From positions 2,911,444-2,975,443 of the forward strand of contig NZ_FWWY01000001.1 in assembly GCF_900176145.1 (NCBI RefSeq): 64,000 bases of DNA, given 5' to 3'. The translations under genes and the position numbers were made by a program. This DNA is from Sulfobacillus thermosulfidooxidans DSM 9293 (GTDB taxonomy: Bacteria; Bacillota; Sulfobacillia; Sulfobacillales; Sulfobacillaceae). The notes below the pieces were generated by a model, which saw nothing but the letters and a program-made list of their open reading frames with translations, was not told where the DNA came from and searched no databases. This document shows, one piece after another, positions 1-64,000 of the stretch (position 1 is its first letter; each line of letters opens with the position of its first letter).

Positions 1-1
1 A

Positions 2-124
2 CTTGATATGACGATGGATCTCAAAGCGATTGATGGTCAGCCCGTGGCGAAACGGGGGAGAATTCCTGGACTGACCCCTTCACCAGATCTTAAGATTCGT
101 AAGTGGATGCCCAGCGGCGATTGA
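2..124 (+). CDS. 3' end of an unidentified gene (partial, tentative)
   Basis: One frame stays open from the window edge to a TGA at 122-124 and ends in a basic peptide finishing KWMPSGD. It would converge on and overlap the last 35 bases of the minus-strand SWIM gene. I do not recognise the product. It could be the tail of an upstream gene or a chance open frame, since only 40 codons are visible. Confidence 0.25.
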   Translation, partial: LDMTMDLKAIDGQPVAKRGRIPGLTPSPDLKIRKWMPSGD

Positions 125-1220
125 ACAAGTTTGTTAAATCCTCATAGGCTTCGGGCGTGAGATGTTTCTTGAGTTCCTGCAGTTCAGGAAGCGATCCGGT
201 TTCTAGACAATCGGCAATGAGATACGGCAATTTTTTGGACTCTGGTAGCCAATTAATAAGTGCCTGACGCACCATATGTTGTTCCTTTTCATCTTCGGGC
301 CAGTGCTGTTCAATATAGTGGATAGCCTGGTCCATTTGGCCTTGGCGAATTAGGGCATGGGTTCTCCCTAAAAACAGCGGATCCATCGCTGCAAATTGAT
401 CCCATAAAAAAACTATGGGCACGGAAGGTATCACTTCCAAAAGGGATAACAGACGCTGTACACGTTGCCATTGCCGCTCTCTTGGAAAAGGAATCACTCC
501 CGGATTCCATAACTCAGCAAGAATCACGGGCGTCAATGCCTCGACTTCGCCAGGAAAACTCGAAAAAATATGGTCCAACGGCAAAAAGGGATTATAAGCC
601 CACAGTTTAACCCAGAACAACAATCCCGGCTTGCGAATCAGCTGTGGGTTCTTCCAGCCCCTTAAAGCATTTAAAATCGCAGGATCATCTAACCAACTCG
701 GATGGAGATCGACGAGCATTTGAGGCTGATGAATAATGCGCTCTAAATTATCCAGAGCCATTGGTTCGGTCTTAGTATGCGCGATGTTGCGAGGCAGCAT
801 CCACCATGGCGCGATTTCGGGCACCAAGCGAAGAATATTCTTGCCTGTTGTAGCCTCAAAAAGAACGTTCCATGAATTTTGTAATGCCATGGCAAAGGCG
901 TACGGTGGAAAAACAAATTGTTCGGGATGCTCGCGAAAACTTAGCAGTAAGGCTCCAATATGAGCACATGGTGCTGGGCGCGAACACGTGCAGCCCCCTT
1001 GCCACAAATCCTTAGAGAGTTCAAAATGTGGAATATAGGAGTCATGGTAACCACGCAGTTCCGCAATGAGGCGGCCAGGCATCCTCATCTTGCGGATACA
1101 GCGGTCTTCATAGATATAATCACGGGCTAAACGTAGTGTTTTCTCTGGAATTCGCCCTATATATTCGTCAACAATTTCTATGGTGATGTCCATCGGGTTT
1201 TGGGACACTATTTGAGACAT
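90..1220 (-). CDS. SWIM zinc finger domain protein
   Basis: This is a 376-residue protein with one clear landmark: a SWIM-type zinc motif CxCx5CxH at C77, C79, C85 and H87, within GGCTCSRPAPCAH. SWIM domains bind zinc and are linked to DNA or protein binding; bacterial copies often sit beside SNF2 helicases. The remainder (about residues 110-376) is helical-looking and tryptophan-rich, with no motif I recognise. The start at 1220 is preceded on the minus strand by a purine-rich AAAAGGGGGCC, which is a usable ribosome site. It is transcribed divergently from the 1276 gene. A SNF2 partner, if any, would lie outside the window. Family call is firm on the motif; cellular role unknown. Confidence 0.75.
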   Translation of the reverse strand: MSQIVSQNPMDITIEIVDEYIGRIPEKTLRLARDYIYEDRCIRKMRMPGRLIAELRGYHDSYIPHFELSKDLWQGGCTCSRPAPCAHIGALLLSFREHPEQFVFPPYAFAMALQNSWNVLFEATTGKNILRLVPEIAPWWMLPRNIAHTKTEPMALDNLERIIHQPQMLVDLHPSWLDDPAILNALRGWKNPQLIRKPGLLFWVKLWAYNPFLPLDHIFSSFPGEVEALTPVILAELWNPGVIPFPRERQWQRVQRLLSLLEVIPSVPIVFLWDQFAAMDPLFLGRTHALIRQGQMDQAIHYIEQHWPEDEKEQHMVRQALINWLPESKKLPYLIADCLETGSLPELQELKKHLTPEAYEDLTNLFNRRWASTYES

Positions 1221-1275
1221 GATGGCCCCCTTTTAAAGGTTTTCTCAGTCACATCATGAGCTAGGAGGGATAAGG

Positions 1276-1431
1276 ATGCAAGTACGTTGCCAAATTTGTG
1301 GTACAGTAAGCGATGTGGCCGCTTGGACTAAAGAATACGAGCTATTAAAGTATAGTCCTGAACATCCTTACATCTGTCGTACCTGTCAGCAAAAGATTCA
1401 ATTGGAGGCTAAGGAAGGCCAGAAATCATAA
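1276..1431 (+). CDS. small YlaI-like zinc ribbon protein (DUF2197-type)
   Basis: A 51-codon gene starting at ATG 1276 with a good upstream AGGAGGGATAAGG. It encodes MQVRCQICGTV near the N-terminus and YICRTCQQKI towards the end, so there are two CxxC pairs (C5/C8 and C34/C37) that should form a zinc ribbon. Size, spacing and the start MxVxCxIC match Bacillus YlaI (DUF2197), whose function is unknown. It lies between the divergent SWIM gene and aroH and may be the first gene of the aroH-cmk-plsC unit. Confidence 0.75.
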   Translation: MQVRCQICGTVSDVAAWTKEYELLKYSPEHPYICRTCQQKIQLEAKEGQKS

Positions 1432-1481
1432 AATCACTTGCAAAAATCTCGAAATCATGTTGTGATCAGGCGTAATAGCAT

Positions 1482-1895
1482 GTGGATATCATGGATAGAA
1501 AGGATGTTGACGGATTGATTCGGGGAATACGAGGAGCGACACAGGTCGATCGTGATGAGGCGCATCACATTTTAGAACGCACCCAGGAACTTTTGTTGGA
1601 GATGGCTCGCGCGAACGATATACGCCCAGAAGATATGAGCAGTATTTGTTTTACCATGACTCCTGATCTCCATGCGACCTTTCCAGCGGAAGCGGCACGA
1701 CAAATTGGTTGGCAATATGTGCCAGTTATCTGTATGCGAGAATTGGATGTCCCTCATGGATTGCCCATGACGGTACGCATTTTAATGCAAGCCGAGACGC
1801 AAAAATCGCAAGAAGAAATCCGCCACATCTATCAATATGGTGCTGTGGTATTACGCGAAGATCTCGTAAAGAGTCGTGAGGAGTCACAGGGATAA
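1482..1895 (+). CDS. aroH: chorismate mutase, AroH type
   Basis: Catalyses the chorismate-to-prephenate rearrangement, the branch to phenylalanine and tyrosine. The protein follows the monofunctional Bacillus AroH family closely: IRGIRGATxVxRD near the N-terminus, TPDLHATFPAEAAR in the middle, GWQYVPVICMRELDV carrying the Cys and Glu of the active site, and a following Arg (TVRIL). GTG at 1482 gives 137 residues; ATG at 1491 is an alternative three codons in. The true start may lie closer to IRGIRGAT, because AroH proteins usually begin there. Its stop TAA overlaps the cmk ATG by one base (TAATG), indicating translational coupling. Confidence 0.93.
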   Translation: MDIMDRKDVDGLIRGIRGATQVDRDEAHHILERTQELLLEMARANDIRPEDMSSICFTMTPDLHATFPAEAARQIGWQYVPVICMRELDVPHGLPMTVRILMQAETQKSQEEIRHIYQYGAVVLREDLVKSREESQG

Positions 1896-2581
1896 TGAAG
1901 GCTGTGGGACGAGGCCCAGTCGTGACAGTCGACGGGCCTGCCGGTGCAGGCAAAAGCACCGTGGCCCGAAAAATGGCGGAACGATTGGGCTTTTTGTATC
2001 TTGATTCTGGAGCAATGTACCGGGCCTTGGCACTTAAGGCATTGCAACATGGTATTGATTTACGTGATGAATCACAGTTGGCCGATTTATTGAAGTCGAC
2101 CACCATTGATTTGATAGGCAATGGTCAAGGACAACCATCGGTGTGGTTAGATGGGGAAGACGTCACCACACTACTTCGGACACCGGAAGTCAACGCGAGT
2201 GTTTCGTTGGTCGCGGGATTTCCTCTGGTCCGTGAAGAAATGGTTCGAAGGCAGCGCGCCATGGCGCGTGAAGGACGCGTGGTGATGGATGGACGCGACA
2301 TTGGTACATACGTTTTGCCGGATGCGGACTTAAAATTTTATTTGACGGCATCATTGGAAGCTCGAGCACGCCGCCGGTTAAATGATTTGGTGGCCTTAGG
2401 ATTTCATCCCAATTTAGAGACATTAGGGGAAGAAATTCGTCACCGGGATACCCTGGATGCTGCCCGAGAAGTGGGTCCCTTGCGTCAAGCGGAGGATGCC
2501 ATTTTGATTGACACCACCGATATGGAGGTGGATCGTGTTGTCGATATGATGTTGGAGTATTATCGGCAACGCGTCTCGTAA
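1895..2581 (+). CDS. cmk: cytidylate kinase
   Basis: Phosphorylates CMP and dCMP with ATP, feeding CTP and membrane-lipid precursor pools. The 228 residues are the normal bacterial length. A P-loop GPAGAGKST lies at residues 14-22, followed by LYLDSGAMYRALAL (nucleotide-binding region) and MDGRDIGTYVLPDADLKFY, all family signatures. It overlaps aroH by one base on the 5' side and plsC by one base on the 3' side (both TAATG). The order cmk-plsC-rpsA is common in Firmicutes. Confidence 0.97.
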   Translation: MKAVGRGPVVTVDGPAGAGKSTVARKMAERLGFLYLDSGAMYRALALKALQHGIDLRDESQLADLLKSTTIDLIGNGQGQPSVWLDGEDVTTLLRTPEVNASVSLVAGFPLVREEMVRRQRAMAREGRVVMDGRDIGTYVLPDADLKFYLTASLEARARRRLNDLVALGFHPNLETLGEEIRHRDTLDAAREVGPLRQAEDAILIDTTDMEVDRVVDMMLEYYRQRVS

Positions 2582-3183
2582 TGTTTTATTGGGTCTTATA
2601 TTGGATGGTACGTTGGGCCTTTTCGTTATATTTCCGCATTGAGGTTAAAGGCGTAGAAAATGTGCCGCGAAAAGGACCATTACTGATTTTAGTTAATCAC
2701 ATCACATTATTAGATCCGCCCATGGCGGCTATTTTGATGCCGAGACCCGTGTATTTTATGGCAAAAGTGGAATTATTCCGATATCCTATTTTTGGTTGGC
2801 TTATTCAACATCTTCACGCTTTTCCGGTGCGCCGTGGTCATCCAGACAGGCAAGCTATTCGCACATCTTTACGCATTTTAGAACAGGAAAAGGCCTTAAT
2901 GATTTTTCCTGAAGGTCACCGCTCTGAAACAGGTGCTTTGCAAGAAGCCCGTGCAGGTGCTGTCTATTTGGCACAAAAGACGGGAGCCCCTTGTATTCCC
3001 ATTGGAATTAGTGGGCAATATGGTTTTCGCAAAACGATTCGATATTCCATTGGGGAAGTGTTTACCATTCCCCGTGACATGGAAAGGCATGAAGCCCAGA
3101 AGTTGATTATGCGTAAGATTGCCGAGCAAATTCCCGGCAATCAGGTCGAACATTTTTCGCGGAAAAAACGTATTAAGCGATAA
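2581..3183 (+). CDS. plsC: 1-acyl-sn-glycerol-3-phosphate acyltransferase
   Basis: Acylates lysophosphatidic acid to phosphatidic acid at the cytoplasmic membrane. The catalytic HX4D motif is NHITLLD (H40, D45), and the substrate-binding FPEGHRS is at 109-115. The first about 20 residues form a membrane-associated hydrophobic stretch (FYWVLYWMVRWAFSLYF). At 200 residues it is a standard short PlsC. It starts on the last base of the cmk stop, so the pair is coupled, and together with cmk (CTP supply) and distant cdsA it serves phospholipid synthesis. Confidence 0.93.
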   Translation: MFYWVLYWMVRWAFSLYFRIEVKGVENVPRKGPLLILVNHITLLDPPMAAILMPRPVYFMAKVELFRYPIFGWLIQHLHAFPVRRGHPDRQAIRTSLRILEQEKALMIFPEGHRSETGALQEARAGAVYLAQKTGAPCIPIGISGQYGFRKTIRYSIGEVFTIPRDMERHEAQKLIMRKIAEQIPGNQVEHFSRKKRIKR

Positions 3184-3201
3184 CGCGTCATATGAAAATT
3201 C

Positions 3202-3231
3202 TTGGATTGATGCCAACTTCCGGTGTAATAT
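3202..3231 (+). promoter_or_regulatory. candidate SigA promoter for rpsA
   Basis: TTGGAT at 3202-3207, an 18-base spacer, and TAATAT at 3226-3231. It lies just after the plsC stop and would give rpsA its own transcript. The match is imperfect, so this is tentative. Confidence 0.35.
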
Positions 3232-3233
3232 GT

Positions 3234-3264
3234 AAAGGAGTAGTATGTGAAACACGTTTCATAC
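3234..3264 (+). promoter_or_regulatory. start-stop mini-ORF and dyad in the rpsA leader
   Basis: A strong ribosome site AAAGGAG (3234-3240) is followed four bases later by ATG TGA (3245-3250), a start codon directly followed by a stop. The stop sits in the near-palindrome TGAAACACGTTTCA (3248-3261). Ribosome stalling at start-stop elements and operator binding to the dyad are both possible. Neither is shown by the sequence. Confidence 0.3.
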
Positions 3265-3292
3265 AGGCGCAATGACAAGGGGGCCGGCGATC

Positions 3293-4534
3293 ATGGATGA
3301 ACGGGAACACACAATGCCAGAGGACACCACGGAGCAAGCTAAAAATCAAGAGCATGAAGACATCATGAATATGGAAGATTCTCTCGCTTATGCGCCCATG
3401 GAGGATGTCCATCCTGGGGACATAGTGGAAGGGAAAGTGGTCCATATTTCCAATGATGGTGTGCTCGTGGACGTGGGGGCAAAATCCGAAGGAATCATCC
3501 ATTTGCAGGATTTAAGTCACCGCCGTATTGAGCGCCCCGAAGATGTGGTGAAGCTGGGAGACGTCATATCGGTCTATGTATTAGGTTATGAGGGCGAAGA
3601 GGGTGTTTTAAAACTCTCGAAAAAACGGGCCGACGAACAAGAAGCCTGGAAAAAACTTGAAGAGGCTCAAGAATCTGGCCAAATTTTACATGCACCCGTC
3701 GTAGAAATTGTTAAGGGTGGATTAGTGGTCGATGTGGGTCTGCGTGGGTTTATTCCAGCCTCTCACATCGCCCGGGGCTATGTCAGTGACATGACACCAT
3801 ATTTAGGACAAGTGGTGCCGCTCAAGGTTGTTGAATTAGATCGCAACAAACGGCGTGCGATTTTGTCTCGCAAAATCGCAATGGAAATCGAGGAAAATGC
3901 GAAAAAAGAACAGCTCTGGCAAACTATTCAAGAAGGGCAAGTACGCCATGGAGTTGTCAAGAGTTTAACGGATTTTGGTGCCTTCATTGACTTAGGAGGG
4001 GTGGATGGTCTATTACACATCAGTGAAATGTCGTGGGGACGCATTAACCACCCGTCTGAAGTCTTAGAAGTGGGCCAAGAAATTGATGTGAAAGTCCTGC
4101 GACTGGATCCGGAGAAAAATAAGATTTCACTAGGCCTTCGACAGGTTCTGCCAAATCCGTGGGAAGGTGTCGAAGAAAAATACCGTGTTGGGCAATTATA
4201 TCAAGGCGTTGTCGTTCGACTGGCAGGATTTGGCGCGTTTGTCGAACTAGAACCAGGCGTTGATGGGTTGGTACACATTTCACAGCTTGCTCCCGAACGG
4301 ATTCATCAACCCTCTGATGTGGTGACTGTGGGAGATAGGATTTGGGTGAAAATCCTTTCGGTCGATGCGGCGAACAAACGCATCTCACTGTCTAAACGGC
4401 AGGCCGACGAAGATATCGCCAATGGGGCTTTATCATCCCATGATCACATCGAGGAGGATGGCGGTTCGACCACTATCGGTGAGCATTTAAATGCGTATCA
4501 CGCAGGGAACTGGGATGATGAAAAAGAACCGTAA
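3293..4534 (+). CDS. rpsA: ribosomal protein S1 homologue, four S1 domains
   Basis: RNA-binding protein built of four S1/OB repeats, each carrying the G-x-V-x2-I/F...GAFV/I-D/E-L...GLxHISxx pattern: about residues 28-97, 115-180, 202-271 and 287-357. The tail is acidic and unstructured. Four-repeat S1 proteins are typical of Firmicutes (B. subtilis YpfD) and bind mRNA, though they are less tightly ribosome-bound than E. coli S1. I chose ATG 3293 (413 residues) because AAGGGGG at 3277-3283 sits nine bases upstream; an in-frame ATG at 3272 has no ribosome site. It is followed by a strong hairpin at 4571. Confidence 0.93.
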   Translation: MDEREHTMPEDTTEQAKNQEHEDIMNMEDSLAYAPMEDVHPGDIVEGKVVHISNDGVLVDVGAKSEGIIHLQDLSHRRIERPEDVVKLGDVISVYVLGYEGEEGVLKLSKKRADEQEAWKKLEEAQESGQILHAPVVEIVKGGLVVDVGLRGFIPASHIARGYVSDMTPYLGQVVPLKVVELDRNKRRAILSRKIAMEIEENAKKEQLWQTIQEGQVRHGVVKSLTDFGAFIDLGGVDGLLHISEMSWGRINHPSEVLEVGQEIDVKVLRLDPEKNKISLGLRQVLPNPWEGVEEKYRVGQLYQGVVVRLAGFGAFVELEPGVDGLVHISQLAPERIHQPSDVVTVGDRIWVKILSVDAANKRISLSKRQADEDIANGALSSHDHIEEDGGSTTIGEHLNAYHAGNWDDEKEP

Positions 4535-4570
4535 AATGTTAGGTGACACGCTTCGACCAGCAAGTGACTA

Positions 4571-4600
4571 CTAACCCCCGAGGTAGACCTCGGGGGTTAG
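4571..4600. terminator. bidirectional terminator between rpsA and bioY
   Basis: Perfect 14-bp inverted repeat CTAACCCCCGAGGT / ACCTCGGGGGTTAG with only AG between the arms. It lies between the 3' ends of convergent rpsA (+) and bioY (-). There is no long T-run on either side, so termination would rely on the very stable stem. Confidence 0.75.
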
Positions 4601-4632
4601 TATATGGATGTTCTGGCAAATGTCCTCCGTAA

Positions 4633-5196
4633 TTACCCCGCTTGCCGGTAACTGTGTTCGCCCCATCGAGCGATCGTAAACGCTCGGGCTTTTCGAATAA
4701 TCGGAAAGGCAATGACGGCTTTCAGAGCATCCCATCCCATAAAGGGTACAACGCCTTCAAGAAATGCGTGCGGTACGGTCGCATGGGTTGTTAAGATGAG
4801 TCCTATCATGCCTCCTAGATAGATGATGATAAGATTAACCGCTAGACCCGCAATGAGCCGACCTTTGTGTGTGGTCGATCCCGTCAATATGGACATTGCC
4901 CAGGCAGCGACCGGGAATGCCCACAGATAACCTCCAAATGGGCCCACAAGGATGGCCACGCCGTGACCCCCTTCGGCGAATACGGGAAGCCCCAGCGCGC
5001 CTAAAATCAGATAAGTCATCATACTGAGAAACGCCCATTTAGGAGGCAATAAGCCTCCGGCCAGATAGACACCTAGTACCTGTAAACTAAACGGAACGAC
5101 GGTTAAAAACGGTAAGGTAAAAGATGTAATAGCACCCACTGCGGTAATGGCGGTGATGAAGGAAGCCAAAACCAAAAAACGCATGTAATGAGGCAT
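4633..5196 (-). CDS. bioY: biotin transporter substrate-binding subunit BioY
   Basis: S-component of an ECF-type biotin importer; five to six hydrophobic segments over 187 residues. Family landmarks are TLPFLTVVPFSLQVLGVYLAG near the N-terminus (PFS-Q motif), ALGLPVFAEGGHGV and GPFGGYLWAFP in the middle. ATG at 5196 is preferred because AGGAGG lies six bases upstream on the minus strand; a start 12 codons earlier lacks such a site. No ECF ATPase or T-component (ecfA, ecfT) is nearby, so it presumably shares a module encoded elsewhere. I saw no BirA-like palindrome upstream. Confidence 0.93.
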   Translation of the reverse strand: MPHYMRFLVLASFITAITAVGAITSFTLPFLTVVPFSLQVLGVYLAGGLLPPKWAFLSMMTYLILGALGLPVFAEGGHGVAILVGPFGGYLWAFPVAAWAMSILTGSTTHKGRLIAGLAVNLIIIYLGGMIGLILTTHATVPHAFLEGVVPFMGWDALKAVIAFPIIRKARAFTIARWGEHSYRQAG

Positions 5197-5361
5197 ACGG
5201 TTCCTCCTAGAAACAGGATAAAATTGCGACATCTACCACTTTCCCTATAAGCTGCGTCATTTTATCACAAAGCCTGAATGCATGGAAAGACACCGGTGCG
5301 GGACAATAATTCATGTCTTCATGTCGATTGCGGAGCACTGGTGTGGAATGAGGCGGTGACG

Positions 5362-5949
5362 ATGTTCCTCTTAGCAACGTTTACTTTTTGGATTGCGGGA
5401 TCCATCTTAATGATGACAGGATTCGGACGTGAAGTTTTCGATAGGCACCAGCTGCGTGGTGCCAGGATCGGTCTGGTTATGCTGATAACGAGTGTGCTCG
5501 CTATCATTACCGCAACATTTTATCCTTTTCACCAGGCCAATTTTGGAAATATAGCTTGGGAAGCCTTTATGGCCAGCGTGTTTTTATTAAGAGGCCGTTC
5601 ACGATTATGGTGGGAGACCTTTATAATTGCTGTCATGATTACGGTGGTTCGTGGGTTCGGTCCAATAAATCCTCACCATGCAGATGTGGTGAATTGGGCT
5701 GTGTGGGAAAGTGTCATGACGGGGGTATTTATCGGTTCTATCATTCACGACCCTTTTTACTCGGCTTTATCAGCAGGTATGGCCGCGATACAATCCGGTA
5801 TCATCCTGACATTGCTGGCGGGACATATTCATTTTGGCACGACACGCGACATGGCTTTTGTGTTGAGTTCGACCCTTATTGCCTGGCATATGTCATGGAT
5901 CATGAACTGGATTCACACCGAACGGCGTGCCGAAATGTCGAATTCATAA
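5362..5949 (+). CDS. integral membrane protein of unknown function
   Basis: About 195 residues with five or six hydrophobic helices (for example MFLLATFTFWIAGSILMMTG, IGLVMLITSVLAIITATFYPF, MAFVLSSTLIAWHMSWIMNW). There are conserved-looking polar spots in GPINPHHADVVNW and IHDPFYSALSAG inside the hydrophobic part. ATG 5362 starts the first helix and has a weak GAGGCGG upstream; ATG 5278 is in frame but has no ribosome site. In Bacillus, membrane genes yphA/yphB lie near der and gpsA, so this may be a positional counterpart, but I cannot establish homology. Confidence 0.6.
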   Translation: MFLLATFTFWIAGSILMMTGFGREVFDRHQLRGARIGLVMLITSVLAIITATFYPFHQANFGNIAWEAFMASVFLLRGRSRLWWETFIIAVMITVVRGFGPINPHHADVVNWAVWESVMTGVFIGSIIHDPFYSALSAGMAAIQSGIILTLLAGHIHFGTTRDMAFVLSSTLIAWHMSWIMNWIHTERRAEMSNS

Positions 5950-6056
5950 GAGGCATTTGCGCTGTCTTGAAACCGTAGAGGGGCGCGGGATTCGCAGAGG
6001 CTCATAAAGAATTTCCCCCATTCATGGACGGAGGAATGCGGCTTTTCGGTTCCCGG

Positions 6057-6105
6057 TCGGCCGCCGGCGGCCGATTTGACCCCACCCGCGGCACACCGTG
6101 CCGCG
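6057..6105. repeat. two palindromes in the left part of the insertion sequence
   Basis: An 18-bp perfect palindrome TCGGCCGCCGGCGGCCGA (6057-6074), then CGCGGCAC-acc-GTGCCGCG (6087-6105), an 8-bp stem with a three-base loop. Both precede the transposase start. They may bind transposase, block read-through transcription from outside, or mark the element end. Confidence 0.6.
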
Positions 6106-6197
6106 ATCCCCGAAACCCGCAAAACCCTAAGAAAAACGGGCCGAGCTCTGGTAAAATTGAAGTACCAACCACAATTTTCCGAAAGGAGCTCTCCCGT

Positions 6198-7499
6198 ATG
6201 GCTATCATACCACAACTTTCTCTCTTTTCGTGGCAAGATCTCGAAGAATTAGGCGACCTCGAACGCCTCGTGCTCGTCCTCGAGACGGTCCCGGATGAAA
6301 CCCTCATGGCCCACCTGGAAGCCGCCCGTGGGCATGGGCGGAATGCGTACCCGGTCCGGGCGATGTGGAATTCGGTGTTGGCCGGGGTGGTTTTCCAACA
6401 CCCCAGCATCGAGAGCCTTCGCCGAGAACTGGCCCGCAATGCGCAACTGCGCATGCTGTGCGGGTTCCGCAACGCGGCCGTCCCGCCCGCGTCGGCCTAC
6501 ACCCGATTTCTGCATCGTCTGATGGCCGAACAGGATACCGTGGACGGGATGTTTGAGCAGCTGGTGGATGACCTCGCCGCCGTGCTCCCGAATTTCGGTC
6601 AGCGCTTGGCCATGGACAGCAAGGGTATCTCGTCGCGGGCCGTGCGGCCCGCCAAAAACCCCACCGCCGATGGGCGCCGGGACGTCGATGCCGATTTTGG
6701 ACGGAAGGAATACCGCGGTGTGCATGAGGACGGGACTACCTGGACCAAAGTGGTCAAGTGGTTCGGGTATAAGCTGCACCTGGTGGTGGATTCGACGTAC
6801 GAATTGCCGGTGGCGTGGGAGGTGACGAAAGCGTCGGTGTCCGATGTGACCCGGGCGATGCCCATGTTGGATCATCTGCACCATCGCCACGGGGTGCTGC
6901 TGTCCCGTGCCGTCCTTTTAACGGCCGACCGGGGCTATGATGATACCAAATTGATCGCCGCCTGCTGGGATAGCTACCAGATTAAGCCGGTGATCGATAT
7001 CCGGAATATGTGGCGGGACCCGGATGCCACGCGAGTGCTACCGGGCCATTCGACGGTGACCTACAATTATCGTGGCGACGTCTTTTGTCAGGATCCGGTC
7101 ACGGGTCAGGTTCACACCATGAGTAACGGCGGATTCGAAGTCAGGCGCCAACGTCTCAAAAAGCGGTGCCCCGCCCGCTTTGCGGGCGTGTCCTGCCGGG
7201 GTCAAGACACCTGCCCCGTCGTCCAGGGCCTGCGCATTCCCTTACAGACCGATCGGCGGATTTTTACGCCCATGGACCGGGCCAGTTATCAATGGAAGCG
7301 CGAGTATGCCCATCGCACGGCGGTGGAACGGGTGAACAGTCGGTTGGATGTGTCGTTCGGGTTGGAACTCCATACCATTCGGGGGCTAAAGAAAATGCAA
7401 CTCCGCTGCGGGTTGGCCCTCATCGTGATGTTGGCGATGGCGCTCGGGCGGATACGGCAACGGCAACCGGAGCGGATGCGCCGCCTCGTGGGGTCGTGA
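6198..7499 (+). CDS. transposase, DUF772 plus DDE_Tnp_1 type (IS5/IS1182-like)
   Basis: A 433-residue transposase that looks complete. The N-terminal region (about 45-95: YPVRAMWNSVLAGVVFQHPS...LRRELARN) matches the DUF772/InsH N-terminal domain. The RNase H-like catalytic triad is visible as D140 (AMDSKG), D244 (TADRGYDD) and E377 (HRTAVERVNSRL). A cysteine-rich insert (about 320-345: KKRCPARF...CRGQDTCP) lies between the second Asp and the Glu. ATG 6198 is preceded by GAAAGGAG, and a longer upstream in-frame extension is not needed. High GC and codon use unlike the neighbours point to acquisition from a GC-rich relative. Assignment to IS5 or IS1182 is not settled. Confidence 0.9.
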   Translation: MAIIPQLSLFSWQDLEELGDLERLVLVLETVPDETLMAHLEAARGHGRNAYPVRAMWNSVLAGVVFQHPSIESLRRELARNAQLRMLCGFRNAAVPPASAYTRFLHRLMAEQDTVDGMFEQLVDDLAAVLPNFGQRLAMDSKGISSRAVRPAKNPTADGRRDVDADFGRKEYRGVHEDGTTWTKVVKWFGYKLHLVVDSTYELPVAWEVTKASVSDVTRAMPMLDHLHHRHGVLLSRAVLLTADRGYDDTKLIAACWDSYQIKPVIDIRNMWRDPDATRVLPGHSTVTYNYRGDVFCQDPVTGQVHTMSNGGFEVRRQRLKKRCPARFAGVSCRGQDTCPVVQGLRIPLQTDRRIFTPMDRASYQWKREYAHRTAVERVNSRLDVSFGLELHTIRGLKKMQLRCGLALIVMLAMALGRIRQRQPERMRRLVGS

Positions 7500-7544
7500 A
7501 CCCCACCCCCATTCATCGAAATCCCGGAACGGCCCGTCGGGCCG
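7488..7544. repeat. hairpins at the 3' end of the insertion sequence
   Basis: GTGGGGT-cgtga-ACCCCAC (7488-7506) spans the transposase stop codon, and CGGCCCG-t-CGGGCCG (7530-7544) follows. They could end transposase transcription or belong to the element terminus. Confidence 0.55.
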
Positions 7545-7734
7545 CTGCTTCGGCGTCGATTCATCCTGTTCCGCCATAATTGAGGCCCATTCACCCTCTG
7601 GGATCTGCGTGACAAACGGCTGTGGAGTCGCCGCAGATTGACTGAAATCGGCTACAGCGGAAAAAACTCCATAAGGCTTTGTCTTGCCAGAGTCCCAAGA
7701 CCCTGGGATAATCGTAATCATTGGAGGGATTGGG
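7517..7734. other. der upstream region
   Basis: The first about 45 bases remain GC-rich and may still be insertion sequence. The rest is ordinary composition. The minus strand is open across it but shows no start with a ribosome site and no family I recognise. No confident der promoter is visible; der may be transcribed from within or beyond the element. Confidence 0.4.
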
Positions 7735-9051
7735 TTGGCATTAGTAGCTTTGGTCGGAAGACCCAACGTGGGTAAATCGGCTTTGTTCAATCGTATCACA
7801 GAAACCCGGCGTGCTATTGTTGAGGATACGCCTGGTGTAACGCGTGATCGTCTTTATGAGGATACGGATTGGAATGGTCGGACGTTTACGTTAGTTGATA
7901 CGGGAGGCATATGGATTAGCGATGATGATGATTTATTATCAATGACTCGTGCCCAAACCGAAATTGCTCTGAACGACGCAGACGTGATCGTGTTTGTTGT
8001 AGACGGTCAAGCGGGACCCACGGGTGGAGATTTTGATGTGCTAGAAATTTTGAGGAGAACGCGGAAGCCGGTGATTTTGGCTGTCAATAAGGCCGAGAGT
8101 CCTAAAATCACTGGGATAGAATTTTATGAGTTTGGGCTGGGTGACCCTGTTTTGGTTTCCGCAGTGCACGGTGAAGGTGTAGGGGATTTACTTGACCGGA
8201 TTGTTGACAGTCTCCCACCTCAGGCTGCCACGGATGAGGAACCATCTGGTGACGAGATTCGCATTGCGTTAGCGGGACGTCCCAATGTTGGCAAATCATC
8301 GCTTCTTAATACGCTAACGGGCGAGGAACGGACATTAGTGACCCCGATTGCTGGGACCACACGCGATGTTGTGGATAGTGTCTTAGATATTGATGGGCAA
8401 CGCTATGTCATTCTTGATACAGCGGGATTGCGACGACCCAATAAGATATCTGATGAATTGGAAGAAAAAACGGTGCAACGCACGTTAGATGCGATTCGCA
8501 ATGCAGACATTGTCTTGTTATTATTAGCAGCCAATGATCAACTCACCGCGCAAGATCAACGCATTGCTGGCCAAATTCATAAGGCGCGCAAGGGATGTGT
8601 GGTGTTGCTCAACAAATCGGATTTGGTTAAAGGGAGCACTGTTCCTATCCAAACCAAAGCTCGTGAAGAACTCAAATTTTTAGACTATGCCACCATTATT
8701 CCCATTTCGGTGGTGACCGGATGGCATTTAGATATGATTTGGCCCGCGATAACCCAGGCCTATCAAAGCTTTACGGCGCGGATTACAACCCACCAGCTCA
8801 ATCAGTTGATTCAAGAAGCGGTGCACTTAAATCCGCCACCAACAGATAAGGGGCGGAGTTTGAAAATTTATTATGCAACGCAAGTATCGACAAAGCCACC
8901 CCATTTTGTTCTCTTTGTTAATGATCCGGAACTGGTTCATTTTAGTTATGAGCGTTATCTCGAGAACCGTTTAAGAGAAAAATGGGGATTTCGCGGTTCA
9001 CCCATTCAACTCTCGTTCCGTCCTCGCTCGAGAAGGGAGTTTGAACAATGA
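7735..9051 (+). CDS. der: ribosome biogenesis GTPase Der (EngA)
   Basis: Essential double-GTPase acting in 50S subunit maturation. Two G domains: G1 GRPNVGKS at 8-15 with DTPGVTRD and DTGG, and a second GRPNVGKS at 181-188 with DTAGLRRP and NKSD; a C-terminal KH-like domain ends in RSRREFEQ. Starting at TTG 7735 gives 438 residues, close to the Bacillus protein, with GGAGGG at 7723-7728. An upstream ATG at 7684 would add 17 residues with no ribosome site. Its TGA overlaps the gpsA ATG (ATGA). Confidence 0.96.
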   Translation: MALVALVGRPNVGKSALFNRITETRRAIVEDTPGVTRDRLYEDTDWNGRTFTLVDTGGIWISDDDDLLSMTRAQTEIALNDADVIVFVVDGQAGPTGGDFDVLEILRRTRKPVILAVNKAESPKITGIEFYEFGLGDPVLVSAVHGEGVGDLLDRIVDSLPPQAATDEEPSGDEIRIALAGRPNVGKSSLLNTLTGEERTLVTPIAGTTRDVVDSVLDIDGQRYVILDTAGLRRPNKISDELEEKTVQRTLDAIRNADIVLLLLAANDQLTAQDQRIAGQIHKARKGCVVLLNKSDLVKGSTVPIQTKAREELKFLDYATIIPISVVTGWHLDMIWPAITQAYQSFTARITTHQLNQLIQEAVHLNPPPTDKGRSLKIYYATQVSTKPPHFVLFVNDPELVHFSYERYLENRLREKWGFRGSPIQLSFRPRSRREFEQ

Positions 9052-10049
9052 CACCGCGTCTGACCATTTTTGGGTCGGGAAATTGGGCCCTCACATTGGC
9101 AGATATTGCAGCACGCTCCGGTACAGAAGTGACGATGTATGTGAGACGCCAAGAATTATGTGATATTTTAAAGCGCACGCATTCCCACCCTCAGTATCTT
9201 ACTCATCTTAAGCTTCCCCCGAATGTGGTCTTTACGCATGATCTTGGCGAGGCGGCAGCATATTCCCATAATTGGCTCATGGTTGTTCCCAGCCAACACA
9301 TGCGGACCTTAGCTATAAGGTTGCGCCCATTTGTGACTGATGCCCATCATGTCGTCTCAGCAGCTAAAGGACTTGAAGAACATACCGCTCTACGGATGAC
9401 ACAAGTCCTGCATGATTGTTGGCCCGAGGTTAATGCACAGCTTGGGGCATTAAGCGGGCCGAATTTGGCCTATGAGATTAGTTTGGGTCAACCTGCAGCG
9501 AGTGTCATTGCTGGTAGTGCTGCCCTGTTTGATGCGATGGCGCCACTTTTGGGTCATGCCAATTTGCGTTTGTATGGTCAGCCGGATATTGTCGGGGTCG
9601 AGTTAGGTGGAGCATTGAAAAACGTTTTAGCCATTGCTGTGGGAATTGCCAATGCATCGGGACTCGGTGCGAATGCCGAAGCGGCCATCATGACACGGGG
9701 TCTTCATGAAATGGGCAGGTTGGCCGTGGAACTCGGAGCGAAATGGAGTACATTAGCGGGCCTATCAGGATTGGGAGATGTTGTCGCTACAGCCAGTTCC
9801 CCCAAATCGCGAAATAGGTGGTTGGGCCAGGAGTTGGCCAAGGGACGCCCCTTGAACGAAATTATTGCGAGTACCTCAATGGTTGTAGAAGGTGTGCCGA
9901 CTGCCTATGTCGCCAAACGCCTCGGGGATGAATTTCGTTTGCCCTTGCCGATTACCTCAGAAGTGGTGGAGATTTTTAATGGTAAACCTGTGCGCCAAGC
10001 GGTGCAGGATTTAATGAGCCGGGAACGAGTACAGGAATCGGATTTTTAG
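9048..10049 (+). CDS. gpsA: NAD(P)-dependent glycerol-3-phosphate dehydrogenase
   Basis: Reduces dihydroxyacetone phosphate to sn-glycerol-3-phosphate for phospholipids. Rossmann motif GSGNWA at 9-14, SGPNLAYEI around 140, and the catalytic region LGGALKNVLAIAVGIANASGLG with Lys about 190. 333 residues is the usual length. It is translationally coupled to der by ATGA, the standard der-gpsA order of spore-forming Firmicutes, with spoIVA following. Confidence 0.96.
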   Translation: MTPRLTIFGSGNWALTLADIAARSGTEVTMYVRRQELCDILKRTHSHPQYLTHLKLPPNVVFTHDLGEAAAYSHNWLMVVPSQHMRTLAIRLRPFVTDAHHVVSAAKGLEEHTALRMTQVLHDCWPEVNAQLGALSGPNLAYEISLGQPAASVIAGSAALFDAMAPLLGHANLRLYGQPDIVGVELGGALKNVLAIAVGIANASGLGANAEAAIMTRGLHEMGRLAVELGAKWSTLAGLSGLGDVVATASSPKSRNRWLGQELAKGRPLNEIIASTSMVVEGVPTAYVAKRLGDEFRLPLPITSEVVEIFNGKPVRQAVQDLMSRERVQESDF

Positions 10050-10086
10050 ATTTCTATGAGATTTTTTACCAGCATGGGCATGAATC

Positions 10087-10115
10087 CGGTGGTTCTCTCA
10101 TATCTTGCTACTGTC
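10087..10115 (+). promoter_or_regulatory. possible SigE-type promoter of spoIVA
   Basis: The stretch upstream of spoIVA contains a -35-like ATGAATC and a -10-like CATATCTT about 13 bases later. SigE drives spoIVA in Bacillus (established), and the elements partly fit its consensus. The match is weak. Confidence 0.25.
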
Positions 10116-10191
10116 ATCATTAGGGTGATCCCGGGACAGGCGGGGACCGGCGCCAACCCACATGGAGACCTAAAGGGAGGGAACCACAAGG

Positions 10192-11670
10192 ATGGAAAAG
10201 TTTGATCTGTTTAAGGATTTGGCCGAACGAACCGGCGGCGATGTGTATATTGGCGTCGTGGGACCGGTCCGCACCGGCAAATCAACATTCATTAAACGTT
10301 TCATGGAACGTATGATCTTACCAGCTATTGAAGACCTCAATGACCGGGAACGGGCTCAAGATTCGCTGCCCCAAAGTGGTACCGGAAAGACCATCATGAC
10401 CACAGAACCCAAATTTATCCCCGACGAGGCAGTGGAAATTCAACTCACCGATGCCATTGCGTTTCGGGCTAGACTCGTGGATTGTGTCGGCTATGCTGTG
10501 CCCGGAGCCTTGGGTTATTTAGAAGAAGACGGTGCACGCATGGTGATGACGCCTTGGGCCGATGAAGCCATGCCGTTTGAGGAAGCTGCGGAAATTGGCA
10601 CGCGTAAGGTCATCCAGGACCACTCTACCATTGGTCTGGTTGTCACAACGGATGGGAGCTTTGGCGACTTACCCCGGGATGCGTATTTAGACGCAGAAGA
10701 GCGTGTTATTAGTGAGCTCAAAGAATTGGGTAAGCCATTTGTGGTCTTGTTAAATTCTTCGCAACCTGCTTCAGAAGAGGTCGTGACTCTTGCTTTAGAA
10801 CTCCAAGAACACTACGATGTCCCGGTGATTCCTGTTAATTGTCAGGAGCTTCAGCAAGAGGACATTGTCCATATTCTCGAGCAAGTTCTGTATGAATTTC
10901 CAGTGACTGATATCAGTTTCCAATTAACGGACTGGGTCGAAGCGTTAATGACGTCTCACTGGTTACGTAAACAAATCGACACGGCTCTGGACGAAGCCAA
11001 AGCAGCCATTACCCGCCTTCGGGACGTCGATCCGGCCGTGAACAACCTGAAGAGCTATGACTATCTGGATGACGTTCGCCTGGTGCATATGGATTTGGGA
11101 ACAGGCATCGCAGAAATTTTTGTCGGGGTCCAAGGCGATTTATTCTTCCGGGTTCTCGGGGAATTAGCCGATCGCCATGTTGCCACATACGGAGACATCA
11201 TGAAATTGTGGCGGGAATATGTCGTGGCCAAAGCGGAATGGGACAAAGTGGAAGAAGCGGTGCATGAGGTCCGAGCAACGGGTTACGGGATGGTAGCGCC
11301 TAGCCTAACCGAATTGAATTTAGCGGAACCGGAGCCCATTCGGCGTGGAGCGCAATTTGGTGTCAAACTTAAGGCGACGGCACCCTCTATTCACATGATT
11401 CGGGCCGATATTGAAACAGAGATTACGCCAATTATTGGGACGGAACGACAGGCGGATGAATTGGTCCAATATCTGATGGAGCAATTCGAAGACGATCCGG
11501 TAAAATTATGGGAAACGAACTTATTCGGCAAATCTTTACATGATTTGGTCCGAGAAAGCATTCAATCTAAGTTATTTAAGATGCCAGAAAATGCCCAGGA
11601 AAAATTACAGGAAACACTTCAGCGAATTATCAATGAAGGTTCGGGAGGACTTATCTGCATTATTATCTGA
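10192..11670 (+). CDS. spoIVA: stage IV sporulation protein A, spore coat ATPase
   Basis: Coat morphogenetic ATPase that polymerises on the forespore surface and anchors the coat. The 492 residues match the family length. Walker A GPVRTGKS lies at 24-31, preceded by the typical N-terminus MEKFDLFKDLAERTGGDVYIGVVG; the C-terminus GSGGLICIII is characteristic of membrane-docking SpoIVA tails. ATG 10192 has AAAGGGAGGG upstream. It follows gpsA, as in Bacillus relatives, and is closed by a strong terminator. This is the clearest proof of sporulation capacity in the window. Confidence 0.97.
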   Translation: MEKFDLFKDLAERTGGDVYIGVVGPVRTGKSTFIKRFMERMILPAIEDLNDRERAQDSLPQSGTGKTIMTTEPKFIPDEAVEIQLTDAIAFRARLVDCVGYAVPGALGYLEEDGARMVMTPWADEAMPFEEAAEIGTRKVIQDHSTIGLVVTTDGSFGDLPRDAYLDAEERVISELKELGKPFVVLLNSSQPASEEVVTLALELQEHYDVPVIPVNCQELQQEDIVHILEQVLYEFPVTDISFQLTDWVEALMTSHWLRKQIDTALDEAKAAITRLRDVDPAVNNLKSYDYLDDVRLVHMDLGTGIAEIFVGVQGDLFFRVLGELADRHVATYGDIMKLWREYVVAKAEWDKVEEAVHEVRATGYGMVAPSLTELNLAEPEPIRRGAQFGVKLKATAPSIHMIRADIETEITPIIGTERQADELVQYLMEQFEDDPVKLWETNLFGKSLHDLVRESIQSKLFKMPENAQEKLQETLQRIINEGSGGLICIII

Positions 11671-11694
11671 GTCCTGTGATTCTAGCTTATTTGA

Positions 11695-11735
11695 CTGCCA
11701 GTCATCCAGGTTAAAGATGATTGGCAGATTTTTTA
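11695..11735 (+). terminator. intrinsic terminator after spoIVA
   Basis: Stem CTGCCAGTCATC / GATGATTGGCAG (one G-T pair) with a nine-base loop, followed by ATTTTTTA. Confidence 0.9.
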
Positions 11736-11896
11736 TTTGTCAAGGGTTTTTAGGATGTTTGTCTTTTCGGTGAAATTTTAAAATTTGTTCCGCTCTTAGA
11801 AGGATTTTCATTTTTCGTTGTCGAATACTGATTCGCTTGAAAAGTACTTCTATTAATTCATTCGTCGTGCTGTAAACATGATTAGGAGGAGATTCC

Positions 11897-13660
11897 TTGA
11901 AGCGGAATACGTCGAAGAAAATCACACTCGCGTCAGCCTTGGCTGTGACCGCGAGTTTAGCTCTTGCAGGATGCGGCAGTACACCGACAACGACAAGTCA
12001 AGGGCAACCCGCATCGTTAAAGCCGCAATCAGGCGGCACGATTGTGATGGCTTTGCCAGCGGATAGTAATGTGACCTGGTATTTTCCTCTTATGGATGGT
12101 CCATCAGACAGTGTTTATAATGCATGGGTTCAGAGTTTAATGTATAAAAGTTTGTTTACTGTTGGTCCCACGGGATCTATAGATTATAGCCGCTCTATAG
12201 CGGAAAGTATTAAACCCAATGCTGCCGGTACGCAGTATGTGGTGACGATGAATCCAAAATACCACTGGTCAAATGGACATCCGGTCACGGCACAAGACGT
12301 GGTCTTTACATGGGATTTGATTAAGGCCGCGTCAGCGTCGAACGCGCCGGCCCCATGGCCTTATGTTGGTGCGGGGACTGGTGACATTCCCTCGGGTGTA
12401 AAGAGTGTGGTTGCTAACGGTCCGTATCAATTTACTGTGACGCTCAATCAACCCGCTAACCAAGAGTGGTTTATTTACAATGGTTTGGGGCAATTTACGC
12501 CATTACCCAAATCAGTCTTTGATAAATACCCAACCAATATGACCCAAGAATTAAATTATCTGGCTAAAGTTGCGACCGAACCCACGTCTAGTGTCTATCA
12601 GGTCGTTGATGGGCCATTTAAGTTGAGTCAAGCGGTGTCCAGCCAAAAATGGGTTTTTGTGCCCAATCCTTCATACGATGGTCATAAAGCCTATGTCTCG
12701 AAATTGATCTTCCAGTACGAAACCAGTGGCGATGCGGAATTTGCCGCACTCAAGACCGGTCAAATTCAAGTCGGATATTTGCCCAACTCGTTATGGGGAT
12801 CACGGGCAGCGTTATATAACAACTATAACTTGTCAGTTCAAAATAGTTTGGCCTATGGTGATGTTCTCGTCAATATGAACCATGGCAACTCCCAAGCGAG
12901 CCTCAATGCCCCTAATGGAGTTGGGGATATCTTTAAGAACCTGTACGTGCGTCAAGCCATGCAGATGGGCATCAACCAACAGGCCATAAATGATGCGGCA
13001 TTTCATGGGAATGCGGTCGACGAGGTCGGCATTATTCCTCCCAAGCCGAAGACCATATTCTTTGACCCGTCATTGAAGACTATTTATCCCTACAATCCTG
13101 CTCAAGGAAAGAAACTTTTGGAAGAGCATGGATGGCATGAAGTCAACGGCGTGATGACCAAAAACGGCCAACAAATGAAGTTCCAGATGGTGTATTCTAG
13201 CGGGTCGCAATCATTCGTTCAAGAAGCGACGTTATTACAACAGGGATGGGCTAAAGAGGGCATTGATGTATCTTTGAAGGCCGAACCCTTTAGTACCATT
13301 ATTGGTCTGACGAATAACCAGTGGGATATTATGGATTACGGCGGGATTGCCTGGGGCGGATCGTATCCGACAGGTGGCGGGCTCTTTGGTAAACCCGGCC
13401 AAGGGCTTGATAACCAGGGATATTACAATCCCGAAATGGTCAAGTTGATCGCCCTAACGCATAAACCCTACCCCACACAGCAACAATCGTTGCAGGCGTT
13501 GTATAACTTCCAAGCGTTTGTGGCGAAAGATCTGCCGGTATTATTTGTTCCTTGGCCTCCTTCTTATACGGAAGTGGCGAAGAATGTTCATAACGTTGTC
13601 AAATATGCTAATCCGTTCACCGGAGGCATCTCGCCGAACTATTGGTGGGTATCGAAATAA
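11897..13660 (+). CDS. peptide ABC transporter substrate-binding lipoprotein (OppA/DppA family)
   Basis: A 587-residue family 5 extracellular solute-binding protein. A signal peptide ends at a lipobox LALAGC with lipidated C26, followed by a Ser/Thr/Gln linker. Further family marks are YHWSNGHPVTAQDVVFTWDLI (about 112-132), NGPYQFTVTL and KKLLEEHGW. The start is TTG 11897 with AGGAGGA six bases upstream. It heads a unit with the OppC- and OppB-like permeases at 13763 and 14672, from which it is separated by a terminator that should favour binding-protein production. The ligand (di-, oligopeptide or nickel chelate) cannot be read from sequence. No ATPase gene accompanies it. Confidence 0.9.
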   Translation: MKRNTSKKITLASALAVTASLALAGCGSTPTTTSQGQPASLKPQSGGTIVMALPADSNVTWYFPLMDGPSDSVYNAWVQSLMYKSLFTVGPTGSIDYSRSIAESIKPNAAGTQYVVTMNPKYHWSNGHPVTAQDVVFTWDLIKAASASNAPAPWPYVGAGTGDIPSGVKSVVANGPYQFTVTLNQPANQEWFIYNGLGQFTPLPKSVFDKYPTNMTQELNYLAKVATEPTSSVYQVVDGPFKLSQAVSSQKWVFVPNPSYDGHKAYVSKLIFQYETSGDAEFAALKTGQIQVGYLPNSLWGSRAALYNNYNLSVQNSLAYGDVLVNMNHGNSQASLNAPNGVGDIFKNLYVRQAMQMGINQQAINDAAFHGNAVDEVGIIPPKPKTIFFDPSLKTIYPYNPAQGKKLLEEHGWHEVNGVMTKNGQQMKFQMVYSSGSQSFVQEATLLQQGWAKEGIDVSLKAEPFSTIIGLTNNQWDIMDYGGIAWGGSYPTGGGLFGKPGQGLDNQGYYNPEMVKLIALTHKPYPTQQQSLQALYNFQAFVAKDLPVLFVPWPPSYTEVAKNVHNVVKYANPFTGGISPNYWWVSK

Positions 13661-13666
13661 GTCAGA

Positions 13667-13708
13667 ACCGGAAGGGGTAGGGATATTATGCCCCTTCCGG
13701 TCTTTTTC
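13667..13708 (+). terminator. terminator/attenuator between binding protein and permeases
   Basis: Perfect 11-bp stem ACCGGAAGGGG / CCCCTTCCGGT followed by CTTTTTC. Partial read-through would give the usual excess of binding protein over permease. Confidence 0.88.
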
Positions 13709-13762
13709 ATCATACCGTTTTGCATAAAACGCATTGTCTAACAACAGAAAGGATGGCCTCGC

Positions 13763-14656
13763 ATGGTTTCACAGACACCAAATTCGTTGACACTTGAAGA
13801 GCAGACCGTGTACGAGGAGAAACCATTACGGTCTCGAACCTGGCGGGCCTTTTGGCGCCATCCCTTAGGACTTGCAGGCGTCATTGGCTTGACCTCGATT
13901 GTGCTATTTTGTTTTGTTGGACCTCTTATCTATCCTGCAAGTGCCTATGCCACCCATATCAACGCATTAATGTCGCCCCCGAGTGCCCAGTTCCCGTTAG
14001 GAACGGATGATCTGGGACGCAATTATTTAGCCCGTCTCATGCTGGGAGGGCAAGTGTCTTTAATTGTAGGATTTGCGGCAGCTATTGCCTCAATGATTAT
14101 TGGTGTCGGATATGGACTGATTAGTGGGCTTGCTGGTGGTGTCGTCGATGCCATTATGATGCGGATTATTGATGTATTGCTGACCATTCCCACCTTATTT
14201 GTCTTGTTGTTTTTAGATGCCGTGTTTCAACCCAATGCTCTATTGCTTACCATTATTCTTGCCATCACGTCATGGTTTGGTGTGACCCGTATTGTTCGTT
14301 CTGAAGTTCTTTCTCTCAAGCAACGGGATTATGTGGAGGCGTCGCGAGCGTTTGGTGCAAGTAATTGGCATATTATGTTGCACGAGTTGTTGCCCAACGT
14401 GATGGGAACGGTTATGGTCGCGACGATTTTTCAAATTGCGGGCTCCATTATTTCCATTGCGACGTTGAGCTTTCTGGGACTGGGCTTACCTGCTCCAGCA
14501 CCAAACTGGGGCGAAATGCTGTCGACCTCGATGAACTACATGTTTCAAAATGCATGGTGGTTGATTTATCCTCCCGGTATTGCACTGTTGTGGACGTTGT
14601 TGTCCATTAACTTTATTTCGGAAGCGTTGCAAAGCGCTCTTGACACTCGCTTATAA
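13763..14656 (+). CDS. peptide ABC transporter permease, OppC/DppC type
   Basis: A 297-residue inner-membrane permease. N-terminal cytoplasmic segment ending RTWRAFWRHPLG, then the OppC hallmark FPLGTDDLGRNYLARLMLGGQVSL (about 75-95) and an EAA loop EASRAFGASNWHIMLHELLPN (about 192-212), which contacts the ATPase. Six transmembrane segments can be recognised. GAAAGGA precedes ATG 13763. It pairs with the OppB-like gene six bases downstream. Confidence 0.92.
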   Translation: MVSQTPNSLTLEEQTVYEEKPLRSRTWRAFWRHPLGLAGVIGLTSIVLFCFVGPLIYPASAYATHINALMSPPSAQFPLGTDDLGRNYLARLMLGGQVSLIVGFAAAIASMIIGVGYGLISGLAGGVVDAIMMRIIDVLLTIPTLFVLLFLDAVFQPNALLLTIILAITSWFGVTRIVRSEVLSLKQRDYVEASRAFGASNWHIMLHELLPNVMGTVMVATIFQIAGSIISIATLSFLGLGLPAPAPNWGEMLSTSMNYMFQNAWWLIYPPGIALLWTLLSINFISEALQSALDTRL

Positions 14657-14671
14657 AGGAGGTTGCCACTC

Positions 14672-15625
14672 ATGTTGGTCTATATTATTCGCCGGTTAAT
14701 TCAATCCATTCCTGCATTAATTGGGATTGCTATTTTTAGCTTTATTCTCTTGCATATTGTTCCAGGAGGCCCAGCCCAAACTTTGTTGGGCCCACACCAA
14801 ACGCCTCAGCGGATTGCCGCCATTAACCGCGCTCTCGGACTGAACAAACCCCTATACGTTCAGTTCTGGATATGGTTTGTCAATTTACTGCATGGCAACT
14901 TCGGCTATTCCTATAGTTTCAACCAACCCGTGCTGACAGTAATCGGCCAATATCTACCGCATACTATTGCGATTGTGGTGGTTGCTATTATGATCTCTCA
15001 CCTCATCGCGATTATTCTTGGGACGATTCAAGGATATTTTCGCAACCGCTGGTTTGATCATGTGATTACAACGATCACCTTTTTCTTCTGGTCTATGCCC
15101 GTATTCTGGCTGGCGATTATGGTGGTGTTAGTGTTTTCGATTTACCTCGGATGGTTTCCTTCCGGAGGCATTAATTTTACGAACGGGGGACCGGCAGGTT
15201 TCGTTGGCTATGTTGACCATGCCACGTTACCTATCCTCGTTTTGGTGCTAGCGACAGTCGCATCATGGGCGCGATTTATGCGTTCCTCTATGATCGATTC
15301 GATGTTACAAGATTATATCCGTACGGCGCGGTCCAAAGGGCTGTCCGAACTGGCTGTCGTTTTTAAACATGCATTGAGAAACTCGTTACTACCGATTATT
15401 ACACTGTTTGGCCTGTCTATCCCGAGCCTGTTTGGGGGAGCGTTAGTGGTAGAATTAGTGTTCAACTATCCGGGGATGGGCCTTTTGTTTTGGAACGCGG
15501 CCAATGAGCGGGATTATCCCATTCTGTTGGGAATTATCATGATTATTGGGCTTCTCACTGTAGTCGGCAATCTCTTAGCGGATATTCTATATAGTTTGGT
15601 TGATCCGCGTATTAGTTACAAGTGA
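14672..15625 (+). CDS. peptide ABC transporter permease, OppB/DppB type
   Basis: A 317-residue permease starting LVYIIRRLIQSIPALIG, with the OppB signature HIVPGGPAQTLLGP and an EAA loop around DYIRTARSKGLSELAVVFKHALRNSLLP. It ends in the typical LLADILYSLVDPRI. ATG 14672 is chosen over TTG 14663 because AAAGGAGG at 14655-14662 is correctly spaced from it. Order is C then B, opposite to the classic oppBC order. No OppD/OppF follows. Confidence 0.92.
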   Translation: MLVYIIRRLIQSIPALIGIAIFSFILLHIVPGGPAQTLLGPHQTPQRIAAINRALGLNKPLYVQFWIWFVNLLHGNFGYSYSFNQPVLTVIGQYLPHTIAIVVVAIMISHLIAIILGTIQGYFRNRWFDHVITTITFFFWSMPVFWLAIMVVLVFSIYLGWFPSGGINFTNGGPAGFVGYVDHATLPILVLVLATVASWARFMRSSMIDSMLQDYIRTARSKGLSELAVVFKHALRNSLLPIITLFGLSIPSLFGGALVVELVFNYPGMGLLFWNAANERDYPILLGIIMIIGLLTVVGNLLADILYSLVDPRISYK

Positions 15626-15663
15626 CGAGCTGCTTTTAGGCAAGAAAGAGCTTTATCATCGCT

Positions 15664-15703
15664 AAAAAAGCAAAACGAGAAGGTCCATCCTTCTCGTTTT
15701 GCT
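15664..15703. terminator. terminator after the permease pair
   Basis: Perfect 15-bp stem AGCAAAACGAGAAGG / CCTTCTCGTTTTGCT with a five-base loop. A run of six A precedes it, so on the minus strand it is followed by TTTTTT; the hairpin may work in both directions. Confidence 0.8.
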
Positions 15704-15738
15704 CGTTACGCTGAGTGGAATAAAGCGAGAGAAAACAG

Positions 15739-15767
15739 TTGCTAAGACATAGCCACCATGATATAAT
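15739..15767 (+). promoter_or_regulatory. SigA promoter of tRNA-Pro
   Basis: TTGCTA (15739-15744), 17-base spacer, TATAAT (15762-15767), 15 bases before the tRNA. Confidence 0.8.
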
Positions 15768-15782
15768 CTCTTTGCACGAAAT

Positions 15783-15859
15783 CGGGCTGTGGCGCAGTTT
15801 GGTAGCGCGCTACCTTGGGGTGGTAGAGGTCGTGGGTTCAAATCCCGCCAGTCCGACCA
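15783..15859 (+). tRNA. tRNA-Pro (anticodon GGG)
   Basis: A complete cloverleaf: acceptor CGGGCTG/CAGTCCG (one G-T pair), D-arm GCGC...GCGC, anticodon stem CTACC/GGTAG with loop TTGGGGT (anticodon GGG), T-arm GTGGG-TTCAAAT-CCCGC, discriminator A and an encoded CCA end. It reads CCC and CCU proline codons. It is transcribed as a single gene between its own promoter and terminator. Confidence 0.96.
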
Positions 15860-15880
15860 TTTGCAACAATTTATTATCAA

Positions 15881-15927
15881 AAAGCCCGGAACACACGAAA
15901 AATTAAGGTGTACGGGCTTATTTTTTA
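15881..15927 (+). terminator. terminator of the tRNA gene
   Basis: AAGCCCG...CGGGCTT with an inner ACAC/GTGT extension, followed by ATTTTTTATT. Confidence 0.85.
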
Positions 15928-16296
15928 TTCTGTTCGATTTCTTTCTCTTAAGAACAGGATGACATCTATGTCTCCAAAGCATGATCCGATTTGGTGGTCA
16001 AGGTAGTCCTCCGGAAATTCTTCGTCCCGCGACCGCATTGCTAGTAGCAGCGCGGAATGGTGGGGGATCCTCAAGATCTTGAGCTGTTCAAACGAACCGG
16101 CTTAGCATGTCACTCGGCAGACACTATCATGGATTAATCCATCGCATCACACTAATTTAATGCTCGGTTAAATCGATTGCTGGCGAACAATATTCTTCCG
16201 AAGTCTTTGGAATTGTTTCGGGATAGCGCGAAAACTCGCGCGAAGTTCAAACCGACCGGGGAATATTGGGATGGTTTCTGAATCTTTTGAGCGTAG
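15928..16296. other. intergenic stretch without a recognisable gene
   Basis: Separates the tRNA terminator from the 3' end of the minus-strand binding protein. It contains a short hairpin GCGCGA-aaac-TCGCGC (16226-16241) that could weakly end the minus-strand transcript. Only short, shifted open frames are present. No promoter, repeat or RNA family was recognised. Confidence 0.5.
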
Positions 16297-17823
16297 TTAT
16301 GGCGTCTTTTGTTGATGAACCCTCCAGTGACGGATGCCAGATAATGGGTCAAAAACATTAATCTCAAATCCTTGGACTTCTGTATTCACAAAGACTTGAT
16401 GTTGGCGCCATAACAAAAAGACTCCAGGGGGAGATTGTAATAGGACGCCTAAGGCATTTTGGGTTGACGCCGTCAAATTGGGCGCATTTAGGATATGTTT
16501 TAAGGAGTGCTGAAACTTAAAGTTACGGTATTCTCCATAATTGAGCGGACTCATAGGAGCGTATTCCTCGGCTAGAAGAGGGTAGGGGTAAGCCCGTCGT
16601 TCAATCAAGGCAACCATAAAGGCGTGATGGGTTAGAAGTGAAGGAAGATCTGCGGTGGTGACCACGTGATTGGCAATGCCACTTAGCGCCAATTGGTGGT
16701 GAATGGCGATGCCTAATAACATGGCACTTGGACTATTACCGGTTAACACCGTGAGTGACAGGGGCGGATGATGGGGAAGACTCCATTCACCGTGAATCTC
16801 TTGATATCCGGCCTGCATGAGGATTGTATGCGGATTGATTTGAGGTGGTGATACATGATAAGGGCTTCCGGGCACAAGGGGTTCATACGCCGGAACAAAT
16901 GGCTCTGCTTCAGCACGCGCTAAGGCGATCCGATTGATGAGTCCTGGGAGTGCTTTGGCTAATGCTGAAGGCACATCTTGCATGTTGTAAAGTAACATGT
17001 AATACTCGGGTCCCTGATAGTACAAAACACGAGGTTGTCCTTCAATTGTTTGTGACGTCCAATTAATATCGGGTGTTGGCGAATTATCCCACGTCGTGAT
17101 TAATGCATGCGTCTTAGGTGCACCTAAAAAATAATGAGGATTGGCAATCCATTTGATGCCTCCATGATAGGCCATTACCGGCCGATATGGTCCTGAACCC
17201 ATCATATCAGGGATTTTATTAAAAACAGGCGACGAAGCTATTTTGCTAATACGGACATTGTGTACCATGAACGCCGGTAAGATCCAGTGCCCGCTCCCGG
17301 CACCGGCAACGTCTGCCAAAAAGCTGGGGTCAGGATATCTTAATTGGATTTCAATGGTGCTCGCATTAATAATGTGTACATTGCGAATAAGCGAGGCCAG
17401 GGATTGGGAAGCGGGAATGGGAGCTTTAGGATTGGCGTAGAGCTCATAAGACCAGGCCACATCGTGAACGCTGATAGGCCGCCCGTTCCACCACTTGGCA
17501 TGGGGATTCAAATGAAAAATGTAAACGGTATAATGGTTTTTAATTTGCCATTTATCGGCAATGTCAGGAGCAATGTTACCGTTGGGCCGAATTTTGACCA
17601 AACTGTCATACATGACGCTCATAATCCAATCATGTGGTTGTCCAGCACTTTGGAAAGGATTCAGTCCAAACCGGGGGAATCCCAAGACAATTTGAGGGCG
17701 ATTAAAGATTCTCGGATGGGGTAGACTGACTTTCGTCCCGCATCCGGTTAACACCATCAGGCCGCTTAAAAGTCCCATCCACTGCTGTATTCTTTTCCGC
17801 ATAGGCATAGAATGATCTGTCAT
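16297..17823 (-). CDS. divergent peptide-binding lipoprotein (SBP family 5)
   Basis: About 508 residues; lipobox VLTGC with Cys at residue 28, then a region resembling family 5 solute-binding proteins: NPHAKWWNGRPISVHDVAWSYEL (about 107-129), MGSGPYRPVM and an ALGVLLQSPPGVFLLWRQHQVFV tail. It is clearly more divergent than the three other binding proteins here, and lacks the long KKLLEEHGW segment in its usual form. Start choice is uncertain. ATG 17823 follows AAGAAAGGA; ATG 17838 would be almost leaderless given the TATAAT just upstream; ATG 17808 is also possible. It is separated from the minus-strand permease pair by the oppositely oriented 17907 gene. Confidence 0.8.
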   Translation of the reverse strand: MTDHSMPMRKRIQQWMGLLSGLMVLTGCGTKVSLPHPRIFNRPQIVLGFPRFGLNPFQSAGQPHDWIMSVMYDSLVKIRPNGNIAPDIADKWQIKNHYTVYIFHLNPHAKWWNGRPISVHDVAWSYELYANPKAPIPASQSLASLIRNVHIINASTIEIQLRYPDPSFLADVAGAGSGHWILPAFMVHNVRISKIASSPVFNKIPDMMGSGPYRPVMAYHGGIKWIANPHYFLGAPKTHALITTWDNSPTPDINWTSQTIEGQPRVLYYQGPEYYMLLYNMQDVPSALAKALPGLINRIALARAEAEPFVPAYEPLVPGSPYHVSPPQINPHTILMQAGYQEIHGEWSLPHHPPLSLTVLTGNSPSAMLLGIAIHHQLALSGIANHVVTTADLPSLLTHHAFMVALIERRAYPYPLLAEEYAPMSPLNYGEYRNFKFQHSLKHILNAPNLTASTQNALGVLLQSPPGVFLLWRQHQVFVNTEVQGFEINVFDPLSGIRHWRVHQQKTP

Positions 17824-17845
17824 GTGTCCTTTCTTCATGTTTTAG

Positions 17846-17852
17846 TATTATA
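17846..17852. promoter_or_regulatory. overlapping divergent -10 elements
   Basis: TATTATA reads as TATTAT on the plus strand (towards the 17907 gene) and TATAAT on the minus strand (towards the binding protein). -35 elements are poor on both strands. One factor bound here could control both genes. Confidence 0.45.
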
Positions 17853-17906
17853 CCAAAGAGGCGCAACAAAATTTGGGGAATAGTTGCAGACAAGGAGAAT
17901 GTGACA

Positions 17907-18335
17907 GTGAAGGCGTTATACTTTTACACCCAAGCGTTTTCGGCCCTACCTGCCCTACCCGCGATCCGTAGTGCAAGTGAAAACCCCCGCGCTATCTCTG
18001 TGAAATATGCAACGGTCATCTACTTGGCCTTGGAACAAGGAGATACGGATCAGAGTGTGAGTGGGTGTTTGCTCGATTTTATCAGGGAGCGTCGGCGTAA
18101 TGGCTTGCCCGTGGTGATTCATTCGTTCAACCATTTGTCCGATTGTCCCATGCCGCTAAATCCAGCTAAAAAACTGTATGAACGGTTGCCGCAACAACTT
18201 GTTGCTACTGGCATCGAACATATCTTGTCTACGACATTTGGCTGGATTTATGAAATCAGCATGACGGATGTCGGAGAGAGAGGCAGTAAAGGACGCATTC
18301 TTTGTGCACAGATAGCAGAACGCCCAAGCAGATAA
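17907..18335 (+). CDS. stand-alone threonyl-tRNA editing-like domain (tRNA-Thr_ED family)
   Basis: A 142-residue single-domain protein. The central VIYLALEQGD, then VVIHSFNHLSDCPMPLNPAKKLYERLP, and FGWIYEISMTDVGERGSKGR match the layout of the archaeal threonyl-tRNA synthetase editing domain: PYAHLSS...LA.P..A, and FGWYK.F near the end. That domain has a D-aminoacyl-tRNA deacylase-like fold and removes Ser from tRNA-Thr. GTG 17907 is preferred over GTG 17901 because AAGGAGA (17892-17898) is eight bases away. It sits alone between minus-strand transporter genes. Remote homology by eye, so function is inferred. Confidence 0.6.
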   Translation: MKALYFYTQAFSALPALPAIRSASENPRAISVKYATVIYLALEQGDTDQSVSGCLLDFIRERRRNGLPVVIHSFNHLSDCPMPLNPAKKLYERLPQQLVATGIEHILSTTFGWIYEISMTDVGERGSKGRILCAQIAERPSR

Positions 18336-18351
18336 TGTGTTGCCTGCTTGG
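18324..18351. terminator. hairpin between convergent genes
   Basis: CCAAGCAG / CTGCTTGG, a perfect 8-bp stem with a 12-base loop, straddling the stop codon of the editing-like gene. No T-run on either side. Confidence 0.4.
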
Positions 18352-18373
18352 ACGTTCGAAAAAAGATCCGGCG

Positions 18374-19327
18374 TTAGTTGTATTGAATACGCGGATCCAC
18401 GAGCCCATAAAGTAAGTCGGCCAAGAGATTTCCAAGAATGGTTAAAAATCCTGTAATAACCACAATTCCCAAGATAACGGGATAGTCTCGTTGGTTGGCC
18501 GCATCCCAGAACAATAAGCCCATGCCCGGGTAGTTAAAAATCACTTCGACCAGTAACGCGCCCGAAAAAAGATTAGGCAGCGCAAATCCCAACAAAGTGA
18601 TTAATGGTAATACCGAATTACGTAAAGCGTGTTTGAGGACGACAACAGATTCCTTTATCCCTTTGGCCCGTGCGGTCCGTACATAATCCTGAATGAGATT
18701 CTCGCTCATAGCAGTTCGCATGTATCGGCCCCAACCGGCGACGGTAGTCAATACAATTGTAAGCACCGGTAATGTTGTATGGGCAACCCATGAGCTAAAT
18801 CCTGGATTGGGATTCAAGGGATTAGAGAGCCCTCCGCTGGGAAACCAATTCAGCGTGATTGAGAAAAACATGATAATCATGATGCCCAACCAAAAAATTG
18901 GCATCGAATAAAAGAAATAGGTTAACGCCGTCATAATGTAATCAAACTTGGTGTCATGATAGTAAGCCTGTAAACTGCCCAAAAGAATGGACAGAATATG
19001 GGCAATCAAAACACCCAAACCCACGATGGACAACGTTCTTGGCATATTTACCGCGATTAAGTGCCACACCGTTTCATTATAAAAGTAAGATGTACCCAGA
19101 TTGCCGTGTAATAATTGCCCTAACCATTGAATATACTGTACAGGTAAGGGTTTATTAAGGCCAAATTCCTGGTCCACTTGAGCAATTCGAGCTGGGGTCG
19201 CGCGTGGTCCCAGCATGGCTTGTGCCGGTCCTCCCGGAACAATGTGGACCAAGAAAAACCCAATTATCGTAATACCCAAAAGGGAGGGAATCGCCTGAAG
19301 TACGCGCCGAAAGATGTATTTTAACAT
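18374..19327 (-). CDS. peptide ABC transporter permease, OppB/DppB type (second pair)
   Basis: 317 residues, the same length as the permease at 14672 and closely similar: LKYIFRRVLQAIPSLLGITII, VPGGPAQAMLGP, DYVRTARAKGIKESVVVLKHALRNSVLPL and LLADLLYGLVDPRI. Start ATG 19327 is preceded by AGGAGGG. It lies 14 bases downstream of the OppC-like partner. The pair duplicates the plus-strand pair at 13763-15625. Confidence 0.92.
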   Translation of the reverse strand: MLKYIFRRVLQAIPSLLGITIIGFFLVHIVPGGPAQAMLGPRATPARIAQVDQEFGLNKPLPVQYIQWLGQLLHGNLGTSYFYNETVWHLIAVNMPRTLSIVGLGVLIAHILSILLGSLQAYYHDTKFDYIMTALTYFFYSMPIFWLGIMIIMFFSITLNWFPSGGLSNPLNPNPGFSSWVAHTTLPVLTIVLTTVAGWGRYMRTAMSENLIQDYVRTARAKGIKESVVVLKHALRNSVLPLITLLGFALPNLFSGALLVEVIFNYPGMGLLFWDAANQRDYPVILGIVVITGFLTILGNLLADLLYGLVDPRIQYN

Positions 19328-19341
19328 CGCGTGTCGCCCTC

Positions 19342-20253
19342 CTAACTGGACTTCCGCAAGCGAGGATCAAATGCTTGCCGTAATGCATCGCCAATAAAGT
19401 TTACTGACAGTTCGACCAGGAGAATTGCCAATCCGGGAGGATAAATGAGCCACCATGCATTTTGGAACATGTATGACATGCTAGATGATAACATTTCCCC
19501 CCAGTTTGGCGTTGGCGGGGGAAGTCCCAGGCCCAAGAAACTCAAGGCAGCCACGGTGAGAATCGCATCGGCGACCTGGAACGTTGCGTTCACAATCACA
19601 ACTCCCATGACATTGGGCAATAAGTGTTTAATCATGATACGCCAGTTTGTAGCTCCCAAAGCCCGAGCTGCTTCGACATAATCGCGTCGTTTGAGGGACA
19701 GCACCTCAGAACGCACTAGACGTGCCACGCCAAACCACGACAACACAGCGATAATAATAACGAGGAGAATAGCGCTCGGACGAAATACAGAATCTACAAA
19801 GAGCAATAAGAAAAGACTAGGAATCGCAATAAAAATATCGACAAGACGCATCATCAACGAGTCCACGGCGCCGCCGATCAAACCTGCCGTTAAGCCGTAA
19901 ATGACTCCAATAATGGTTGTCATTAAGGCTGCTGCAAAACCAACTTCTAGCGACAATTGTCCGCCCAGCATCATTCGCGCTAAGTAATCCCGCCCCAAAC
20001 TATCCGTGCCGAGCGGGTATTTCGCGCTAGGTGGCTGCAATGTGCTGAGAAGATTGGGTTGATAGGCACTGGCATGATAAAAAAGAGGGCCAGCGAATGT
20101 AAACAGCACAAGAAAAAGGAGTCCACCTACGCCAAAACGGGCAAGCGGATTTTTCCAAAATGCTCTCCATTCGCGAGAGGCACTACGTTTTCTTTCCAGT
20201 ACCGGTTGATTCCCTTGAAGGGGATCTTGCAGTTCGAGTTCTGGTGAAATCAT
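19342..20253 (-). CDS. peptide ABC transporter permease, OppC/DppC type (second pair)
   Basis: 303 residues with the OppC marks YPLGTDSLGRDYLARMMLGGQLSL and an EAA loop EAARALGATNWRIMIKHLLPN. A charged N-terminal tail ends SREWRAFWKNPLARFG. GGCAGGAGCGG precedes ATG 20253. First gene of the minus-strand pair. The nearest same-strand binding protein is at 16297, beyond the editing-like gene, so which binding protein feeds this channel is unclear. Confidence 0.92.
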   Translation of the reverse strand: MISPELELQDPLQGNQPVLERKRSASREWRAFWKNPLARFGVGGLLFLVLFTFAGPLFYHASAYQPNLLSTLQPPSAKYPLGTDSLGRDYLARMMLGGQLSLEVGFAAALMTTIIGVIYGLTAGLIGGAVDSLMMRLVDIFIAIPSLFLLLFVDSVFRPSAILLVIIIAVLSWFGVARLVRSEVLSLKRRDYVEAARALGATNWRIMIKHLLPNVMGVVIVNATFQVADAILTVAALSFLGLGLPPPTPNWGEMLSSSMSYMFQNAWWLIYPPGLAILLVELSVNFIGDALRQAFDPRLRKSS

Positions 20254-20306
20254 GTTGTTATCCGCTCCTGCCTCAACCGTCTATCACCGCACAAGTCGTT
20301 ATTTTA

Positions 20307-20335
20307 GCTCATTAAGTTTCGAAAGCTTAATGAGC
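20307..20335. repeat. inverted repeat between divergent permease and corA genes
   Basis: GCTCATTAAG (20307-20316) and CTTAATGAGC (20326-20335) flank TTTCGAAAG, itself a palindrome plus one base. It lies in the minus-strand leader of the permease pair and just upstream of the corA promoter, a plausible operator or attenuator. Confidence 0.6.
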
Positions 20336-20346
20336 GCCGTAATTGT

Positions 20347-20374
20347 TTGAAAACTAGTGACAATGTATTATAAT
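20347..20374 (+). promoter_or_regulatory. SigA promoter of corA
   Basis: TTGAAA (20347-20352), 16-base spacer, TATAAT (20369-20374). The resulting leader is about 130 bases long, ending in GGGAGGTGG before the start. I see no M-box features in it. Confidence 0.7.
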
Positions 20375-20511
20375 GTGGGCTTGAGTTTGATGTCAATTAT
20401 CGACATTGGTCATCCTACCAATTGTCTCCTGCCTCATCTCCTAGTTTTGGTCTTATCCATTTAATGAATGATTTTTGAGGAAAGGGGGCACCCTGTGGTG
20501 GGAGGTGGCAT

Positions 20512-21426
20512 ATGGGGATTCAAGAAACCACATTTAAGGATAGTAATCCTCCAATCCGTTGGGTCCATATGAATTCACCATCTCATCAAGAATTAGACAT
20601 CCAGCTAAGAACTCTTAATATATCCCTGCCCCCTATCGGTGAGGGCCATACTCGAGCTGCGTTTGACCGCTACCCCCATTTCTTCTATTTACGTTTATTC
20701 AAATTGAATCCAACGGGATTGGAAACTGATGAGCTCGAGATTGCTGCTGTCCATTTTGTTGTGACGCCTCAGGTGATGTTATCATGGTCGTCGGATTTTA
20801 CCGTGGCGCAAGATTTTCAAGAAACCCGCAAAAAGCTGCTATTACATCCCCAACTTATCCAGTCTTCGAATCATTTGGCATTTTATGTCGCTGACGATCT
20901 GCTTGAAATGGCATTTCCATTTTTTGATTATTTTAACGATAAGGTTGCGCATATTGAACATGAGACATTGCATGACAATGACGATACGCAGATAAAAGAA
21001 GAAATTTTTCGTTTGAAACGCATTATTATGCGGGTTCGTAGAATTCTTGGTTCGGAACGTGATGTTGCTTACCAGCTTGCCCGTTATTGGAGTGGTGAGC
21101 CCAGTATGGATACCATTTACGCCTTTGAACTGTACGACCATGTCATTCGTCTCTCCGATTCGGCCGATACATACCGTGAAATGATGGATACCGTGCTTGA
21201 TATCTATCTTTCGAGCGTTTCCAATCGCCTCAATGAAATTGTTAAGACCCTTACCATTGTGACAGCATTGTTCATGCCCGCATCCGTGATTGCTGCGTTA
21301 TATGGCATGAACTTTGATCACATACCGGGAGCCGGTAATCCATGGGGATTTCATTTAGTAATCGGCAGTGTTGTGCTAATTTCAATTATTCTGTTATGGA
21401 TATTTAAAAGAAGAAAATGGATATAA
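20512..21426 (+). CDS. corA: CorA-family magnesium/divalent cation transporter
   Basis: A 304-residue channel protein. Large N-terminal cytoplasmic region, long helix region around 130-240, then two C-terminal membrane segments with the selectivity motif YGMNF (GMN at 265-267) between them. Ends in a basic tail FKRRKWI as expected. ATG 20512 has GGGAGGTGG upstream. Transport of Mg2+, Co2+ or Ni2+ is inferred from the family. It is flanked by transporter genes but has its own promoter. Confidence 0.92.
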   Translation: MGIQETTFKDSNPPIRWVHMNSPSHQELDIQLRTLNISLPPIGEGHTRAAFDRYPHFFYLRLFKLNPTGLETDELEIAAVHFVVTPQVMLSWSSDFTVAQDFQETRKKLLLHPQLIQSSNHLAFYVADDLLEMAFPFFDYFNDKVAHIEHETLHDNDDTQIKEEIFRLKRIIMRVRRILGSERDVAYQLARYWSGEPSMDTIYAFELYDHVIRLSDSADTYREMMDTVLDIYLSSVSNRLNEIVKTLTIVTALFMPASVIAALYGMNFDHIPGAGNPWGFHLVIGSVVLISIILLWIFKRRKWI

Positions 21427-21583
21427 CTTCACCGCTATTGCATGAATGCACGGATGTTCCCCCTAGACGAATTGCCATGACTAGACTACAATGCTCCATG
21501 GTTCGGAATGTCGAATTAAGTTGTCGTGATTTGTTGGTATTTTTGCGAAAATTGCGAGCAGCAGGGGAGGACATCAAAAGATT

Positions 21584-23320
21584 ATGAAACGTCGGTCTTT
21601 GACTTTACTTGCATCAGCTGTAGCGGGTTCGTCGTTACTATTGGCTGGGTGTGGAACCTCAGGAGCCTCATCGGCGTCGGCCATTAAGTCACCGGTAGGT
21701 AATGTGGCGTTGGTTGCATTGCCTGCACAAGTGTCACCTAATTGGTTTTTTCCAGTGGAATCCTCAACCGCTTTTTCGGTCTACAATTCCCAGATGAATT
21801 CACTCATGTACGTTCCGTTATTGCATATTTCCAAAACCGATGGCATTGACTATGCGAGGTCTTTAGCATCGAATGTGTCATGGAATAGTAACGGTACGGT
21901 TTATACCATTACGCTAAATAAGAAATGGCATTGGTCCAATGGAACCCCCGTTACGTCCCAAGATGTGGTTTGGACGGCGCAACTGCTTTTGGCAACGAGT
22001 TCAAATTCCTCTTCTCTCCCATGGGGATATGGGGGCGCAGGTATTGGCGGATTGCCAACCCGGTGGCAAAGTGTGACGGCTGACGGGCCTTATAAAGTGA
22101 TCGTGACATTAAACAAACCGTCTAACCCTCAGTGGTTCTTACACAACGGGTTAGGGCAAATAGTTCCTGCGCCTAAAGCGGTATGGGATATTCATAAGAA
22201 CATGGACAACGAGCTGAAATTTATCCAGTCTGTTGCCAATGATCCCGGGTCTAAATACTTTGATGTTGTGGATGGAGCCTTTAAATTTGATGCAGCGGCT
22301 TCGAAGACCAATAATCAATATTGGACATTTGTGCCGAATCCGAATTATGACGGACACAAAGCATCCATTCAAAAATTGGTCTATGTCTATGAATCCAGCA
22401 ACAGTGCAGAGTTTGGCGCATTAAAGCAAAACAAGATTAATGTAGGGTATTTGCCATTTTCTCTGTACGATTCGCGAAACCAATTGGTTGATGACCGATT
22501 TAGCACGGCTTATCCATTTGGATTCAATTACCTGGTGTTGAACTTTAGTGACAAGGCGCCAGGGAACTTCGGTCAAATTATTAGACACCGTTATGTTCGC
22601 CAAGCCTTAGAGATGGGAATTAACCAGCAGGGCATGATCAATAGTTTCTATCATGGGCACGGCGTAACCGAATTTAGTCCAATTCCTGCGAAACCTGTGA
22701 CGCAGTTCTATGATTCGAACTTAACCAATCCAGCGCCCTACAACCCGGCCGCAGGAAAGAAGTTGCTTGAAGACCATGGCTGGAAACTGGTTAATGGGGT
22801 TATGACTAAGGGCAACCTCAAATTAGCCTTTACATTAGACTATGTCTCGGGCGTGTCGGCTGTTGAGAACCAGGTGCAATTGATGAAACAAGACTGGGCT
22901 CAAGAAGGCATTCAGGTGAACTTAGAATCCCAGCCATTTAACACCTTGATTGCAGACACCAACCAAGCTAACGCAAACAAGTGGCAGGTTGTATGGTGGG
23001 GTGGTGGATGGACATATGAACCTGATTACTACCCCACTGGGGGAGGATTATTCGCGACGGGTTCATCGGCTAACTATGGTGCCTACCAGAGCACAACGAT
23101 GAACAATCTCATCCAAGCCACCTACGAACCTGGCACATCGAGTCAGATTCGGACTCGGATGGACGCGTATTTGGCTTATGCCGCCAAACAACTTCCTGTG
23201 TTGTGGATGCCTTGGACGGCGACCTTTAACGAAACCGCTAACTATATCCACGGGGTTAATTCGACTTATAATCCTATTACCAACACGCAATATCCCAATT
23301 ACTGGACCATTAATCACTAA
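21584..23320 (+). CDS. peptide-binding lipoprotein, tandem paralogue A
   Basis: 578 residues; signal peptide and lipobox LLLAGC with C23, then a Ser/Ala-rich linker. Family 5 binding-protein features include KWHWSNGTPVTSQDVVWTAQLL, DGPYKVIVTLNKPSNPQWF and KKLLEDHGWKL. Start ATG 21584 with GGGGAGGACAT upstream. It is strikingly similar to the gene at 23838: residues about 206-263 differ from that gene's 210-267 at only one or two positions, although the DNA has many silent differences. It has its own terminator, so it is a single-gene unit. No permease or ATPase is attached. Confidence 0.9.
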   Translation: MKRRSLTLLASAVAGSSLLLAGCGTSGASSASAIKSPVGNVALVALPAQVSPNWFFPVESSTAFSVYNSQMNSLMYVPLLHISKTDGIDYARSLASNVSWNSNGTVYTITLNKKWHWSNGTPVTSQDVVWTAQLLLATSSNSSSLPWGYGGAGIGGLPTRWQSVTADGPYKVIVTLNKPSNPQWFLHNGLGQIVPAPKAVWDIHKNMDNELKFIQSVANDPGSKYFDVVDGAFKFDAAASKTNNQYWTFVPNPNYDGHKASIQKLVYVYESSNSAEFGALKQNKINVGYLPFSLYDSRNQLVDDRFSTAYPFGFNYLVLNFSDKAPGNFGQIIRHRYVRQALEMGINQQGMINSFYHGHGVTEFSPIPAKPVTQFYDSNLTNPAPYNPAAGKKLLEDHGWKLVNGVMTKGNLKLAFTLDYVSGVSAVENQVQLMKQDWAQEGIQVNLESQPFNTLIADTNQANANKWQVVWWGGGWTYEPDYYPTGGGLFATGSSANYGAYQSTTMNNLIQATYEPGTSSQIRTRMDAYLAYAAKQLPVLWMPWTATFNETANYIHGVNSTYNPITNTQYPNYWTINH

Positions 23321-23357
23321 AGTTCTGTAAATCGATTAGGGGAAACTACTGACTAAT

Positions 23358-23399
23358 CCGGCAGGGATCTCATCACGAGATTCCTGCCGGCTTTTTTTT
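23358..23399 (+). terminator. terminator of binding protein A
   Basis: Stem CCGGCAGGGATCTC / GAGATTCCTGCCGG (one G-T pair), loop ATCAC, then CTTTTTTTTG. Confidence 0.92.
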
Positions 23400-23837
23400 G
23401 GAGAAAAAATTGGTTCGGCACCAATAATTGTATAAACAATAATGTGGGGCATACTTGCAGCAGGATAATGTTATAAAGGATTTCCTCAAAATTATTCGGT
23501 TACAAGTTGGTAATAATTGCTTGTTTTTTGGGGAATAACACGTGTTCAACGACGGCATACTGCTTTGTATAACTATCCACAAAAACCCCTGTTTGAAGGC
23601 ATATATTAATGTAACTTTTGGTTGAGAAATGAAGACTACAGAAAAAATTTGATCAAGAAGATGCTTTAACCCGGTTTATTCTAAAGTGGAAGAATTAAAA
23701 TAAGAAGGAAAATTGGATGATGATGTCGAATTGCCATATGCCTCAAATTTATTTCGGCAGTGTTTATTGTGCCGCAAACGAGGACAAAGAATGGCTTCAT
23801 GCCATGCATTGTTTATACTTACTTGAGGAGGATAATA
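23400..23837. other. AT-rich leader region between the paralogous binding proteins
   Basis: About 440 bases, AT-rich, holding the presumed promoter and 5' leader of the second paralogue. I could not pick a convincing -35/-10 pair; TATATTAAT near 23600 is the best -10-like site. GAGGAG at 23825-23830 is the ribosome site of the next gene. No separate gene seen. Confidence 0.5.
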
Positions 23838-25583
23838 ATGAAGCGTCGTTCTGTCGCCGTCTTGTCGGCGGGCATAATCGGATCGTCTCTCGTTTTAGCG
23901 GGTTGTGGATCAACATCTACACCATCAACAGGCTCATCCCAAGCAGTTAAATCTCCTGTGGGCAATGTCGCGGTGGTCGCGTTGGCTCCACAGACATCTC
24001 CAAACTGGTGGTTTCCTGTTGTGGCATCAACGGCTTATAGTGACTTAAACAGCCAAATGCAGTCGTTGATGTATGTTCCCTTAATTCACATTTCCAAGAC
24101 GGACGGCATCGATTACAAACGGTCGTTAGCGTCCAATGTGACTTGGAACAGCACAGGGACAGTTTATACGATTACTTTGAACAAGAAATGGCACTGGTCT
24201 AACGGCCAACCTGTCACATCAGCGGATGTGGTATGGACAACACAACTCATGTTGGCCGCGAGTTCGGGCGCCTCGTCTTTGCCATGGGGTTATGGCGGAG
24301 CAGGGATTGGAGGAATTCCTACTCGGTGGAAGAGTGTTACTGCCGAGGGACCTTACAAGGTTGTCGTGACACTCACTCAACCCTCTAACCCCCAGTGGTT
24401 TTTGCATAACGGGTTGGGGCAAATCCTACCAGCACCGAAATCGGTGTGGGATATTCACAAAAATATCGACAATGAATTGAAATTTATTCAATCCGTTGCC
24501 AATGATCCCGGTTCTAAATATTTTGATGTTGTCGATGGAGCCTTTAAATTTGATGCGGCGGCGTCGAAGACCAACAACCAATATTGGACCTTTGTGCCTA
24601 ACCCCAATTATGATGGGCATAAAGCAAGCATTAGTAAGTTAATTTACAAATATGAGACAAGCTCCAGTGCGGAATTCGCTGATTTGAAGACACAAAAAGT
24701 CAATGTGGGCTTTTTGCCGCCCTCGCTGTGGAATTCTCGTGGCGAACTCACGGCGGACAAGTTTTCTACTGTATATCTGTTCGGATTTAATTATCTCCAA
24801 CCCAATTACAATGCCAAAGCTCCTGGTGGGTTTGGCCAAATCATCAGTCACCGGTATGTGCGCGAAGCACTGGAAATGGGTATTGATCAACAAGGGATGA
24901 TTAATAGCTTGTTTCACGGCCACGGTGTCGTCGAATTTGGACCAATTCCATCGAAACCGCCCACGCAGTTCGATGATCCCAATCTCACGAATCCAGCACC
25001 GTTTAACCCACAAGCTGGAAAGAAACTCTTGGAAGCTCATGGATGGAAACTGGTTAATGGTGTTATGACCAAGAATGGTCAAAAACTTGCGTTCACTCTT
25101 GATTATGTTTCCGGTAGCAACACGATCACGGATCAGGTGCAATTGATGAAGCAAGATTGGGCTCAAGAAGGCATTCAGGTGACGCTCTTGTCTCAGCCAT
25201 TCGACACGATTATTTCAGACGCTAACCAGGGAGACCCCACGAAATGGCAACTTGACTGGTGGGGCGGCGGTTGGACGTATGAACCTGATTATTACCCCAC
25301 TGGTGGCGGATTGTTTGGAACCGGGTCAGCTGCTAACTATGGCGGTTACAGTAGTTCGACCATGGACTCATTGATTAAGAAGACTTATGAACCTGGCACA
25401 GCCAGCCAAATTACGGCACGGATGGATGCATACCAGGCATGGGCCGTGAAGGATTTGCCTGTGATTTGGGTGCCGTGGACCCCAACTTTCAGCGAAGTGG
25501 CTACTTACGTTCATGGTGTCAATTCAGCCTTTAACCCGATTGAAGATCTGAACTACCCCAACTACTGGACAATTAATCACTAA
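23838..25583 (+). CDS. peptide-binding lipoprotein, tandem paralogue B
   Basis: 581 residues. Lipobox LVLAGC with C23; same domain layout and C-terminus (YPNYWTINH) as paralogue A, with divergence mainly in the linker and in the segment around 275-300. ATG 23838 is chosen because TTGAGGAGGATAATA precedes it; a longer in-frame reading from 23760 would bury the signal peptide. A private terminator follows. The tandem pair probably arose by duplication and may differ in ligand preference or expression; both remain intact. Confidence 0.9.
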   Translation: MKRRSVAVLSAGIIGSSLVLAGCGSTSTPSTGSSQAVKSPVGNVAVVALAPQTSPNWWFPVVASTAYSDLNSQMQSLMYVPLIHISKTDGIDYKRSLASNVTWNSTGTVYTITLNKKWHWSNGQPVTSADVVWTTQLMLAASSGASSLPWGYGGAGIGGIPTRWKSVTAEGPYKVVVTLTQPSNPQWFLHNGLGQILPAPKSVWDIHKNIDNELKFIQSVANDPGSKYFDVVDGAFKFDAAASKTNNQYWTFVPNPNYDGHKASISKLIYKYETSSSAEFADLKTQKVNVGFLPPSLWNSRGELTADKFSTVYLFGFNYLQPNYNAKAPGGFGQIISHRYVREALEMGIDQQGMINSLFHGHGVVEFGPIPSKPPTQFDDPNLTNPAPFNPQAGKKLLEAHGWKLVNGVMTKNGQKLAFTLDYVSGSNTITDQVQLMKQDWAQEGIQVTLLSQPFDTIISDANQGDPTKWQLDWWGGGWTYEPDYYPTGGGLFGTGSAANYGGYSSSTMDSLIKKTYEPGTASQITARMDAYQAWAVKDLPVIWVPWTPTFSEVATYVHGVNSAFNPIEDLNYPNYWTINH

Positions 25584-25603
25584 GCGTATTCTCGGGTCTT
25601 CGT

Positions 25604-25636
25604 CGGAGGCTATGCTTGCATAGCCTCCGGTTTTTG
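25604..25636 (+). terminator. terminator of binding protein B
   Basis: Perfect 11-bp stem CGGAGGCTATG / CATAGCCTCCG with loop CTTG, then GTTTTTG. Confidence 0.92.
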
Positions 25637-25705
25637 TTGCCCGAAAATTTGGCGGAATAGTAGAATAAAGTTCGTTTAAATTTGGGAAATCCGGACGGTG
25701 TTGGC

Positions 25706-25728
25706 ATGCCGAAGTCATGACTCGGCAT
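25706..25728. repeat. nested palindrome upstream of the aminotransferase
   Basis: ATGCCGA (25706-25712) and TCGGCAT (25722-25728) enclose AGTCATGAC, which itself contains the palindrome GTCATGAC. Operator-like, 150 bases before the gene at 25881. Confidence 0.5.
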
Positions 25729-25880
25729 AGGCTTGTCCCGAGGTGTATACTCAAGATTATGCATCATATGGCCGTTATTCGCGGTATGATGGTCATAATG
25801 CTTGACTTAAAGCAGGTGGGAATCACATCTTAATGGACAAGCGCATGTAGAAAGTTAATCAAGGAGGGGACCGTATCACA

Positions 25881-27131
25881 ATGGATGCGGAAGAATTAAT
25901 CGCGCGATATGAAAGATACGTCAATCCGGGTTTAGCCCGGGCACTGCGTTTTATGGGATTGAATGCCATCGAGAAAACTGGGCATGGAGCTGTTGTTGTA
26001 ACGGAAGATGGAGAAGAATATCTGGATTGTGCAGGTGGATATGGGGTTTTTGTTCAAGGATATCAAAATCCCCAAATTGTGGCCAAAGCGCACGCCCAGT
26101 TAGATGAGTTGGCGATGTCCTCACGCATTTTACTCAACCGTCCTATGGTGGATTTGGCGGAAGAACTGGCTCGCATTACTCCGGGGGATTTACAATATAG
26201 TTTTTTTTGTAACAGCGGTACCGAGGCAGTCGAAGCGGCTTTAAAGTTTGCCCGTATTCAGACAGGAAGAACACGCATTATTGCAACATATGGAGCTTTT
26301 CATGGCAAAACCATGGGATCATTATCGGCTTCTGGACGGGATACATATCGGATTCCTTTTGAACCGTTAGTGCCAGATATCATTCATGTGCCATATGGAG
26401 ACGCCGAGGCTATTGCCGGTATTATCGATAACAACACTGCAGCAGTCATCGTTGAACCGATCCAAGGCGAGGGCGGCGTGATTGTTCCACCGGATGATTA
26501 TTTGCCGAGAATTCGTGAGATGTGCGATCAAACCGGAGCCTTATTAATTGCTGATGAAGTGCAAACGGGTATCGGTCGAACTGGTCGTATGTTTGCGGTA
26601 GAGCATGCTGGTATCGTTCCGGATTATTTGTGCCTTGCCAAAGCTCTAGGTGGGGGAATAATTCCGATTGGCGCAGTGGTCGGAAGACCTAGTGCTTGGA
26701 CTTTTTTTGATTCATCGCCTCTGATTCATACTTCGACATTTGGCGGCAATCCCTTGGCCTGTGCAATAGCTAAGGAGGCATTACGGGTCACGATTGAAGA
26801 AGAACTACCTCAGAGAGCGGCGACACTGGGAAGCCATTTCTTGAGTCAATTACAAGGCTTACAGAAGCGATATCCGCAAGTGATCACCGATGTCAGGGGA
26901 CGAGGACTCATGATCGGTATTGAGGTCCCTAATGCGGGAGTGGGAGGGGCGTTGATATCAGAACTTTTTCAGCGTCACATTTTGGCTGTCTATACATTGA
27001 ATAACGAAAAAGTTATCCGAATGATTCCCCCTCTCGTTATTACTCGTCAACAGCTTGATCAGGTTATAGAAGCCTTAGGAGAGTCTTTGGATACGGTTCA
27101 AAATATTTTAGAGGACTTACTAGAAGACTAA
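25881..27131 (+). CDS. class III aminotransferase, putrescine/GABA/ornithine-like
   Basis: 416-residue PLP enzyme. Marks include CNSGTEAVEAALKFAR (about 111-126, phosphate binding), AFHGKTMGSLSASG, VEPIQGEGGV, ADEVQTGIGRTG and the PLP-lysine segment CLAKALGGG. The N-terminal YERYVNPGLARALRFMGL resembles putrescine aminotransferases (YgjG type). AAGGAGGGG precedes ATG 25881. Placement just before speD fits a role in polyamine turnover, but 4-aminobutyrate or acetylornithine as substrate cannot be excluded. Eight bases separate its stop from an upstream ATG of the next gene. Confidence 0.85.
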   Translation: MDAEELIARYERYVNPGLARALRFMGLNAIEKTGHGAVVVTEDGEEYLDCAGGYGVFVQGYQNPQIVAKAHAQLDELAMSSRILLNRPMVDLAEELARITPGDLQYSFFCNSGTEAVEAALKFARIQTGRTRIIATYGAFHGKTMGSLSASGRDTYRIPFEPLVPDIIHVPYGDAEAIAGIIDNNTAAVIVEPIQGEGGVIVPPDDYLPRIREMCDQTGALLIADEVQTGIGRTGRMFAVEHAGIVPDYLCLAKALGGGIIPIGAVVGRPSAWTFFDSSPLIHTSTFGGNPLACAIAKEALRVTIEEELPQRAATLGSHFLSQLQGLQKRYPQVITDVRGRGLMIGIEVPNAGVGGALISELFQRHILAVYTLNNEKVIRMIPPLVITRQQLDQVIEALGESLDTVQNILEDLLED

Positions 27132-27157
27132 ACTCAGCGATGATAGGGGGGCGCATG

Positions 27158-27601
27158 ATGCCTACGGTGACAATTACAGAAGTTGTACCCGCACCGATTG
27201 ATACTCTTTACAGCATTTTATCAGATATGGCGCAATTTCCACGGTTTATGAAAAATGTGGAGTCCGTAACGATTGTAGAACAGGGAGAAAATTATACGCA
27301 TTCGGTCTGGGTCATCAAACTGCAAGGCGCAACATTCAAATGGACTGAGCGTGATGAATTTTATCCAGATCTGTGGCGCATTACTTACCGCCAAATTCAA
27401 GGGGACCTCAAAACGTTTGAAGGATATTGGCAACTGAAACCGGTAGAAAATGGCACAGAAGTCACGCTTGAAACCACTTTCGAATTTGGTATGCCCATGT
27501 TGGCCAGTCTTCTAAATCCCGTGGCGAAGCTCGCGCTGAGAGAAAACGCTAAAGCCATGGTGCATGCCATAGCTGGAGAAGTACGAGGCCAAACACAGTA
27601 A
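27158..27601 (+). CDS. SRPBCC-family (START-like/coenzyme Q-binding-like) protein
   Basis: 147 residues with the fold pattern of polyketide cyclase/aromatase-type SRPBCC proteins: VPAPIDTLYSILSDMAQFPRFMKNVESVTIVE at the N-terminus, FKWTERDEFYPD in the middle and a long C-terminal helix. These bind hydrophobic ligands in a cavity; the ligand is unknown. ATG 27158 (or 27155) is favoured because AGGGGGG lies at 27145-27151. It is co-directional with and close to the aminotransferase, so probably co-transcribed. Confidence 0.75.
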   Translation: MPTVTITEVVPAPIDTLYSILSDMAQFPRFMKNVESVTIVEQGENYTHSVWVIKLQGATFKWTERDEFYPDLWRITYRQIQGDLKTFEGYWQLKPVENGTEVTLETTFEFGMPMLASLLNPVAKLALRENAKAMVHAIAGEVRGQTQ

Positions 27602-27936
27602 TCTTAATATTTTTCTATGTCCTGGCATTGTTTTTATATTTTTCCATTGAGAAGCAGATGGTCAATTGGATATGCTATGCAAGGAAGATGACACAAGTAC
27701 CCTATGGGGTACTATTGTAGAAGGTTACCATCTATGGCATAGTAATACTGCGAAATCAGGAAAAAAACAGAGAAAGAACGAGTTTTTGTCGGAAAGAAAT
27801 AAAAAAAGTCCATCTTTTTCTGGGTAAATGCATTATTTTGTTGACAGAAGGACTTATTTTGATAAAATTATTCTGGCCGTCGGACAGGACACTGTAGGCG
27901 AGCTCAACTCGGGTAAATAAGGGGGTTGGGAATGCG
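27602..27936. other. speD promoter region
   Basis: A 335-base gap with the perfect hairpin GTACCC-tatg-GGGTAC at 27697-27712, the near-palindrome CTATGGCATAG nearby, A/T-rich sequence, and the speD promoter at 27841. The leader after the promoter is about 60 bases. No gene seen. Confidence 0.55.
27841..27868 (+). promoter_or_regulatory. SigA promoter of speD-ndk
   Basis: Consensus TTGACA (27841-27846), 16-base spacer, TAAAAT (27863-27868). The best -35 in the window. Confidence 0.85.
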
Positions 27937-28320
27937 ATGAACGCATTGGGTCGACAAATTTTGGCAGAAATTCATGGTTGTGATTCCAACGTGTTGAACG
28001 ACATCACCAGCGTGGAGGAAATAATGGTACAAGCTGCCTTAAAGGCAGGCGCTGAGGTGCGTGAAGTGGCTTTCCATAAGTTTAGTCCGCAAGGTGTAAG
28101 CGGGGTGGTGGTCATTTCAGAATCGCATTTAGCCGTGCACACTTGGCCTGAACACGGCTATGCCGCGGTGGATGTATTTACTTGCGGCGATTCTGTCAAC
28201 CCCTGGGATGCCTGTAACTATATCGTCGAACAGTTCCGCGCCCAAAATTTTACCGCTTCGGAAACCCTCCGGGGTGTTTTGGTCGAGTCTAACGTTAGTA
28301 CGCAAAAGGCTGCGATTTGA
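27937..28320 (+). CDS. speD: S-adenosylmethionine decarboxylase proenzyme
   Basis: Makes decarboxylated SAM, the aminopropyl donor for spermidine. 127 residues, the SpeH-type single-chain class. Self-cleavage should occur at E62-S63 in VISESHLAVHTWPEHGYAAVDVF, producing the pyruvoyl group from S63; H68 and C83 (FTCGD) are the usual processing and proton-donor residues. AAGGGGGTT precedes ATG 27937. Spermidine synthesis from this product releases MTA, which the phosphorylase at 29799 and the deaminase at 32060 can recycle. No spermidine synthase gene lies in the window. Confidence 0.96.
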   Translation: MNALGRQILAEIHGCDSNVLNDITSVEEIMVQAALKAGAEVREVAFHKFSPQGVSGVVVISESHLAVHTWPEHGYAAVDVFTCGDSVNPWDACNYIVEQFRAQNFTASETLRGVLVESNVSTQKAAI

Positions 28321-28339
28321 CGATTAGGGGGATCTCAAG

Positions 28340-28753
28340 GTGGCACAAACATTTGTTATGGTCAAGCCAGATGGTGTGAGACGGGGATTGGTCGGGGAAG
28401 TCATTCGTCGACTGGAACAAAAAGGTCTACGTCTCAAAGCCATGAAATTGATTCAGGTTACTCCGGAATTGGCAGGAAAACATTATGAAGAGCATCGGGA
28501 CAAGCCATTTTATGGAGAATTGATATCATTTATTACCTCGGGTCCATCTGTGCCTATGGTGTGGGAAGGGCGCGAGGCGGTTCAAGTGGCTCGAACATTA
28601 ATGGGAACAACGGATCCCGTTAAGGCGCAACCCGGCACCATTCGTGGTGATTTCGCTTTGGCCATAACTGAAAATATTGTTCATGGTTCAGACAGTGAAG
28701 AATCTGCAGAGCGAGAAATAAGCATTTATTTCTCGCCGGAAGAACTTGTTTAA
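28340..28753 (+). CDS. ndk: nucleoside diphosphate kinase
   Basis: Transfers the gamma phosphate between NTPs and NDPs through phospho-histidine H115 in ENIVHGSDS. The N-terminal [16 protein letters not shown] is diagnostic. 137 residues. GTG start at 28340 with AGGGGGA upstream. 19 bases after speD, likely the same transcript. Confidence 0.97.
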
Positions 28754-28758
28754 CTTTT

Positions 28759-29547
28759 ATGATGGTATTTGTCATCACGCCACTTCTTGTGGCCGGACTC
28801 ATCTTTTATAGCGCGCTCATTGAACCTCGGTGGATTCAATTTACGCGTTACGATATTGCTATTCCAAATCTTCCGAAGTCTTTTGACGGGTTTTCTATCC
28901 TCCATCTATCCGATTTTCACGGCCGGGTGGGGGCCTTTTCTTTTTTGAAAAAAATGAAAATTACAGCGGATATTGTTGCGGTAACCGGTGATTTGTTTGC
29001 CTGGAAAACATTGCCGCGATCACGAATCGCCCATGCGCTCGATCAACTTCGAGCGCCTGAGGGTGTTTATTTCGTGAGTGGCAATCATGATTACCGCAAT
29101 GGGCGCCTCGATGTCACGCCATGGAACGTGGGGGAAAGGCTATTAGATAATCGCGTGATTCCTTTACGGCGTGGAGAAGATACATTATGGTTGGCAGGAA
29201 TTCCTGATCTAGTCAAAGGGCAACCCGATTGGGAGAAAATTAACGCAGAGATCCCTCAAGAGGCGGCTGCCATCTTACTCTCGCATCGTCCCGATGCGGT
29301 ATTAACTCCCTATGCTTCGCGATTTGGACTCATTTTATCGGGCCATACGCATGGTGGGCAAGTGACGGTATGTGGACGGTTTATTCCTGTACGTCACACC
29401 CATGTAGGCAAAGGCTATGCGTGGGGCAAATGGATCGGTCCAAGGGGGACAGTATTGATCACGTCGCGAGGTTTAGGGTCCTCTGAGTTGCCCATACGAT
29501 TTGGTGCCCGCCCACAAATTGTTTATATTAGATTATCTCGGGAGTAA
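28759..29547 (+). CDS. membrane-anchored metallophosphoesterase (YkuE/YaeI-like)
   Basis: 262 residues. An N-terminal hydrophobic segment (VFVITPLLVAGLIFYSAL) is followed by a calcineurin-like phosphoesterase domain with all metal motifs: LHLSDFHGR, VTGDLF, SGNHDY, LLSHRPD and SGHTHGGQ. Active site probably outside the membrane. Substrate unknown; relatives act on phospholipid head groups or sugar-lipids. It follows ndk by five bases with no clear ribosome site, so translation may be coupled. Confidence 0.88.
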   Translation: MMVFVITPLLVAGLIFYSALIEPRWIQFTRYDIAIPNLPKSFDGFSILHLSDFHGRVGAFSFLKKMKITADIVAVTGDLFAWKTLPRSRIAHALDQLRAPEGVYFVSGNHDYRNGRLDVTPWNVGERLLDNRVIPLRRGEDTLWLAGIPDLVKGQPDWEKINAEIPQEAAAILLSHRPDAVLTPYASRFGLILSGHTHGGQVTVCGRFIPVRHTHVGKGYAWGKWIGPRGTVLITSRGLGSSELPIRFGARPQIVYIRLSRE

Positions 29548-29798
29548 GCAATGTACCGCCGATAAGGGTACAATGCAATCAATGTCTTTTCAGGGATCAG
29601 AGATCGCAAATCATAATGGATGCGTTGAAAAGCCTAAACGTTCTTTGCAGCTGACTATTCTATTCATCGTTCTGATTGAGTAGGCGAGAACATACAAGAC
29701 TGTTGTCAACAACCTTGGACACTGCACAGGGTTGCGCCAACGCAAGGGAGGGAAAGGCTCATTCTCGGGGAGATCTTTTTAGAGATCTCGAGCCATAC
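29548..29798. other. leader region before the MTA/MTI phosphorylase
   Basis: Contains TGTACC...GGTACA (about 29550-29571), TTGCG-ccaa-CGCAA and a GAGATC-rich palindromic stretch (29769-29792) immediately before the start. I looked for SAM or SAH riboswitch landmarks and could not recognise either. The hairpins could control the phosphorylase. Confidence 0.35.
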
Positions 29799-30596
29799 AT
29801 GATGAAAATCGCTGTTATTGGGGGAACAGGAGTTTATGATTCGTCTTGGCTTGCTTCTAGCCAAGAATTACGGGTAGAAACACCTTACGGCCCCGTGGAA
29901 ATCATTCAAGGTCAGGTGAATCAAAAGGGCGATGCGGTGTATTTTTTGAATCGCCATGGGACACATCATCAGATTCCGCCGCACCTAGTCAATTATCGCG
30001 CGAATATTTGGGCCCTTAAACACGTTGGCGTAGAACGGATTATGGCGACGGCGGCTGTGGGCTCTTTAAACGTGGCAATGCCCCCTGGTAGCGTTGTTTT
30101 GTGTGATCAATTTCTCGATTTTACCAAGTCACGCGTAAGCACTTTTTTTGAGGGCGGGCCTCAGGGCGTGGTCCATACGGATATGACAGAACCGTATTGT
30201 CCTCACATACGTAAGGTCATTTACCAGCAGGCCGTAACAAGAGGCTACCCCACTATCAACGGGGGATGTTATGTGGCCACAGAAGGGCCTAGGTTTGAGA
30301 CGCCAGCCGAAATTCGAGCCTTTCGCCTTCTTGGCGGTGATGTGGTCGGAATGACCAGTGTTCCCGAGGTGATTCTCGCAAGAGAATTAGGGTTATGTTA
30401 TAGTACGTTGGCATTGGTTACAAATTATGCCGCAGGAATCTCGCCGCATCATTTAACTCATCAAGAAGTATTGGATCTCATGGCCCAAAATATGACATAT
30501 TTAAAACAATTGATTGTCACCAGTATTCCTTTATTACAATCAGAGCGAGATTGCTACTGCCACAATTCGGCAGATACTCCATTAGGAGGATCGTGA
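29799..30596 (+). CDS. MTA/MTI phosphorylase (purine nucleoside phosphorylase family 2)
   Basis: 265 residues. Family landmarks are VIGGTGVYD (phosphate loop), NRHGTHHQIPPHLVNYRANIW, YVATEGPRFETPAEIRAF and MTSVPEVILARELGL. The base-specificity loop reads TNYAAG with N209. Adenine-specific MTA phosphorylases usually have Asp there, whereas 6-oxopurine enzymes, including methylthioinosine phosphorylase, have Asn. With the MTA deaminase gene at 32060 this favours methylthioinosine as substrate. It could still be annotated mtnP. ATG 29799 or 29802; ribosome site weak. Upstream in-frame sequence lacks family similarity. Confidence 0.85.
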   Translation: MMKIAVIGGTGVYDSSWLASSQELRVETPYGPVEIIQGQVNQKGDAVYFLNRHGTHHQIPPHLVNYRANIWALKHVGVERIMATAAVGSLNVAMPPGSVVLCDQFLDFTKSRVSTFFEGGPQGVVHTDMTEPYCPHIRKVIYQQAVTRGYPTINGGCYVATEGPRFETPAEIRAFRLLGGDVVGMTSVPEVILARELGLCYSTLALVTNYAAGISPHHLTHQEVLDLMAQNMTYLKQLIVTSIPLLQSERDCYCHNSADTPLGGS

Positions 30597-30629
30597 GGCC
30601 TACCACAAGTTCAATAGGAGGAAGAAACG

Positions 30630-31865
30630 ATGTCCACATTAAAAGATCCCGGGCTTGCATCATTAGGTCACGACAAAATGAATTGGGTTCGCCGCAAGAT
30701 GCCTGTGTTAAACGCGCTGCGCGATCGTTATGTTAAGGAACAGCCCTTTAAAGGGCAACGTATCGCAATTTCTTTACATCTTGAAGCGAAAACAGCCGTA
30801 TTGGCCGAATTGTTACATATTGGAGGAGCGAGTGTCAGTATCACCAGTTCAAATCCCCTAAGTACCCAGGATGATGTGGCTGCGGCATTGGCCACGACTG
30901 GTGTAGAAGTGCATGCATTTCGTGGGGCCAATGATGAAGAATTTGACCAGTTTCATCAACATGTATTGGATATTGAACCCACTTTACTGATCGATGATGG
31001 TGGAGAATTGACCGAACGGCTGCATTCCTCTAGAAAAGATCTAGCCCGAAATGTTTTGGGAGGAGCAGAGGAAACGACTACTGGTGTGACGCGTCTTAGG
31101 GCGCTGGCTGGAGAACATCGGCTGCTCTATCCGATGATAGCCGTCAATGATGCCGATATGAAACATCTTTTCGATAATCAGTATGGAACTGGCCAATCGA
31201 CATGGGATGGGATTATGCGTACCACCAATTTGTTGATTGCGGGGACGACTGTCGTTGTGGCGGGATATGGCTGGTGTGGACGCGGGGTGGCTGATCGTGC
31301 CAGAGGGCTTGGAGCGCGAGTCATTGTCACAGAAGTTAATCCGGTTCGCGCCAATGAAGCCCTGATGGATGGACATCAAGTGATGACGATGGACCAAGCT
31401 GCGCCCTATGGAGACTTCTTTGTAACGGTTACAGGAAATCGTGATGTCATTCGTCCTGAACATTTTGTCAAGATGAAAGATGGAGCGGTCTTAGCTAACG
31501 CGGGTCATTTTGACGTGGAAGTTGATGTTAAAGGACTACGCGCCATGGCCACTGAGGTTATTCCCGGTCGCAATGAGAATGTTGAAGGCTTTGTATTACC
31601 GACAAAGCAGACCCTTTGGCTTCTGGCTCAAGGACGACTGGTGAATTTGGCTGCCGGGGATGGACATCCCGTGGAAATTATGGATTTAACCTTTGGTCTT
31701 CAGGCTTTATCGCTGGAGTATTTGTTGAACCATCCCTTAGAACCCGGGGTTTATCCCGTAGACCCGGCTGTCGATAGATGGGTTGCAGAAATTCGCTTAA
31801 AGGCATTAGGTATTGAAATTGATACCCTAACTCCGGACCAAGAGCAGTATATGGCATCTTGGTAA
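30630..31865 (+). CDS. ahcY: adenosylhomocysteinase
   Basis: Hydrolyses S-adenosylhomocysteine to adenosine and homocysteine, relieving inhibition of methyltransferases. 411 residues, the shorter form seen in thermophiles and archaea. Features: HLEAKTAVLAELLHIGGA, DDGGELT, NVLGGAEETTTGV, FDNQYGTGQSTWDGIMR, and the NAD-binding VVAGYGWCGRGVADRARGLG (about 208-227). AGGAGGAAACG precedes ATG 30630. Its TAA lies inside a 10-bp tandem repeat. It sits between the MTA phosphorylase and the MTA/SAH deaminase. Confidence 0.96.
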   Translation: MSTLKDPGLASLGHDKMNWVRRKMPVLNALRDRYVKEQPFKGQRIAISLHLEAKTAVLAELLHIGGASVSITSSNPLSTQDDVAAALATTGVEVHAFRGANDEEFDQFHQHVLDIEPTLLIDDGGELTERLHSSRKDLARNVLGGAEETTTGVTRLRALAGEHRLLYPMIAVNDADMKHLFDNQYGTGQSTWDGIMRTTNLLIAGTTVVVAGYGWCGRGVADRARGLGARVIVTEVNPVRANEALMDGHQVMTMDQAAPYGDFFVTVTGNRDVIRPEHFVKMKDGAVLANAGHFDVEVDVKGLRAMATEVIPGRNENVEGFVLPTKQTLWLLAQGRLVNLAAGDGHPVEIMDLTFGLQALSLEYLLNHPLEPGVYPVDPAVDRWVAEIRLKALGIEIDTLTPDQEQYMASW

Positions 31866-31888
31866 GTCTTGGTAATGATTGGTAATGA
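31859..31888. repeat. three tandem 10-bp repeats across the ahcY stop codon
   Basis: TTGGTAAGTC, TTGGTAATGA, TTGGTAATGA in succession. The first holds the ahcY TAA; the later units supply further stops in two frames. Confidence 0.8.
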
Positions 31889-31913
31889 AGAGGACTGAAA
31901 GGAGTACATTCTG

Positions 31914-32030
31914 GTGCAAGGCAACCATTACCATTTTTGCACAGCGGTTGAACGGGCCGATGGATATGGCTATGCATGGATTCGGCCGACCACACAGGAA
32001 GGAGGGAGTGGCACTTTTCCCAGGCCTTGA
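31914..32030 (+). CDS. possible 38-residue leader peptide upstream of the deaminase
   Basis: GTG 31914 is preceded by a strong GAAAGGAGT at 31897-31905 and starts MQGNHYHFCTAVERADGYGY, with TGA at 32028-32030. It ends 30 bases before the deaminase ATG. A second strong site, GGAAGGAGGGA before GTG 32008, opens a 22-codon frame that overlaps the deaminase start. I recognise neither peptide. Either might be a regulatory leader or a remnant. Confidence 0.3.
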   Translation: MQGNHYHFCTAVERADGYGYAWIRPTTQEGGSGTFPRP

Positions 32031-32059
32031 GGCCGGGGTTTTGGCGCCGCGAATATCTG

Positions 32060-33340
32060 ATGAGGTACCGAATTGAGACCGATGCGATCTTAACCATGGA
32101 CGACGAATTTCGCGTTTTTCGGCCTGGACAACTTACATGGGAAGATGGGACGATTGTGAGTGTTGGCCCAGTGGCAGATGATGCGAGCCCGGTGGATCAA
32201 GTGATTCATGTAGCCGGAGGCGTTTTGCTGCCCGGCTTTTATAATGGGCACAATCATGCTGCCATGACATTATTTCGAGGACTTGCGGACGACAGCCCTA
32301 TTTTCGAATGGCTTGAAAAACACATTTGGCCAGTCGAAGCGAAGCTGACCCCCGAGGACATTTATATCGGCACGTTATTGGCAGCGGTGGAAATGATCAA
32401 ATCGGGCACGGTGGGCTATGCCGATATGTATTTCGAAATGGATGCGGTCGCTAAGGCTACAGTGGAAAGTGGTTTAAGAGGTTGGCTCAGCCGTGGACTT
32501 ATAGGTCAAGACGACGGTGACGACGATAAACTCAACAACGCCATTGCCTTTGCCAACCGTTGGAAAGAGAATCCGTTGATTACACCGATGCTCGGCCCCC
32601 ACGCGCCATACACATGTTCGCCAAAATTTTTAGAGCGTGTTGCCGAGAGCGCAAAGACACATCAATTGGGTATTCACATCCATTTATCGGAGAGTCTCGA
32701 TGAGGTGGTCCAAATCCGAAATCAGTTCGGTGTCACGCCCATTCAATTAGCTGCCCAAACAGGTCTGTTCGAAAACCGGACGCTCATCGCCCACGGCGTC
32801 CACATCGAGCCTGAAGATATCCCGTTTCTTAAGACAATAGAGGGTGGGGTCATTTCCTGTCCCGTGAGTAATGCGAAATTGGGAAATGGAATTATGCCCT
32901 ACAATCTACTGCAACAGGCCGGAATTGCGGTGGGCTTGGGAACAGACGGAGCTGCCTCGACGAATTCATTAGATATGTTTTTGGAAATGAAGGCGATGGC
33001 ATGGATGCAAAAAGTGCGGGAAAGGAAACCGGAAAGTTTTCAGGCACAAACAGCACTGATGCTGGCCACGCGGGGGAGTGCCAGGGTATTGGGGTTTTCT
33101 GGTGGAATTTTGGAATCCGGTCGGCCGGCCGATTTCATCGTTGTGGATAATACAGCTCCCTATATGACGCCCGACATCGATACGACGGCCAATCTTGTCT
33201 ATGCGGCGACCGGAAATGATGTTCTCTATACGATTGTCAATGGCCAAATCCTTTTGGCTGAGGGGATGTTAACGACGTTAGATGAACGGGCGATTCGAAT
33301 GGAAGTACAAAATCGAGTAGCCAGGCTATTATCCATTTAG
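32060..33340 (+). CDS. mtaD: 5'-methylthioadenosine/S-adenosylhomocysteine deaminase
   Basis: Amidohydrolase of about 426 residues deaminating MTA or SAH to the inosine forms. N-terminal sheet with TDAILTMDDEFRVF, metal-binding GFYNGHNHAAMTLFRGLADD (HxH), PHAPYTCSP, HIHLSESLDEV, LIAHGVHIEPEDI and GLGTDGAASTNSLDMF (Asp metal ligand). MRYRIETDAI at ATG 32060 matches the usual N-terminus, but has no ribosome site of its own; coupling to the short frame beginning at GTG 32008 is possible. Pairs functionally with the phosphorylase and ahcY. Confidence 0.9.
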   Translation: MRYRIETDAILTMDDEFRVFRPGQLTWEDGTIVSVGPVADDASPVDQVIHVAGGVLLPGFYNGHNHAAMTLFRGLADDSPIFEWLEKHIWPVEAKLTPEDIYIGTLLAAVEMIKSGTVGYADMYFEMDAVAKATVESGLRGWLSRGLIGQDDGDDDKLNNAIAFANRWKENPLITPMLGPHAPYTCSPKFLERVAESAKTHQLGIHIHLSESLDEVVQIRNQFGVTPIQLAAQTGLFENRTLIAHGVHIEPEDIPFLKTIEGGVISCPVSNAKLGNGIMPYNLLQQAGIAVGLGTDGAASTNSLDMFLEMKAMAWMQKVRERKPESFQAQTALMLATRGSARVLGFSGGILESGRPADFIVVDNTAPYMTPDIDTTANLVYAATGNDVLYTIVNGQILLAEGMLTTLDERAIRMEVQNRVARLLSI

Positions 33341-33410
33341 CGGCCTTGATGAATCTCACGTTACACACGCGACCATAGTGGATTTTAAAGTCAAACGAGG
33401 TGTCTAAGCC

Positions 33411-33821
33411 ATGGATGAATGGCAGAACAATCCGTGCTTTATATGTGGTAACCAAAATGATCAGGGAATGCATGTGCATTTTACCTATCTACCTCAAGAG
33501 CATCTGGTTCAGGCCGAGGTTGTCGTGACCGAATCGTGGCAAGGGTTCAAAGGAATTGTTCATGGAGGGATTATTGCAGGACTTCTTGACGATGCGATGT
33601 GGCATATCCTATGGAATGAAACGCATGTGGTGTCTATGACAGCGGACTTGCGAGTCCGTTACCGCAAACCGCTTTATATTAACACCCCTTTGCTTGTTAT
33701 AGGAAAATTAGTGGAATCCACACGGCGGCTTATGCGCGCCCAGGCTTTTATTGAACAAAATCAAGAAGTCATGGCTAGTTCCGAAGGTACTTTTCTTCCG
33801 GCCAAGGGTCTTCATGAATGA
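33411..33821 (+). CDS. PaaI-like hotdog-fold thioesterase
   Basis: 136 residues. N-terminal NPCFICGNQNDQGMHVHF, then FKGIVHGGIIAGLLDDAMWHIL, the hotdog HGG helix with its catalytic Asp region, and a C-terminal strand set. Probably hydrolyses acyl-CoA of unknown chain. The ATG of the next gene overlaps its TGA (ATGA). Confidence 0.8.
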   Translation: MDEWQNNPCFICGNQNDQGMHVHFTYLPQEHLVQAEVVVTESWQGFKGIVHGGIIAGLLDDAMWHILWNETHVVSMTADLRVRYRKPLYINTPLLVIGKLVESTRRLMRAQAFIEQNQEVMASSEGTFLPAKGLHE

Positions 33822-34813
33822 TTGATCCGTTTAATTTTTATGAGTATTCGATGTTGATTCACCAGTTGTCCCTTGATCTTCCCGAATCAAGGCTTCTTGT
33901 TCATTTACTCGAGACGGCTCAACAAGAATCGGTAGACATTGTATTATGGGCACAATCCGCGTTCTCAGAAAATATTGCAGGACATCTTATGGAGGAAGGC
34001 TATTATGGACGGGTCCTGTTGTTGTGGGGAACGTGGGGGAAAGATTGCGGGCGGGACATTCTCCATTTTGGGAATGGGCGTACCGACCACCTATGGCTAC
34101 CAGAACGTGAGGCAGAAAATGTTGTTACGCCGTCATTTATTCTCGATTGGACAACTGATCTCGACAAGCTGCCCATGGAATTTGGGAAGAATACAGGGAT
34201 TATAGGTTTGAACGTATGGCCAAATGATCATTCTGCCAAAGACACTATGGGGTTTTTTCCTTGGAGCCGTACCAAAACGCACGAACTCCTTAGAGGACGT
34301 CTCGAGCTCTGGGATCATTGGACCCAAAAAAACCCTGTCGTGGCCGTTGGCACGAACCTATGGTCTGTCAAAAAAGAAGCCCTCAAAAGGATGGGACTTC
34401 CTTCGCGGATAATCCGCACGCAAGTCTTGGTGCCGGAACCCCTAAGTTTCCAACATCTGGAACACGACAAACGACTTATCAAAGAGGCATTGGTAGAAGG
34501 CCGCGTGAGCGTAATGTTCTCACCCATCGGCTGGGAGAAAGGATTTCGTTACTGGATTGAGCAGGGACAGCAAAGATATCCGATGGGCCGTGAAATGCTA
34601 TGGCATCCCGGCCAAAAGTTAAAAGCGATCAGTCCTGTTCCATCTCAGTGGAAGATTTTTTGTAATGGCAAGGTGGAATATGAGGGAACAGGACTGGTCC
34701 AGGAATATCCTGTTCGGCAACCAGGAACTTGGCGTGTTGAAATCTACCGCGGACATCATCTAAAGCCGTGGCTGGTTAGCAATCCTGTCTACATCCGGTC
34801 GTCAGAAGTCTAA
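33818..34813 (+). CDS. PHP-domain-like protein, catalytic residues not evident
   Basis: 331 residues, coupled by ATGA to the thioesterase. The last about 90 residues (GFRYWIEQGQQRYPMGREMLW, a beta-rich stretch, then HHLKPWLVSNPVYI) resemble the C-terminus of PHP-type phosphoesterases, which end PWxxSNPIYV. The middle (GTNLWSVKKE, VLVPEPLSFQHL) also fits that arrangement, but the N-terminal HxH metal motif of active PHP enzymes is absent. It may be a degenerate or specialised member. Function unknown. Confidence 0.5.
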   Translation: MIDPFNFYEYSMLIHQLSLDLPESRLLVHLLETAQQESVDIVLWAQSAFSENIAGHLMEEGYYGRVLLLWGTWGKDCGRDILHFGNGRTDHLWLPEREAENVVTPSFILDWTTDLDKLPMEFGKNTGIIGLNVWPNDHSAKDTMGFFPWSRTKTHELLRGRLELWDHWTQKNPVVAVGTNLWSVKKEALKRMGLPSRIIRTQVLVPEPLSFQHLEHDKRLIKEALVEGRVSVMFSPIGWEKGFRYWIEQGQQRYPMGREMLWHPGQKLKAISPVPSQWKIFCNGKVEYEGTGLVQEYPVRQPGTWRVEIYRGHHLKPWLVSNPVYIRSSEV

Positions 34814-35136
34814 AGTTGTCCACCGAATTCCGTAATCGTGTGGGCCACATGGTCACGGTCACTTGCAGGCACTACCGCAGTTAAAATCCATGCCCCGACA
34901 CTTAAGCCCTGATGAGTCCATGCGCCAGATGCTGTCCATTTATCATCTAATCGGCCAATATCATAACCATAACGGCCCCAATCTACCAACGGCGCATGAT
35001 TTAAGATTTCATTTCCCATATCTGCAGGCACTGCATCAATTTGAATCACGTCAAAGCCTTGGTGCCGTAGGGCTTCTTGACATCGTTGAGCCTGTTCCAA
35101 GGACCGAAAAAAGGCTAAAATGTTTTTCTCTTCCAT
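34810..35136 (-). CDS. small conserved-looking protein of unknown function
   Basis: 108 residues beginning MEEKNILAFFRSLEQAQRCQEALRHQGF, reminiscent of small ferredoxin-like-fold stress proteins (YflT-like pattern: helix, strand FDVIQID, later LSVGAWILTAVVP). GGGAGGTCC lies seven bases before ATG 35136 on the minus strand. Its stop overlaps that of the convergent 33818 gene by four bases. I cannot assign a function. Confidence 0.6.
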   Translation of the reverse strand: MEEKNILAFFRSLEQAQRCQEALRHQGFDVIQIDAVPADMGNEILNHAPLVDWGRYGYDIGRLDDKWTASGAWTHQGLSVGAWILTAVVPASDRDHVAHTITEFGGQL

Positions 35137-35205
35137 CGAAGGACCTCCCATCAGCGATGATGGAGGTAGTGTTGCTGATTTTGCGAAGGACTATGTCCAT
35201 GGGTG

Positions 35206-35214
35206 TGCTAGAAT
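35206..35214 (+). promoter_or_regulatory. extended -10 promoter of dinG
   Basis: TGCTAGAAT, a TGn-extended -10, 38 bases before the dinG start. No good -35. Confidence 0.5.
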
Positions 35215-35252
35215 AACACTATGTAAATGCGCGGGTAGAGAAATGAGGCGTT

Positions 35253-37979
35253 ATGCGAACAGATTTCGTCATTGTGGACCTCGAAACTACAGGGTTAAAT
35301 CCTGAGTCGGACCAAGTGATTCAAATTGCTATGCTACGGGAAATGGGCACTCAGACCGATACCCTGGCTTTTTTTATTAATCCGAATAGGTCGGTTCCAG
35401 CATTTGTAAGACGATTAACAGGGTTTGACACCATGGACTTTTCACAATTTCCGACATTGGATGAGGTTATTGAGGAGATTCGGGACTTTATCGGCGATCG
35501 ATTAGTGGTGGGACATCAAATTGGTTTTGATCTCGCTTTTCTCAAGCGGGCCGGACTTCACATCGAGACCTTTCTCGATACATTAGAATGGGCTCGAATT
35601 GCGTTGCCAACGGAACCGTCTTATCGTCTCGAAAATTTAGTCCCTGAGGAAGGGCCGTTTCATGATGCTCGTAATGATGTCCAAGCCACTTATCGCCTGC
35701 TATATCGTATTCGCACGGCATTAAGTCATCTACCTGAAACGACACAACGAGATTTACGGTACTTATTGGGGAATGAATGGGATTGGTGGCAAGTGGAGGC
35801 TCTACCCAATACTCGTCCCTCGCCTTTAGATCAACCCCACGGAGAACCAAGCGGTGGGCGCGAACTTGTTCCTTTCAGTCATGGATGGCAATCTCAAACC
35901 TGGTTAAAAAATCCTACGAACATCGGCAAAAATTTTGAAGAATTTGAACAGCGTCCTTCTCAAGAAGCCATGATGGCTGCAGTCGAGCGAGCATACCAAG
36001 ATCAATCCATTTTGTTGGTCGAAGCCGGCACGGGAACCGGCAAGAGTCTCGCTTATCTTATTCCTGCGGTGCTTGTGTCTTTGAAACAAGGAGAACGCAC
36101 GGTCATTGCCACGCATACTTTAGCGTTGCAAGAGCAGTTGTGGAATAAAGATTTACCGATGGCCCAACAGGATTTACCGGTCAATGTGGCGTTAGTCAAG
36201 GGGCGTGGACAGTATGTCTGTTTGCTGAAGGCTGATGAAATACGGCAAACGACGACGGTTCTCAATGAAGACCGTGAACGCCGTATCGCTATTGCTCGGC
36301 TATTGACTTTTATTGCCCAAACTGACCGGGGTGATTACGATGCATTCAATCCGTCTTCACGAGAAGCCAAAGAGTTGTGGCAAGATGTTATGGCTGATCG
36401 CCATGCGTGCGCTGGTCCTCGTTGTCCCTACGCGGGTCCTTGCTTTATGCGCCTAGCCCGGCGAAAAGCGGAAGAAAGCCATGTTGTTATTGTCAATCAC
36501 GCATTACTGGCGTCTCATATGGCCAATCCGGTTGTTCTTCCGGAATTCGATCACGTGATTATTGACGAGGCCCATCACTTTGCTGATGTTGTCGAGCGGA
36601 CTTTTGGTATGGAATTCGTGATTGCGGACTTTAGGCGAATATTGGCTGAAAATACGGCAAGAAATGGTCTCTTTGATCATTTGAAGACGCACCCGGACTT
36701 ATTTAGCCCCATAGAATATTTGCGAGCGCAAAGTATTACGTTGCTCGAGCGTTTGGAAAGTTTGGAGAACGTGTTCATTGCGGAAACCCCTCCCAGTGAT
36801 TATAACCGGCAAGCCGTGCGAGTCACGACAGAGCGGTTCGAATCATGGCAGGGAACTCAGGTGGAAAAAACGATGGCGTTGACCCGTGAGGCCATGGCGA
36901 ATGTCGCACAGGCATCACGAGATATTTGGAGTGCTGCGGAAGCGATATTTGGGGATGTGATTAAAAATGATCCTACCTGGTTACGTTTTGAGAAGTGGGC
37001 AGATGATATGTCATCGTATAGTCTGCACTTGGACCAGTGGGGACCCCCGACTTCGCAGCAGGTAAGCTGGTGGGAAGCCACACACTTAGACACTAATCCG
37101 CAAATCACTTTGCGCTTTGGACCGGTGGATGTTGCTCCATTAGTCCATGACACGTTATGGAACCAAATTAAAACCGGTGTGCTAACCTCCGCTACTTTAA
37201 GTGTGGCAGGGGATTTTGATTACATGGCGCGAAGTCTGGGGATTCCGAAAGAACGCATGCGCACTATGCGATTGCCTTCGCCCTTTAACGTGCGTGCGAA
37301 CAGCGTATTAGCCATTCCGTCGGATATTCCCGATGTGAATAGCGCTGAACATCTGAAAGAATTGGCCGAATTTCTCATCGAGGTCGTGCCCCGGATTAAT
37401 GGCAGGACTTTGGTTTTGACGACATCGCACAAGAGTTTGCGAGTACTCGCGGATAAACTCCGTCCGGTTCTTGATCCCTTAGGGATCGTGACATTGGCCC
37501 AAGGGATTGATGGACCGAGTGTACGACTCGTCGACCAATTTAAGCAATCGTCCCGGGCAATTCTGCTGGGCGCTGCAGGATTGTGGGAAGGGGTTGATGT
37601 ACCGGGAGCAGATCTCTCCCTGGTGGTCATGGCGCGCTTACCTTTTGCGGCTCCGGGCGACCCTCTTGAGGAAGCCCGCTTGGAACGTATCGCTCAAAGA
37701 GGCCAATCGGCCTTTTATCAAAGGACATTGCCCCAAGCCATTTTGCGGTTTCAGCAAGGCTTTGGCCGACTTTTACGCACCAAAAATGATCGCGGTGCAG
37801 TCGTGGTCTATGACCCACGCATTATTCGCAGTCGATATGGCGCCAAATTTATTCAGGCACTGGCGGGACCAACGATTGTAGTTCAGCCGACTCATCACGT
37901 GCGCCAAGTGATTCATGATTTTATTGTTAAGGGAGGCCATGACGTTGATGAAACGCCAACAAATTTTAATTACGAATGA
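35253..37979 (+). CDS. dinG: DinG-family 3'-5' exonuclease/superfamily 2 helicase
   Basis: 908 residues. N-terminal DEDDh exonuclease: DLETTG (D9, E11), GHQIGFDLAFL, and HDARNDVQATYRLL. Then an XPD-like helicase with Walker A GTGTGKS at 259-265, DEAH at 438-441, and C-terminal motifs GAAGLWEGVDVPG and QGFGRLLRTKNDRG. Between motifs I and II are four cysteines, C323, C386, C391 and C397, spaced like the 4Fe-4S domain of XPD and E. coli DinG. The combination of exonuclease and intact helicase motifs with the cysteine set suggests a redox-sensitive DNA repair enzyme. It overlaps surE by 32 bases. Confidence 0.92.
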   Translation: MRTDFVIVDLETTGLNPESDQVIQIAMLREMGTQTDTLAFFINPNRSVPAFVRRLTGFDTMDFSQFPTLDEVIEEIRDFIGDRLVVGHQIGFDLAFLKRAGLHIETFLDTLEWARIALPTEPSYRLENLVPEEGPFHDARNDVQATYRLLYRIRTALSHLPETTQRDLRYLLGNEWDWWQVEALPNTRPSPLDQPHGEPSGGRELVPFSHGWQSQTWLKNPTNIGKNFEEFEQRPSQEAMMAAVERAYQDQSILLVEAGTGTGKSLAYLIPAVLVSLKQGERTVIATHTLALQEQLWNKDLPMAQQDLPVNVALVKGRGQYVCLLKADEIRQTTTVLNEDRERRIAIARLLTFIAQTDRGDYDAFNPSSREAKELWQDVMADRHACAGPRCPYAGPCFMRLARRKAEESHVVIVNHALLASHMANPVVLPEFDHVIIDEAHHFADVVERTFGMEFVIADFRRILAENTARNGLFDHLKTHPDLFSPIEYLRAQSITLLERLESLENVFIAETPPSDYNRQAVRVTTERFESWQGTQVEKTMALTREAMANVAQASRDIWSAAEAIFGDVIKNDPTWLRFEKWADDMSSYSLHLDQWGPPTSQQVSWWEATHLDTNPQITLRFGPVDVAPLVHDTLWNQIKTGVLTSATLSVAGDFDYMARSLGIPKERMRTMRLPSPFNVRANSVLAIPSDIPDVNSAEHLKELAEFLIEVVPRINGRTLVLTTSHKSLRVLADKLRPVLDPLGIVTLAQGIDGPSVRLVDQFKQSSRAILLGAAGLWEGVDVPGADLSLVVMARLPFAAPGDPLEEARLERIAQRGQSAFYQRTLPQAILRFQQGFGRLLRTKNDRGAVVVYDPRIIRSRYGAKFIQALAGPTIVVQPTHHVRQVIHDFIVKGGHDVDETPTNFNYE

Positions 37980-38730
37980 TGATGGTATTAACGCATTAGG
38001 TTTGTCTCTTCTCGCTCAATCCATGAGTGAGGTCGCAGATGTTTATGTGGTCTCACCAGAATTAGAACGCAGTGCCATGGGCCATGCCATTACGATGCAT
38101 AAGCCACTCCATGCTACTCCTGTGACCTTTCTTGAGGGTGTTCAGATGGCATGGCGTATTAACGGAACACCTTCTGATTGCGTGAAATTAGGCATCGAAA
38201 TGTTGCTGCCGGAAAAACCCGACTTGTTATTATCAGGAATTAATCATGGCTCGAATTTAGGACGCGATATTTATTATTCGGGAACAGTATCCGCGGCAAT
38301 GGAGGGCATGTTCTTAGGAGTTCCGTCCATGGCATTGTCTTATAACGGGGACGATGCAGAAGGATTAAAATCGGCAGCGGAATTTACCAAGACGTGGGTT
38401 TTTAGCGAAAACTTTGAGCGTCCCCCCAAAGGAATCTTATACAATGTGAATTTTCCTAGTGTGTCTCAAGGCATTCCTTCGCAAATAGCATGGGTCCGGT
38501 TGGGGCGTCGTGAATACGCTAATGACTTCCACAAACGAGTGGACCCAAGAGGGCGGGAATATTTTTGGCTTGCTGGTCGCGCCCAAGATGTGACTGAAGA
38601 TACAGGCACGGATGTTGGCGCACTGGCGGCAGGTTTTATCACGATTACGCCGCTCCACATGGATGCTACAGCCTATCACTTGTTGCCCGAAAAGAACCGA
38701 ATGGAAGTTCCATCATGGCCTAAACGGTAG
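37948..38730 (+). CDS. surE: 5'/3'-nucleotidase SurE
   Basis: Stationary-phase survival phosphatase acting on nucleoside monophosphates. About 260 residues with ILITNDDGINALGL (metal DD), SPELERSAMGHAIT, NGTPSDCVKLG and SGINHGSNLGRDIYYSGTVSAAMEG, all SurE signatures. Start is ambiguous among ATG 37939, TTG 37945 and ATG 37948; GGGAGG (37931-37936) fits the last two. It lies inside the end of dinG, so it is translated from the same message. Confidence 0.94.
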   Translation: MKRQQILITNDDGINALGLSLLAQSMSEVADVYVVSPELERSAMGHAITMHKPLHATPVTFLEGVQMAWRINGTPSDCVKLGIEMLLPEKPDLLLSGINHGSNLGRDIYYSGTVSAAMEGMFLGVPSMALSYNGDDAEGLKSAAEFTKTWVFSENFERPPKGILYNVNFPSVSQGIPSQIAWVRLGRREYANDFHKRVDPRGREYFWLAGRAQDVTEDTGTDVGALAAGFITITPLHMDATAYHLLPEKNRMEVPSWPKR

Positions 38731-39208
38731 GTTTGTTCGGAGACTCCAGGCTTTGCGCCATAAGCAAAAAGGTATGCTCTGATTCGGAATGACCGTCGTA
38801 CCACGAAATAATTTGCATATCAAGACAAAAAGATGGCGATTCATAACGGACAATTAAACCCGGAACAAATAATTTCTCGATGATATCCTGTTCATGGACT
38901 TGTTCCTTGTCGATGTGCAACCGACCGCCGGGAAGCAGCTGCCATTGCCGTATGAGCCAGTCGGAAAACGCCGCTATGGATTGGTGTGCCGGCACTTCAA
39001 CATGTTGCCAAATTCGGGGCGATCCGCATGGTGTCACAATCAAGTGAAAACTCGCCGCCGTGGCAGGAGTACTAGGTAAGTGAAAATGACGGCGACGGCT
39101 TGCGCAAGCTTGTAAATGGCGTACCATTCCGGATTCAGGTCGCACCAATCCGCAGAAATGACATCGACCTAAGGAATCCGCGGCAATTTGAAGACGTGAC
39201 TCGGACAT
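38720..39208 (-). CDS. zinc-finger plus pRiA4b ORF-3-like domain protein
   Basis: 162 residues. An N-terminal CHFCGLVRPESGMVRHLQAC forms a C2HC zinc-finger pattern (CxxCx10HxxxC). From about residue 55 the segment FHLIVTPCGSPRIWQHVEVPAHQSI resembles the plasmid pRiA4b ORF-3 family (KVxLxGxxPPIWRRVxVP), a domain of unknown role often linked to mobile or DNA-related proteins. GGGGAGA precedes ATG 39208. Its stop overlaps surE's by 11 bases, convergent. Confidence 0.65.
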   Translation of the reverse strand: MSESRLQIAADSLGRCHFCGLVRPESGMVRHLQACASRRRHFHLPSTPATAASFHLIVTPCGSPRIWQHVEVPAHQSIAAFSDWLIRQWQLLPGGRLHIDKEQVHEQDIIEKLFVPGLIVRYESPSFCLDMQIISWYDGHSESEHTFLLMAQSLESPNKPTV

Positions 39209-39635
39209 CAAAATCTCCCCGGCAATAAAGACTTCGCTGTCATTCGAGTGTACCGCCTAACACCAGATTCTGTCTAGCTCTTTCATCTTTTCATGGAAGA
39301 GAAGAAATGAGGAAATCAAGAGATGAAGAAGTGAAAAAATCAAGAAATCTAAGGAGTCCTTGTCTCCTTCGGAAAGCACTAATCCTAACATGGCTTAAGG
39401 CATAACGATTGATGCCTTAAGTATAAAAACTCGAGCGAGTCAGCTTCTCTTTGAGGAAAATAATCGATTGGCAAGGAAGGGTGGTGTGTTCCATTGTGAA
39501 TTAGTCACCGAGTGGAAACCCAACACTATCCGGGAAGAATGTTCCTTCGTTTTTTTCTTGTCGAGGTCAGTTAGAGTTTGGTAAAAGGTGACGCCATAGC
39601 GTTTCAGGATTAAGGAAACAATACAAGCGGAGGAG
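39209..39635. other. intergenic region upstream of a spore protein gene
   Basis: About 430 bases. Purine-rich early part with AAATCAAGA at 39313 and again at 39337. Then the perfect 10-bp inverted repeat CTTAAGGCAT / ATGCCTTAAG (39394-39403 and 39412-39421). TGAATTA near 39496 with ACACTA about 20 bases later weakly resembles a forespore SigG/SigF promoter. No gene seen. Confidence 0.5.
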
Positions 39636-39857
39636 GTGGTACAGACGAGTTCCGATAACCGCCCTGTAGAACCTGAATCCGAAGAAGCCCTAGATAAGTT
39701 GAAGTTTGAAGTGGCCGAGGATCTGGGGCTTGATGACGATATCAAAAAACGCGGTTGGGCCAACATGACCACGCGTGAAGTCGGAAAAATTGGCGGGAAC
39801 ATGGTACGACGTCTCGTCCAAAAAGCTGAGAAGGATTTATCACATCATGAACCGTAG
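39636..39857 (+). CDS. alpha/beta-type small acid-soluble spore protein
   Basis: 73 residues. KFEVAEDLGL includes the GPR protease site pattern (E-V-A), and the C-terminal RGWANMTTREVGKIGGNMVRRLV is the conserved DNA-binding helix of alpha/beta SASPs. These proteins coat and protect forespore DNA. The acidic N-terminal extension (EPESEEALDK) is longer than usual. Start is GTG 39636, which overlaps the GGAGGAGG site, so initiation spacing is unusual. A terminator follows. Confidence 0.88.
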   Translation: MVQTSSDNRPVEPESEEALDKLKFEVAEDLGLDDDIKKRGWANMTTREVGKIGGNMVRRLVQKAEKDLSHHEP

Positions 39858-39877
39858 TCGGCCAAAACTAAACCAGC

Positions 39878-39906
39878 CGCTCTATCCCTATGGATAGAGC
39901 GTTTTC
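39878..39906 (+). terminator. terminator of the spore protein gene
   Basis: Perfect 10-bp stem CGCTCTATCC / GGATAGAGCG, loop CTAT, then TTTTCT. Confidence 0.9.
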
Positions 39907-40003
39907 TATATCTGCATTGATACCTGTTTTCTTTGGCTAAATATGTCATTGAAACCGTCAGAAGCGCGTAAAGTGAACTAGCACATGAGAGGAGACAAAA
40001 TCG

Positions 40004-40360
40004 ATGAGTGTATCAGTAATTTTACGCGGGTTTATGGCTGGAGCTTTGGCAGCGGCTTTGATCGCGTTTATTTTAGCGTTAATTGATTTTAATACGGTGT
40101 TAAGCAGCAGTATTGTTTCTGTGGCCCTGTGGGCAGGAACGTTACTGGTTTCTGCCATTAGCGGATGGGTTGCGGGGAGAGGAGCAGACCAAGCGGGATG
40201 GGTTCATGGTATGTTAGCAGCCCTGACGGTATTTCTCGTGGGGAAAGTCATCGCCGAAAACTTGCATATGGGTGCTGGCAATCATCTGTGGATCGGACTG
40301 GCTGTTTCGATTATCGTCGGGATGATCGGTGGGATGTGGGGTGCCAACACGCAATACTGA
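40004..40360 (+). CDS. TIGR04086/YrzE-family membrane protein
   Basis: 118 residues with four hydrophobic helices and a GWVAGRGADQAGWVHG loop, followed by GLAVSIIVGMIGGMWGAN. This pattern fits the YrzE/TIGR04086 group of small Firmicute membrane proteins of unknown function. GAGAGGAGAC precedes ATG 40004. Confidence 0.75.
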   Translation: MSVSVILRGFMAGALAAALIAFILALIDFNTVLSSSIVSVALWAGTLLVSAISGWVAGRGADQAGWVHGMLAALTVFLVGKVIAENLHMGAGNHLWIGLAVSIIVGMIGGMWGANTQY

Positions 40361-40426
40361 GCAGCTCAACAAATGAATAAAATTCGCCAAATGGTGCATT
40401 CTGGAAGTTAAGGAGGAATGGACCAG

Positions 40427-41797
40427 ATGGCAGGAGTTGCGTCAAATCTTATTGCAAGTGCGCTATCGTTGTCGTTGCTGTCACCGGGTCTCAAAACAAC
40501 GCAAATAAATAATCATCATCCGGTGGCTGTGGCGTCTTTACAAGCGGATCTCGATGTCTTAGGGTTCAATGCGGGTCCACTTGATGGCCAGATGTCTACG
40601 AGGACGTATCAAGCGATGGCAGAGTTCGTGACACAGTTTGGGCAAAGTCCGTCTCAATCATTGGGGCAGCAAGTTTCGCAGATTGTCAAATCTTTGCCCA
40701 ATTTGGGAACTGAGTTGTCTGGAACCAGCATTTTGGCTATGCAGTCGTGGTTAACCCGGTGGCATCTTTACCACGGCCCCTTAAACGGGCAGTCTTCTTC
40801 TGCATTCATGCAAGCCATTCGGCGATTCGAACGAAATACGGGAATCCCGGTGACAAGCCAATTGGATGGCACAACCCTTGCAACCCTTGCGCATTTGGCA
40901 GTGATAACACAAGCAGCTCATCATCATTGGACGTATGTGGCTGAAAAGGGCGACCAAATGCGCCAGTTGGCCTGGGCAGCTGGCCTTCCATTATCGCAAT
41001 TTGAATCGCTAAATACTCTTCATGGGAACTTACTTTGGGTTGGTCAAGTGGTAAATTTTTCGGCGACGACGCCGTCTAAGACGCATCCCAGCATCCAAAG
41101 CGTTCATCAACACCCTACAACAACGGCGCCTGATCACGGAACGACCTCACCTAGCCCGCACAATTCTTCTTCATCTGTCCCCTCGACCCCGTCCCAAAAC
41201 GTCTCGACCCCAGCCCCGTCTTCCGCCATCTTTAGCAATATTCAGCCCATTGCGGCCTTTGTGGTCTATAATCCCTCGCGCAAGGTGTTAACGGCATTAC
41301 TGCAAGCTCAAAAAAGTTTTCCGCATGATTTAATTGACGTGGCCGTTACCGGATTGTGGGCTGTGAATCATCCTCAGTGCATGAAATTATTAGCGCAAAG
41401 TGGTAATGAAATTATCACCAGTGGATATACCGGTATCTCTTTAAATCAATTACCCGCCTGGGGTGTACGCCAAGAAATCACGTGGGCCAAACGCGCAATC
41501 CAAACGACAACAGGCATCGCTCCGGTGTTTGTGAGCCAGCCAAGCACCTTTGATCAATCGATCACAAGCCTCATCGATGGGCTGAATATGATCGCTATGT
41601 CACCGAACGTGATGATATCGTCCTCCTCGTGGTCTACCAACCTAGTGACATCGATGTTGCTTTCTCATGAAGATCAAATTGTGGGAACTACGGATTATCC
41701 CCAAAGTGTTGAGCAGTGGGACAGCTTTTTTAAAGCTCTCCAATCGCACCAGTTTGTTTTTTTGACTTTAGGTCAGATTTGGGCGAATGGAGCATAA
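40427..41797 (+). CDS. peptidoglycan-binding, LysM and deacetylase-like protein
   Basis: 456 residues. Two peptidoglycan-binding type 1 repeats (about 30-75, LQADLDVLGFNAGPLDGQ; about 105-155, MQSWLTRWHLYHGPLNGQ), a LysM-like unit (about 165-205: YVAEKGDQMRQLAWAAGLPLSQF...LWVGQVVNF), a Pro/Ser/Thr linker, and a C-terminal domain shaped like NodB polysaccharide deacetylases but without the DD and HxxxH metal residues. Likely a cell-wall or spore-cortex binding protein; enzymatic activity is doubtful. ATG 40427 is preferred because AAGGAGGA is ten bases away. A hydrophobic N-terminus may act as signal peptide. Confidence 0.75.
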   Translation: MAGVASNLIASALSLSLLSPGLKTTQINNHHPVAVASLQADLDVLGFNAGPLDGQMSTRTYQAMAEFVTQFGQSPSQSLGQQVSQIVKSLPNLGTELSGTSILAMQSWLTRWHLYHGPLNGQSSSAFMQAIRRFERNTGIPVTSQLDGTTLATLAHLAVITQAAHHHWTYVAEKGDQMRQLAWAAGLPLSQFESLNTLHGNLLWVGQVVNFSATTPSKTHPSIQSVHQHPTTTAPDHGTTSPSPHNSSSSVPSTPSQNVSTPAPSSAIFSNIQPIAAFVVYNPSRKVLTALLQAQKSFPHDLIDVAVTGLWAVNHPQCMKLLAQSGNEIITSGYTGISLNQLPAWGVRQEITWAKRAIQTTTGIAPVFVSQPSTFDQSITSLIDGLNMIAMSPNVMISSSSWSTNLVTSMLLSHEDQIVGTTDYPQSVEQWDSFFKALQSHQFVFLTLGQIWANGA

Positions 41798-41820
41798 AAT
41801 TTTCAGGATGACGACATATT

Positions 41821-41849
41821 ACTCCCAGATGGGTTGTCCATCTGGGAGT
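41821..41849. terminator. bidirectional hairpin between convergent genes
   Basis: Perfect 12-bp stem ACTCCCAGATGG / CCATCTGGGAGT, loop GTTGT, no long T-run. Confidence 0.75.
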
Positions 41850-41867
41850 CATGAATGACCGGATTAA

Positions 41868-42089
41868 TCAGTTGCTGTCTTCTAAGGCTTTTTCGGCTTC
41901 ACGGATCATGACTTTAACCATGTTGCCGCCGATTTTTCCGCCAATTCGTCCTAATTGGCGAGTCGGCATGTCTGCCCATCCTTTTACGGCGATTTCATGA
42001 CTGAGCCCCAGATCACTCGCGATTTCATATTTGAATTGATCGCGGACACTTTCCGGTAACAATGATGGACCGCGCTTGCGTCGGGCCAT
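41868..42089 (-). CDS. alpha/beta-type small acid-soluble spore protein (second)
   Basis: 73 residues beginning ARRKRGPSLLPESV, with YEIASDLGL carrying the GPR cleavage site (E-I-A) and RIGGKIGGNMVKVMI as the conserved C-terminal DNA-binding part. ATG 42089 with AGGAGG upstream on the minus strand; a longer reading from 42176 is unlikely. It is on the opposite strand from the 39636 homologue and more canonical. Confidence 0.92.
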   Translation of the reverse strand: MARRKRGPSLLPESVRDQFKYEIASDLGLSHEIAVKGWADMPTRQLGRIGGKIGGNMVKVMIREAEKALEDSN

Positions 42090-42246
42090 AATAACCGCCT
42101 CCTCACAGGATATTAGTTTTTTGGCTTGCAAATCTAGTGTGGCGTAAAAAGCTCCGAGGCATGTTAGGAGGTTCATGACACTCTAAGACAGATTTGGCGA
42201 GGATATAAACTGTCATGGTCTTCTGATGCGAGATGACAAAGGAAAC

Positions 42247-42255
42247 TGCTATAAT
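42247..42255 (+). promoter_or_regulatory. extended -10 promoter
   Basis: TGCTATAAT, a perfect -10 with TGn extension, 39 bases before the 42294 start and no strong -35. Confidence 0.6.
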
Positions 42256-42293
42256 ATCAAGACAACAGATCCTTGTGAGTGGGGGCGGTACAA

Positions 42294-42488
42294 ATGAAGG
42301 TGTCAGCGGATCACGAAAAATTAGTTATGCTTGGGCAACGCCGGTTTAATGGGTTTACCCCGTATCAAGTCGTAACATTTCTCAATCAAATTTTAAAAGA
42401 GCGTGGTGTGATTTTCGGTTTACGTCAGTTGGGCGACGACAACGAATTAACTATTTATGACATTTCAGATAATGCCAAAGAACCCTAA
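42294..42488 (+). CDS. YpmA-like small protein (DUF4264)
   Basis: 64 residues. KLVMLGQRRFNGFTPYQVVTFLNQILKERGVIFGLRQ...ELTIYDI follows the YpmA/DUF4264 pattern (a target-length strand, LVxxLNxxLKxxxLxFGL, then IYxx). Function unknown. ATG 42294 follows a G-rich GGGGGCGG. The last 17 bases overlap the Nudix gene. Confidence 0.7.
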   Translation: MKVSADHEKLVMLGQRRFNGFTPYQVVTFLNQILKERGVIFGLRQLGDDNELTIYDISDNAKEP

Positions 42489-42885
42489 AATTGGTGTCGC
42501 AGCCGTTATCAAAAATGCGCAAGGTGAGCTTTTGGCCATTCGTCGCGGCCATGAGCCCGAACGCGGACGATGGGCATTGCCAGGTGGACATTTAGAATGG
42601 GGTGAGACGCTCGTCGAAGCTGTTCAGCGTGAAGTGCGCGAAGAAGTGGGCATAGACGTTTATCCCGAACGTCTTCTTTATGTCGCCGAAATAAGGTTGC
42701 CTGACGCTCACTTTGTTGTTCTAGATTTTGCAGCCCGAATTATGGGTTCGGATCAGGTGAGATCGCAATCGGATGCCCTAGAAGCCCAGTGGATCAATCT
42801 AGCCGACTTGGACCAGGTTCTGTGGGCACAAGGGATGAAATCTTTTTTTCAGGATGATACGGTGCGAGCTTATTTATGCATATGA
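42472..42885 (+). CDS. Nudix hydrolase
   Basis: 137 residues. The Nudix box GHLEWGETLVEAVQREVREEVGI (about 39-61) has all catalytic Glu/Arg residues. The preceding RGRWALPGG and the following segments suggest an ADP-ribose or (d)NTP pyrophosphatase. ATG 42472 has no ribosome site, so it is likely coupled to the YpmA-like gene; ATG 42457 is an alternative. Confidence 0.88.
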   Translation: MPKNPKIGVAAVIKNAQGELLAIRRGHEPERGRWALPGGHLEWGETLVEAVQREVREEVGIDVYPERLLYVAEIRLPDAHFVVLDFAARIMGSDQVRSQSDALEAQWINLADLDQVLWAQGMKSFFQDDTVRAYLCI

Positions 42886-43664
42886 TGAAGAAAGTGATCG
42901 GCGTTGGATTTCCATTATTACTACTTCCGTGGCTTAGCGCATGTGGATCGGACGCCTATTTAGTTCCCCCACAAGCACGAAACGCGCCTAAAGAAATTCT
43001 CATGGACCAACAAGCCGTGGAACAGCGCATGCAAAGTATCCAATTTAATTTGACGCGGGCTATCACCACTGAAGAAAGTGCGGTCGTTCAAGATCCAACG
43101 TATGCTGAAGGCTACAGTCGGTTAGCGCAATTATTTTGGCAGGACCATGAACCGCAAGCGGCCTTAATAGAAGCACAAAAGGCCTGTCAGCTCCAACCCA
43201 GTAACGTAACGTATTGGAATAATTTGGGGCAGCTAGCCCTAAGTACACATCATCTGAGGACGGCATCGACGGCATTTCATGAGGCGTTATCGCATGATCC
43301 CACGAACTGGACCGCGTATGTGGGACTGGGGCAAGCGGCGATAGCACAGCACCAGCCCAATCTAGCCCAAGTCGATGCCACAAAAGCCTTAGAATTTGGC
43401 GGACCACAAGGTCCCGTATTTGATCTTGATGGACAAGTTAATCAACTTAAGGGTAACTGGAATAATGCGGCAACATTTTACCGCGATGCTATTGCTGCCA
43501 ATCCCAATTGGTGGCAAGGTTATTATGACTTGGCGGTGGTTGAAGTTCATTGGGGTGAAGTGTCGTTAGCCGAACAGAATTTGCGGCAGGCATTGTCGGA
43601 TAATCCGGGAAGCTCTTCAGCATGGCTGTTGTTGCAGTCTTTGCCTCAAACCAACAAATCGTAG
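42882..43664 (+). CDS. TPR-repeat lipoprotein
   Basis: About 261 residues. Signal peptide with lipobox LSAC (C21), then five or so tetratricopeptide-like helices (for example AEGYSRLAQLFWQDHEPQAALIEAQKACQL, VTYWNNLGQLALS, WTAYVGLGQAAIAQHQ, NWWQGYYDLAVVEVHWGEVSLAEQNL). Probably a surface-tethered scaffold. It overlaps the Nudix stop by four bases (ATGA). Partner unknown. Confidence 0.82.
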   Translation: MMKKVIGVGFPLLLLPWLSACGSDAYLVPPQARNAPKEILMDQQAVEQRMQSIQFNLTRAITTEESAVVQDPTYAEGYSRLAQLFWQDHEPQAALIEAQKACQLQPSNVTYWNNLGQLALSTHHLRTASTAFHEALSHDPTNWTAYVGLGQAAIAQHQPNLAQVDATKALEFGGPQGPVFDLDGQVNQLKGNWNNAATFYRDAIAANPNWWQGYYDLAVVEVHWGEVSLAEQNLRQALSDNPGSSSAWLLLQSLPQTNKS

Positions 43665-43698
43665 AATGCACAATGCCGGCTCACGGGGGGAGGATGCG

Positions 43699-44940
43699 AT
43701 GCAATCCGAACGAGTTATTCTTGTAGGGACCTCCGAAAAGGGAGAAGCGGCGAGAATCCGGGGATTACAAGAGTTAGACGAATTAGCGCTACTTGTCGCT
43801 CAGGCGGGTGGCGATGTCACCTATAAATATTTACAGTCCCGTGACAATCCCGATGATGGGTTGGGACCTGGAGCTCTTCACGAAATTGCGGCTAAAGTGG
43901 AAGAACTCCAAAGTCCTGTGGTGGTGTCCAACGATGATCTGGCGCCTTCCCGGTTACACCAATGGGCACGCATTTTGGGGCCTGATGTGCGGATTATCGA
44001 CCGCACCCAGGTCATATTGGATATTTTTGCCCAGCGCGCGCAGTCTCGGGAAGGACGTATTCAGGTTGAATTGGCGCAACTAAAATATTTACTTCCCAGG
44101 CTCCGGCAAAGCGGGAGGACACCTTCCCGAGCCGGCGCAGGGATAGGCACACGTGGTCCGGGAGAAACGCATCTGGAAATGGACCGAAGGAAGATCCGAA
44201 CACGGATCAAAAATTTGGAAGAGTCGATTGCTATTTTGCAGCGGGAGCGCACAGCTCGCAGGCGAAGACGCCAATATCACCGCGTGCCTTTAATTACCAT
44301 GGTGGGATATACCAATGTGGGCAAGTCTACTTTATTTGAGCGAATGACGCGCCGTGCTCAACTAGCCCAAGATGCGTTGTTCGTGACTTTAGATCCCAGT
44401 GTTCATCGGATTTTGATTCCGGGAACTGGTCCTGCTCTTTTAACCGATACCGTCGGATTTGTTCAACGTCTACCCCATACATTAGTGGCCGCATTTCGCG
44501 CGACGCTTGATGAAGTGGTGGAAGCCGACGTGCTCTTAGAGGTTCTTGATGCATCGGTGCCGACATTAGATCAGCAGCAAGATGCCATCGAACAAGTTTT
44601 GGAGGAGATTGGGGCCCAGCACATTAAGCGCATTAAAGTATACAATCAGTGGGATAAGTTGCCACCTGATACCTCAAAGCCCCAAGATGGGGTTGCGATT
44701 TCCGCCCGGTATGACACTAACTTTAGTGATTTATATACGGCGATAGGGCGGGCTCTGACCGATTTTTACGTAGAGCGTTGGATTTTTGTGCGGTGGGACG
44801 ATGTTCTAAAATGGCAGAGAATTTATCAAGATGTGCAAATTGTGCAGCGCCAAGACACCGAAGACGGGGCACGCCTATTGGTCCGGGCGCCTTCCCATTT
44901 GCTTCCGCTGCTAAGTGGGGCGATGGAAGAAAGCCCTTAA
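43699..44940 (+). CDS. hflX: ribosome-associated GTPase HflX
   Basis: 413 residues. N-terminal HflX domain with GPGALHEIAAKV and the linker RGPGETHLEMDRRKIRTRI, then the GTPase domain GYTNVGKST, LDPSVH, DTVGFVQRLPHTLVAAFRATL and a NQWDKL G4. HflX rescues stalled or heat-damaged ribosomes. ATG 43699 follows GGGGGGAGGATG. Confidence 0.95.
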   Translation: MQSERVILVGTSEKGEAARIRGLQELDELALLVAQAGGDVTYKYLQSRDNPDDGLGPGALHEIAAKVEELQSPVVVSNDDLAPSRLHQWARILGPDVRIIDRTQVILDIFAQRAQSREGRIQVELAQLKYLLPRLRQSGRTPSRAGAGIGTRGPGETHLEMDRRKIRTRIKNLEESIAILQRERTARRRRRQYHRVPLITMVGYTNVGKSTLFERMTRRAQLAQDALFVTLDPSVHRILIPGTGPALLTDTVGFVQRLPHTLVAAFRATLDEVVEADVLLEVLDASVPTLDQQQDAIEQVLEEIGAQHIKRIKVYNQWDKLPPDTSKPQDGVAISARYDTNFSDLYTAIGRALTDFYVERWIFVRWDDVLKWQRIYQDVQIVQRQDTEDGARLLVRAPSHLLPLLSGAMEESP

Positions 44941-45250
44941 TGTTGAGGACAGCCAAGCCATGTAGACCATGTCGCCTTCAACAAGGGGGAAGGTTGGGAA
45001 GGTTGAGGTTGGTGAGGTGTTTGAGTTCTTTTGTTCCCGCAAGCTCATACTATCCGTGCTATAATAAAAAAATTGGTTGAGACGTGTGATGACAACAGGA
45101 TACCAATGAGGTTGTCAGCGCGTGATATGATGTTGATCCGGATTATAGGCGAAAGGAGGCAGTCTGGTACGTATTTAGGCATCCTAAACGCGAGAGACGG
45201 TACGAGTTAGGTGTCCATGAATACGGATGGTTCATACCAGGACAAATCAC
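44941..45250. other. intergenic region between hflX and miaB
   Basis: 310 bases. An early G-rich patch (44983-45022) with repeated GGTTG/GAGGTTGG units, potentially able to fold as a G-quadruplex. It then carries the miaB promoter (45057) and a leader of about 180 bases with no recognised RNA family. Confidence 0.5.
45057..45065 (+). promoter_or_regulatory. extended -10 promoter of miaB
   Basis: TGCTATAAT, the same nonamer as at 42247 and 49012. The leader to miaB is long. Confidence 0.6.
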
Positions 45251-46639
<1,389 letters not shown>

Positions 46640-46644
46640 ATCCT

Positions 46645-48270
46645 ATGCGTCGCCGTTATCTTTGGGTCGGCATTGGGCTCGCGGCGTCAGTCGCTATGAT
46701 AATCGGAATAAGTTTCTTTCGCCAGGCGTACTTGCAGGTACGTCAGGCTTTTTTTGCTTTGCAGCTGCTAACTGAAGTGCAAACCGATCTCCTGGCCCAT
46801 CATAATGCGCAAGCAATCCGTCTTTTTGCAAATGCTGAAAGCTTATTGCGATTACCGTTGCATCCTTTAACCTTTGCACAGTTACAAACCACTCTGACCA
46901 TGGCTTATGAAAGACTCAGCCCGTTAACTTTAAGCCTTAACCCGGGCATGATTGTAGTTTGGATCGGTCTCACAGGATTAGTGATTTTTGTCTTTTGGAT
47001 AGAAGAACGCCGCATCGATCGTTTGCAAGAGGACAAAAGACATTTATACTCCCAGTGGATGGCCATAACGACGGCATGGACGGGTCATCGATTTCTTACC
47101 CATCCAGAAGAACTTTTCGCCCGTATTTTGGAACAGGTTAAGAAAGAAATGGGCTTAGATGGCGTAGAAATTTGGCAATGGCGTAGTGATCCGCAAAATG
47201 CCCTGACGGTCTTTGTCGCAACAGGGTCCAGTATCTTGAGCGATGCGTTGCCCATACCTCAAGCGTTTCTTGAACCGTCGCTTGGATTATTGGGCACTGT
47301 AATCCAAGACCAAAACCCAGCATATTCCGGCGAAGCGTCAGAATTAAAGGCAATTTTTCCCGGGCTAAGAGTTCCCAATATGGCCATATTGCCGTTATAT
47401 CTGCAAGAAAACATTTGGGGATTTTTCGTCCTTTGGGGTCCTGAACACGCCTGGTATTTTCGACATCAAGATGTATTAAAGATTATTGCCCTGCAAATCA
47501 GTACAATTTTGACCAATAACGTATTGGAAGAACAGGCGAGACGGGCGGAAGTTTACCAACAAATGGCGAGAGGCCGTTCCGAATTACTCGCCAATGTATC
47601 GCATGAATTGCGTACACCCTTGGGATTGATTAGAGGGTACGCGGAAACCTTGCTGAATTTATTCGAGAGATTGCAGCCAGAAGAGCGACAAGAATTTTTG
47701 TTAACGATCCTCGAGGAAAGCCAACAATTGGAACAGTTAATCGATAATTTACTAAATATGTCCCAAATTGAAGAGCAAGGGATAGCTCTAAATCGCCGTA
47801 GTTTTGCTTTGAAACCGTGGATCGTTGGGCTTTTACGCCGCATCATGCCGCAAGATCGTCAACGCATTCATATTTCGGTGCAAGATACGATAGTTTTTGG
47901 TGACCCAGAGCGGTTATTTGAGGCATTAATCAATATCGTGGAAAACAGCTTGAAATATTCATCCGGAAACATCTTTATTATGAGTGGAATATCTAACGGA
48001 TGGTGGACGGTGCGCGTGCGTGATGAAGGGCCTGGCGTTGCCGCCTCGGATTTGGAACGGATTTTCCAACGGTTTTATCGGGGGTCCGGGGCCGCTCAAT
48101 CCGATAAACGGGGCTCAGGACTAGGGCTCAGCATTGTCAAACGGATTGTCGAGGCACATCATGGGCGTATTTGGGCGGAAAATGTTCGCCCTCAAGGGTT
48201 TTTAGTGGGAATTGAATTGCCACTGCAAGACGGTGGGAAAGGAGGGCCAGATCGTGGCTACCCGTCCTGA
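46645..48270 (+). CDS. sensor histidine kinase with GAF domain
   Basis: 541 residues. Two membrane helices (about 6-24 and 102-118) bracket a short extracellular loop, then a GAF-like domain (about 150-285). DHp phospho-acceptor H320 in NVSHELRTPLG and ATPase motifs NIVENSLKYS, DEGPGVA and GSGLGLSIV follow. Signal unknown; the sensory loop is only about 75 residues. Its last 17 bases overlap the cognate response regulator. Five bases after miaB stop. Confidence 0.9.
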   Translation: MRRRYLWVGIGLAASVAMIIGISFFRQAYLQVRQAFFALQLLTEVQTDLLAHHNAQAIRLFANAESLLRLPLHPLTFAQLQTTLTMAYERLSPLTLSLNPGMIVVWIGLTGLVIFVFWIEERRIDRLQEDKRHLYSQWMAITTAWTGHRFLTHPEELFARILEQVKKEMGLDGVEIWQWRSDPQNALTVFVATGSSILSDALPIPQAFLEPSLGLLGTVIQDQNPAYSGEASELKAIFPGLRVPNMAILPLYLQENIWGFFVLWGPEHAWYFRHQDVLKIIALQISTILTNNVLEEQARRAEVYQQMARGRSELLANVSHELRTPLGLIRGYAETLLNLFERLQPEERQEFLLTILEESQQLEQLIDNLLNMSQIEEQGIALNRRSFALKPWIVGLLRRIMPQDRQRIHISVQDTIVFGDPERLFEALINIVENSLKYSSGNIFIMSGISNGWWTVRVRDEGPGVAASDLERIFQRFYRGSGAAQSDKRGSGLGLSIVKRIVEAHHGRIWAENVRPQGFLVGIELPLQDGGKGGPDRGYPS

Positions 48271-48976
48271 TATCATGTATCGTATTTTGGTGGTTGAAGA
48301 CGAACCCAAATATCTTCGCTTGATGAGCACTCATTTGCGGTTATCGGGCTACCGCGTTTTTCAATCGCACAATGGGTGGGATGCTTTGCATAAAGTGTTT
48401 ACGGAAGAGCCGCATTTAGTGGTGTTAGATTTGCGGTTGCCAGAAATGGATGGATTTGAGGTCTGCAAACGCATTCGGAAAATGGGGAATGTCCCCATCC
48501 TGGTGCTGACGGCACTTAATACAGATGAAGACATGATTCGTGCACTGGATTTGGGAGCCGATGACTATGTCACCAAACCATTTTCGCCCGACGCCGTATT
48601 AGCGAGGATCCGGGCTTTATTGCGGCGTAGCTACGAATCGGTCATGGATACACCCCTACCGGAGTGTGGAAGACTCCGTTTAGATGAGGAATATCACAAT
48701 TTATCGGTTGACGGCCGGACCATTCATTTGACCCCCACAGAGTGGAAACTTTTGAAGGAATTTATGATGCATTGTGGTAAAGTGTTAACTCATGACCATC
48801 TCCTTGGGGCTGTCTGGGGACCGGAGTATCAAGGAGACCACGAATATTTGCGCGTTTATGTGCGTAAATTGCGGTCTTACATCGAACCCAATCCGCGGCT
48901 TCCTGTGTACCTAGTGACTCAAGCAGGAATTGGCTATGTATTATATCCTTCCCCTCATGGCCAAATTAAGGAATAA
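48254..48976 (+). CDS. OmpR-family response regulator
   Basis: 240 residues. Receiver with acidic pair E15/D16, phospho-acceptor D59 (VVLDLRLPEMDGFE) and Lys in DDYVTKPFSP; C-terminal winged helix with LTPTEWKLLKEFM and LRVYVRKLRSYIEPN. The overall form is KdpE-like and a KdpD-type sensor gene follows, so KdpE is possible, but the overlapping histidine kinase is the more likely partner. GTG 48254 is preceded by AAAGGAGGG. Confidence 0.92.
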   Translation: MATRPDIMYRILVVEDEPKYLRLMSTHLRLSGYRVFQSHNGWDALHKVFTEEPHLVVLDLRLPEMDGFEVCKRIRKMGNVPILVLTALNTDEDMIRALDLGADDYVTKPFSPDAVLARIRALLRRSYESVMDTPLPECGRLRLDEEYHNLSVDGRTIHLTPTEWKLLKEFMMHCGKVLTHDHLLGAVWGPEYQGDHEYLRVYVRKLRSYIEPNPRLPVYLVTQAGIGYVLYPSPHGQIKE

Positions 48977-49011
48977 AGAGGGCATTATCGTGGTCTAGGA
49001 TGTTGGCGGAA

Positions 49012-49020
49012 TGCTATAAT
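49012..49020 (+). promoter_or_regulatory. extended -10 promoter of the KdpD-like gene
   Basis: TGCTATAAT, third occurrence of this nonamer. Transcription would start near 49027. Confidence 0.6.
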
Positions 49021-49026
49021 CCCCTG

Positions 49027-49210
49027 TAGATAACTTACCGGACAAGGGACAGGTCAGAGGACCCAGTTACTATGGGGATTCACGATGCTTTAAACGCGCA
49101 GACAGAGATGAAGACTCCAATATCAGGAATATCTACAAGGCCCAGTCACGATCTTATGCTTTAGCGAGGATAGCTGGGCAACCCTTATGCAGAAAGGGCG
49201 GTAGAGGACG
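49027..49210 (+). ncRNA. long structured leader, candidate potassium- or c-di-AMP-related riboswitch
   Basis: About 184 transcribed bases precede the KdpD-like gene. Visible structure includes GCCCAG...CTGGGC with an inner hairpin, CCCTT...AAGGG next to the ribosome site, and a stretch with GAGGACCC, loop, GGGG resembling the GAGGAACC-loop-GGGG core of ydaO/c-di-AMP riboswitches. Other ydaO landmarks, such as CCCGACAGCUAAC, are not clearly present. KdpD genes are known c-di-AMP/potassium targets in Firmicutes. Tentative. Confidence 0.35.
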
Positions 49211-50356
49211 ATGGCCTCTACATATAAACGCAGAACACCAGAAGAAATATTGGAAGATATCCGCCGGATGTCACGGGGCAAGCACCGCGTCTATCTCGGT
49301 GCTGCTCCCGGAGTTGGTAAAACCTATACCATGCTGAGTGACGCGCACATTGCCAAAGAACAAGGCATTGATGTGGTTATTGGTGTTATTGATACGCACG
49401 GTCGAGAGGAAACCGCCGAGTTGACACGCGGACTGGAAGCGGTTCCGCTGGCTACTTGCACCTACAAGGGGCTTGAGGTGGGGGAACTGGACGTGGGAGC
49501 GGTAATGGCGCGAGGACCTGACGTGGTATTGGTGGATGAATTGGCTCACACCAATGCGGACAACTGCAAAAATCGAAAGCGTTATCAAGACGTTGAAGAC
49601 TTGCTGGCTGCCGGAATTAATGTGTGGTCGACATTAAATATCCAACATCTTGAATCTCTTAATGACACGGTGCGGCAGATCACAGGTGTCAGGGTTCGCG
49701 AAACCGTGCCCGATTCCATCGTACGCGAAGCTAACGAGATAAGGCTTGTAGACCTGACCCCAGAAGCGTTGATAGAACGCTTGAAACGGGGAAAAGTCTA
49801 CCAAGGTCGGCGAATTGACCAAGCCTTACAAAATTTTTTCCGAACTGGCAATATCACGGCATTACGGGAACTCGCTTTACGAGTGGTGGCCGATGATACT
49901 GATGATCGCCTTGAGACTTATATGAACCGGCACGCGATTGAAGGACCATGGCCCACCCATGACCGGATTATGGTGGCTGTGACGCCTTCCCCCAATGGGG
50001 CTCGGCTGTTACGGCGTGGATACCGAATTGCTCAACGGTTAAAGGCAGAGTTTTATGTGGTGATTGTTCGTCCTGCAGACGGCCGGGCCTTTTCGGCGTC
50101 TGATGAACAAACCTTACAAGCCCATATTAATTTGGCCAAACAGCTTGGCGCACAAGTGGTGGAGTTGCGTGACAACAATGTTCCTAGAGCTCTCGTGAAC
50201 TTCGCTAGGGAACATCATGTGACGGAAATCGTTATGGGAGAATCATTGAGAACCAGGTGGCAAGAAGTCTTTAAGGGATCTGTCATCAACGAAGTTTTGC
50301 GTCAAACCAGTAATATTGACATTTTAGTGGTTGGGCACGAACGGGATCGCGACTAA
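49211..50356 (+). CDS. short KdpD: sensor and USP domains without kinase
   Basis: 381 residues. KdpD N-terminal domain with Walker A GAAPGVGKT (30-38), VDELAHTN and the surrounding family sequence (KRYQDVEDLLAAGINVWSTLN), then a universal-stress-protein-like domain ending IDILVVGHE. The protein stops there: the membrane segments and histidine kinase of full KdpD are missing. Not a frameshift in this window, because a hairpin terminator follows at once. KdpD in Staphylococcus binds c-di-AMP through its USP domain (established). It may act as a soluble potassium/c-di-AMP sensor with a separate kinase. kdpFABC genes are not in the window. Confidence 0.9.
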   Translation: MASTYKRRTPEEILEDIRRMSRGKHRVYLGAAPGVGKTYTMLSDAHIAKEQGIDVVIGVIDTHGREETAELTRGLEAVPLATCTYKGLEVGELDVGAVMARGPDVVLVDELAHTNADNCKNRKRYQDVEDLLAAGINVWSTLNIQHLESLNDTVRQITGVRVRETVPDSIVREANEIRLVDLTPEALIERLKRGKVYQGRRIDQALQNFFRTGNITALRELALRVVADDTDDRLETYMNRHAIEGPWPTHDRIMVAVTPSPNGARLLRRGYRIAQRLKAEFYVVIVRPADGRAFSASDEQTLQAHINLAKQLGAQVVELRDNNVPRALVNFAREHHVTEIVMGESLRTRWQEVFKGSVINEVLRQTSNIDILVVGHERDRD

Positions 50357-50386
50357 GAGGAGAGAGCCTCTATAGCCTGTTATGGA

Positions 50387-50409
50387 CCATCCCGCCTGAG
50401 GCGGGATGG
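50387..50409. terminator. hairpin between KdpD-like and GH18 genes
   Basis: Perfect 10-bp stem CCATCCCGCC / GGCGGGATGG, loop TGA, then GATTT. Between convergent genes. Confidence 0.7.
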
Positions 50410-50412
50410 GAT

Positions 50413-51603
50413 TTACGTTTTATTTCGATGTTGGGGTGAGGCTTGTTTCTTGCTTGTGGCCGTTGTTCCACTTTTTGTGGGAGCAGGCTGTTTTAAGGCT
50501 TTGGCGACCCGGTTCCACCATTTGGCGTCTTCGTATCCAATTCTCCAGAACGCAACCCCTCCCAAATGATCTTGTTCGGCCAATTTAATCCGGTCTACGG
50601 CGGCTCTGTCATTGACAAACCAAATCGTATACGACACGCCCTTGGAGGTGTAATGGTCATAGGCTTCCTTATAGGTTGGATTCCAAGTATAGGCGCCGTA
50701 TTTGTGTTGATACATCACTTTCAACGGAATTGTTGTGGCCTTAGTAGATCCAGCTTTCCATAAGTACCCGTAATTAGCAATCCCTAGATACAGTTTGGAG
50801 GGTTGGACGCCCGCCTTTAGAGCCAGATTAATGCTTTGTTTGACCCAGTTAAAGGGACTCACGGGTCCAGGCGGTGTGCCGTTACCATGTAAGTCATAGG
50901 CCATAAGCACCATGCTGTTAACATCTTTGTCTAACGCTCCCAAATCGTAGGCCCCAGATTGCCCAGTACCGGCAGTTAAGGGAATGACTGACATGGATAT
51001 GACCTTGTTCTTGGGCATTTTTGTATGCAACTCGTTCATAAAATCCACGAGAAGCGTGCGATCGGTTGGCTTCAATTTTTGAAAATCGATTTGAACGCCG
51101 GCGTAATTCTTGGACGTGACTAAATGGACAATTTGGTCAATCGCTTTCGTGCGCAAACTTTGGGAAGTGAGCATACCATCTGTGCCCATGTAATTGTTAA
51201 ACAGTGGCATGAGCGGCAAATGCGCCTGCTTTGCTAAGGTGGCAGCATTGCCTTCTGGTTTCGCTATCACCGTTCCTGTGGCGGTGACTTCATACCAAAA
51301 CGGTGAAAGGTAGGTTACCAGTCCCGGATGGGCCTTGACAAATGTGAAAGGATCGGGATGGACATGGGTCATGGTTTGGTCATAAAAGGCAATGACCTTG
51401 AGTTTCCCTGTTGACGATTTGCTGTTAGTCGTATTTGTTGTCTTCTTCACCGTTTGCGTTGCCTTATTCGCGGCTTTTCGAGTCGATTGCGTGGTGTGCT
51501 TTGCCGGAGCCGGTTTTTGCGGTTCAGCATATAAACTGCATCCTCCGATGAACACGGTGGCGAAACTTAATGCCGTAAGCAATTTTAAATTGTGGGCTTT
51601 CAA
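50413..51603 (-). CDS. GH18-family lipoprotein with substituted catalytic residues
   Basis: 396 residues. TTG start 51603 follows GAGGAGG; lipobox FIGGC (C22), Lys/Thr-rich linker, then a glycoside hydrolase 18 barrel as in YaaH/SleL-type spore cortex enzymes (YLSPFWYEV, ISMSVIPLTAG, SMVLMAYDLHG, YLGIANYGYLW, FWRIGYED). The catalytic strand reads AGVQIDFQ (168-175), where active members have DGxxIDxE; both the first Asp and the general-acid Glu (Q175, codon CAA) are replaced. So it may bind rather than cut glycan. Confidence 0.85.
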   Translation of the reverse strand: MKAHNLKLLTALSFATVFIGGCSLYAEPQKPAPAKHTTQSTRKAANKATQTVKKTTNTTNSKSSTGKLKVIAFYDQTMTHVHPDPFTFVKAHPGLVTYLSPFWYEVTATGTVIAKPEGNAATLAKQAHLPLMPLFNNYMGTDGMLTSQSLRTKAIDQIVHLVTSKNYAGVQIDFQKLKPTDRTLLVDFMNELHTKMPKNKVISMSVIPLTAGTGQSGAYDLGALDKDVNSMVLMAYDLHGNGTPPGPVSPFNWVKQSINLALKAGVQPSKLYLGIANYGYLWKAGSTKATTIPLKVMYQHKYGAYTWNPTYKEAYDHYTSKGVSYTIWFVNDRAAVDRIKLAEQDHLGGVAFWRIGYEDAKWWNRVAKALKQPAPTKSGTTATSKKQASPQHRNKT

Positions 51604-51768
51604 CGTTTTAAACCTCCTCGTACAAATGAACTGTGTCTGCACCCAACACGGATGGTTCACGGATGCTCTAAGTGATCACCTGACCGAACAATTGCAGTCA
51701 TATTATGACGAGAAAGGGATTAAGCCATACTGGAAGTGTGAGGATATTGACCGGGGAGGCAAAAGGTT

Positions 51769-52227
51769 TTGACGTGGCTAAAAGGCATGCTTGTCGGCGG
51801 GGGCGCCGTGCTTGTCCTCGAAATGCTGTGGTTAAGTCTCGTGGGCATATCAATCGTCGTGCCCTCAAGCACGGTTTCCGCCGTCGTCGCGGAGACTATG
51901 AGTCAGTTTAAACGTCAAGACTTAACTGCGAATCTTGAAGAGCAGATTACGCCGTTACTCAATCGAAGTATGATTCGGTTGGTACATACGGTGAACATCC
52001 AGGTCGACGGCATCCCCTTAGGAATTAATCCTAACAACGAAGAACGATTGCAGCAGCAACTGATGCATGATATGAACACATCCATGATGAATTATCTTCA
52101 GCGTCAAATGGATTCCGGGCAATTGACCCAAAATATCACACGGTTCGTCTTAACACACCCGCAAAAACTTGATGTCACCGCTTCGTTGGGTCCTGTCAGT
52201 ATTCCTGTACAGGTGACAATTCCTTAA
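51769..52227 (+). CDS. membrane-anchored protein of unknown function
   Basis: 152 residues. One N-terminal helix (MLVGGGAVLVLEMLWLSLVGIS) anchors an extracytoplasmic domain of helices and final strands (LGPVSIPVQVTI). No motif or cysteines recognised. TTG 51769 is preferred for GGGGAGGC nine bases upstream. Confidence 0.6.
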   Translation: MTWLKGMLVGGGAVLVLEMLWLSLVGISIVVPSSTVSAVVAETMSQFKRQDLTANLEEQITPLLNRSMIRLVHTVNIQVDGIPLGINPNNEERLQQQLMHDMNTSMMNYLQRQMDSGQLTQNITRFVLTHPQKLDVTASLGPVSIPVQVTIP

Positions 52228-52238
52228 CGGGCATAGGC

Positions 52239-52267
52239 TTGCTGGGATCGGGTGATTGTGATATAAT
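52239..52267 (+). promoter_or_regulatory. SigA promoter of rpsB
   Basis: TTGCTG (52239-52244), 17-base spacer, TATAAT (52262-52267). The leader of about 90 bases may carry ribosomal-protein autoregulation. Confidence 0.8.
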
Positions 52268-52363
52268 TCGCTAGGATTTTTTACCACACACGCAGTTCGT
52301 TTCCCTGGTGCTTAAGGTTCGAGTGATAGCGACTGCGGAGGACAAACCAGGAGGTATTCAAAA

Positions 52364-53089
52364 ATGGCTGTAATTTCCATGAAGCAACTGCTTGAAGCGG
52401 GCGTGCATTTTGGCCACCAAACCCGGCGTTGGAACCCTAAAATGAAACCCTACATTTTTACAGAACGAAACGGTATTTATATCATCGACTTGCAAAAGAC
52501 TGTACGGAAAGTTGATGATGCATACAATTTTGTTCGTCAAATTGGCGCTAGCGGTGGACGGATGCTGTTCATTGGGACGAAAAAACAAGCGCAAGAAGCC
52601 GTAGCAGAAGAAGCTCAACGTTCCGGTGATTTTTATGTGAATCAGCGTTGGTTAGGCGGTATGCTCACGAATTTTGATACGATTAAAAAGCGCGTCAAGC
52701 GTCTCGCTGAGCTGAAAGAGCAAGAGGCTAGCGGACAATGGGAACGCCTACCGAAAAAAGAAGTTAGCATTCTGATGCGGCAAAAAGAAAAGTTAGAAAA
52801 GTATTTGGGTGGCATTGAAGGAATGACCCAACTTCCCGCTGCGGTATTTGTGGTCGATCCCCGCAAAGAGCACATTGCTGTCACTGAAGCCAGAAAACTT
52901 GGGATCCCTATTGTGGGTATTGTGGACACCAATTGTGACCCTGATGAAATTGACTACATTATTCCCGGCAATGACGATGCGATTCGAGCTGTAAGGCTGT
53001 TAACGAGCAAGATTGCTGATGCTTTAATCGAAGGGCGACAAGGTGGCGTAACCGAAGAACAGCAAGAAGAGGTTGTTGAGGCCCAATAA
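52364..53089 (+). CDS. rpsB: 30S ribosomal protein S2
   Basis: 241 residues. [19 protein letters not shown] at the N-terminus, [13 protein letters not shown] in the middle and [23 protein letters not shown] near the C-terminus are S2 signatures. CCAGGAGG precedes ATG 52364. First gene of rpsB-tsf-pyrH-frr. Confidence 0.98.
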
Positions 53090-53113
53090 CTCGGTACAAT
53101 TCCACTGTTATAC

Positions 53114-53137
53114 GAGGGCGACCGTGAGGTCGCTCTC
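53114..53137 (+). promoter_or_regulatory. intercistronic hairpin rpsB-tsf
   Basis: GAGGGCGACC-gtga-GGTCGCTCTC (one G-T pair), without a T-run. May stabilise or attenuate the message. Confidence 0.55.
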
Positions 53138-53156
53138 ATTACGAGGAGGATTTTTT

Positions 53157-53768
53157 GTGATATCCGCTAATGACGTGAAGAAGCTTCGTGAAATGACGGG
53201 TGCTGGCATGATGGAATGCAAAAAGGCACTCGAGCAAGCAAATGGGGATTTTGAACGGGCGATAGACATTTTGCGTGAACGGGGATTAGCCCAAGCCGCC
53301 AAGAAGGCCGGTCGGGAAGCCAATGAAGGCTTAATCGAAAGCTATATTCATTTGCAAGGCCGGATTGGCGTCTTGCTAGAGATCAATTGTGAAACGGACT
53401 TTGTTGCTAACACGGCGGATTTCCATACATTGGCCCATGATATTGCCATGCATATTGCGGCAGCCAATCCACGTTATGTGAGCCGGGAACAAGTACCTGC
53501 GGAAGAAATTGAGCATGAACGGCAAGTGCTCAGTGCTCAAGCTCAAAATGAGGGGAAACCACCTGCTATTGTGGAAAAAATGGTAGCGGGACGCATCGAG
53601 AAATACTATAAGGAAGTATGCCTGCTGGACCAACCGTTTATTAAAAATCCGGACATCACGGTCGATCAATTATTAAAGGAGCATATCGCCCGCCTTGGCG
53701 AGCAGATTGTTGTGAGACGTTTTGCCCGGTTTGAACGGGGAGAAGAATTGCCTGTCACACTGGCTTAA
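53157..53768 (+). CDS. tsf: elongation factor Ts
   Basis: 203 residues, the short form. [20 protein letters not shown] (nucleotide-exchange N-terminal motif) and [10 protein letters not shown] are diagnostic. GTG 53157 has GAGGAGGA upstream. It regenerates EF-Tu-GTP. Confidence 0.97.
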
Positions 53769-53775
53769 CCAAAAC

Positions 53776-53796
53776 GAAGGGCACATTGTGCCCTTC
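53776..53796 (+). promoter_or_regulatory. intercistronic hairpin tsf-pyrH
   Basis: Perfect 9-bp stem GAAGGGCAC-att-GTGCCCTTC, no T-run. Confidence 0.55.
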
Positions 53797-53821
53797 AAGT
53801 ACGCTCAAGGGAGGAGCAATA

Positions 53822-54553
53822 ATGTCCGAACAGCCAAAATATCGCCGCATCGTCCTCAAACTGTCCGGGGAAGCACTTGCAGGATCTGCCGGATACGGGA
53901 TTGACCCCACGGTCGTGGATAGTATTGCCCGCCAAATCAAGGACGTGTTAAGTTTAGGTGTACAGACCGCGGTTGTTGTCGGTGGCGGCAATATCTGGCG
54001 GGGACAATCGGGTTCTTCAAAGGGTATGGACCGGGCCACAGCAGATTATATGGGAATGTTGGCAACGGTTATCAATGCCCTGGCCTTGATGGATGCTTTA
54101 GAAAAACACGGCGTTCCTGTGCGAGTGCAAACAGCCATTGAGATGAAAGAGGTCGCGGAACCCTACATTCGCCGTCGCGCCATTAACCATTTAGAAAAAA
54201 ATCGGGTTGTGATTTTTGCTGCGGGTAATGGGAATCCGTATTTCTCTACCGATACAACAGCAGCATTACGGGCTGCAGAAATTGAAGCCGATGTCATGTT
54301 AAAAGCCACGAAAGAAGCGGGAGTTTATGATGCCGATCCGCGTACCAATCCCGAAGCGAAAAAATTGGACGAAATCGGCTATCTTGATGTGCTAAAAGAA
54401 AACCTCCGGGTGATGGATGCCACGGCGACATCGCTGTGCATGGACAATAATATCCCCATCGTCGTTTTCAACATGAATCAATATGGCAACATCCGGAAGG
54501 TCGTGTTAGGTGAACCGATTGGTACGTTTGTAAGGAGCGATCATCATGCTTAA
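53822..54553 (+). CDS. pyrH: uridylate kinase
   Basis: 243 residues. [35 protein letters not shown] and [13 protein letters not shown] are PyrH signatures; amino-acid kinase fold, UMP to UDP. GGGAGGAGC precedes ATG 53822. It overlaps frr by eight bases. Confidence 0.97.
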
Positions 54554-55103
54554 GGATATTTTAAGTGACGCCGAGAATAAAATGAAAAAGGCTGTCGAGG
54601 TTTTTGAGCGAGATTTGAATTCCATGCGAGCCGGGCGGGCACATCCGGGTCTTTTAGAAAAGGTTCCGGTTGATTATTATGGAGCCATTACGCCATTACA
54701 ACATCTCGCAGGAATTTCTGTTCCCGAATCCCGCACCCTGATTGTGCAGCCGTTTGACCGGAATGCCATTCCGGCGATTGAAAAAGCCATTATGAAAGCC
54801 GATTTAGGGGTATCGGTCCGTGTTGATGGATCTGTACTCCGGGTCAGTGTTCCGATGTTAACAGAGGAGCGTCGAAAAGATTTAGTGAAGCAACTGCGTA
54901 AGCGGCTCGAGGAAGAAAAAGTGGCCATTCGCAATATTCGTCGGGAAGCTTTGGACGCCCTGAAGACTGAACAAAAAGAGCACATTATTACTGAGGATGA
55001 TGAACGGCGGGGGCAAAATGATGTGCAGAAACTTACCGACCGGTACATTAAAGAGCTGGAAGGCGTTGCAGAAGGACGCGAACGGGAAATTTTGACGCCC
55101 TGA
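54546..55103 (+). CDS. frr: ribosome recycling factor
   Basis: 185 residues, exactly the usual size. [21 protein letters not shown] near the start and the long coiled-coil rods [21 protein letters not shown] match RRF. It disassembles post-termination ribosomes with EF-G. Start overlaps pyrH end. Confidence 0.97.
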
Positions 55104-55140
55104 GTTCTCACCATACCATGTCGCGCTTTTGGGAGGCCTG

Positions 55141-55899
55141 ATGGACACAGATGCTCGACAACACCTTATGTTGGATTCACAAAATCCAGCTCAGTACGGC
55201 AAGTTGCCCCGTCACATTGCCATTATCATGGACGGAAATGGCCGTTGGGCTCAACAGCGAGGTCTAAATCGTGCCGAGGGACATCGTGCCGGTGTGAAGG
55301 CGTTGAAGCCCATTGTCAAAGAGTGTGCTGCAATGGGCATCGAAGTCTTGACAGTCTATGCTTTTTCTACGGAGAATTGGTCAAGGCCTCAAGTCGAAGT
55401 GGAGGCTTTATGGGATTTATTAGTGGAATATTTGCGGTCTGAAACGGCCGAGCTGAAGGCTGAAGGGGTTCGTATCCAGACGATTGGAAATGTTGGGGCC
55501 TTGCCAATACGAGCTCAGAAAGCCATTGATGCAGCGATGCGTGAAACCGCCAGTGAAACGCGAATGGTATTGAATTTAGCATTAAACTATGGTGGCCGGG
55601 ATGAATTGGTGCGCGCGGTCAATCGTTGGCTTGATGAGCATCGTCCCTTATCTCCGGATAGCTATATGACAGCCAATGCGATAGCCGCTCACTTAGATAC
55701 GGCGGGTTTACCTGATCCAGACCTATTGATTCGTTCGAGCGGAGAACTTCGCATTTCCAACTTTCTTTTATGGCAACTTGCTTATGCGGAGATCTACGTT
55801 ACTGAGACCTTGTGGCCAGATTTCAACCCGATGGAGCTCCATAAGGCGATTCGTGCCTACCAAAAACGCGACCGGCGTTTTGGCGGCCTTCGGGAATAA
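55141..55899 (+). CDS. uppS: isoprenyl (undecaprenyl) diphosphate synthase
   Basis: 252 residues. HIAIIMDGNGRWAQQRGL with catalytic D31, AFSTENWSRP, NYGGRDELVRA and DLLIRSSGELRISNFLLWQLAYAE are cis-prenyltransferase signatures. Produces the lipid carrier for cell-wall synthesis. ATG 55141 follows GGGAGG. Confidence 0.96.
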   Translation: MDTDARQHLMLDSQNPAQYGKLPRHIAIIMDGNGRWAQQRGLNRAEGHRAGVKALKPIVKECAAMGIEVLTVYAFSTENWSRPQVEVEALWDLLVEYLRSETAELKAEGVRIQTIGNVGALPIRAQKAIDAAMRETASETRMVLNLALNYGGRDELVRAVNRWLDEHRPLSPDSYMTANAIAAHLDTAGLPDPDLLIRSSGELRISNFLLWQLAYAEIYVTETLWPDFNPMELHKAIRAYQKRDRRFGGLRE

Positions 55900-55911
55900 G
55901 GAGTAACGGGT

Positions 55912-56694
55912 GTGCTGGGACTTCGAATACTAACCGCGACATTTGGAATTCCCGTCATCATTCTCTTGGTGTATCTGGGAGGGTGGTTTTTGGTGGCGGG
56001 TGTCGCCATTTTAGCGGCGATTGGTGTTGTAGAAATTCACCGGATGTTTCATTCCCGCGGCATTGTATTTTATCCCTGGCTGGCTATTTTATGGATTTGG
56101 TCTCTGCTCACGGCAGTGGGATTAGGTAAACCTTTGATGTCGGTATTGGTTTTAGGGGTGGCTATTGTTGCCATTGTGGCCTTATTAAGTTCGCCACAAG
56201 AAAGTCTGCAAGGTGCTGTTACCACGACGTGGGTAGCCCTGTATGTGGGGCTGTTTTTTGCGTTCCTTCCCCTTATTCGCGAAATGGTTCATGGACAATT
56301 TTTAGCCTATACCTTTTTTGCTGTGATTTGGACGACGGACACGATGGCCTTCTTTGTAGGCCGCCGATTTGGCAAACATAAATTAATGCCCCGTGTCAGT
56401 CCAGGAAAGACGTGGGAAGGAACAGTCGGAGGCACCATAGGCGGTACAGTGGTGGCCATTGGCGCCTTTTATTTAATGCATGCCCACATGGTGGACGGAT
56501 TGATTTTTGGTCTGGTGATCAGTGTCATGGGACAAATCGGCGATTTGTTGGAATCTGCCATCAAAAGGTACAGTGGGGTAAAAGATTCGGGAGGGTTGCT
56601 ACCGGGGCATGGAGGGGTACTTGACCGTTTTGATTCATCTTTGCTGACCTTACCCATTGCCTATTATTTGTTGCGAGGCTTGGGCATACATTAG
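55912..56694 (+). CDS. cdsA: phosphatidate cytidylyltransferase
   Basis: 260 residues with seven or eight hydrophobic helices. C-terminal signature SAIKRYSGVKDSGGLLPGHGGVLDRFDS is diagnostic. Makes CDP-diacylglycerol from CTP and phosphatidate. GTG 55912 with AAGGAG upstream; 12 bases after uppS. Confidence 0.96.
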   Translation: MLGLRILTATFGIPVIILLVYLGGWFLVAGVAILAAIGVVEIHRMFHSRGIVFYPWLAILWIWSLLTAVGLGKPLMSVLVLGVAIVAIVALLSSPQESLQGAVTTTWVALYVGLFFAFLPLIREMVHGQFLAYTFFAVIWTTDTMAFFVGRRFGKHKLMPRVSPGKTWEGTVGGTIGGTVVAIGAFYLMHAHMVDGLIFGLVISVMGQIGDLLESAIKRYSGVKDSGGLLPGHGGVLDRFDSSLLTLPIAYYLLRGLGIH

Positions 56695-56712
56695 CTGCAT
56701 GGAGGCAGGCTA

Positions 56713-57747
56713 ATGCGCAACTATATCAAACGAGTGATTATCTGGATCGTCATGTGTGGCATAGTGTATGCGTTTTGGCGATGGTATAGTGGCCTTCTTA
56801 TGCCATTTGTCCTCGCAGTGTTGTTGGCAGTGTGGTTAGATCCCATTGTGGGTAAACTGGAGCATTGGGGCCTTTCGCGAAGTTTGGCGGCACTTTTGGC
56901 CGTTATCTCTTCGATTTTGGGCTTGTTTGTGATCCTTACTGTGCTAGCGACCGTATTGGTGACTGAATTGAAGCAACTTCTGAGAACGTTACCTGCGGTT
57001 GTCACCACAATAGAGCAGAGTTTATATGGTCTCGTCGACAAATTGGGGCAGGTCCAACAGCCCTTTGGTCCAGGTCCTGAGGGTTGGCAAATGCAGATGC
57101 AAACCGTATCGCGTTTAGTAGAATCGATTCTTCGCATGGTAGCAAATTTTCTCGTCCATTTGCCGGATACCATGTTAATGTTAATGGTAGCCGTAATGGC
57201 AGCCTTTTTTATTATGCGCGATAAGGAGCGGGTGGCCCGGCATGTTGTGGCATGGTTTCCACCGCCTTGGCGTCCTTATGTGGCATCTATGCGCACGGAT
57301 ATCACATCGGGGACTTTAGGGTTTCTCAAGGCACAACTCATGTTGGTGAGTTTGACGGCTTTAGGCACAATGACGGGTTTGTTGTTACTGGGGCTGCATT
57401 ATGCCGTGCTGATTGGCATAGTGGCTGGCGTTCTCGATTTTATTCCTTATATGGGACCAACAACGATTTTGATTCCTTGGGCCCTGGTTCAACTGGTTAC
57501 GGGCCATCCGGTCACTGTGGCAAAGATCGTTATCGTGATGTTAGCGGTGGCATTGGTTAGGCAAATTGCTGAGCCTCGGCTCGTGGGCCAGAATATGGGC
57601 CTTCATCCGCTTGTAGCCATACTCGCGTTGTACTTGGGGGTTCAATTCTTCGGGGCGTCGGGCTTTTTAGTCGGACCGATCTCGGCAGTCATCATCAAGG
57701 TGATGGCGCAAGTCTTTGATCCTCCCGCTCTTGATAGCAAAAGCTAA
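56713..57747 (+). CDS. AI-2E family transporter (PerM-like)
   Basis: 344 residues; N-terminal helix pair with LLMPFVLAVLLAVWLDPIVGKLE, several C-terminal helices, and GVLDFIPYMGPTTILIPWALV, the conserved family loop. Family includes autoinducer-2 exporters and Na+/H+ antiporters; substrate unknown here. Its insertion between cdsA and dxr departs from the Bacillus order. Confidence 0.85.
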   Translation: MRNYIKRVIIWIVMCGIVYAFWRWYSGLLMPFVLAVLLAVWLDPIVGKLEHWGLSRSLAALLAVISSILGLFVILTVLATVLVTELKQLLRTLPAVVTTIEQSLYGLVDKLGQVQQPFGPGPEGWQMQMQTVSRLVESILRMVANFLVHLPDTMLMLMVAVMAAFFIMRDKERVARHVVAWFPPPWRPYVASMRTDITSGTLGFLKAQLMLVSLTALGTMTGLLLLGLHYAVLIGIVAGVLDFIPYMGPTTILIPWALVQLVTGHPVTVAKIVIVMLAVALVRQIAEPRLVGQNMGLHPLVAILALYLGVQFFGASGFLVGPISAVIIKVMAQVFDPPALDSKS

Positions 57748-57784
57748 CAAGAAGGAGAAAAATGCCAGAGAAGATGAGGCGATT

Positions 57785-58939
57785 ATGACACAAATCATTG
57801 TTTTGGGGGCAACCGGTTCTGTCGGAGAAACAGCTTTTCGGGTTCTCCAGCACGATGCCGACCGCATTCGCGTCGATGGCCTAGTGGCGCACAGCAATTT
57901 TGAGCGCTTGTGGGAAATGGGTACAACCCTTCATGCAAACTGGGTGGGTCTAACAGATACAGAGGCCGCCATGAAACTCCGGGCCCAACATGGATCCCGA
58001 GGGCCGCGTATCATAGCAGGATTCGATGCAATTTTGGAAGAAATCGCATCCTCCCCAGCAGAAAAAGTGATTGGGGCCATGACAGGATTTGCCGGACTTT
58101 TGCCGACGTTAACAGCCATTCGCTACGGCAAGGACATTTTATTGGCCAACAAAGAAACGATGGTGGCTGCCGGGGATTTGGTCCGGCAAGCGGCGAAGAC
58201 GAGCGGTAGTCACATTATTCCGGTCGATAGTGAACACTCTGCGATTTTTCAATGTCTCGCTCTGGATCAGCCCTTACGTCGTATCGTACTCACATGCTCA
58301 GGCGGTCCTTTTCGGGGACGAACCCGAAAAGACTTGGTTAATGTCCGCGTCGAAGATGCGCTCAAACATCCGAATTGGGCCATGGGGGCAAAAATAACGG
58401 TCGATTCCGCTACACTGATGAATAAAGGGTTAGAGATTATTGAAGCCCATCATTTATTTGATGTGACGTATGATCAAATTGATGTGGTTATTCATCCTCA
58501 AAGTGTTGTGCATTCGCTCGTGGAGTTTGTGGATGGGGCAACGATGGCCCAGTTGGGATGGCCGGACATGGCGGTTCCTGTGCAGGTGGCGCTCAGCTGG
58601 CCAGAGCGCTGGCCCCTTCCTCAAGAACCGTTAGATTTGACCCGTCAGCCCTTAACATTTGAGCCGCCGGATACCGAGACTTTTGAATCCTTGCGGATAG
58701 CCCGTGAAGCGGGAAGAATCGGGGGGTTAGTACCCACCGTGCTCAATGCCGCTAATGAAGTAGCGGTGTCACTCTTTTTATCGCGGGAAATCGGCTTTTT
58801 ATCGATTATCGACATCATTAAAGATGTTTTGCAGGATTTCCGGGACAACCGACCGGTGGTAACGCTAGAGGATATCCTGGATGCCGACCAATGGGCCCGG
58901 CAAGATGCTGTGCGGGTCGCTCGACGCTATCAGCAATAA
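57785..58939 (+). CDS. dxr: 1-deoxy-D-xylulose 5-phosphate reductoisomerase
   Basis: 384 residues. NADPH motif GATGSVG (8-14), ALLANKE-like ILLANKETMVAAG, PVDSEHSAIFQCL and VIHPQSVVHSLVEFVDG metal-site loop. Second step of the MEP isoprenoid route, matching ispG downstream and uppS upstream. ATG 57785 preferred over longer in-frame upstream reading; ribosome site GAGGCG. Confidence 0.95.
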   Translation: MTQIIVLGATGSVGETAFRVLQHDADRIRVDGLVAHSNFERLWEMGTTLHANWVGLTDTEAAMKLRAQHGSRGPRIIAGFDAILEEIASSPAEKVIGAMTGFAGLLPTLTAIRYGKDILLANKETMVAAGDLVRQAAKTSGSHIIPVDSEHSAIFQCLALDQPLRRIVLTCSGGPFRGRTRKDLVNVRVEDALKHPNWAMGAKITVDSATLMNKGLEIIEAHHLFDVTYDQIDVVIHPQSVVHSLVEFVDGATMAQLGWPDMAVPVQVALSWPERWPLPQEPLDLTRQPLTFEPPDTETFESLRIAREAGRIGGLVPTVLNAANEVAVSLFLSREIGFLSIIDIIKDVLQDFRDNRPVVTLEDILDADQWARQDAVRVARRYQQ

Positions 58940-58969
58940 GCACTGTACCACCCTAAGGGAGGGAAGCCG

Positions 58970-59992
58970 ATGACGACAGTGATCGCCATAATTCTAGTCT
59001 TTGGTGTGCTGGTTGCCGTCCATGAGTTGGGACACTTTTTGGTGGCCAAAGCGTTTGGTATGCGGGTTAATGAGTACTCTTTAGGCTTTGGCCCATCACT
59101 GTATAAGCACAAGTGGGGAGAAACTCAATATGCCTTGCGCATCATCCCTTTAGGAGGATATGTGCGTCTTGCCGGCATGGAAGGGGATAAGACAGGCGAT
59201 CCTCGTGAATTTCCGAATCGTCCTTTATGGCAGAGATTTTTAGTGGTCTTGGCTGGCCCTTTTATGAATCTGATTTTGGCGGCGGTGTTGTATGCGGTCA
59301 GTTTTGGACCGGTGGGTATTCCCACCGCGACTACCACGGTCCAGCAGGCCTTGCCGCATTATCCGGCTTATGAGGCCGGCATCCGGCCCGGCGATAAAAT
59401 TGTCAACATTGATGGTACCCCAGTGACCAATTGGGAAGAACTCGCTTCGGCGATTGTGGCTCATCATAATCAAGTCATGGACGTAACCGTTGTCCGCCAT
59501 GGTCATCGTCAAACCTTTGCCATGAAGACGCGCTATGATAAAACGCTGCATCAGTATGTTATCGGTATAAAGCCGCAAGTCATTACGATTCATCTTAATC
59601 CCTTTAAAGCATTAGTCGCTGGCGTGACGCAAACCATTCAGCTAACTGGAGCCTGGTTCTTTGCTTTGTTCCGTTTATTAGGGGGTCACGGGCCGTTCGA
59701 TTTAACAGGACCCGTGGGGATAGCTGAACTGGTGAGTCAAGCAGCACAATCGGGATTGGTGCAACTCTTGCTGCTATCTGCTGCCCTGTCGGCGAACTTG
59801 GGCCTGTTTAATATCTTGCCAATTCCCGTCCTCGATGGGAGCCGCCTCTTTTTAATGGTTGTCGAGGGAATCCGGCACAAAGCGATGGATCCCGACCGAG
59901 AGAATATGATTCATTTCGTGGGATTTGTGCTTCTTATGGCGTTGGTCCTGGTCGTGACCTTTCATGATATCGAACATTTATTCCATGCTTGA
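58970..59992 (+). CDS. rseP: site-2 intramembrane metalloprotease RseP (RasP)
   Basis: 340 residues. Zinc motif HELGH at 18-22 within the first helix, a PDZ domain (about 110-185, AYEAGIRPGDKIVNIDG), and NILPIPVLDG towards the C-terminus supplying the third ligand. Cleaves anti-sigma factors and signal-peptide remnants. AAGGGAGGG precedes ATG 58970. Confidence 0.95.
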   Translation: MTTVIAIILVFGVLVAVHELGHFLVAKAFGMRVNEYSLGFGPSLYKHKWGETQYALRIIPLGGYVRLAGMEGDKTGDPREFPNRPLWQRFLVVLAGPFMNLILAAVLYAVSFGPVGIPTATTTVQQALPHYPAYEAGIRPGDKIVNIDGTPVTNWEELASAIVAHHNQVMDVTVVRHGHRQTFAMKTRYDKTLHQYVIGIKPQVITIHLNPFKALVAGVTQTIQLTGAWFFALFRLLGGHGPFDLTGPVGIAELVSQAAQSGLVQLLLLSAALSANLGLFNILPIPVLDGSRLFLMVVEGIRHKAMDPDRENMIHFVGFVLLMALVLVVTFHDIEHLFHA

Positions 59993-60046
59993 ACGCATCG
60001 GGTCGTGTTAAGATAAAATAAGAGGAATTGGAACGATAAAGGAGGT

Positions 60047-61165
60047 GTGCCCGAATTTCGATTTCGGGCCCATATGAGCAAAGCTGTTCGAGTACGTGAT
60101 GTCATCATAGGGGGCGGGGCCCCTGTTGTGGTGCAAGGTATGACCAAAACCGACACGAGAAATGTCAAAGCGACACTGGATGAAATTTATCGGTACGTGG
60201 ATGTAGGATGTGAAATTGTTCGGGTCGCGGTGCCGGATCATGAGGCAGCTGAAGCCGTCAAGGAGATTGTGGCTCACTCACCGATTCCCGTTGTGGCGGA
60301 TATTCATTTTGATTATCGACTGGCGCTTGAAGTCATCAAAGCAGGGGTCGATAAATTACGTTTGAACCCGGGCAACATTGGTGGGCGTGATCGCGTCGAA
60401 CAAGTCGTCCGGGCGGCAAAGGAACGCATGATTCCCATTCGCATTGGTGTGAATTCCGGTTCAATCGAAAAGAACCTGCTGCATGATTACGGTCGGACCG
60501 CCGAGACGTTGGTGAAATCTGCGGAGAGCCATATCCAAATCTTAAATGATTTGGATTATGACAATATTGTGGTATCACTAAAGGCATCTGACGTGCCGAC
60601 TATGGTAGCGGCCTATCGTTTGATGGCGAAAACCTATGACTACCCTCTTCATTTAGGCGTAACCGAAGCGGGTACGCTCTTTCAAGGCACCATCAAGTCG
60701 GCGATTGGCATTGGAACCTTATTAGCCGAAGGTATTGGAGACACCATCCGGGTTTCCTTGACTGCACCCGGCGAAGAAGAAATTCGCGTTGCCTGGGAAA
60801 TTCTCAAAAGCTTGAAATTGCGGGATCGTGGGGCAAATATTGTCGCTTGCCCGACCTGTGGGCGCTTACAATTTGATATGTGGCCCGTGACCAATGAGCT
60901 CGAAAGACGGCTAGCGACCATTGCTGAACCCATTACGGTGGCGGTCATGGGCTGCGCAGTGAACGGACCCGGTGAAGCCCGTGAAGCCGATGTCGGTCTT
61001 GCGGGGGGAAAGAATATGGGGTTGATTTTCCGTCACGGGGAAATCGTGCGCCGTGTCGATCAAAAGGATATGGTAGAAGAATTGTGGAAAGAAATTTTGG
61101 ATGCAGCTGAGGAGGTTCGTGCGGGTGGACAAAGTTCTCAAGGAAATCACCCCCAAGTCAAGTGA
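60047..61165 (+). CDS. ispG: 4-hydroxy-3-methylbut-2-enyl diphosphate synthase
   Basis: 372 residues from GTG 60047. IspG features: VVVQGMTKTDTRNVKATLDEI, DIHFDYRLALEV, KLRLNPGNIG, IRIGVNSGSIEKN, and the 4Fe-4S cysteines in CPTCGRLQFD and GCAVNGPGEA. Penultimate MEP enzyme. Start is odd: AAAGGAGG ends one base before GTG 60047, while ATG 60074 is 28 bases away but separated by the hairpin GCCCGAA/TTCGGGC. The residues before ATG 60074 align with the N-terminus of Bacillus IspG, favouring the GTG. Confidence 0.93.
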   Translation: MPEFRFRAHMSKAVRVRDVIIGGGAPVVVQGMTKTDTRNVKATLDEIYRYVDVGCEIVRVAVPDHEAAEAVKEIVAHSPIPVVADIHFDYRLALEVIKAGVDKLRLNPGNIGGRDRVEQVVRAAKERMIPIRIGVNSGSIEKNLLHDYGRTAETLVKSAESHIQILNDLDYDNIVVSLKASDVPTMVAAYRLMAKTYDYPLHLGVTEAGTLFQGTIKSAIGIGTLLAEGIGDTIRVSLTAPGEEEIRVAWEILKSLKLRDRGANIVACPTCGRLQFDMWPVTNELERRLATIAEPITVAVMGCAVNGPGEAREADVGLAGGKNMGLIFRHGEIVRRVDQKDMVEELWKEILDAAEEVRAGGQSSQGNHPQVK

Positions 61166-62555
61166 TTTTTCTCAATGGTATGTGGATGTTATAAGAAAAG
61201 CCGACATGGTTGATTACGCTCCCATGAAGGGCTTTATGGTCATGAAGCCCTATAGTTACCGCATTTGGGAGTTTATTCAAGAGGCGATGGATCGCCGATT
61301 TAAGGAAACCGGTCATGAGAATGCCTATTTTCCTCTCTTGATTCCAGAACATCTCTTAGCCAAGGAAGCTGAACATATTGAAGGATTCTCCGCAGAAGTG
61401 GCGTGGGTCACCATGGGAGGGCGTGAAGTGTTGCCCGAACGATTGGCCGTGAGACCGACTTCAGAAACAATCATTGGTGCGATGTACTCCCAGTGGATTC
61501 ATTCCTACCGGGACCTGCCGGTGTTAATTAACCAATGGGCCAATGTCCTGCGGTGGGAAAAAGCGACTCGGCCGTTTTTGCGCACGACTGAATTTTTGTG
61601 GCAAGAGGGACATACAGTACACCGTACCGCCGACGAAGCCTTACGAGAAACCTTGCAGCAATTAGAGATTTACCGGGAGGTTATTGAGGAATATTTAGCT
61701 ATCCCTGTGATTCAAGGGGTCAAGAGTGCAGGAGAACGCTTTGCGGGAGCTGTTGATACCTATACCTTGGAGTCGTTAATGGGGGATGGACGGGCTCTTC
61801 AGACTGCCACCTCGCACTTTCTGGGCCAGCATTTTTCCAAGGCATTCGACATCCAATTTTTAGATGAAGATGGTGTGCTGAAATATGGGTGGACTACATC
61901 ATGGGGCAGTTCTACTCGCATGATCGGTGCATTAATCATGGTTCACGGCGATGACAAAGGCCTGCGCCTGCCGCCGAAAGTTGCGCCCATTCAAGTGGTC
62001 ATTGTACCGATTGGACGAGGAGAGGATCGGGAAAAAGTCCTAGCGCATGCGAGAGATTTAGCCGCGAGTTTGACCGCCATTGCGCGCGTTAAATTAGATG
62101 ATCGGGATGAATTTACCCCAGGCTACAAGTTTAATGATTGGGAAATGCGTGGGGTGCCCTTGCGCATTGAAATCGGTCCTAAGGATATGGCCAAAAATCA
62201 AGTGATGATTGCTAGACGCGACACCGGGGAAAAGATCAGTGTGGCGGAATCCGACTTACTGACTAAAGTACCCGAATTATTAAATGCTGTGCAGGACGAA
62301 CTATTCCGTCAGGCCAAAGAATTTCAACAATCGCACTCGTATGCGATTGCCAATTACCAGGAAATGGATCAATATGGATATCGAGGCTTTTTCCGGGGCG
62401 ACTGGTGTGGAAGCGAAGAGTGTGCAACGCGCCTAAAAACTGAAACGGGTATCACGATTCGGTGCTTGCCCTTTGGCGAATCTCCCGTAACAGGCCACTG
62501 CGTTGTTTGTGATGAACCAAGCCAATACCGTGCGTTGTTCGCCCGGGCCTATTAA
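61125..62555 (+). CDS. proS: prolyl-tRNA synthetase, eukaryote/archaea-like form
   Basis: 476 residues, without the bacterial editing insertion. Class II motifs: RPTSETIIGAMYSQW (motif 2 region upstream), RWEKATRPFLRTTEFLWQEGHTVH, TATSHFLGQHFSKAFDI and a C-terminal zinc-like CGSEECA...CLPFGE...GHCVVCDEP. GTG 61125 has GAGGAGG nine bases upstream and lies 41 bases inside ispG. Archaeal-type ProRS occurs in several bacteria, so not by itself proof of recent transfer. Confidence 0.94.
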   Translation: MDKVLKEITPKSSDFSQWYVDVIRKADMVDYAPMKGFMVMKPYSYRIWEFIQEAMDRRFKETGHENAYFPLLIPEHLLAKEAEHIEGFSAEVAWVTMGGREVLPERLAVRPTSETIIGAMYSQWIHSYRDLPVLINQWANVLRWEKATRPFLRTTEFLWQEGHTVHRTADEALRETLQQLEIYREVIEEYLAIPVIQGVKSAGERFAGAVDTYTLESLMGDGRALQTATSHFLGQHFSKAFDIQFLDEDGVLKYGWTTSWGSSTRMIGALIMVHGDDKGLRLPPKVAPIQVVIVPIGRGEDREKVLAHARDLAASLTAIARVKLDDRDEFTPGYKFNDWEMRGVPLRIEIGPKDMAKNQVMIARRDTGEKISVAESDLLTKVPELLNAVQDELFRQAKEFQQSHSYAIANYQEMDQYGYRGFFRGDWCGSEECATRLKTETGITIRCLPFGESPVTGHCVVCDEPSQYRALFARAY

Positions 62556-62581
62556 GTTCATGCGAATGAGGGTGTGGGTCC

Positions 62582-63223
62582 ATGTCGAGAGAACGCGTTG
62601 CTGCGATTGTGCCGGCGTATAACGAAGAGGCTAACATCGCATGTGTTTTACAAGTTTTGTGTCAGGTACCGGAAATCGACCAAATCATTGTGGTCAATGA
62701 CGGATCATTAGACCGCACTGGTGAGGTGGCTGCAAGTTTTCCCAACGTGACGGTAATCGACCAAATTGAAAATCAAGGGAAAGGGGCGGCTTTGAAAGTG
62801 GGAGCCGAAGCCGCCGATGCCGATATTCTCTTATTTCTCGATGCCGATCTCATCGGCTTGACCGTGCCGCACGTGCAACAACTGCTTAAACCGGTGCTAG
62901 ACGGGGAAACAGATGCCACCGTGGGGATTTTTGACGGCGGGCGTACGAGCACGGACTGGGCTCAGGCTTTAGCCCCGTTTTTATCCGGTCAACGCGTTTT
63001 GCGGCGGGCGTTATTGACTGGCGTCGATCACATCGATGAAGCCCGTTTCGGCGTCGAATTGCAACTGCATCGGCAGTTAAAACGCATGGGAAAAGTTCCC
63101 AAAGAAGTCATTTTGAAAGATGTTTCTCAAGTCATGAAAGAAGAAAAATTAGGACTCGCTAAAGGATTTGCGGCACGCATGCGTATGTATTGGGAAATCA
63201 TTCGGGAAATTCCCCGAATATAA
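62582..63223 (+). CDS. family 2 glycosyltransferase, soluble
   Basis: 213 residues. VPAYNEEANIACVLQVL, VNDGSLDRTGEVA and the DxD-like LFLDADL are GT-A/GT2 marks; no membrane segment, unlike dolichol-phosphate-type enzymes. Resembles short glycosyltransferases of Firmicutes that precede polC. Substrate unknown. Confidence 0.82.
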   Translation: MSRERVAAIVPAYNEEANIACVLQVLCQVPEIDQIIVVNDGSLDRTGEVAASFPNVTVIDQIENQGKGAALKVGAEAADADILLFLDADLIGLTVPHVQQLLKPVLDGETDATVGIFDGGRTSTDWAQALAPFLSGQRVLRRALLTGVDHIDEARFGVELQLHRQLKRMGKVPKEVILKDVSQVMKEEKLGLAKGFAARMRMYWEIIREIPRI

Positions 63224-63247
63224 TGCCTGACTTTATCATTTTGTCAC

Positions 63248-63275
63248 TTGCTGACGCTGCTAAATCTGCTAGAGA
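63248..63275 (+). promoter_or_regulatory. possible polC promoter
   Basis: TTGCTG (63248-63253), 16-base spacer, TAGAGA with TGC in front. Imperfect. Confidence 0.3.
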
Positions 63276-63326
63276 TGATCAAAGATGCAATTCACTCCGT
63301 AAAGATGTCACGTGTGAGGGATTAAG

Positions 63327-64000
63327 ATGCTGACAGACCGCTTACAAAGATGGCTAAATGAGGAACAGATACCGACCCTAGGCCATTTCGAACCGCTGTG
63401 GGCAGAAGTCAGCCAGACTCAAATTCGGATTGTGCTTGTTGAGAAGTCGCAAGAGGGGAATGAAGGTCTTCGCCGGCTAGCGGATCATCTGAGTAATGAG
63501 TGGGGACGTCATGTGGTTTGGGACGAATATCCATGGTCATCCCAAGCGGGAGAACGCCTGCAACAAATCTTTTCTCTAACAGGATCAGGAATTGGTCAAT
63601 TGCTTGACCCCGAACAGGTGCACATGGGCTCTGAAGGGATTTTCGTGACTTTTCCCAATAACGTGGCCTATAAACTTTTTGAGCAATGGGGTGGTGTTCC
63701 CCGTTTGCAACGATATTGGCCCGGTATGCCTACCTGGCATGACCAAGTCTTAAGTCCGGCGCCTCCTGAACCTGATCCGGTACTCCCCTTTGATGTGTCG
63801 TCCCCTTCTTCTCCCTCGAATAATGTCATCGGAAATGGTGTACCAGATGGTGAAGCCATACCCATCGATACCTTACCGGAGGGCAAGGACGTTGTGGTCT
63901 TGGGCCAAATTGTCAGTGCCGACATCCGGGTGGGACGCGATAATTTGCGGCACTGGAGTGCTGTTTTAACGGATATGCATCATGCTGTCCGTCTCCGTTA
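63327..64000 (+). CDS. polC: DNA polymerase III PolC, N-terminal part (runs off the window)
   Basis: ATG 63327 follows GTGAGGGAT and opens a frame with no stop to the window end (224 codons seen). The start MLTDRLQRWLNEEQIPTLGHFEPLWAEV, an acidic N-terminal domain, a Pro/Ser-rich linker and an OB-like segment beginning DVVVLGQIVSADIRVGRDNL fit the PolC N-terminus. Position after proS is the standard Firmicute order. The exonuclease and polymerase domains lie beyond. Confidence 0.85.
   Translation, partial: MLTDRLQRWLNEEQIPTLGHFEPLWAEVSQTQIRIVLVEKSQEGNEGLRRLADHLSNEWGRHVVWDEYPWSSQAGERLQQIFSLTGSGIGQLLDPEQVHMGSEGIFVTFPNNVAYKLFEQWGGVPRLQRYWPGMPTWHDQVLSPAPPEPDPVLPFDVSSPSSPSNNVIGNGVPDGEAIPIDTLPEGKDVVVLGQIVSADIRVGRDNLRHWSAVLTDMHHAVRLR

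Follow-up and report, generated by a model that had tools for sequence, protein, structure and literature searches.

The window analyzed here, a 64,000-nucleotide stretch of the genome of the acid-mine bacterium Sulfobacillus thermosulfidooxidans DSM 9293, carries an open reading frame (17907..18335, +) for a free-standing protein of 142 AA, which its PF08915 match and an AlphaFold model place in the tRNA-Thr_ED (PF08915) family with a DTD-like fold. Two GTG codons could serve as its start; we prefer the one at 17907, because a Shine-Dalgarno-like AAGGAG (17892..17897, +) stands 9 nt before it and just 3 nt before the alternative GTG at 17901, and because the proteins of relatives start at the equivalent point. 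A sigma-70-type promoter was not recognized in the DNA around the gene, although this says little. The closest pair within the genus gave a dN/dS of ~0.15 (dS 0.71), and the gene is under purifying selection; this ratio, together with conservation across the genus, indicates that the reading frame is a real gene, and the free 142-residue protein that a preliminary description had read from the DNA at this position was confirmed.

The gene's place is conserved across Sulfobacillus, between a divergent gene for an SBP_bac_5 solute-binding protein (16297..17838, −; a partial family match, kept in 7/7 genus loci) and a convergent gene for a DppB/OppB-type oligopeptide permease subunit (18374..19327, −; a BPD_transp_1 family match, kept in each of the six genus loci long enough to include it). 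Unlike the full-length copy at 21584–23320, the SBP_bac_5 protein at 16297–17838 (−) matches its family over just ~150 residues (89–244), and it may have diverged or degenerated as a binding protein, though it is kept across the genus. A tRNA-Pro(GGG) gene (15783..15859, +) lies in the same block, ~2 kb from the gene, in 7/7 genus loci and with no shown link to it; because the whole block is conserved, this proximity does not count as separate evidence for one. Elsewhere in the window, a 484-AA class II synthetase (61101..62555, +) adjoins an IspG-like gene, and by eye we take it to be a short ProRS of the archaeal/eukaryote type, without the bacterial insertion domain.

We found that almost the entire protein matches PF08915, described in Pfam as the ‘archaea-specific editing domain of threonyl-tRNA synthetase’ (41.2 bits vs. 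a curated cut-off of 30.2 bits, E 2.2e-10), and that it is the sole match to this family in the 3.86-Mb genome. By phmmer, its residues 1–120 align with the editing domain of Aeropyrum pernix (E 6.7e-6), its PDB relatives by sequence were A. pernix archaeal editing-domain entries only (E about 7e-6), and a profile-profile comparison of the genus family with three archaeal domains gave E 3.1e-6. AlphaFold run on the lone sequence gave a low-confidence model (pLDDT 44), which was left unused; the monomer model that replaced it, built with 11 bacterial sequences, reached a pLDDT of 92.5 and a pTM of 0.86. When this model was searched with Foldseek and VIA-align, archaeal ThrRS editing domains ranked first and DTD second (Z 18.9 and about 15–16, respectively, vs. 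5.6 for the next unrelated fold). The best match was ApNTD (135 residues aligned, 2.1 Å; Foldseek E 1.6e-11), with residues 1..135 of the model lying on residues 1..136 of the archaeal chain, and identity to the archaeal editing domains in the structural alignment was 14–18%; a search of BFVD returned zero matches at E ≤ 0.001. The preliminary description had assigned the protein to the archaeal-type ThrRS editing family and anticipated a DTD-like fold, staking its reading on at least one of the two being found; both were.

Compared with the N-terminal editing domain that archaeal ThrRS carries in cis (P. abyssi, M. jannaschii), the window protein shares the full-length fold, the F-G segment, and a counterpart of His83, but it is a free single domain, with neither a catalytic nor an anticodon-binding domain, and differs at the positions of Tyr120, Lys121, Glu134, Pro80, and Ala82. 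Its best match in both sequence and structure, A. pernix ThrRS-2/Ser-tRNA(Thr) hydrolase (4RR6), is a trans editor in archaea; unlike the window protein, however, that enzyme has an anticodon-binding domain and an intact Y115/K116/E129, and the NF011500 model for archaeal ThrRS-2/Ser-tRNA(Thr) hydrolase gave no match to the 142-AA protein.

DTD (PF02580) shares the fold and is itself a free-standing trans editor in bacteria, and D-aminoacyl-tRNA was one of the two substrates suggested in the preliminary description. That the protein is a second D-aminoacyl-tRNA deacylase would agree with its structural similarity to DTD and with the presence of Met in DTD at the position of archaeal Lys121 (PMC4491819), which implies that Lys is unneeded for D-specific action. 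DTD, however, has Gly-cisPro and SQFTL motifs, and the 142-AA sequence contains no Gly-Pro pair anywhere and no SQFTL; no PF02580 match was listed for it up to E 1, its nearest structures are archaeal editing domains, and a separate full DTD gene (197 bits) is already present in the genome. We therefore regard this activity as very unlikely.

According to Ahmad et al. (PMC4491819), seven side chains of the P. abyssi domain lie no more than 6 Å from the scissile bond: Pro80, Phe81, Ala82, His83, Tyr120, and Lys121, together with Glu134 of the partner subunit, which binds the substrate amino group across the subunit interface. By alignment, the counterparts of these seven in the window protein are Ser73, Phe74, Asn75, His76, Ile114, Tyr115, and Lys128, respectively. 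The segment H72-S-F-N-H76 (18120..18134, +), which corresponds to Y/P/(F,Y)/A/H of the archaeal domains (PabNTD 79–83; roles from PMC4491819), keeps His83 and Phe81 and replaces Pro80 with Ser and Ala82 with Asn. F111-G-W113 (18237..18245, +), which in the archaeal domain is a main-chain segment facing the terminal adenosine (PMC4491819), is kept; I114-Y115 (18246..18251, +) replaces archaeal Tyr120-Lys121 (ApNTD Y115-K116), and K128 (18288..18290, +) replaces archaeal Glu134 (ApNTD E129), the latter in a column that adjoins an alignment gap, where the structural alignment agrees with the one-residue shift also present at F-G-W. Among the 11 bacterial copies, Tyr never occurs at position 120 (Ile, Val, Thr, Arg, or Phe instead), Lys never at position 121 (Tyr, His, or Asn instead), and Glu never at position 134, where every copy has Lys or Arg, so that the serine-pocket residues (Tyr120, Lys121, Glu134) are missing from the 142-AA protein as from all of these copies. 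The counterpart of His83 (His76) is absent from just one bacterial copy (L027), and F11, D46, H72, F74, L77, A87, T109, G112, and W113 are invariant. Two segments, NHLSDCPMPLNPAKKLYERL and FGWIYEI, had been singled out in the preliminary description as resembling the archaeal editing domain; both are present in the translation, and the likeness holds for the fold residues (F-G-W and H-L) but not for the two substrate residues, the very positions at which FGWIYEI departs from archaeal FGWYK.

These replacements bear on the other suggested substrate, Ser-tRNA(Thr). A classical Ser-tRNA(Thr) hydrolase acting in trans, as a backup to the N2 domain of ThrRS, would be in keeping with the PF08915 family, the fold, and the retained counterpart of His83, and Y120A and E134A mutants stay active in two archaeal enzymes, those of P. 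abyssi and A. pernix, which can do without Tyr120 or Glu134 (the M. jannaschii enzyme does require the Glu; PMC4491819). Lys121, however, which places the catalytic water, is required for Ser-tRNA(Thr) editing in three archaea, whose enzymes are all severely compromised by the K121M change (PMC4491819); here this Lys is a Tyr, and the charge of Glu134 is reversed in all bacterial copies. Moreover, the host ThrRS is a standard bacterial enzyme (a full-length TIGR00418 match of 705 bits, with a tRNA_SAD domain) and carries intact HSSAH and CSGPH motifs, which we take to be the N2 editing motifs known from E. coli ThrRS. Because this N2-bearing ThrRS and a full DTD are both present, the protein fills no obvious gap in the clearance of Ser-tRNA(Thr) or D-aminoacyl-tRNA, and simple redundancy is disfavored.

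The discriminator base was also considered. All three host tRNA(Thr) genes (G000:C1; L047, L054, L055) carry U73, as do the tRNA(Gly) genes seen and the tRNA(Cys) of the window genome; the discriminator of E. coli tRNA(Thr) is A73. According to a passage in PMC8762117 that cites Novoa 2015, the archaeal editing domain relies on U73, which would favor a Ser-tRNA(Thr) hydrolase; but tRNA(Thr) with U73 occurs in 139/154 genomes of the class, whether the gene is present or absent, and we rejected the idea that the two go together. Overall, we judge a role in clearing Ser-tRNA(Thr) to be unlikely.

The closest named relative of the protein is found in Sulfobacillus thermotolerans Kr1 (49% identity). 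Within the family, 7/34 genomes have the gene, all of one genus, and these comprise 7/7 near-complete Sulfobacillus genomes; the one remaining genome of the genus is just 61% complete. A profile of the genus copies detected the gene in 10/154 genomes of the class, the three beyond the genus being G514 (L026), G507 (L027), and G468 (L028); L027 scores 21.9 bits, under the Pfam cut-off, and sits on a long branch in the tree, and its membership is therefore tentative. In a 398-genome draw of the phylum, two different models found only the window genome and G002 (L003), on whose contig other genes are of bacterial type (e.g. signal-peptidase-II-like and RluD-like proteins, recognized by eye). In the tree, the copies of the genus and its order-level relatives group in a single clade (99/99), separated from the archaeal domains, whereas L028 and L003 fall on the archaeal side; the archaeal set of this tree, three PDB sequences, is too small to give a direction of transfer. 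Searches of viral contigs (three queries) and of plasmid and phage records (tblastn) returned zero relatives, and hence no sign of a mobile carrier. We found no publications in the literature on the Sulfobacillus copies of this PF08915 protein.

Members outside the genus sit in unrelated neighborhoods. In G507, a gene for an R2-like ligand-binding oxidase (1946–2956, −, in L027 coordinates) precedes the editing-like gene, ~50 bp upstream of it, and in G514, a gene for an R2-like/AurF-like diiron protein (1983–2951, −, in L026 coordinates) is its convergent neighbor, so that R2-like neighbors occur in 2/2 order members outside the genus. In G468, a DUF2250 winged-helix gene (1175–1699, −, in L028 coordinates) is directly downstream; DUF2250 is a family described from archaea.

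Editing domains outside ThrRS have been reported as archaeal trans editors, as neighbors of archaeal SepCysS, and as fusions with a small number of bacterial SepRS (PMC5424206, PMC8762117), and for the last two groups a role in policing Ser-tRNA(Cys) or Sep-tRNA(Cys) has been proposed. The bacterial SepRS-tRNA-Thr-ED fusions and the stand-alone genes beside archaeal SepCysS resemble the present case in being archaeal-type editing domains outside ThrRS; the published bacterial occurrences that we found in the literature are exclusively SepRS fusions (PMC5424206, PMC8762117), and Lys or Arg at position 134 could suit a phosphate, so that a similar role of the window protein in a SepRS/SepCysS system might be envisaged. 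However, the published fusions and stand-alone copies are tied to SepRS/SepCysS, and no SepRS was found in the window genome; across the gene-bearing genomes, 0/11 exceeded the TIGR00470 cut-off (weak matches of 18–37 bits vs. 381, that of the window genome being a PheRS core domain), in a search that works, as 2/14 control genomes did exceed it. The published fusions, furthermore, retain the full serine motif, which these bacterial copies do not. We accordingly disfavor this role as exceedingly improbable.

Could the protein have lost catalysis altogether? A non-catalytic descendant of the fold, binding tRNA ends or a nucleotide or regulating the surrounding peptide permease genes, would account for the catalytic-site replacements and for the conserved position within a peptide-transport block. 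Against this, the F-G-W segment and the His83 site are nearly fixed, as they would be for a working A76 pocket, and the non-genus members, with their different surroundings, do not share the block; we consider such a descendant rather unlikely. Rather, the invariant fold and site residues of the 11 bacterial copies and the low dN/dS indicate that a function is kept, and the pocket change is consistent rather than random decay, because Tyr120, Lys121, and Glu134 are replaced in all 11 copies, with Lys or Arg invariably standing in for Glu134. Combined with this consistent rebuilding, conservation of the fold and of the A76-facing segment argues for a deacylase of altered specificity over decay.

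We therefore favor, with somewhat better than even confidence, an RNA-assisted aminoacyl-tRNA deacylase that acts in trans on a changed substrate; its fold is established by the searches above, and from that fold and the residue pattern we infer tRNA binding, deacylase activity, and changed specificity. As a single-domain PF08915 protein, and probably a dimer, it would work in trans, at the 3′ terminus of an aminoacylated tRNA. If it resembles its solved relatives in this, the main chain of F-G-W would hold A76, whose 2′-OH, the catalytic group in the archaeal enzymes (PMC4491819), would activate the ester-cleaving water; with activation left to the 2′-OH, side chains would mainly shape the amino-acid pocket. 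The rebuilt pocket (Tyr120 to Ile, Lys121 to Tyr, Glu134 to Lys, Pro80 to Ser, and Ala82 to Asn) would accept an amino acid other than L-serine and remove it from tRNA, in addition to the work of the cell's ordinary ThrRS and DTD. Since the serine-holding residues are replaced, the protein probably clears some wrongly loaded tRNA other than Ser-tRNA(Thr). Activity can survive such changes in that catalysis rests on the A76 2′-OH and two of the replaced residues are dispensable in P. abyssi and A. pernix; the replacements, read with the published mutants (PMC4491819), suggest that the scaffold could stay catalytic with the known serine pocket gone. All three archaeal domains deacylate Gly-tRNA(Gly) better than Ser-tRNA(Thr) (PMC4491819).

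Several points weigh against this preferred reading. Tyr, His, or Asn at position 121 may not replace Lys121 in placing the catalytic water; the gene context holds no link to translation, with peptide-transport neighbors in the genus and different ones elsewhere; and the comparison uses three archaeal sequences, with the Glu134 column beside an alignment gap. What stands of the preliminary description is the family, the fold, and the free-standing state of the protein; its pair of proposed substrates is not supported.

The DTD-like fold has been described as split between DTD in bacteria and eukaryotes and the ThrRS editing domain in archaea (PMC4491819). While the fold family is known, a bacterial, single-domain member with a rewritten pocket is new here: one bacterium has both DTD and the archaeal-type domain, the latter free-standing and with a rebuilt substrate pocket. 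That these copies represent a trans-editing family of their own, for a substrate class covered by no known editor, is conceivable though doubtful; in that reading, the uniform charge reversal of Glu134, at the position that contacts the substrate amino group, to Lys or Arg would fit an aminoacyl-tRNA with a blocked amino group, or one with an acidic or phosphorylated amino acid. Their natural pocket variants make the claim of catalysis without pocket side chains directly testable, and they may reveal a mischarging error absent from the current list.
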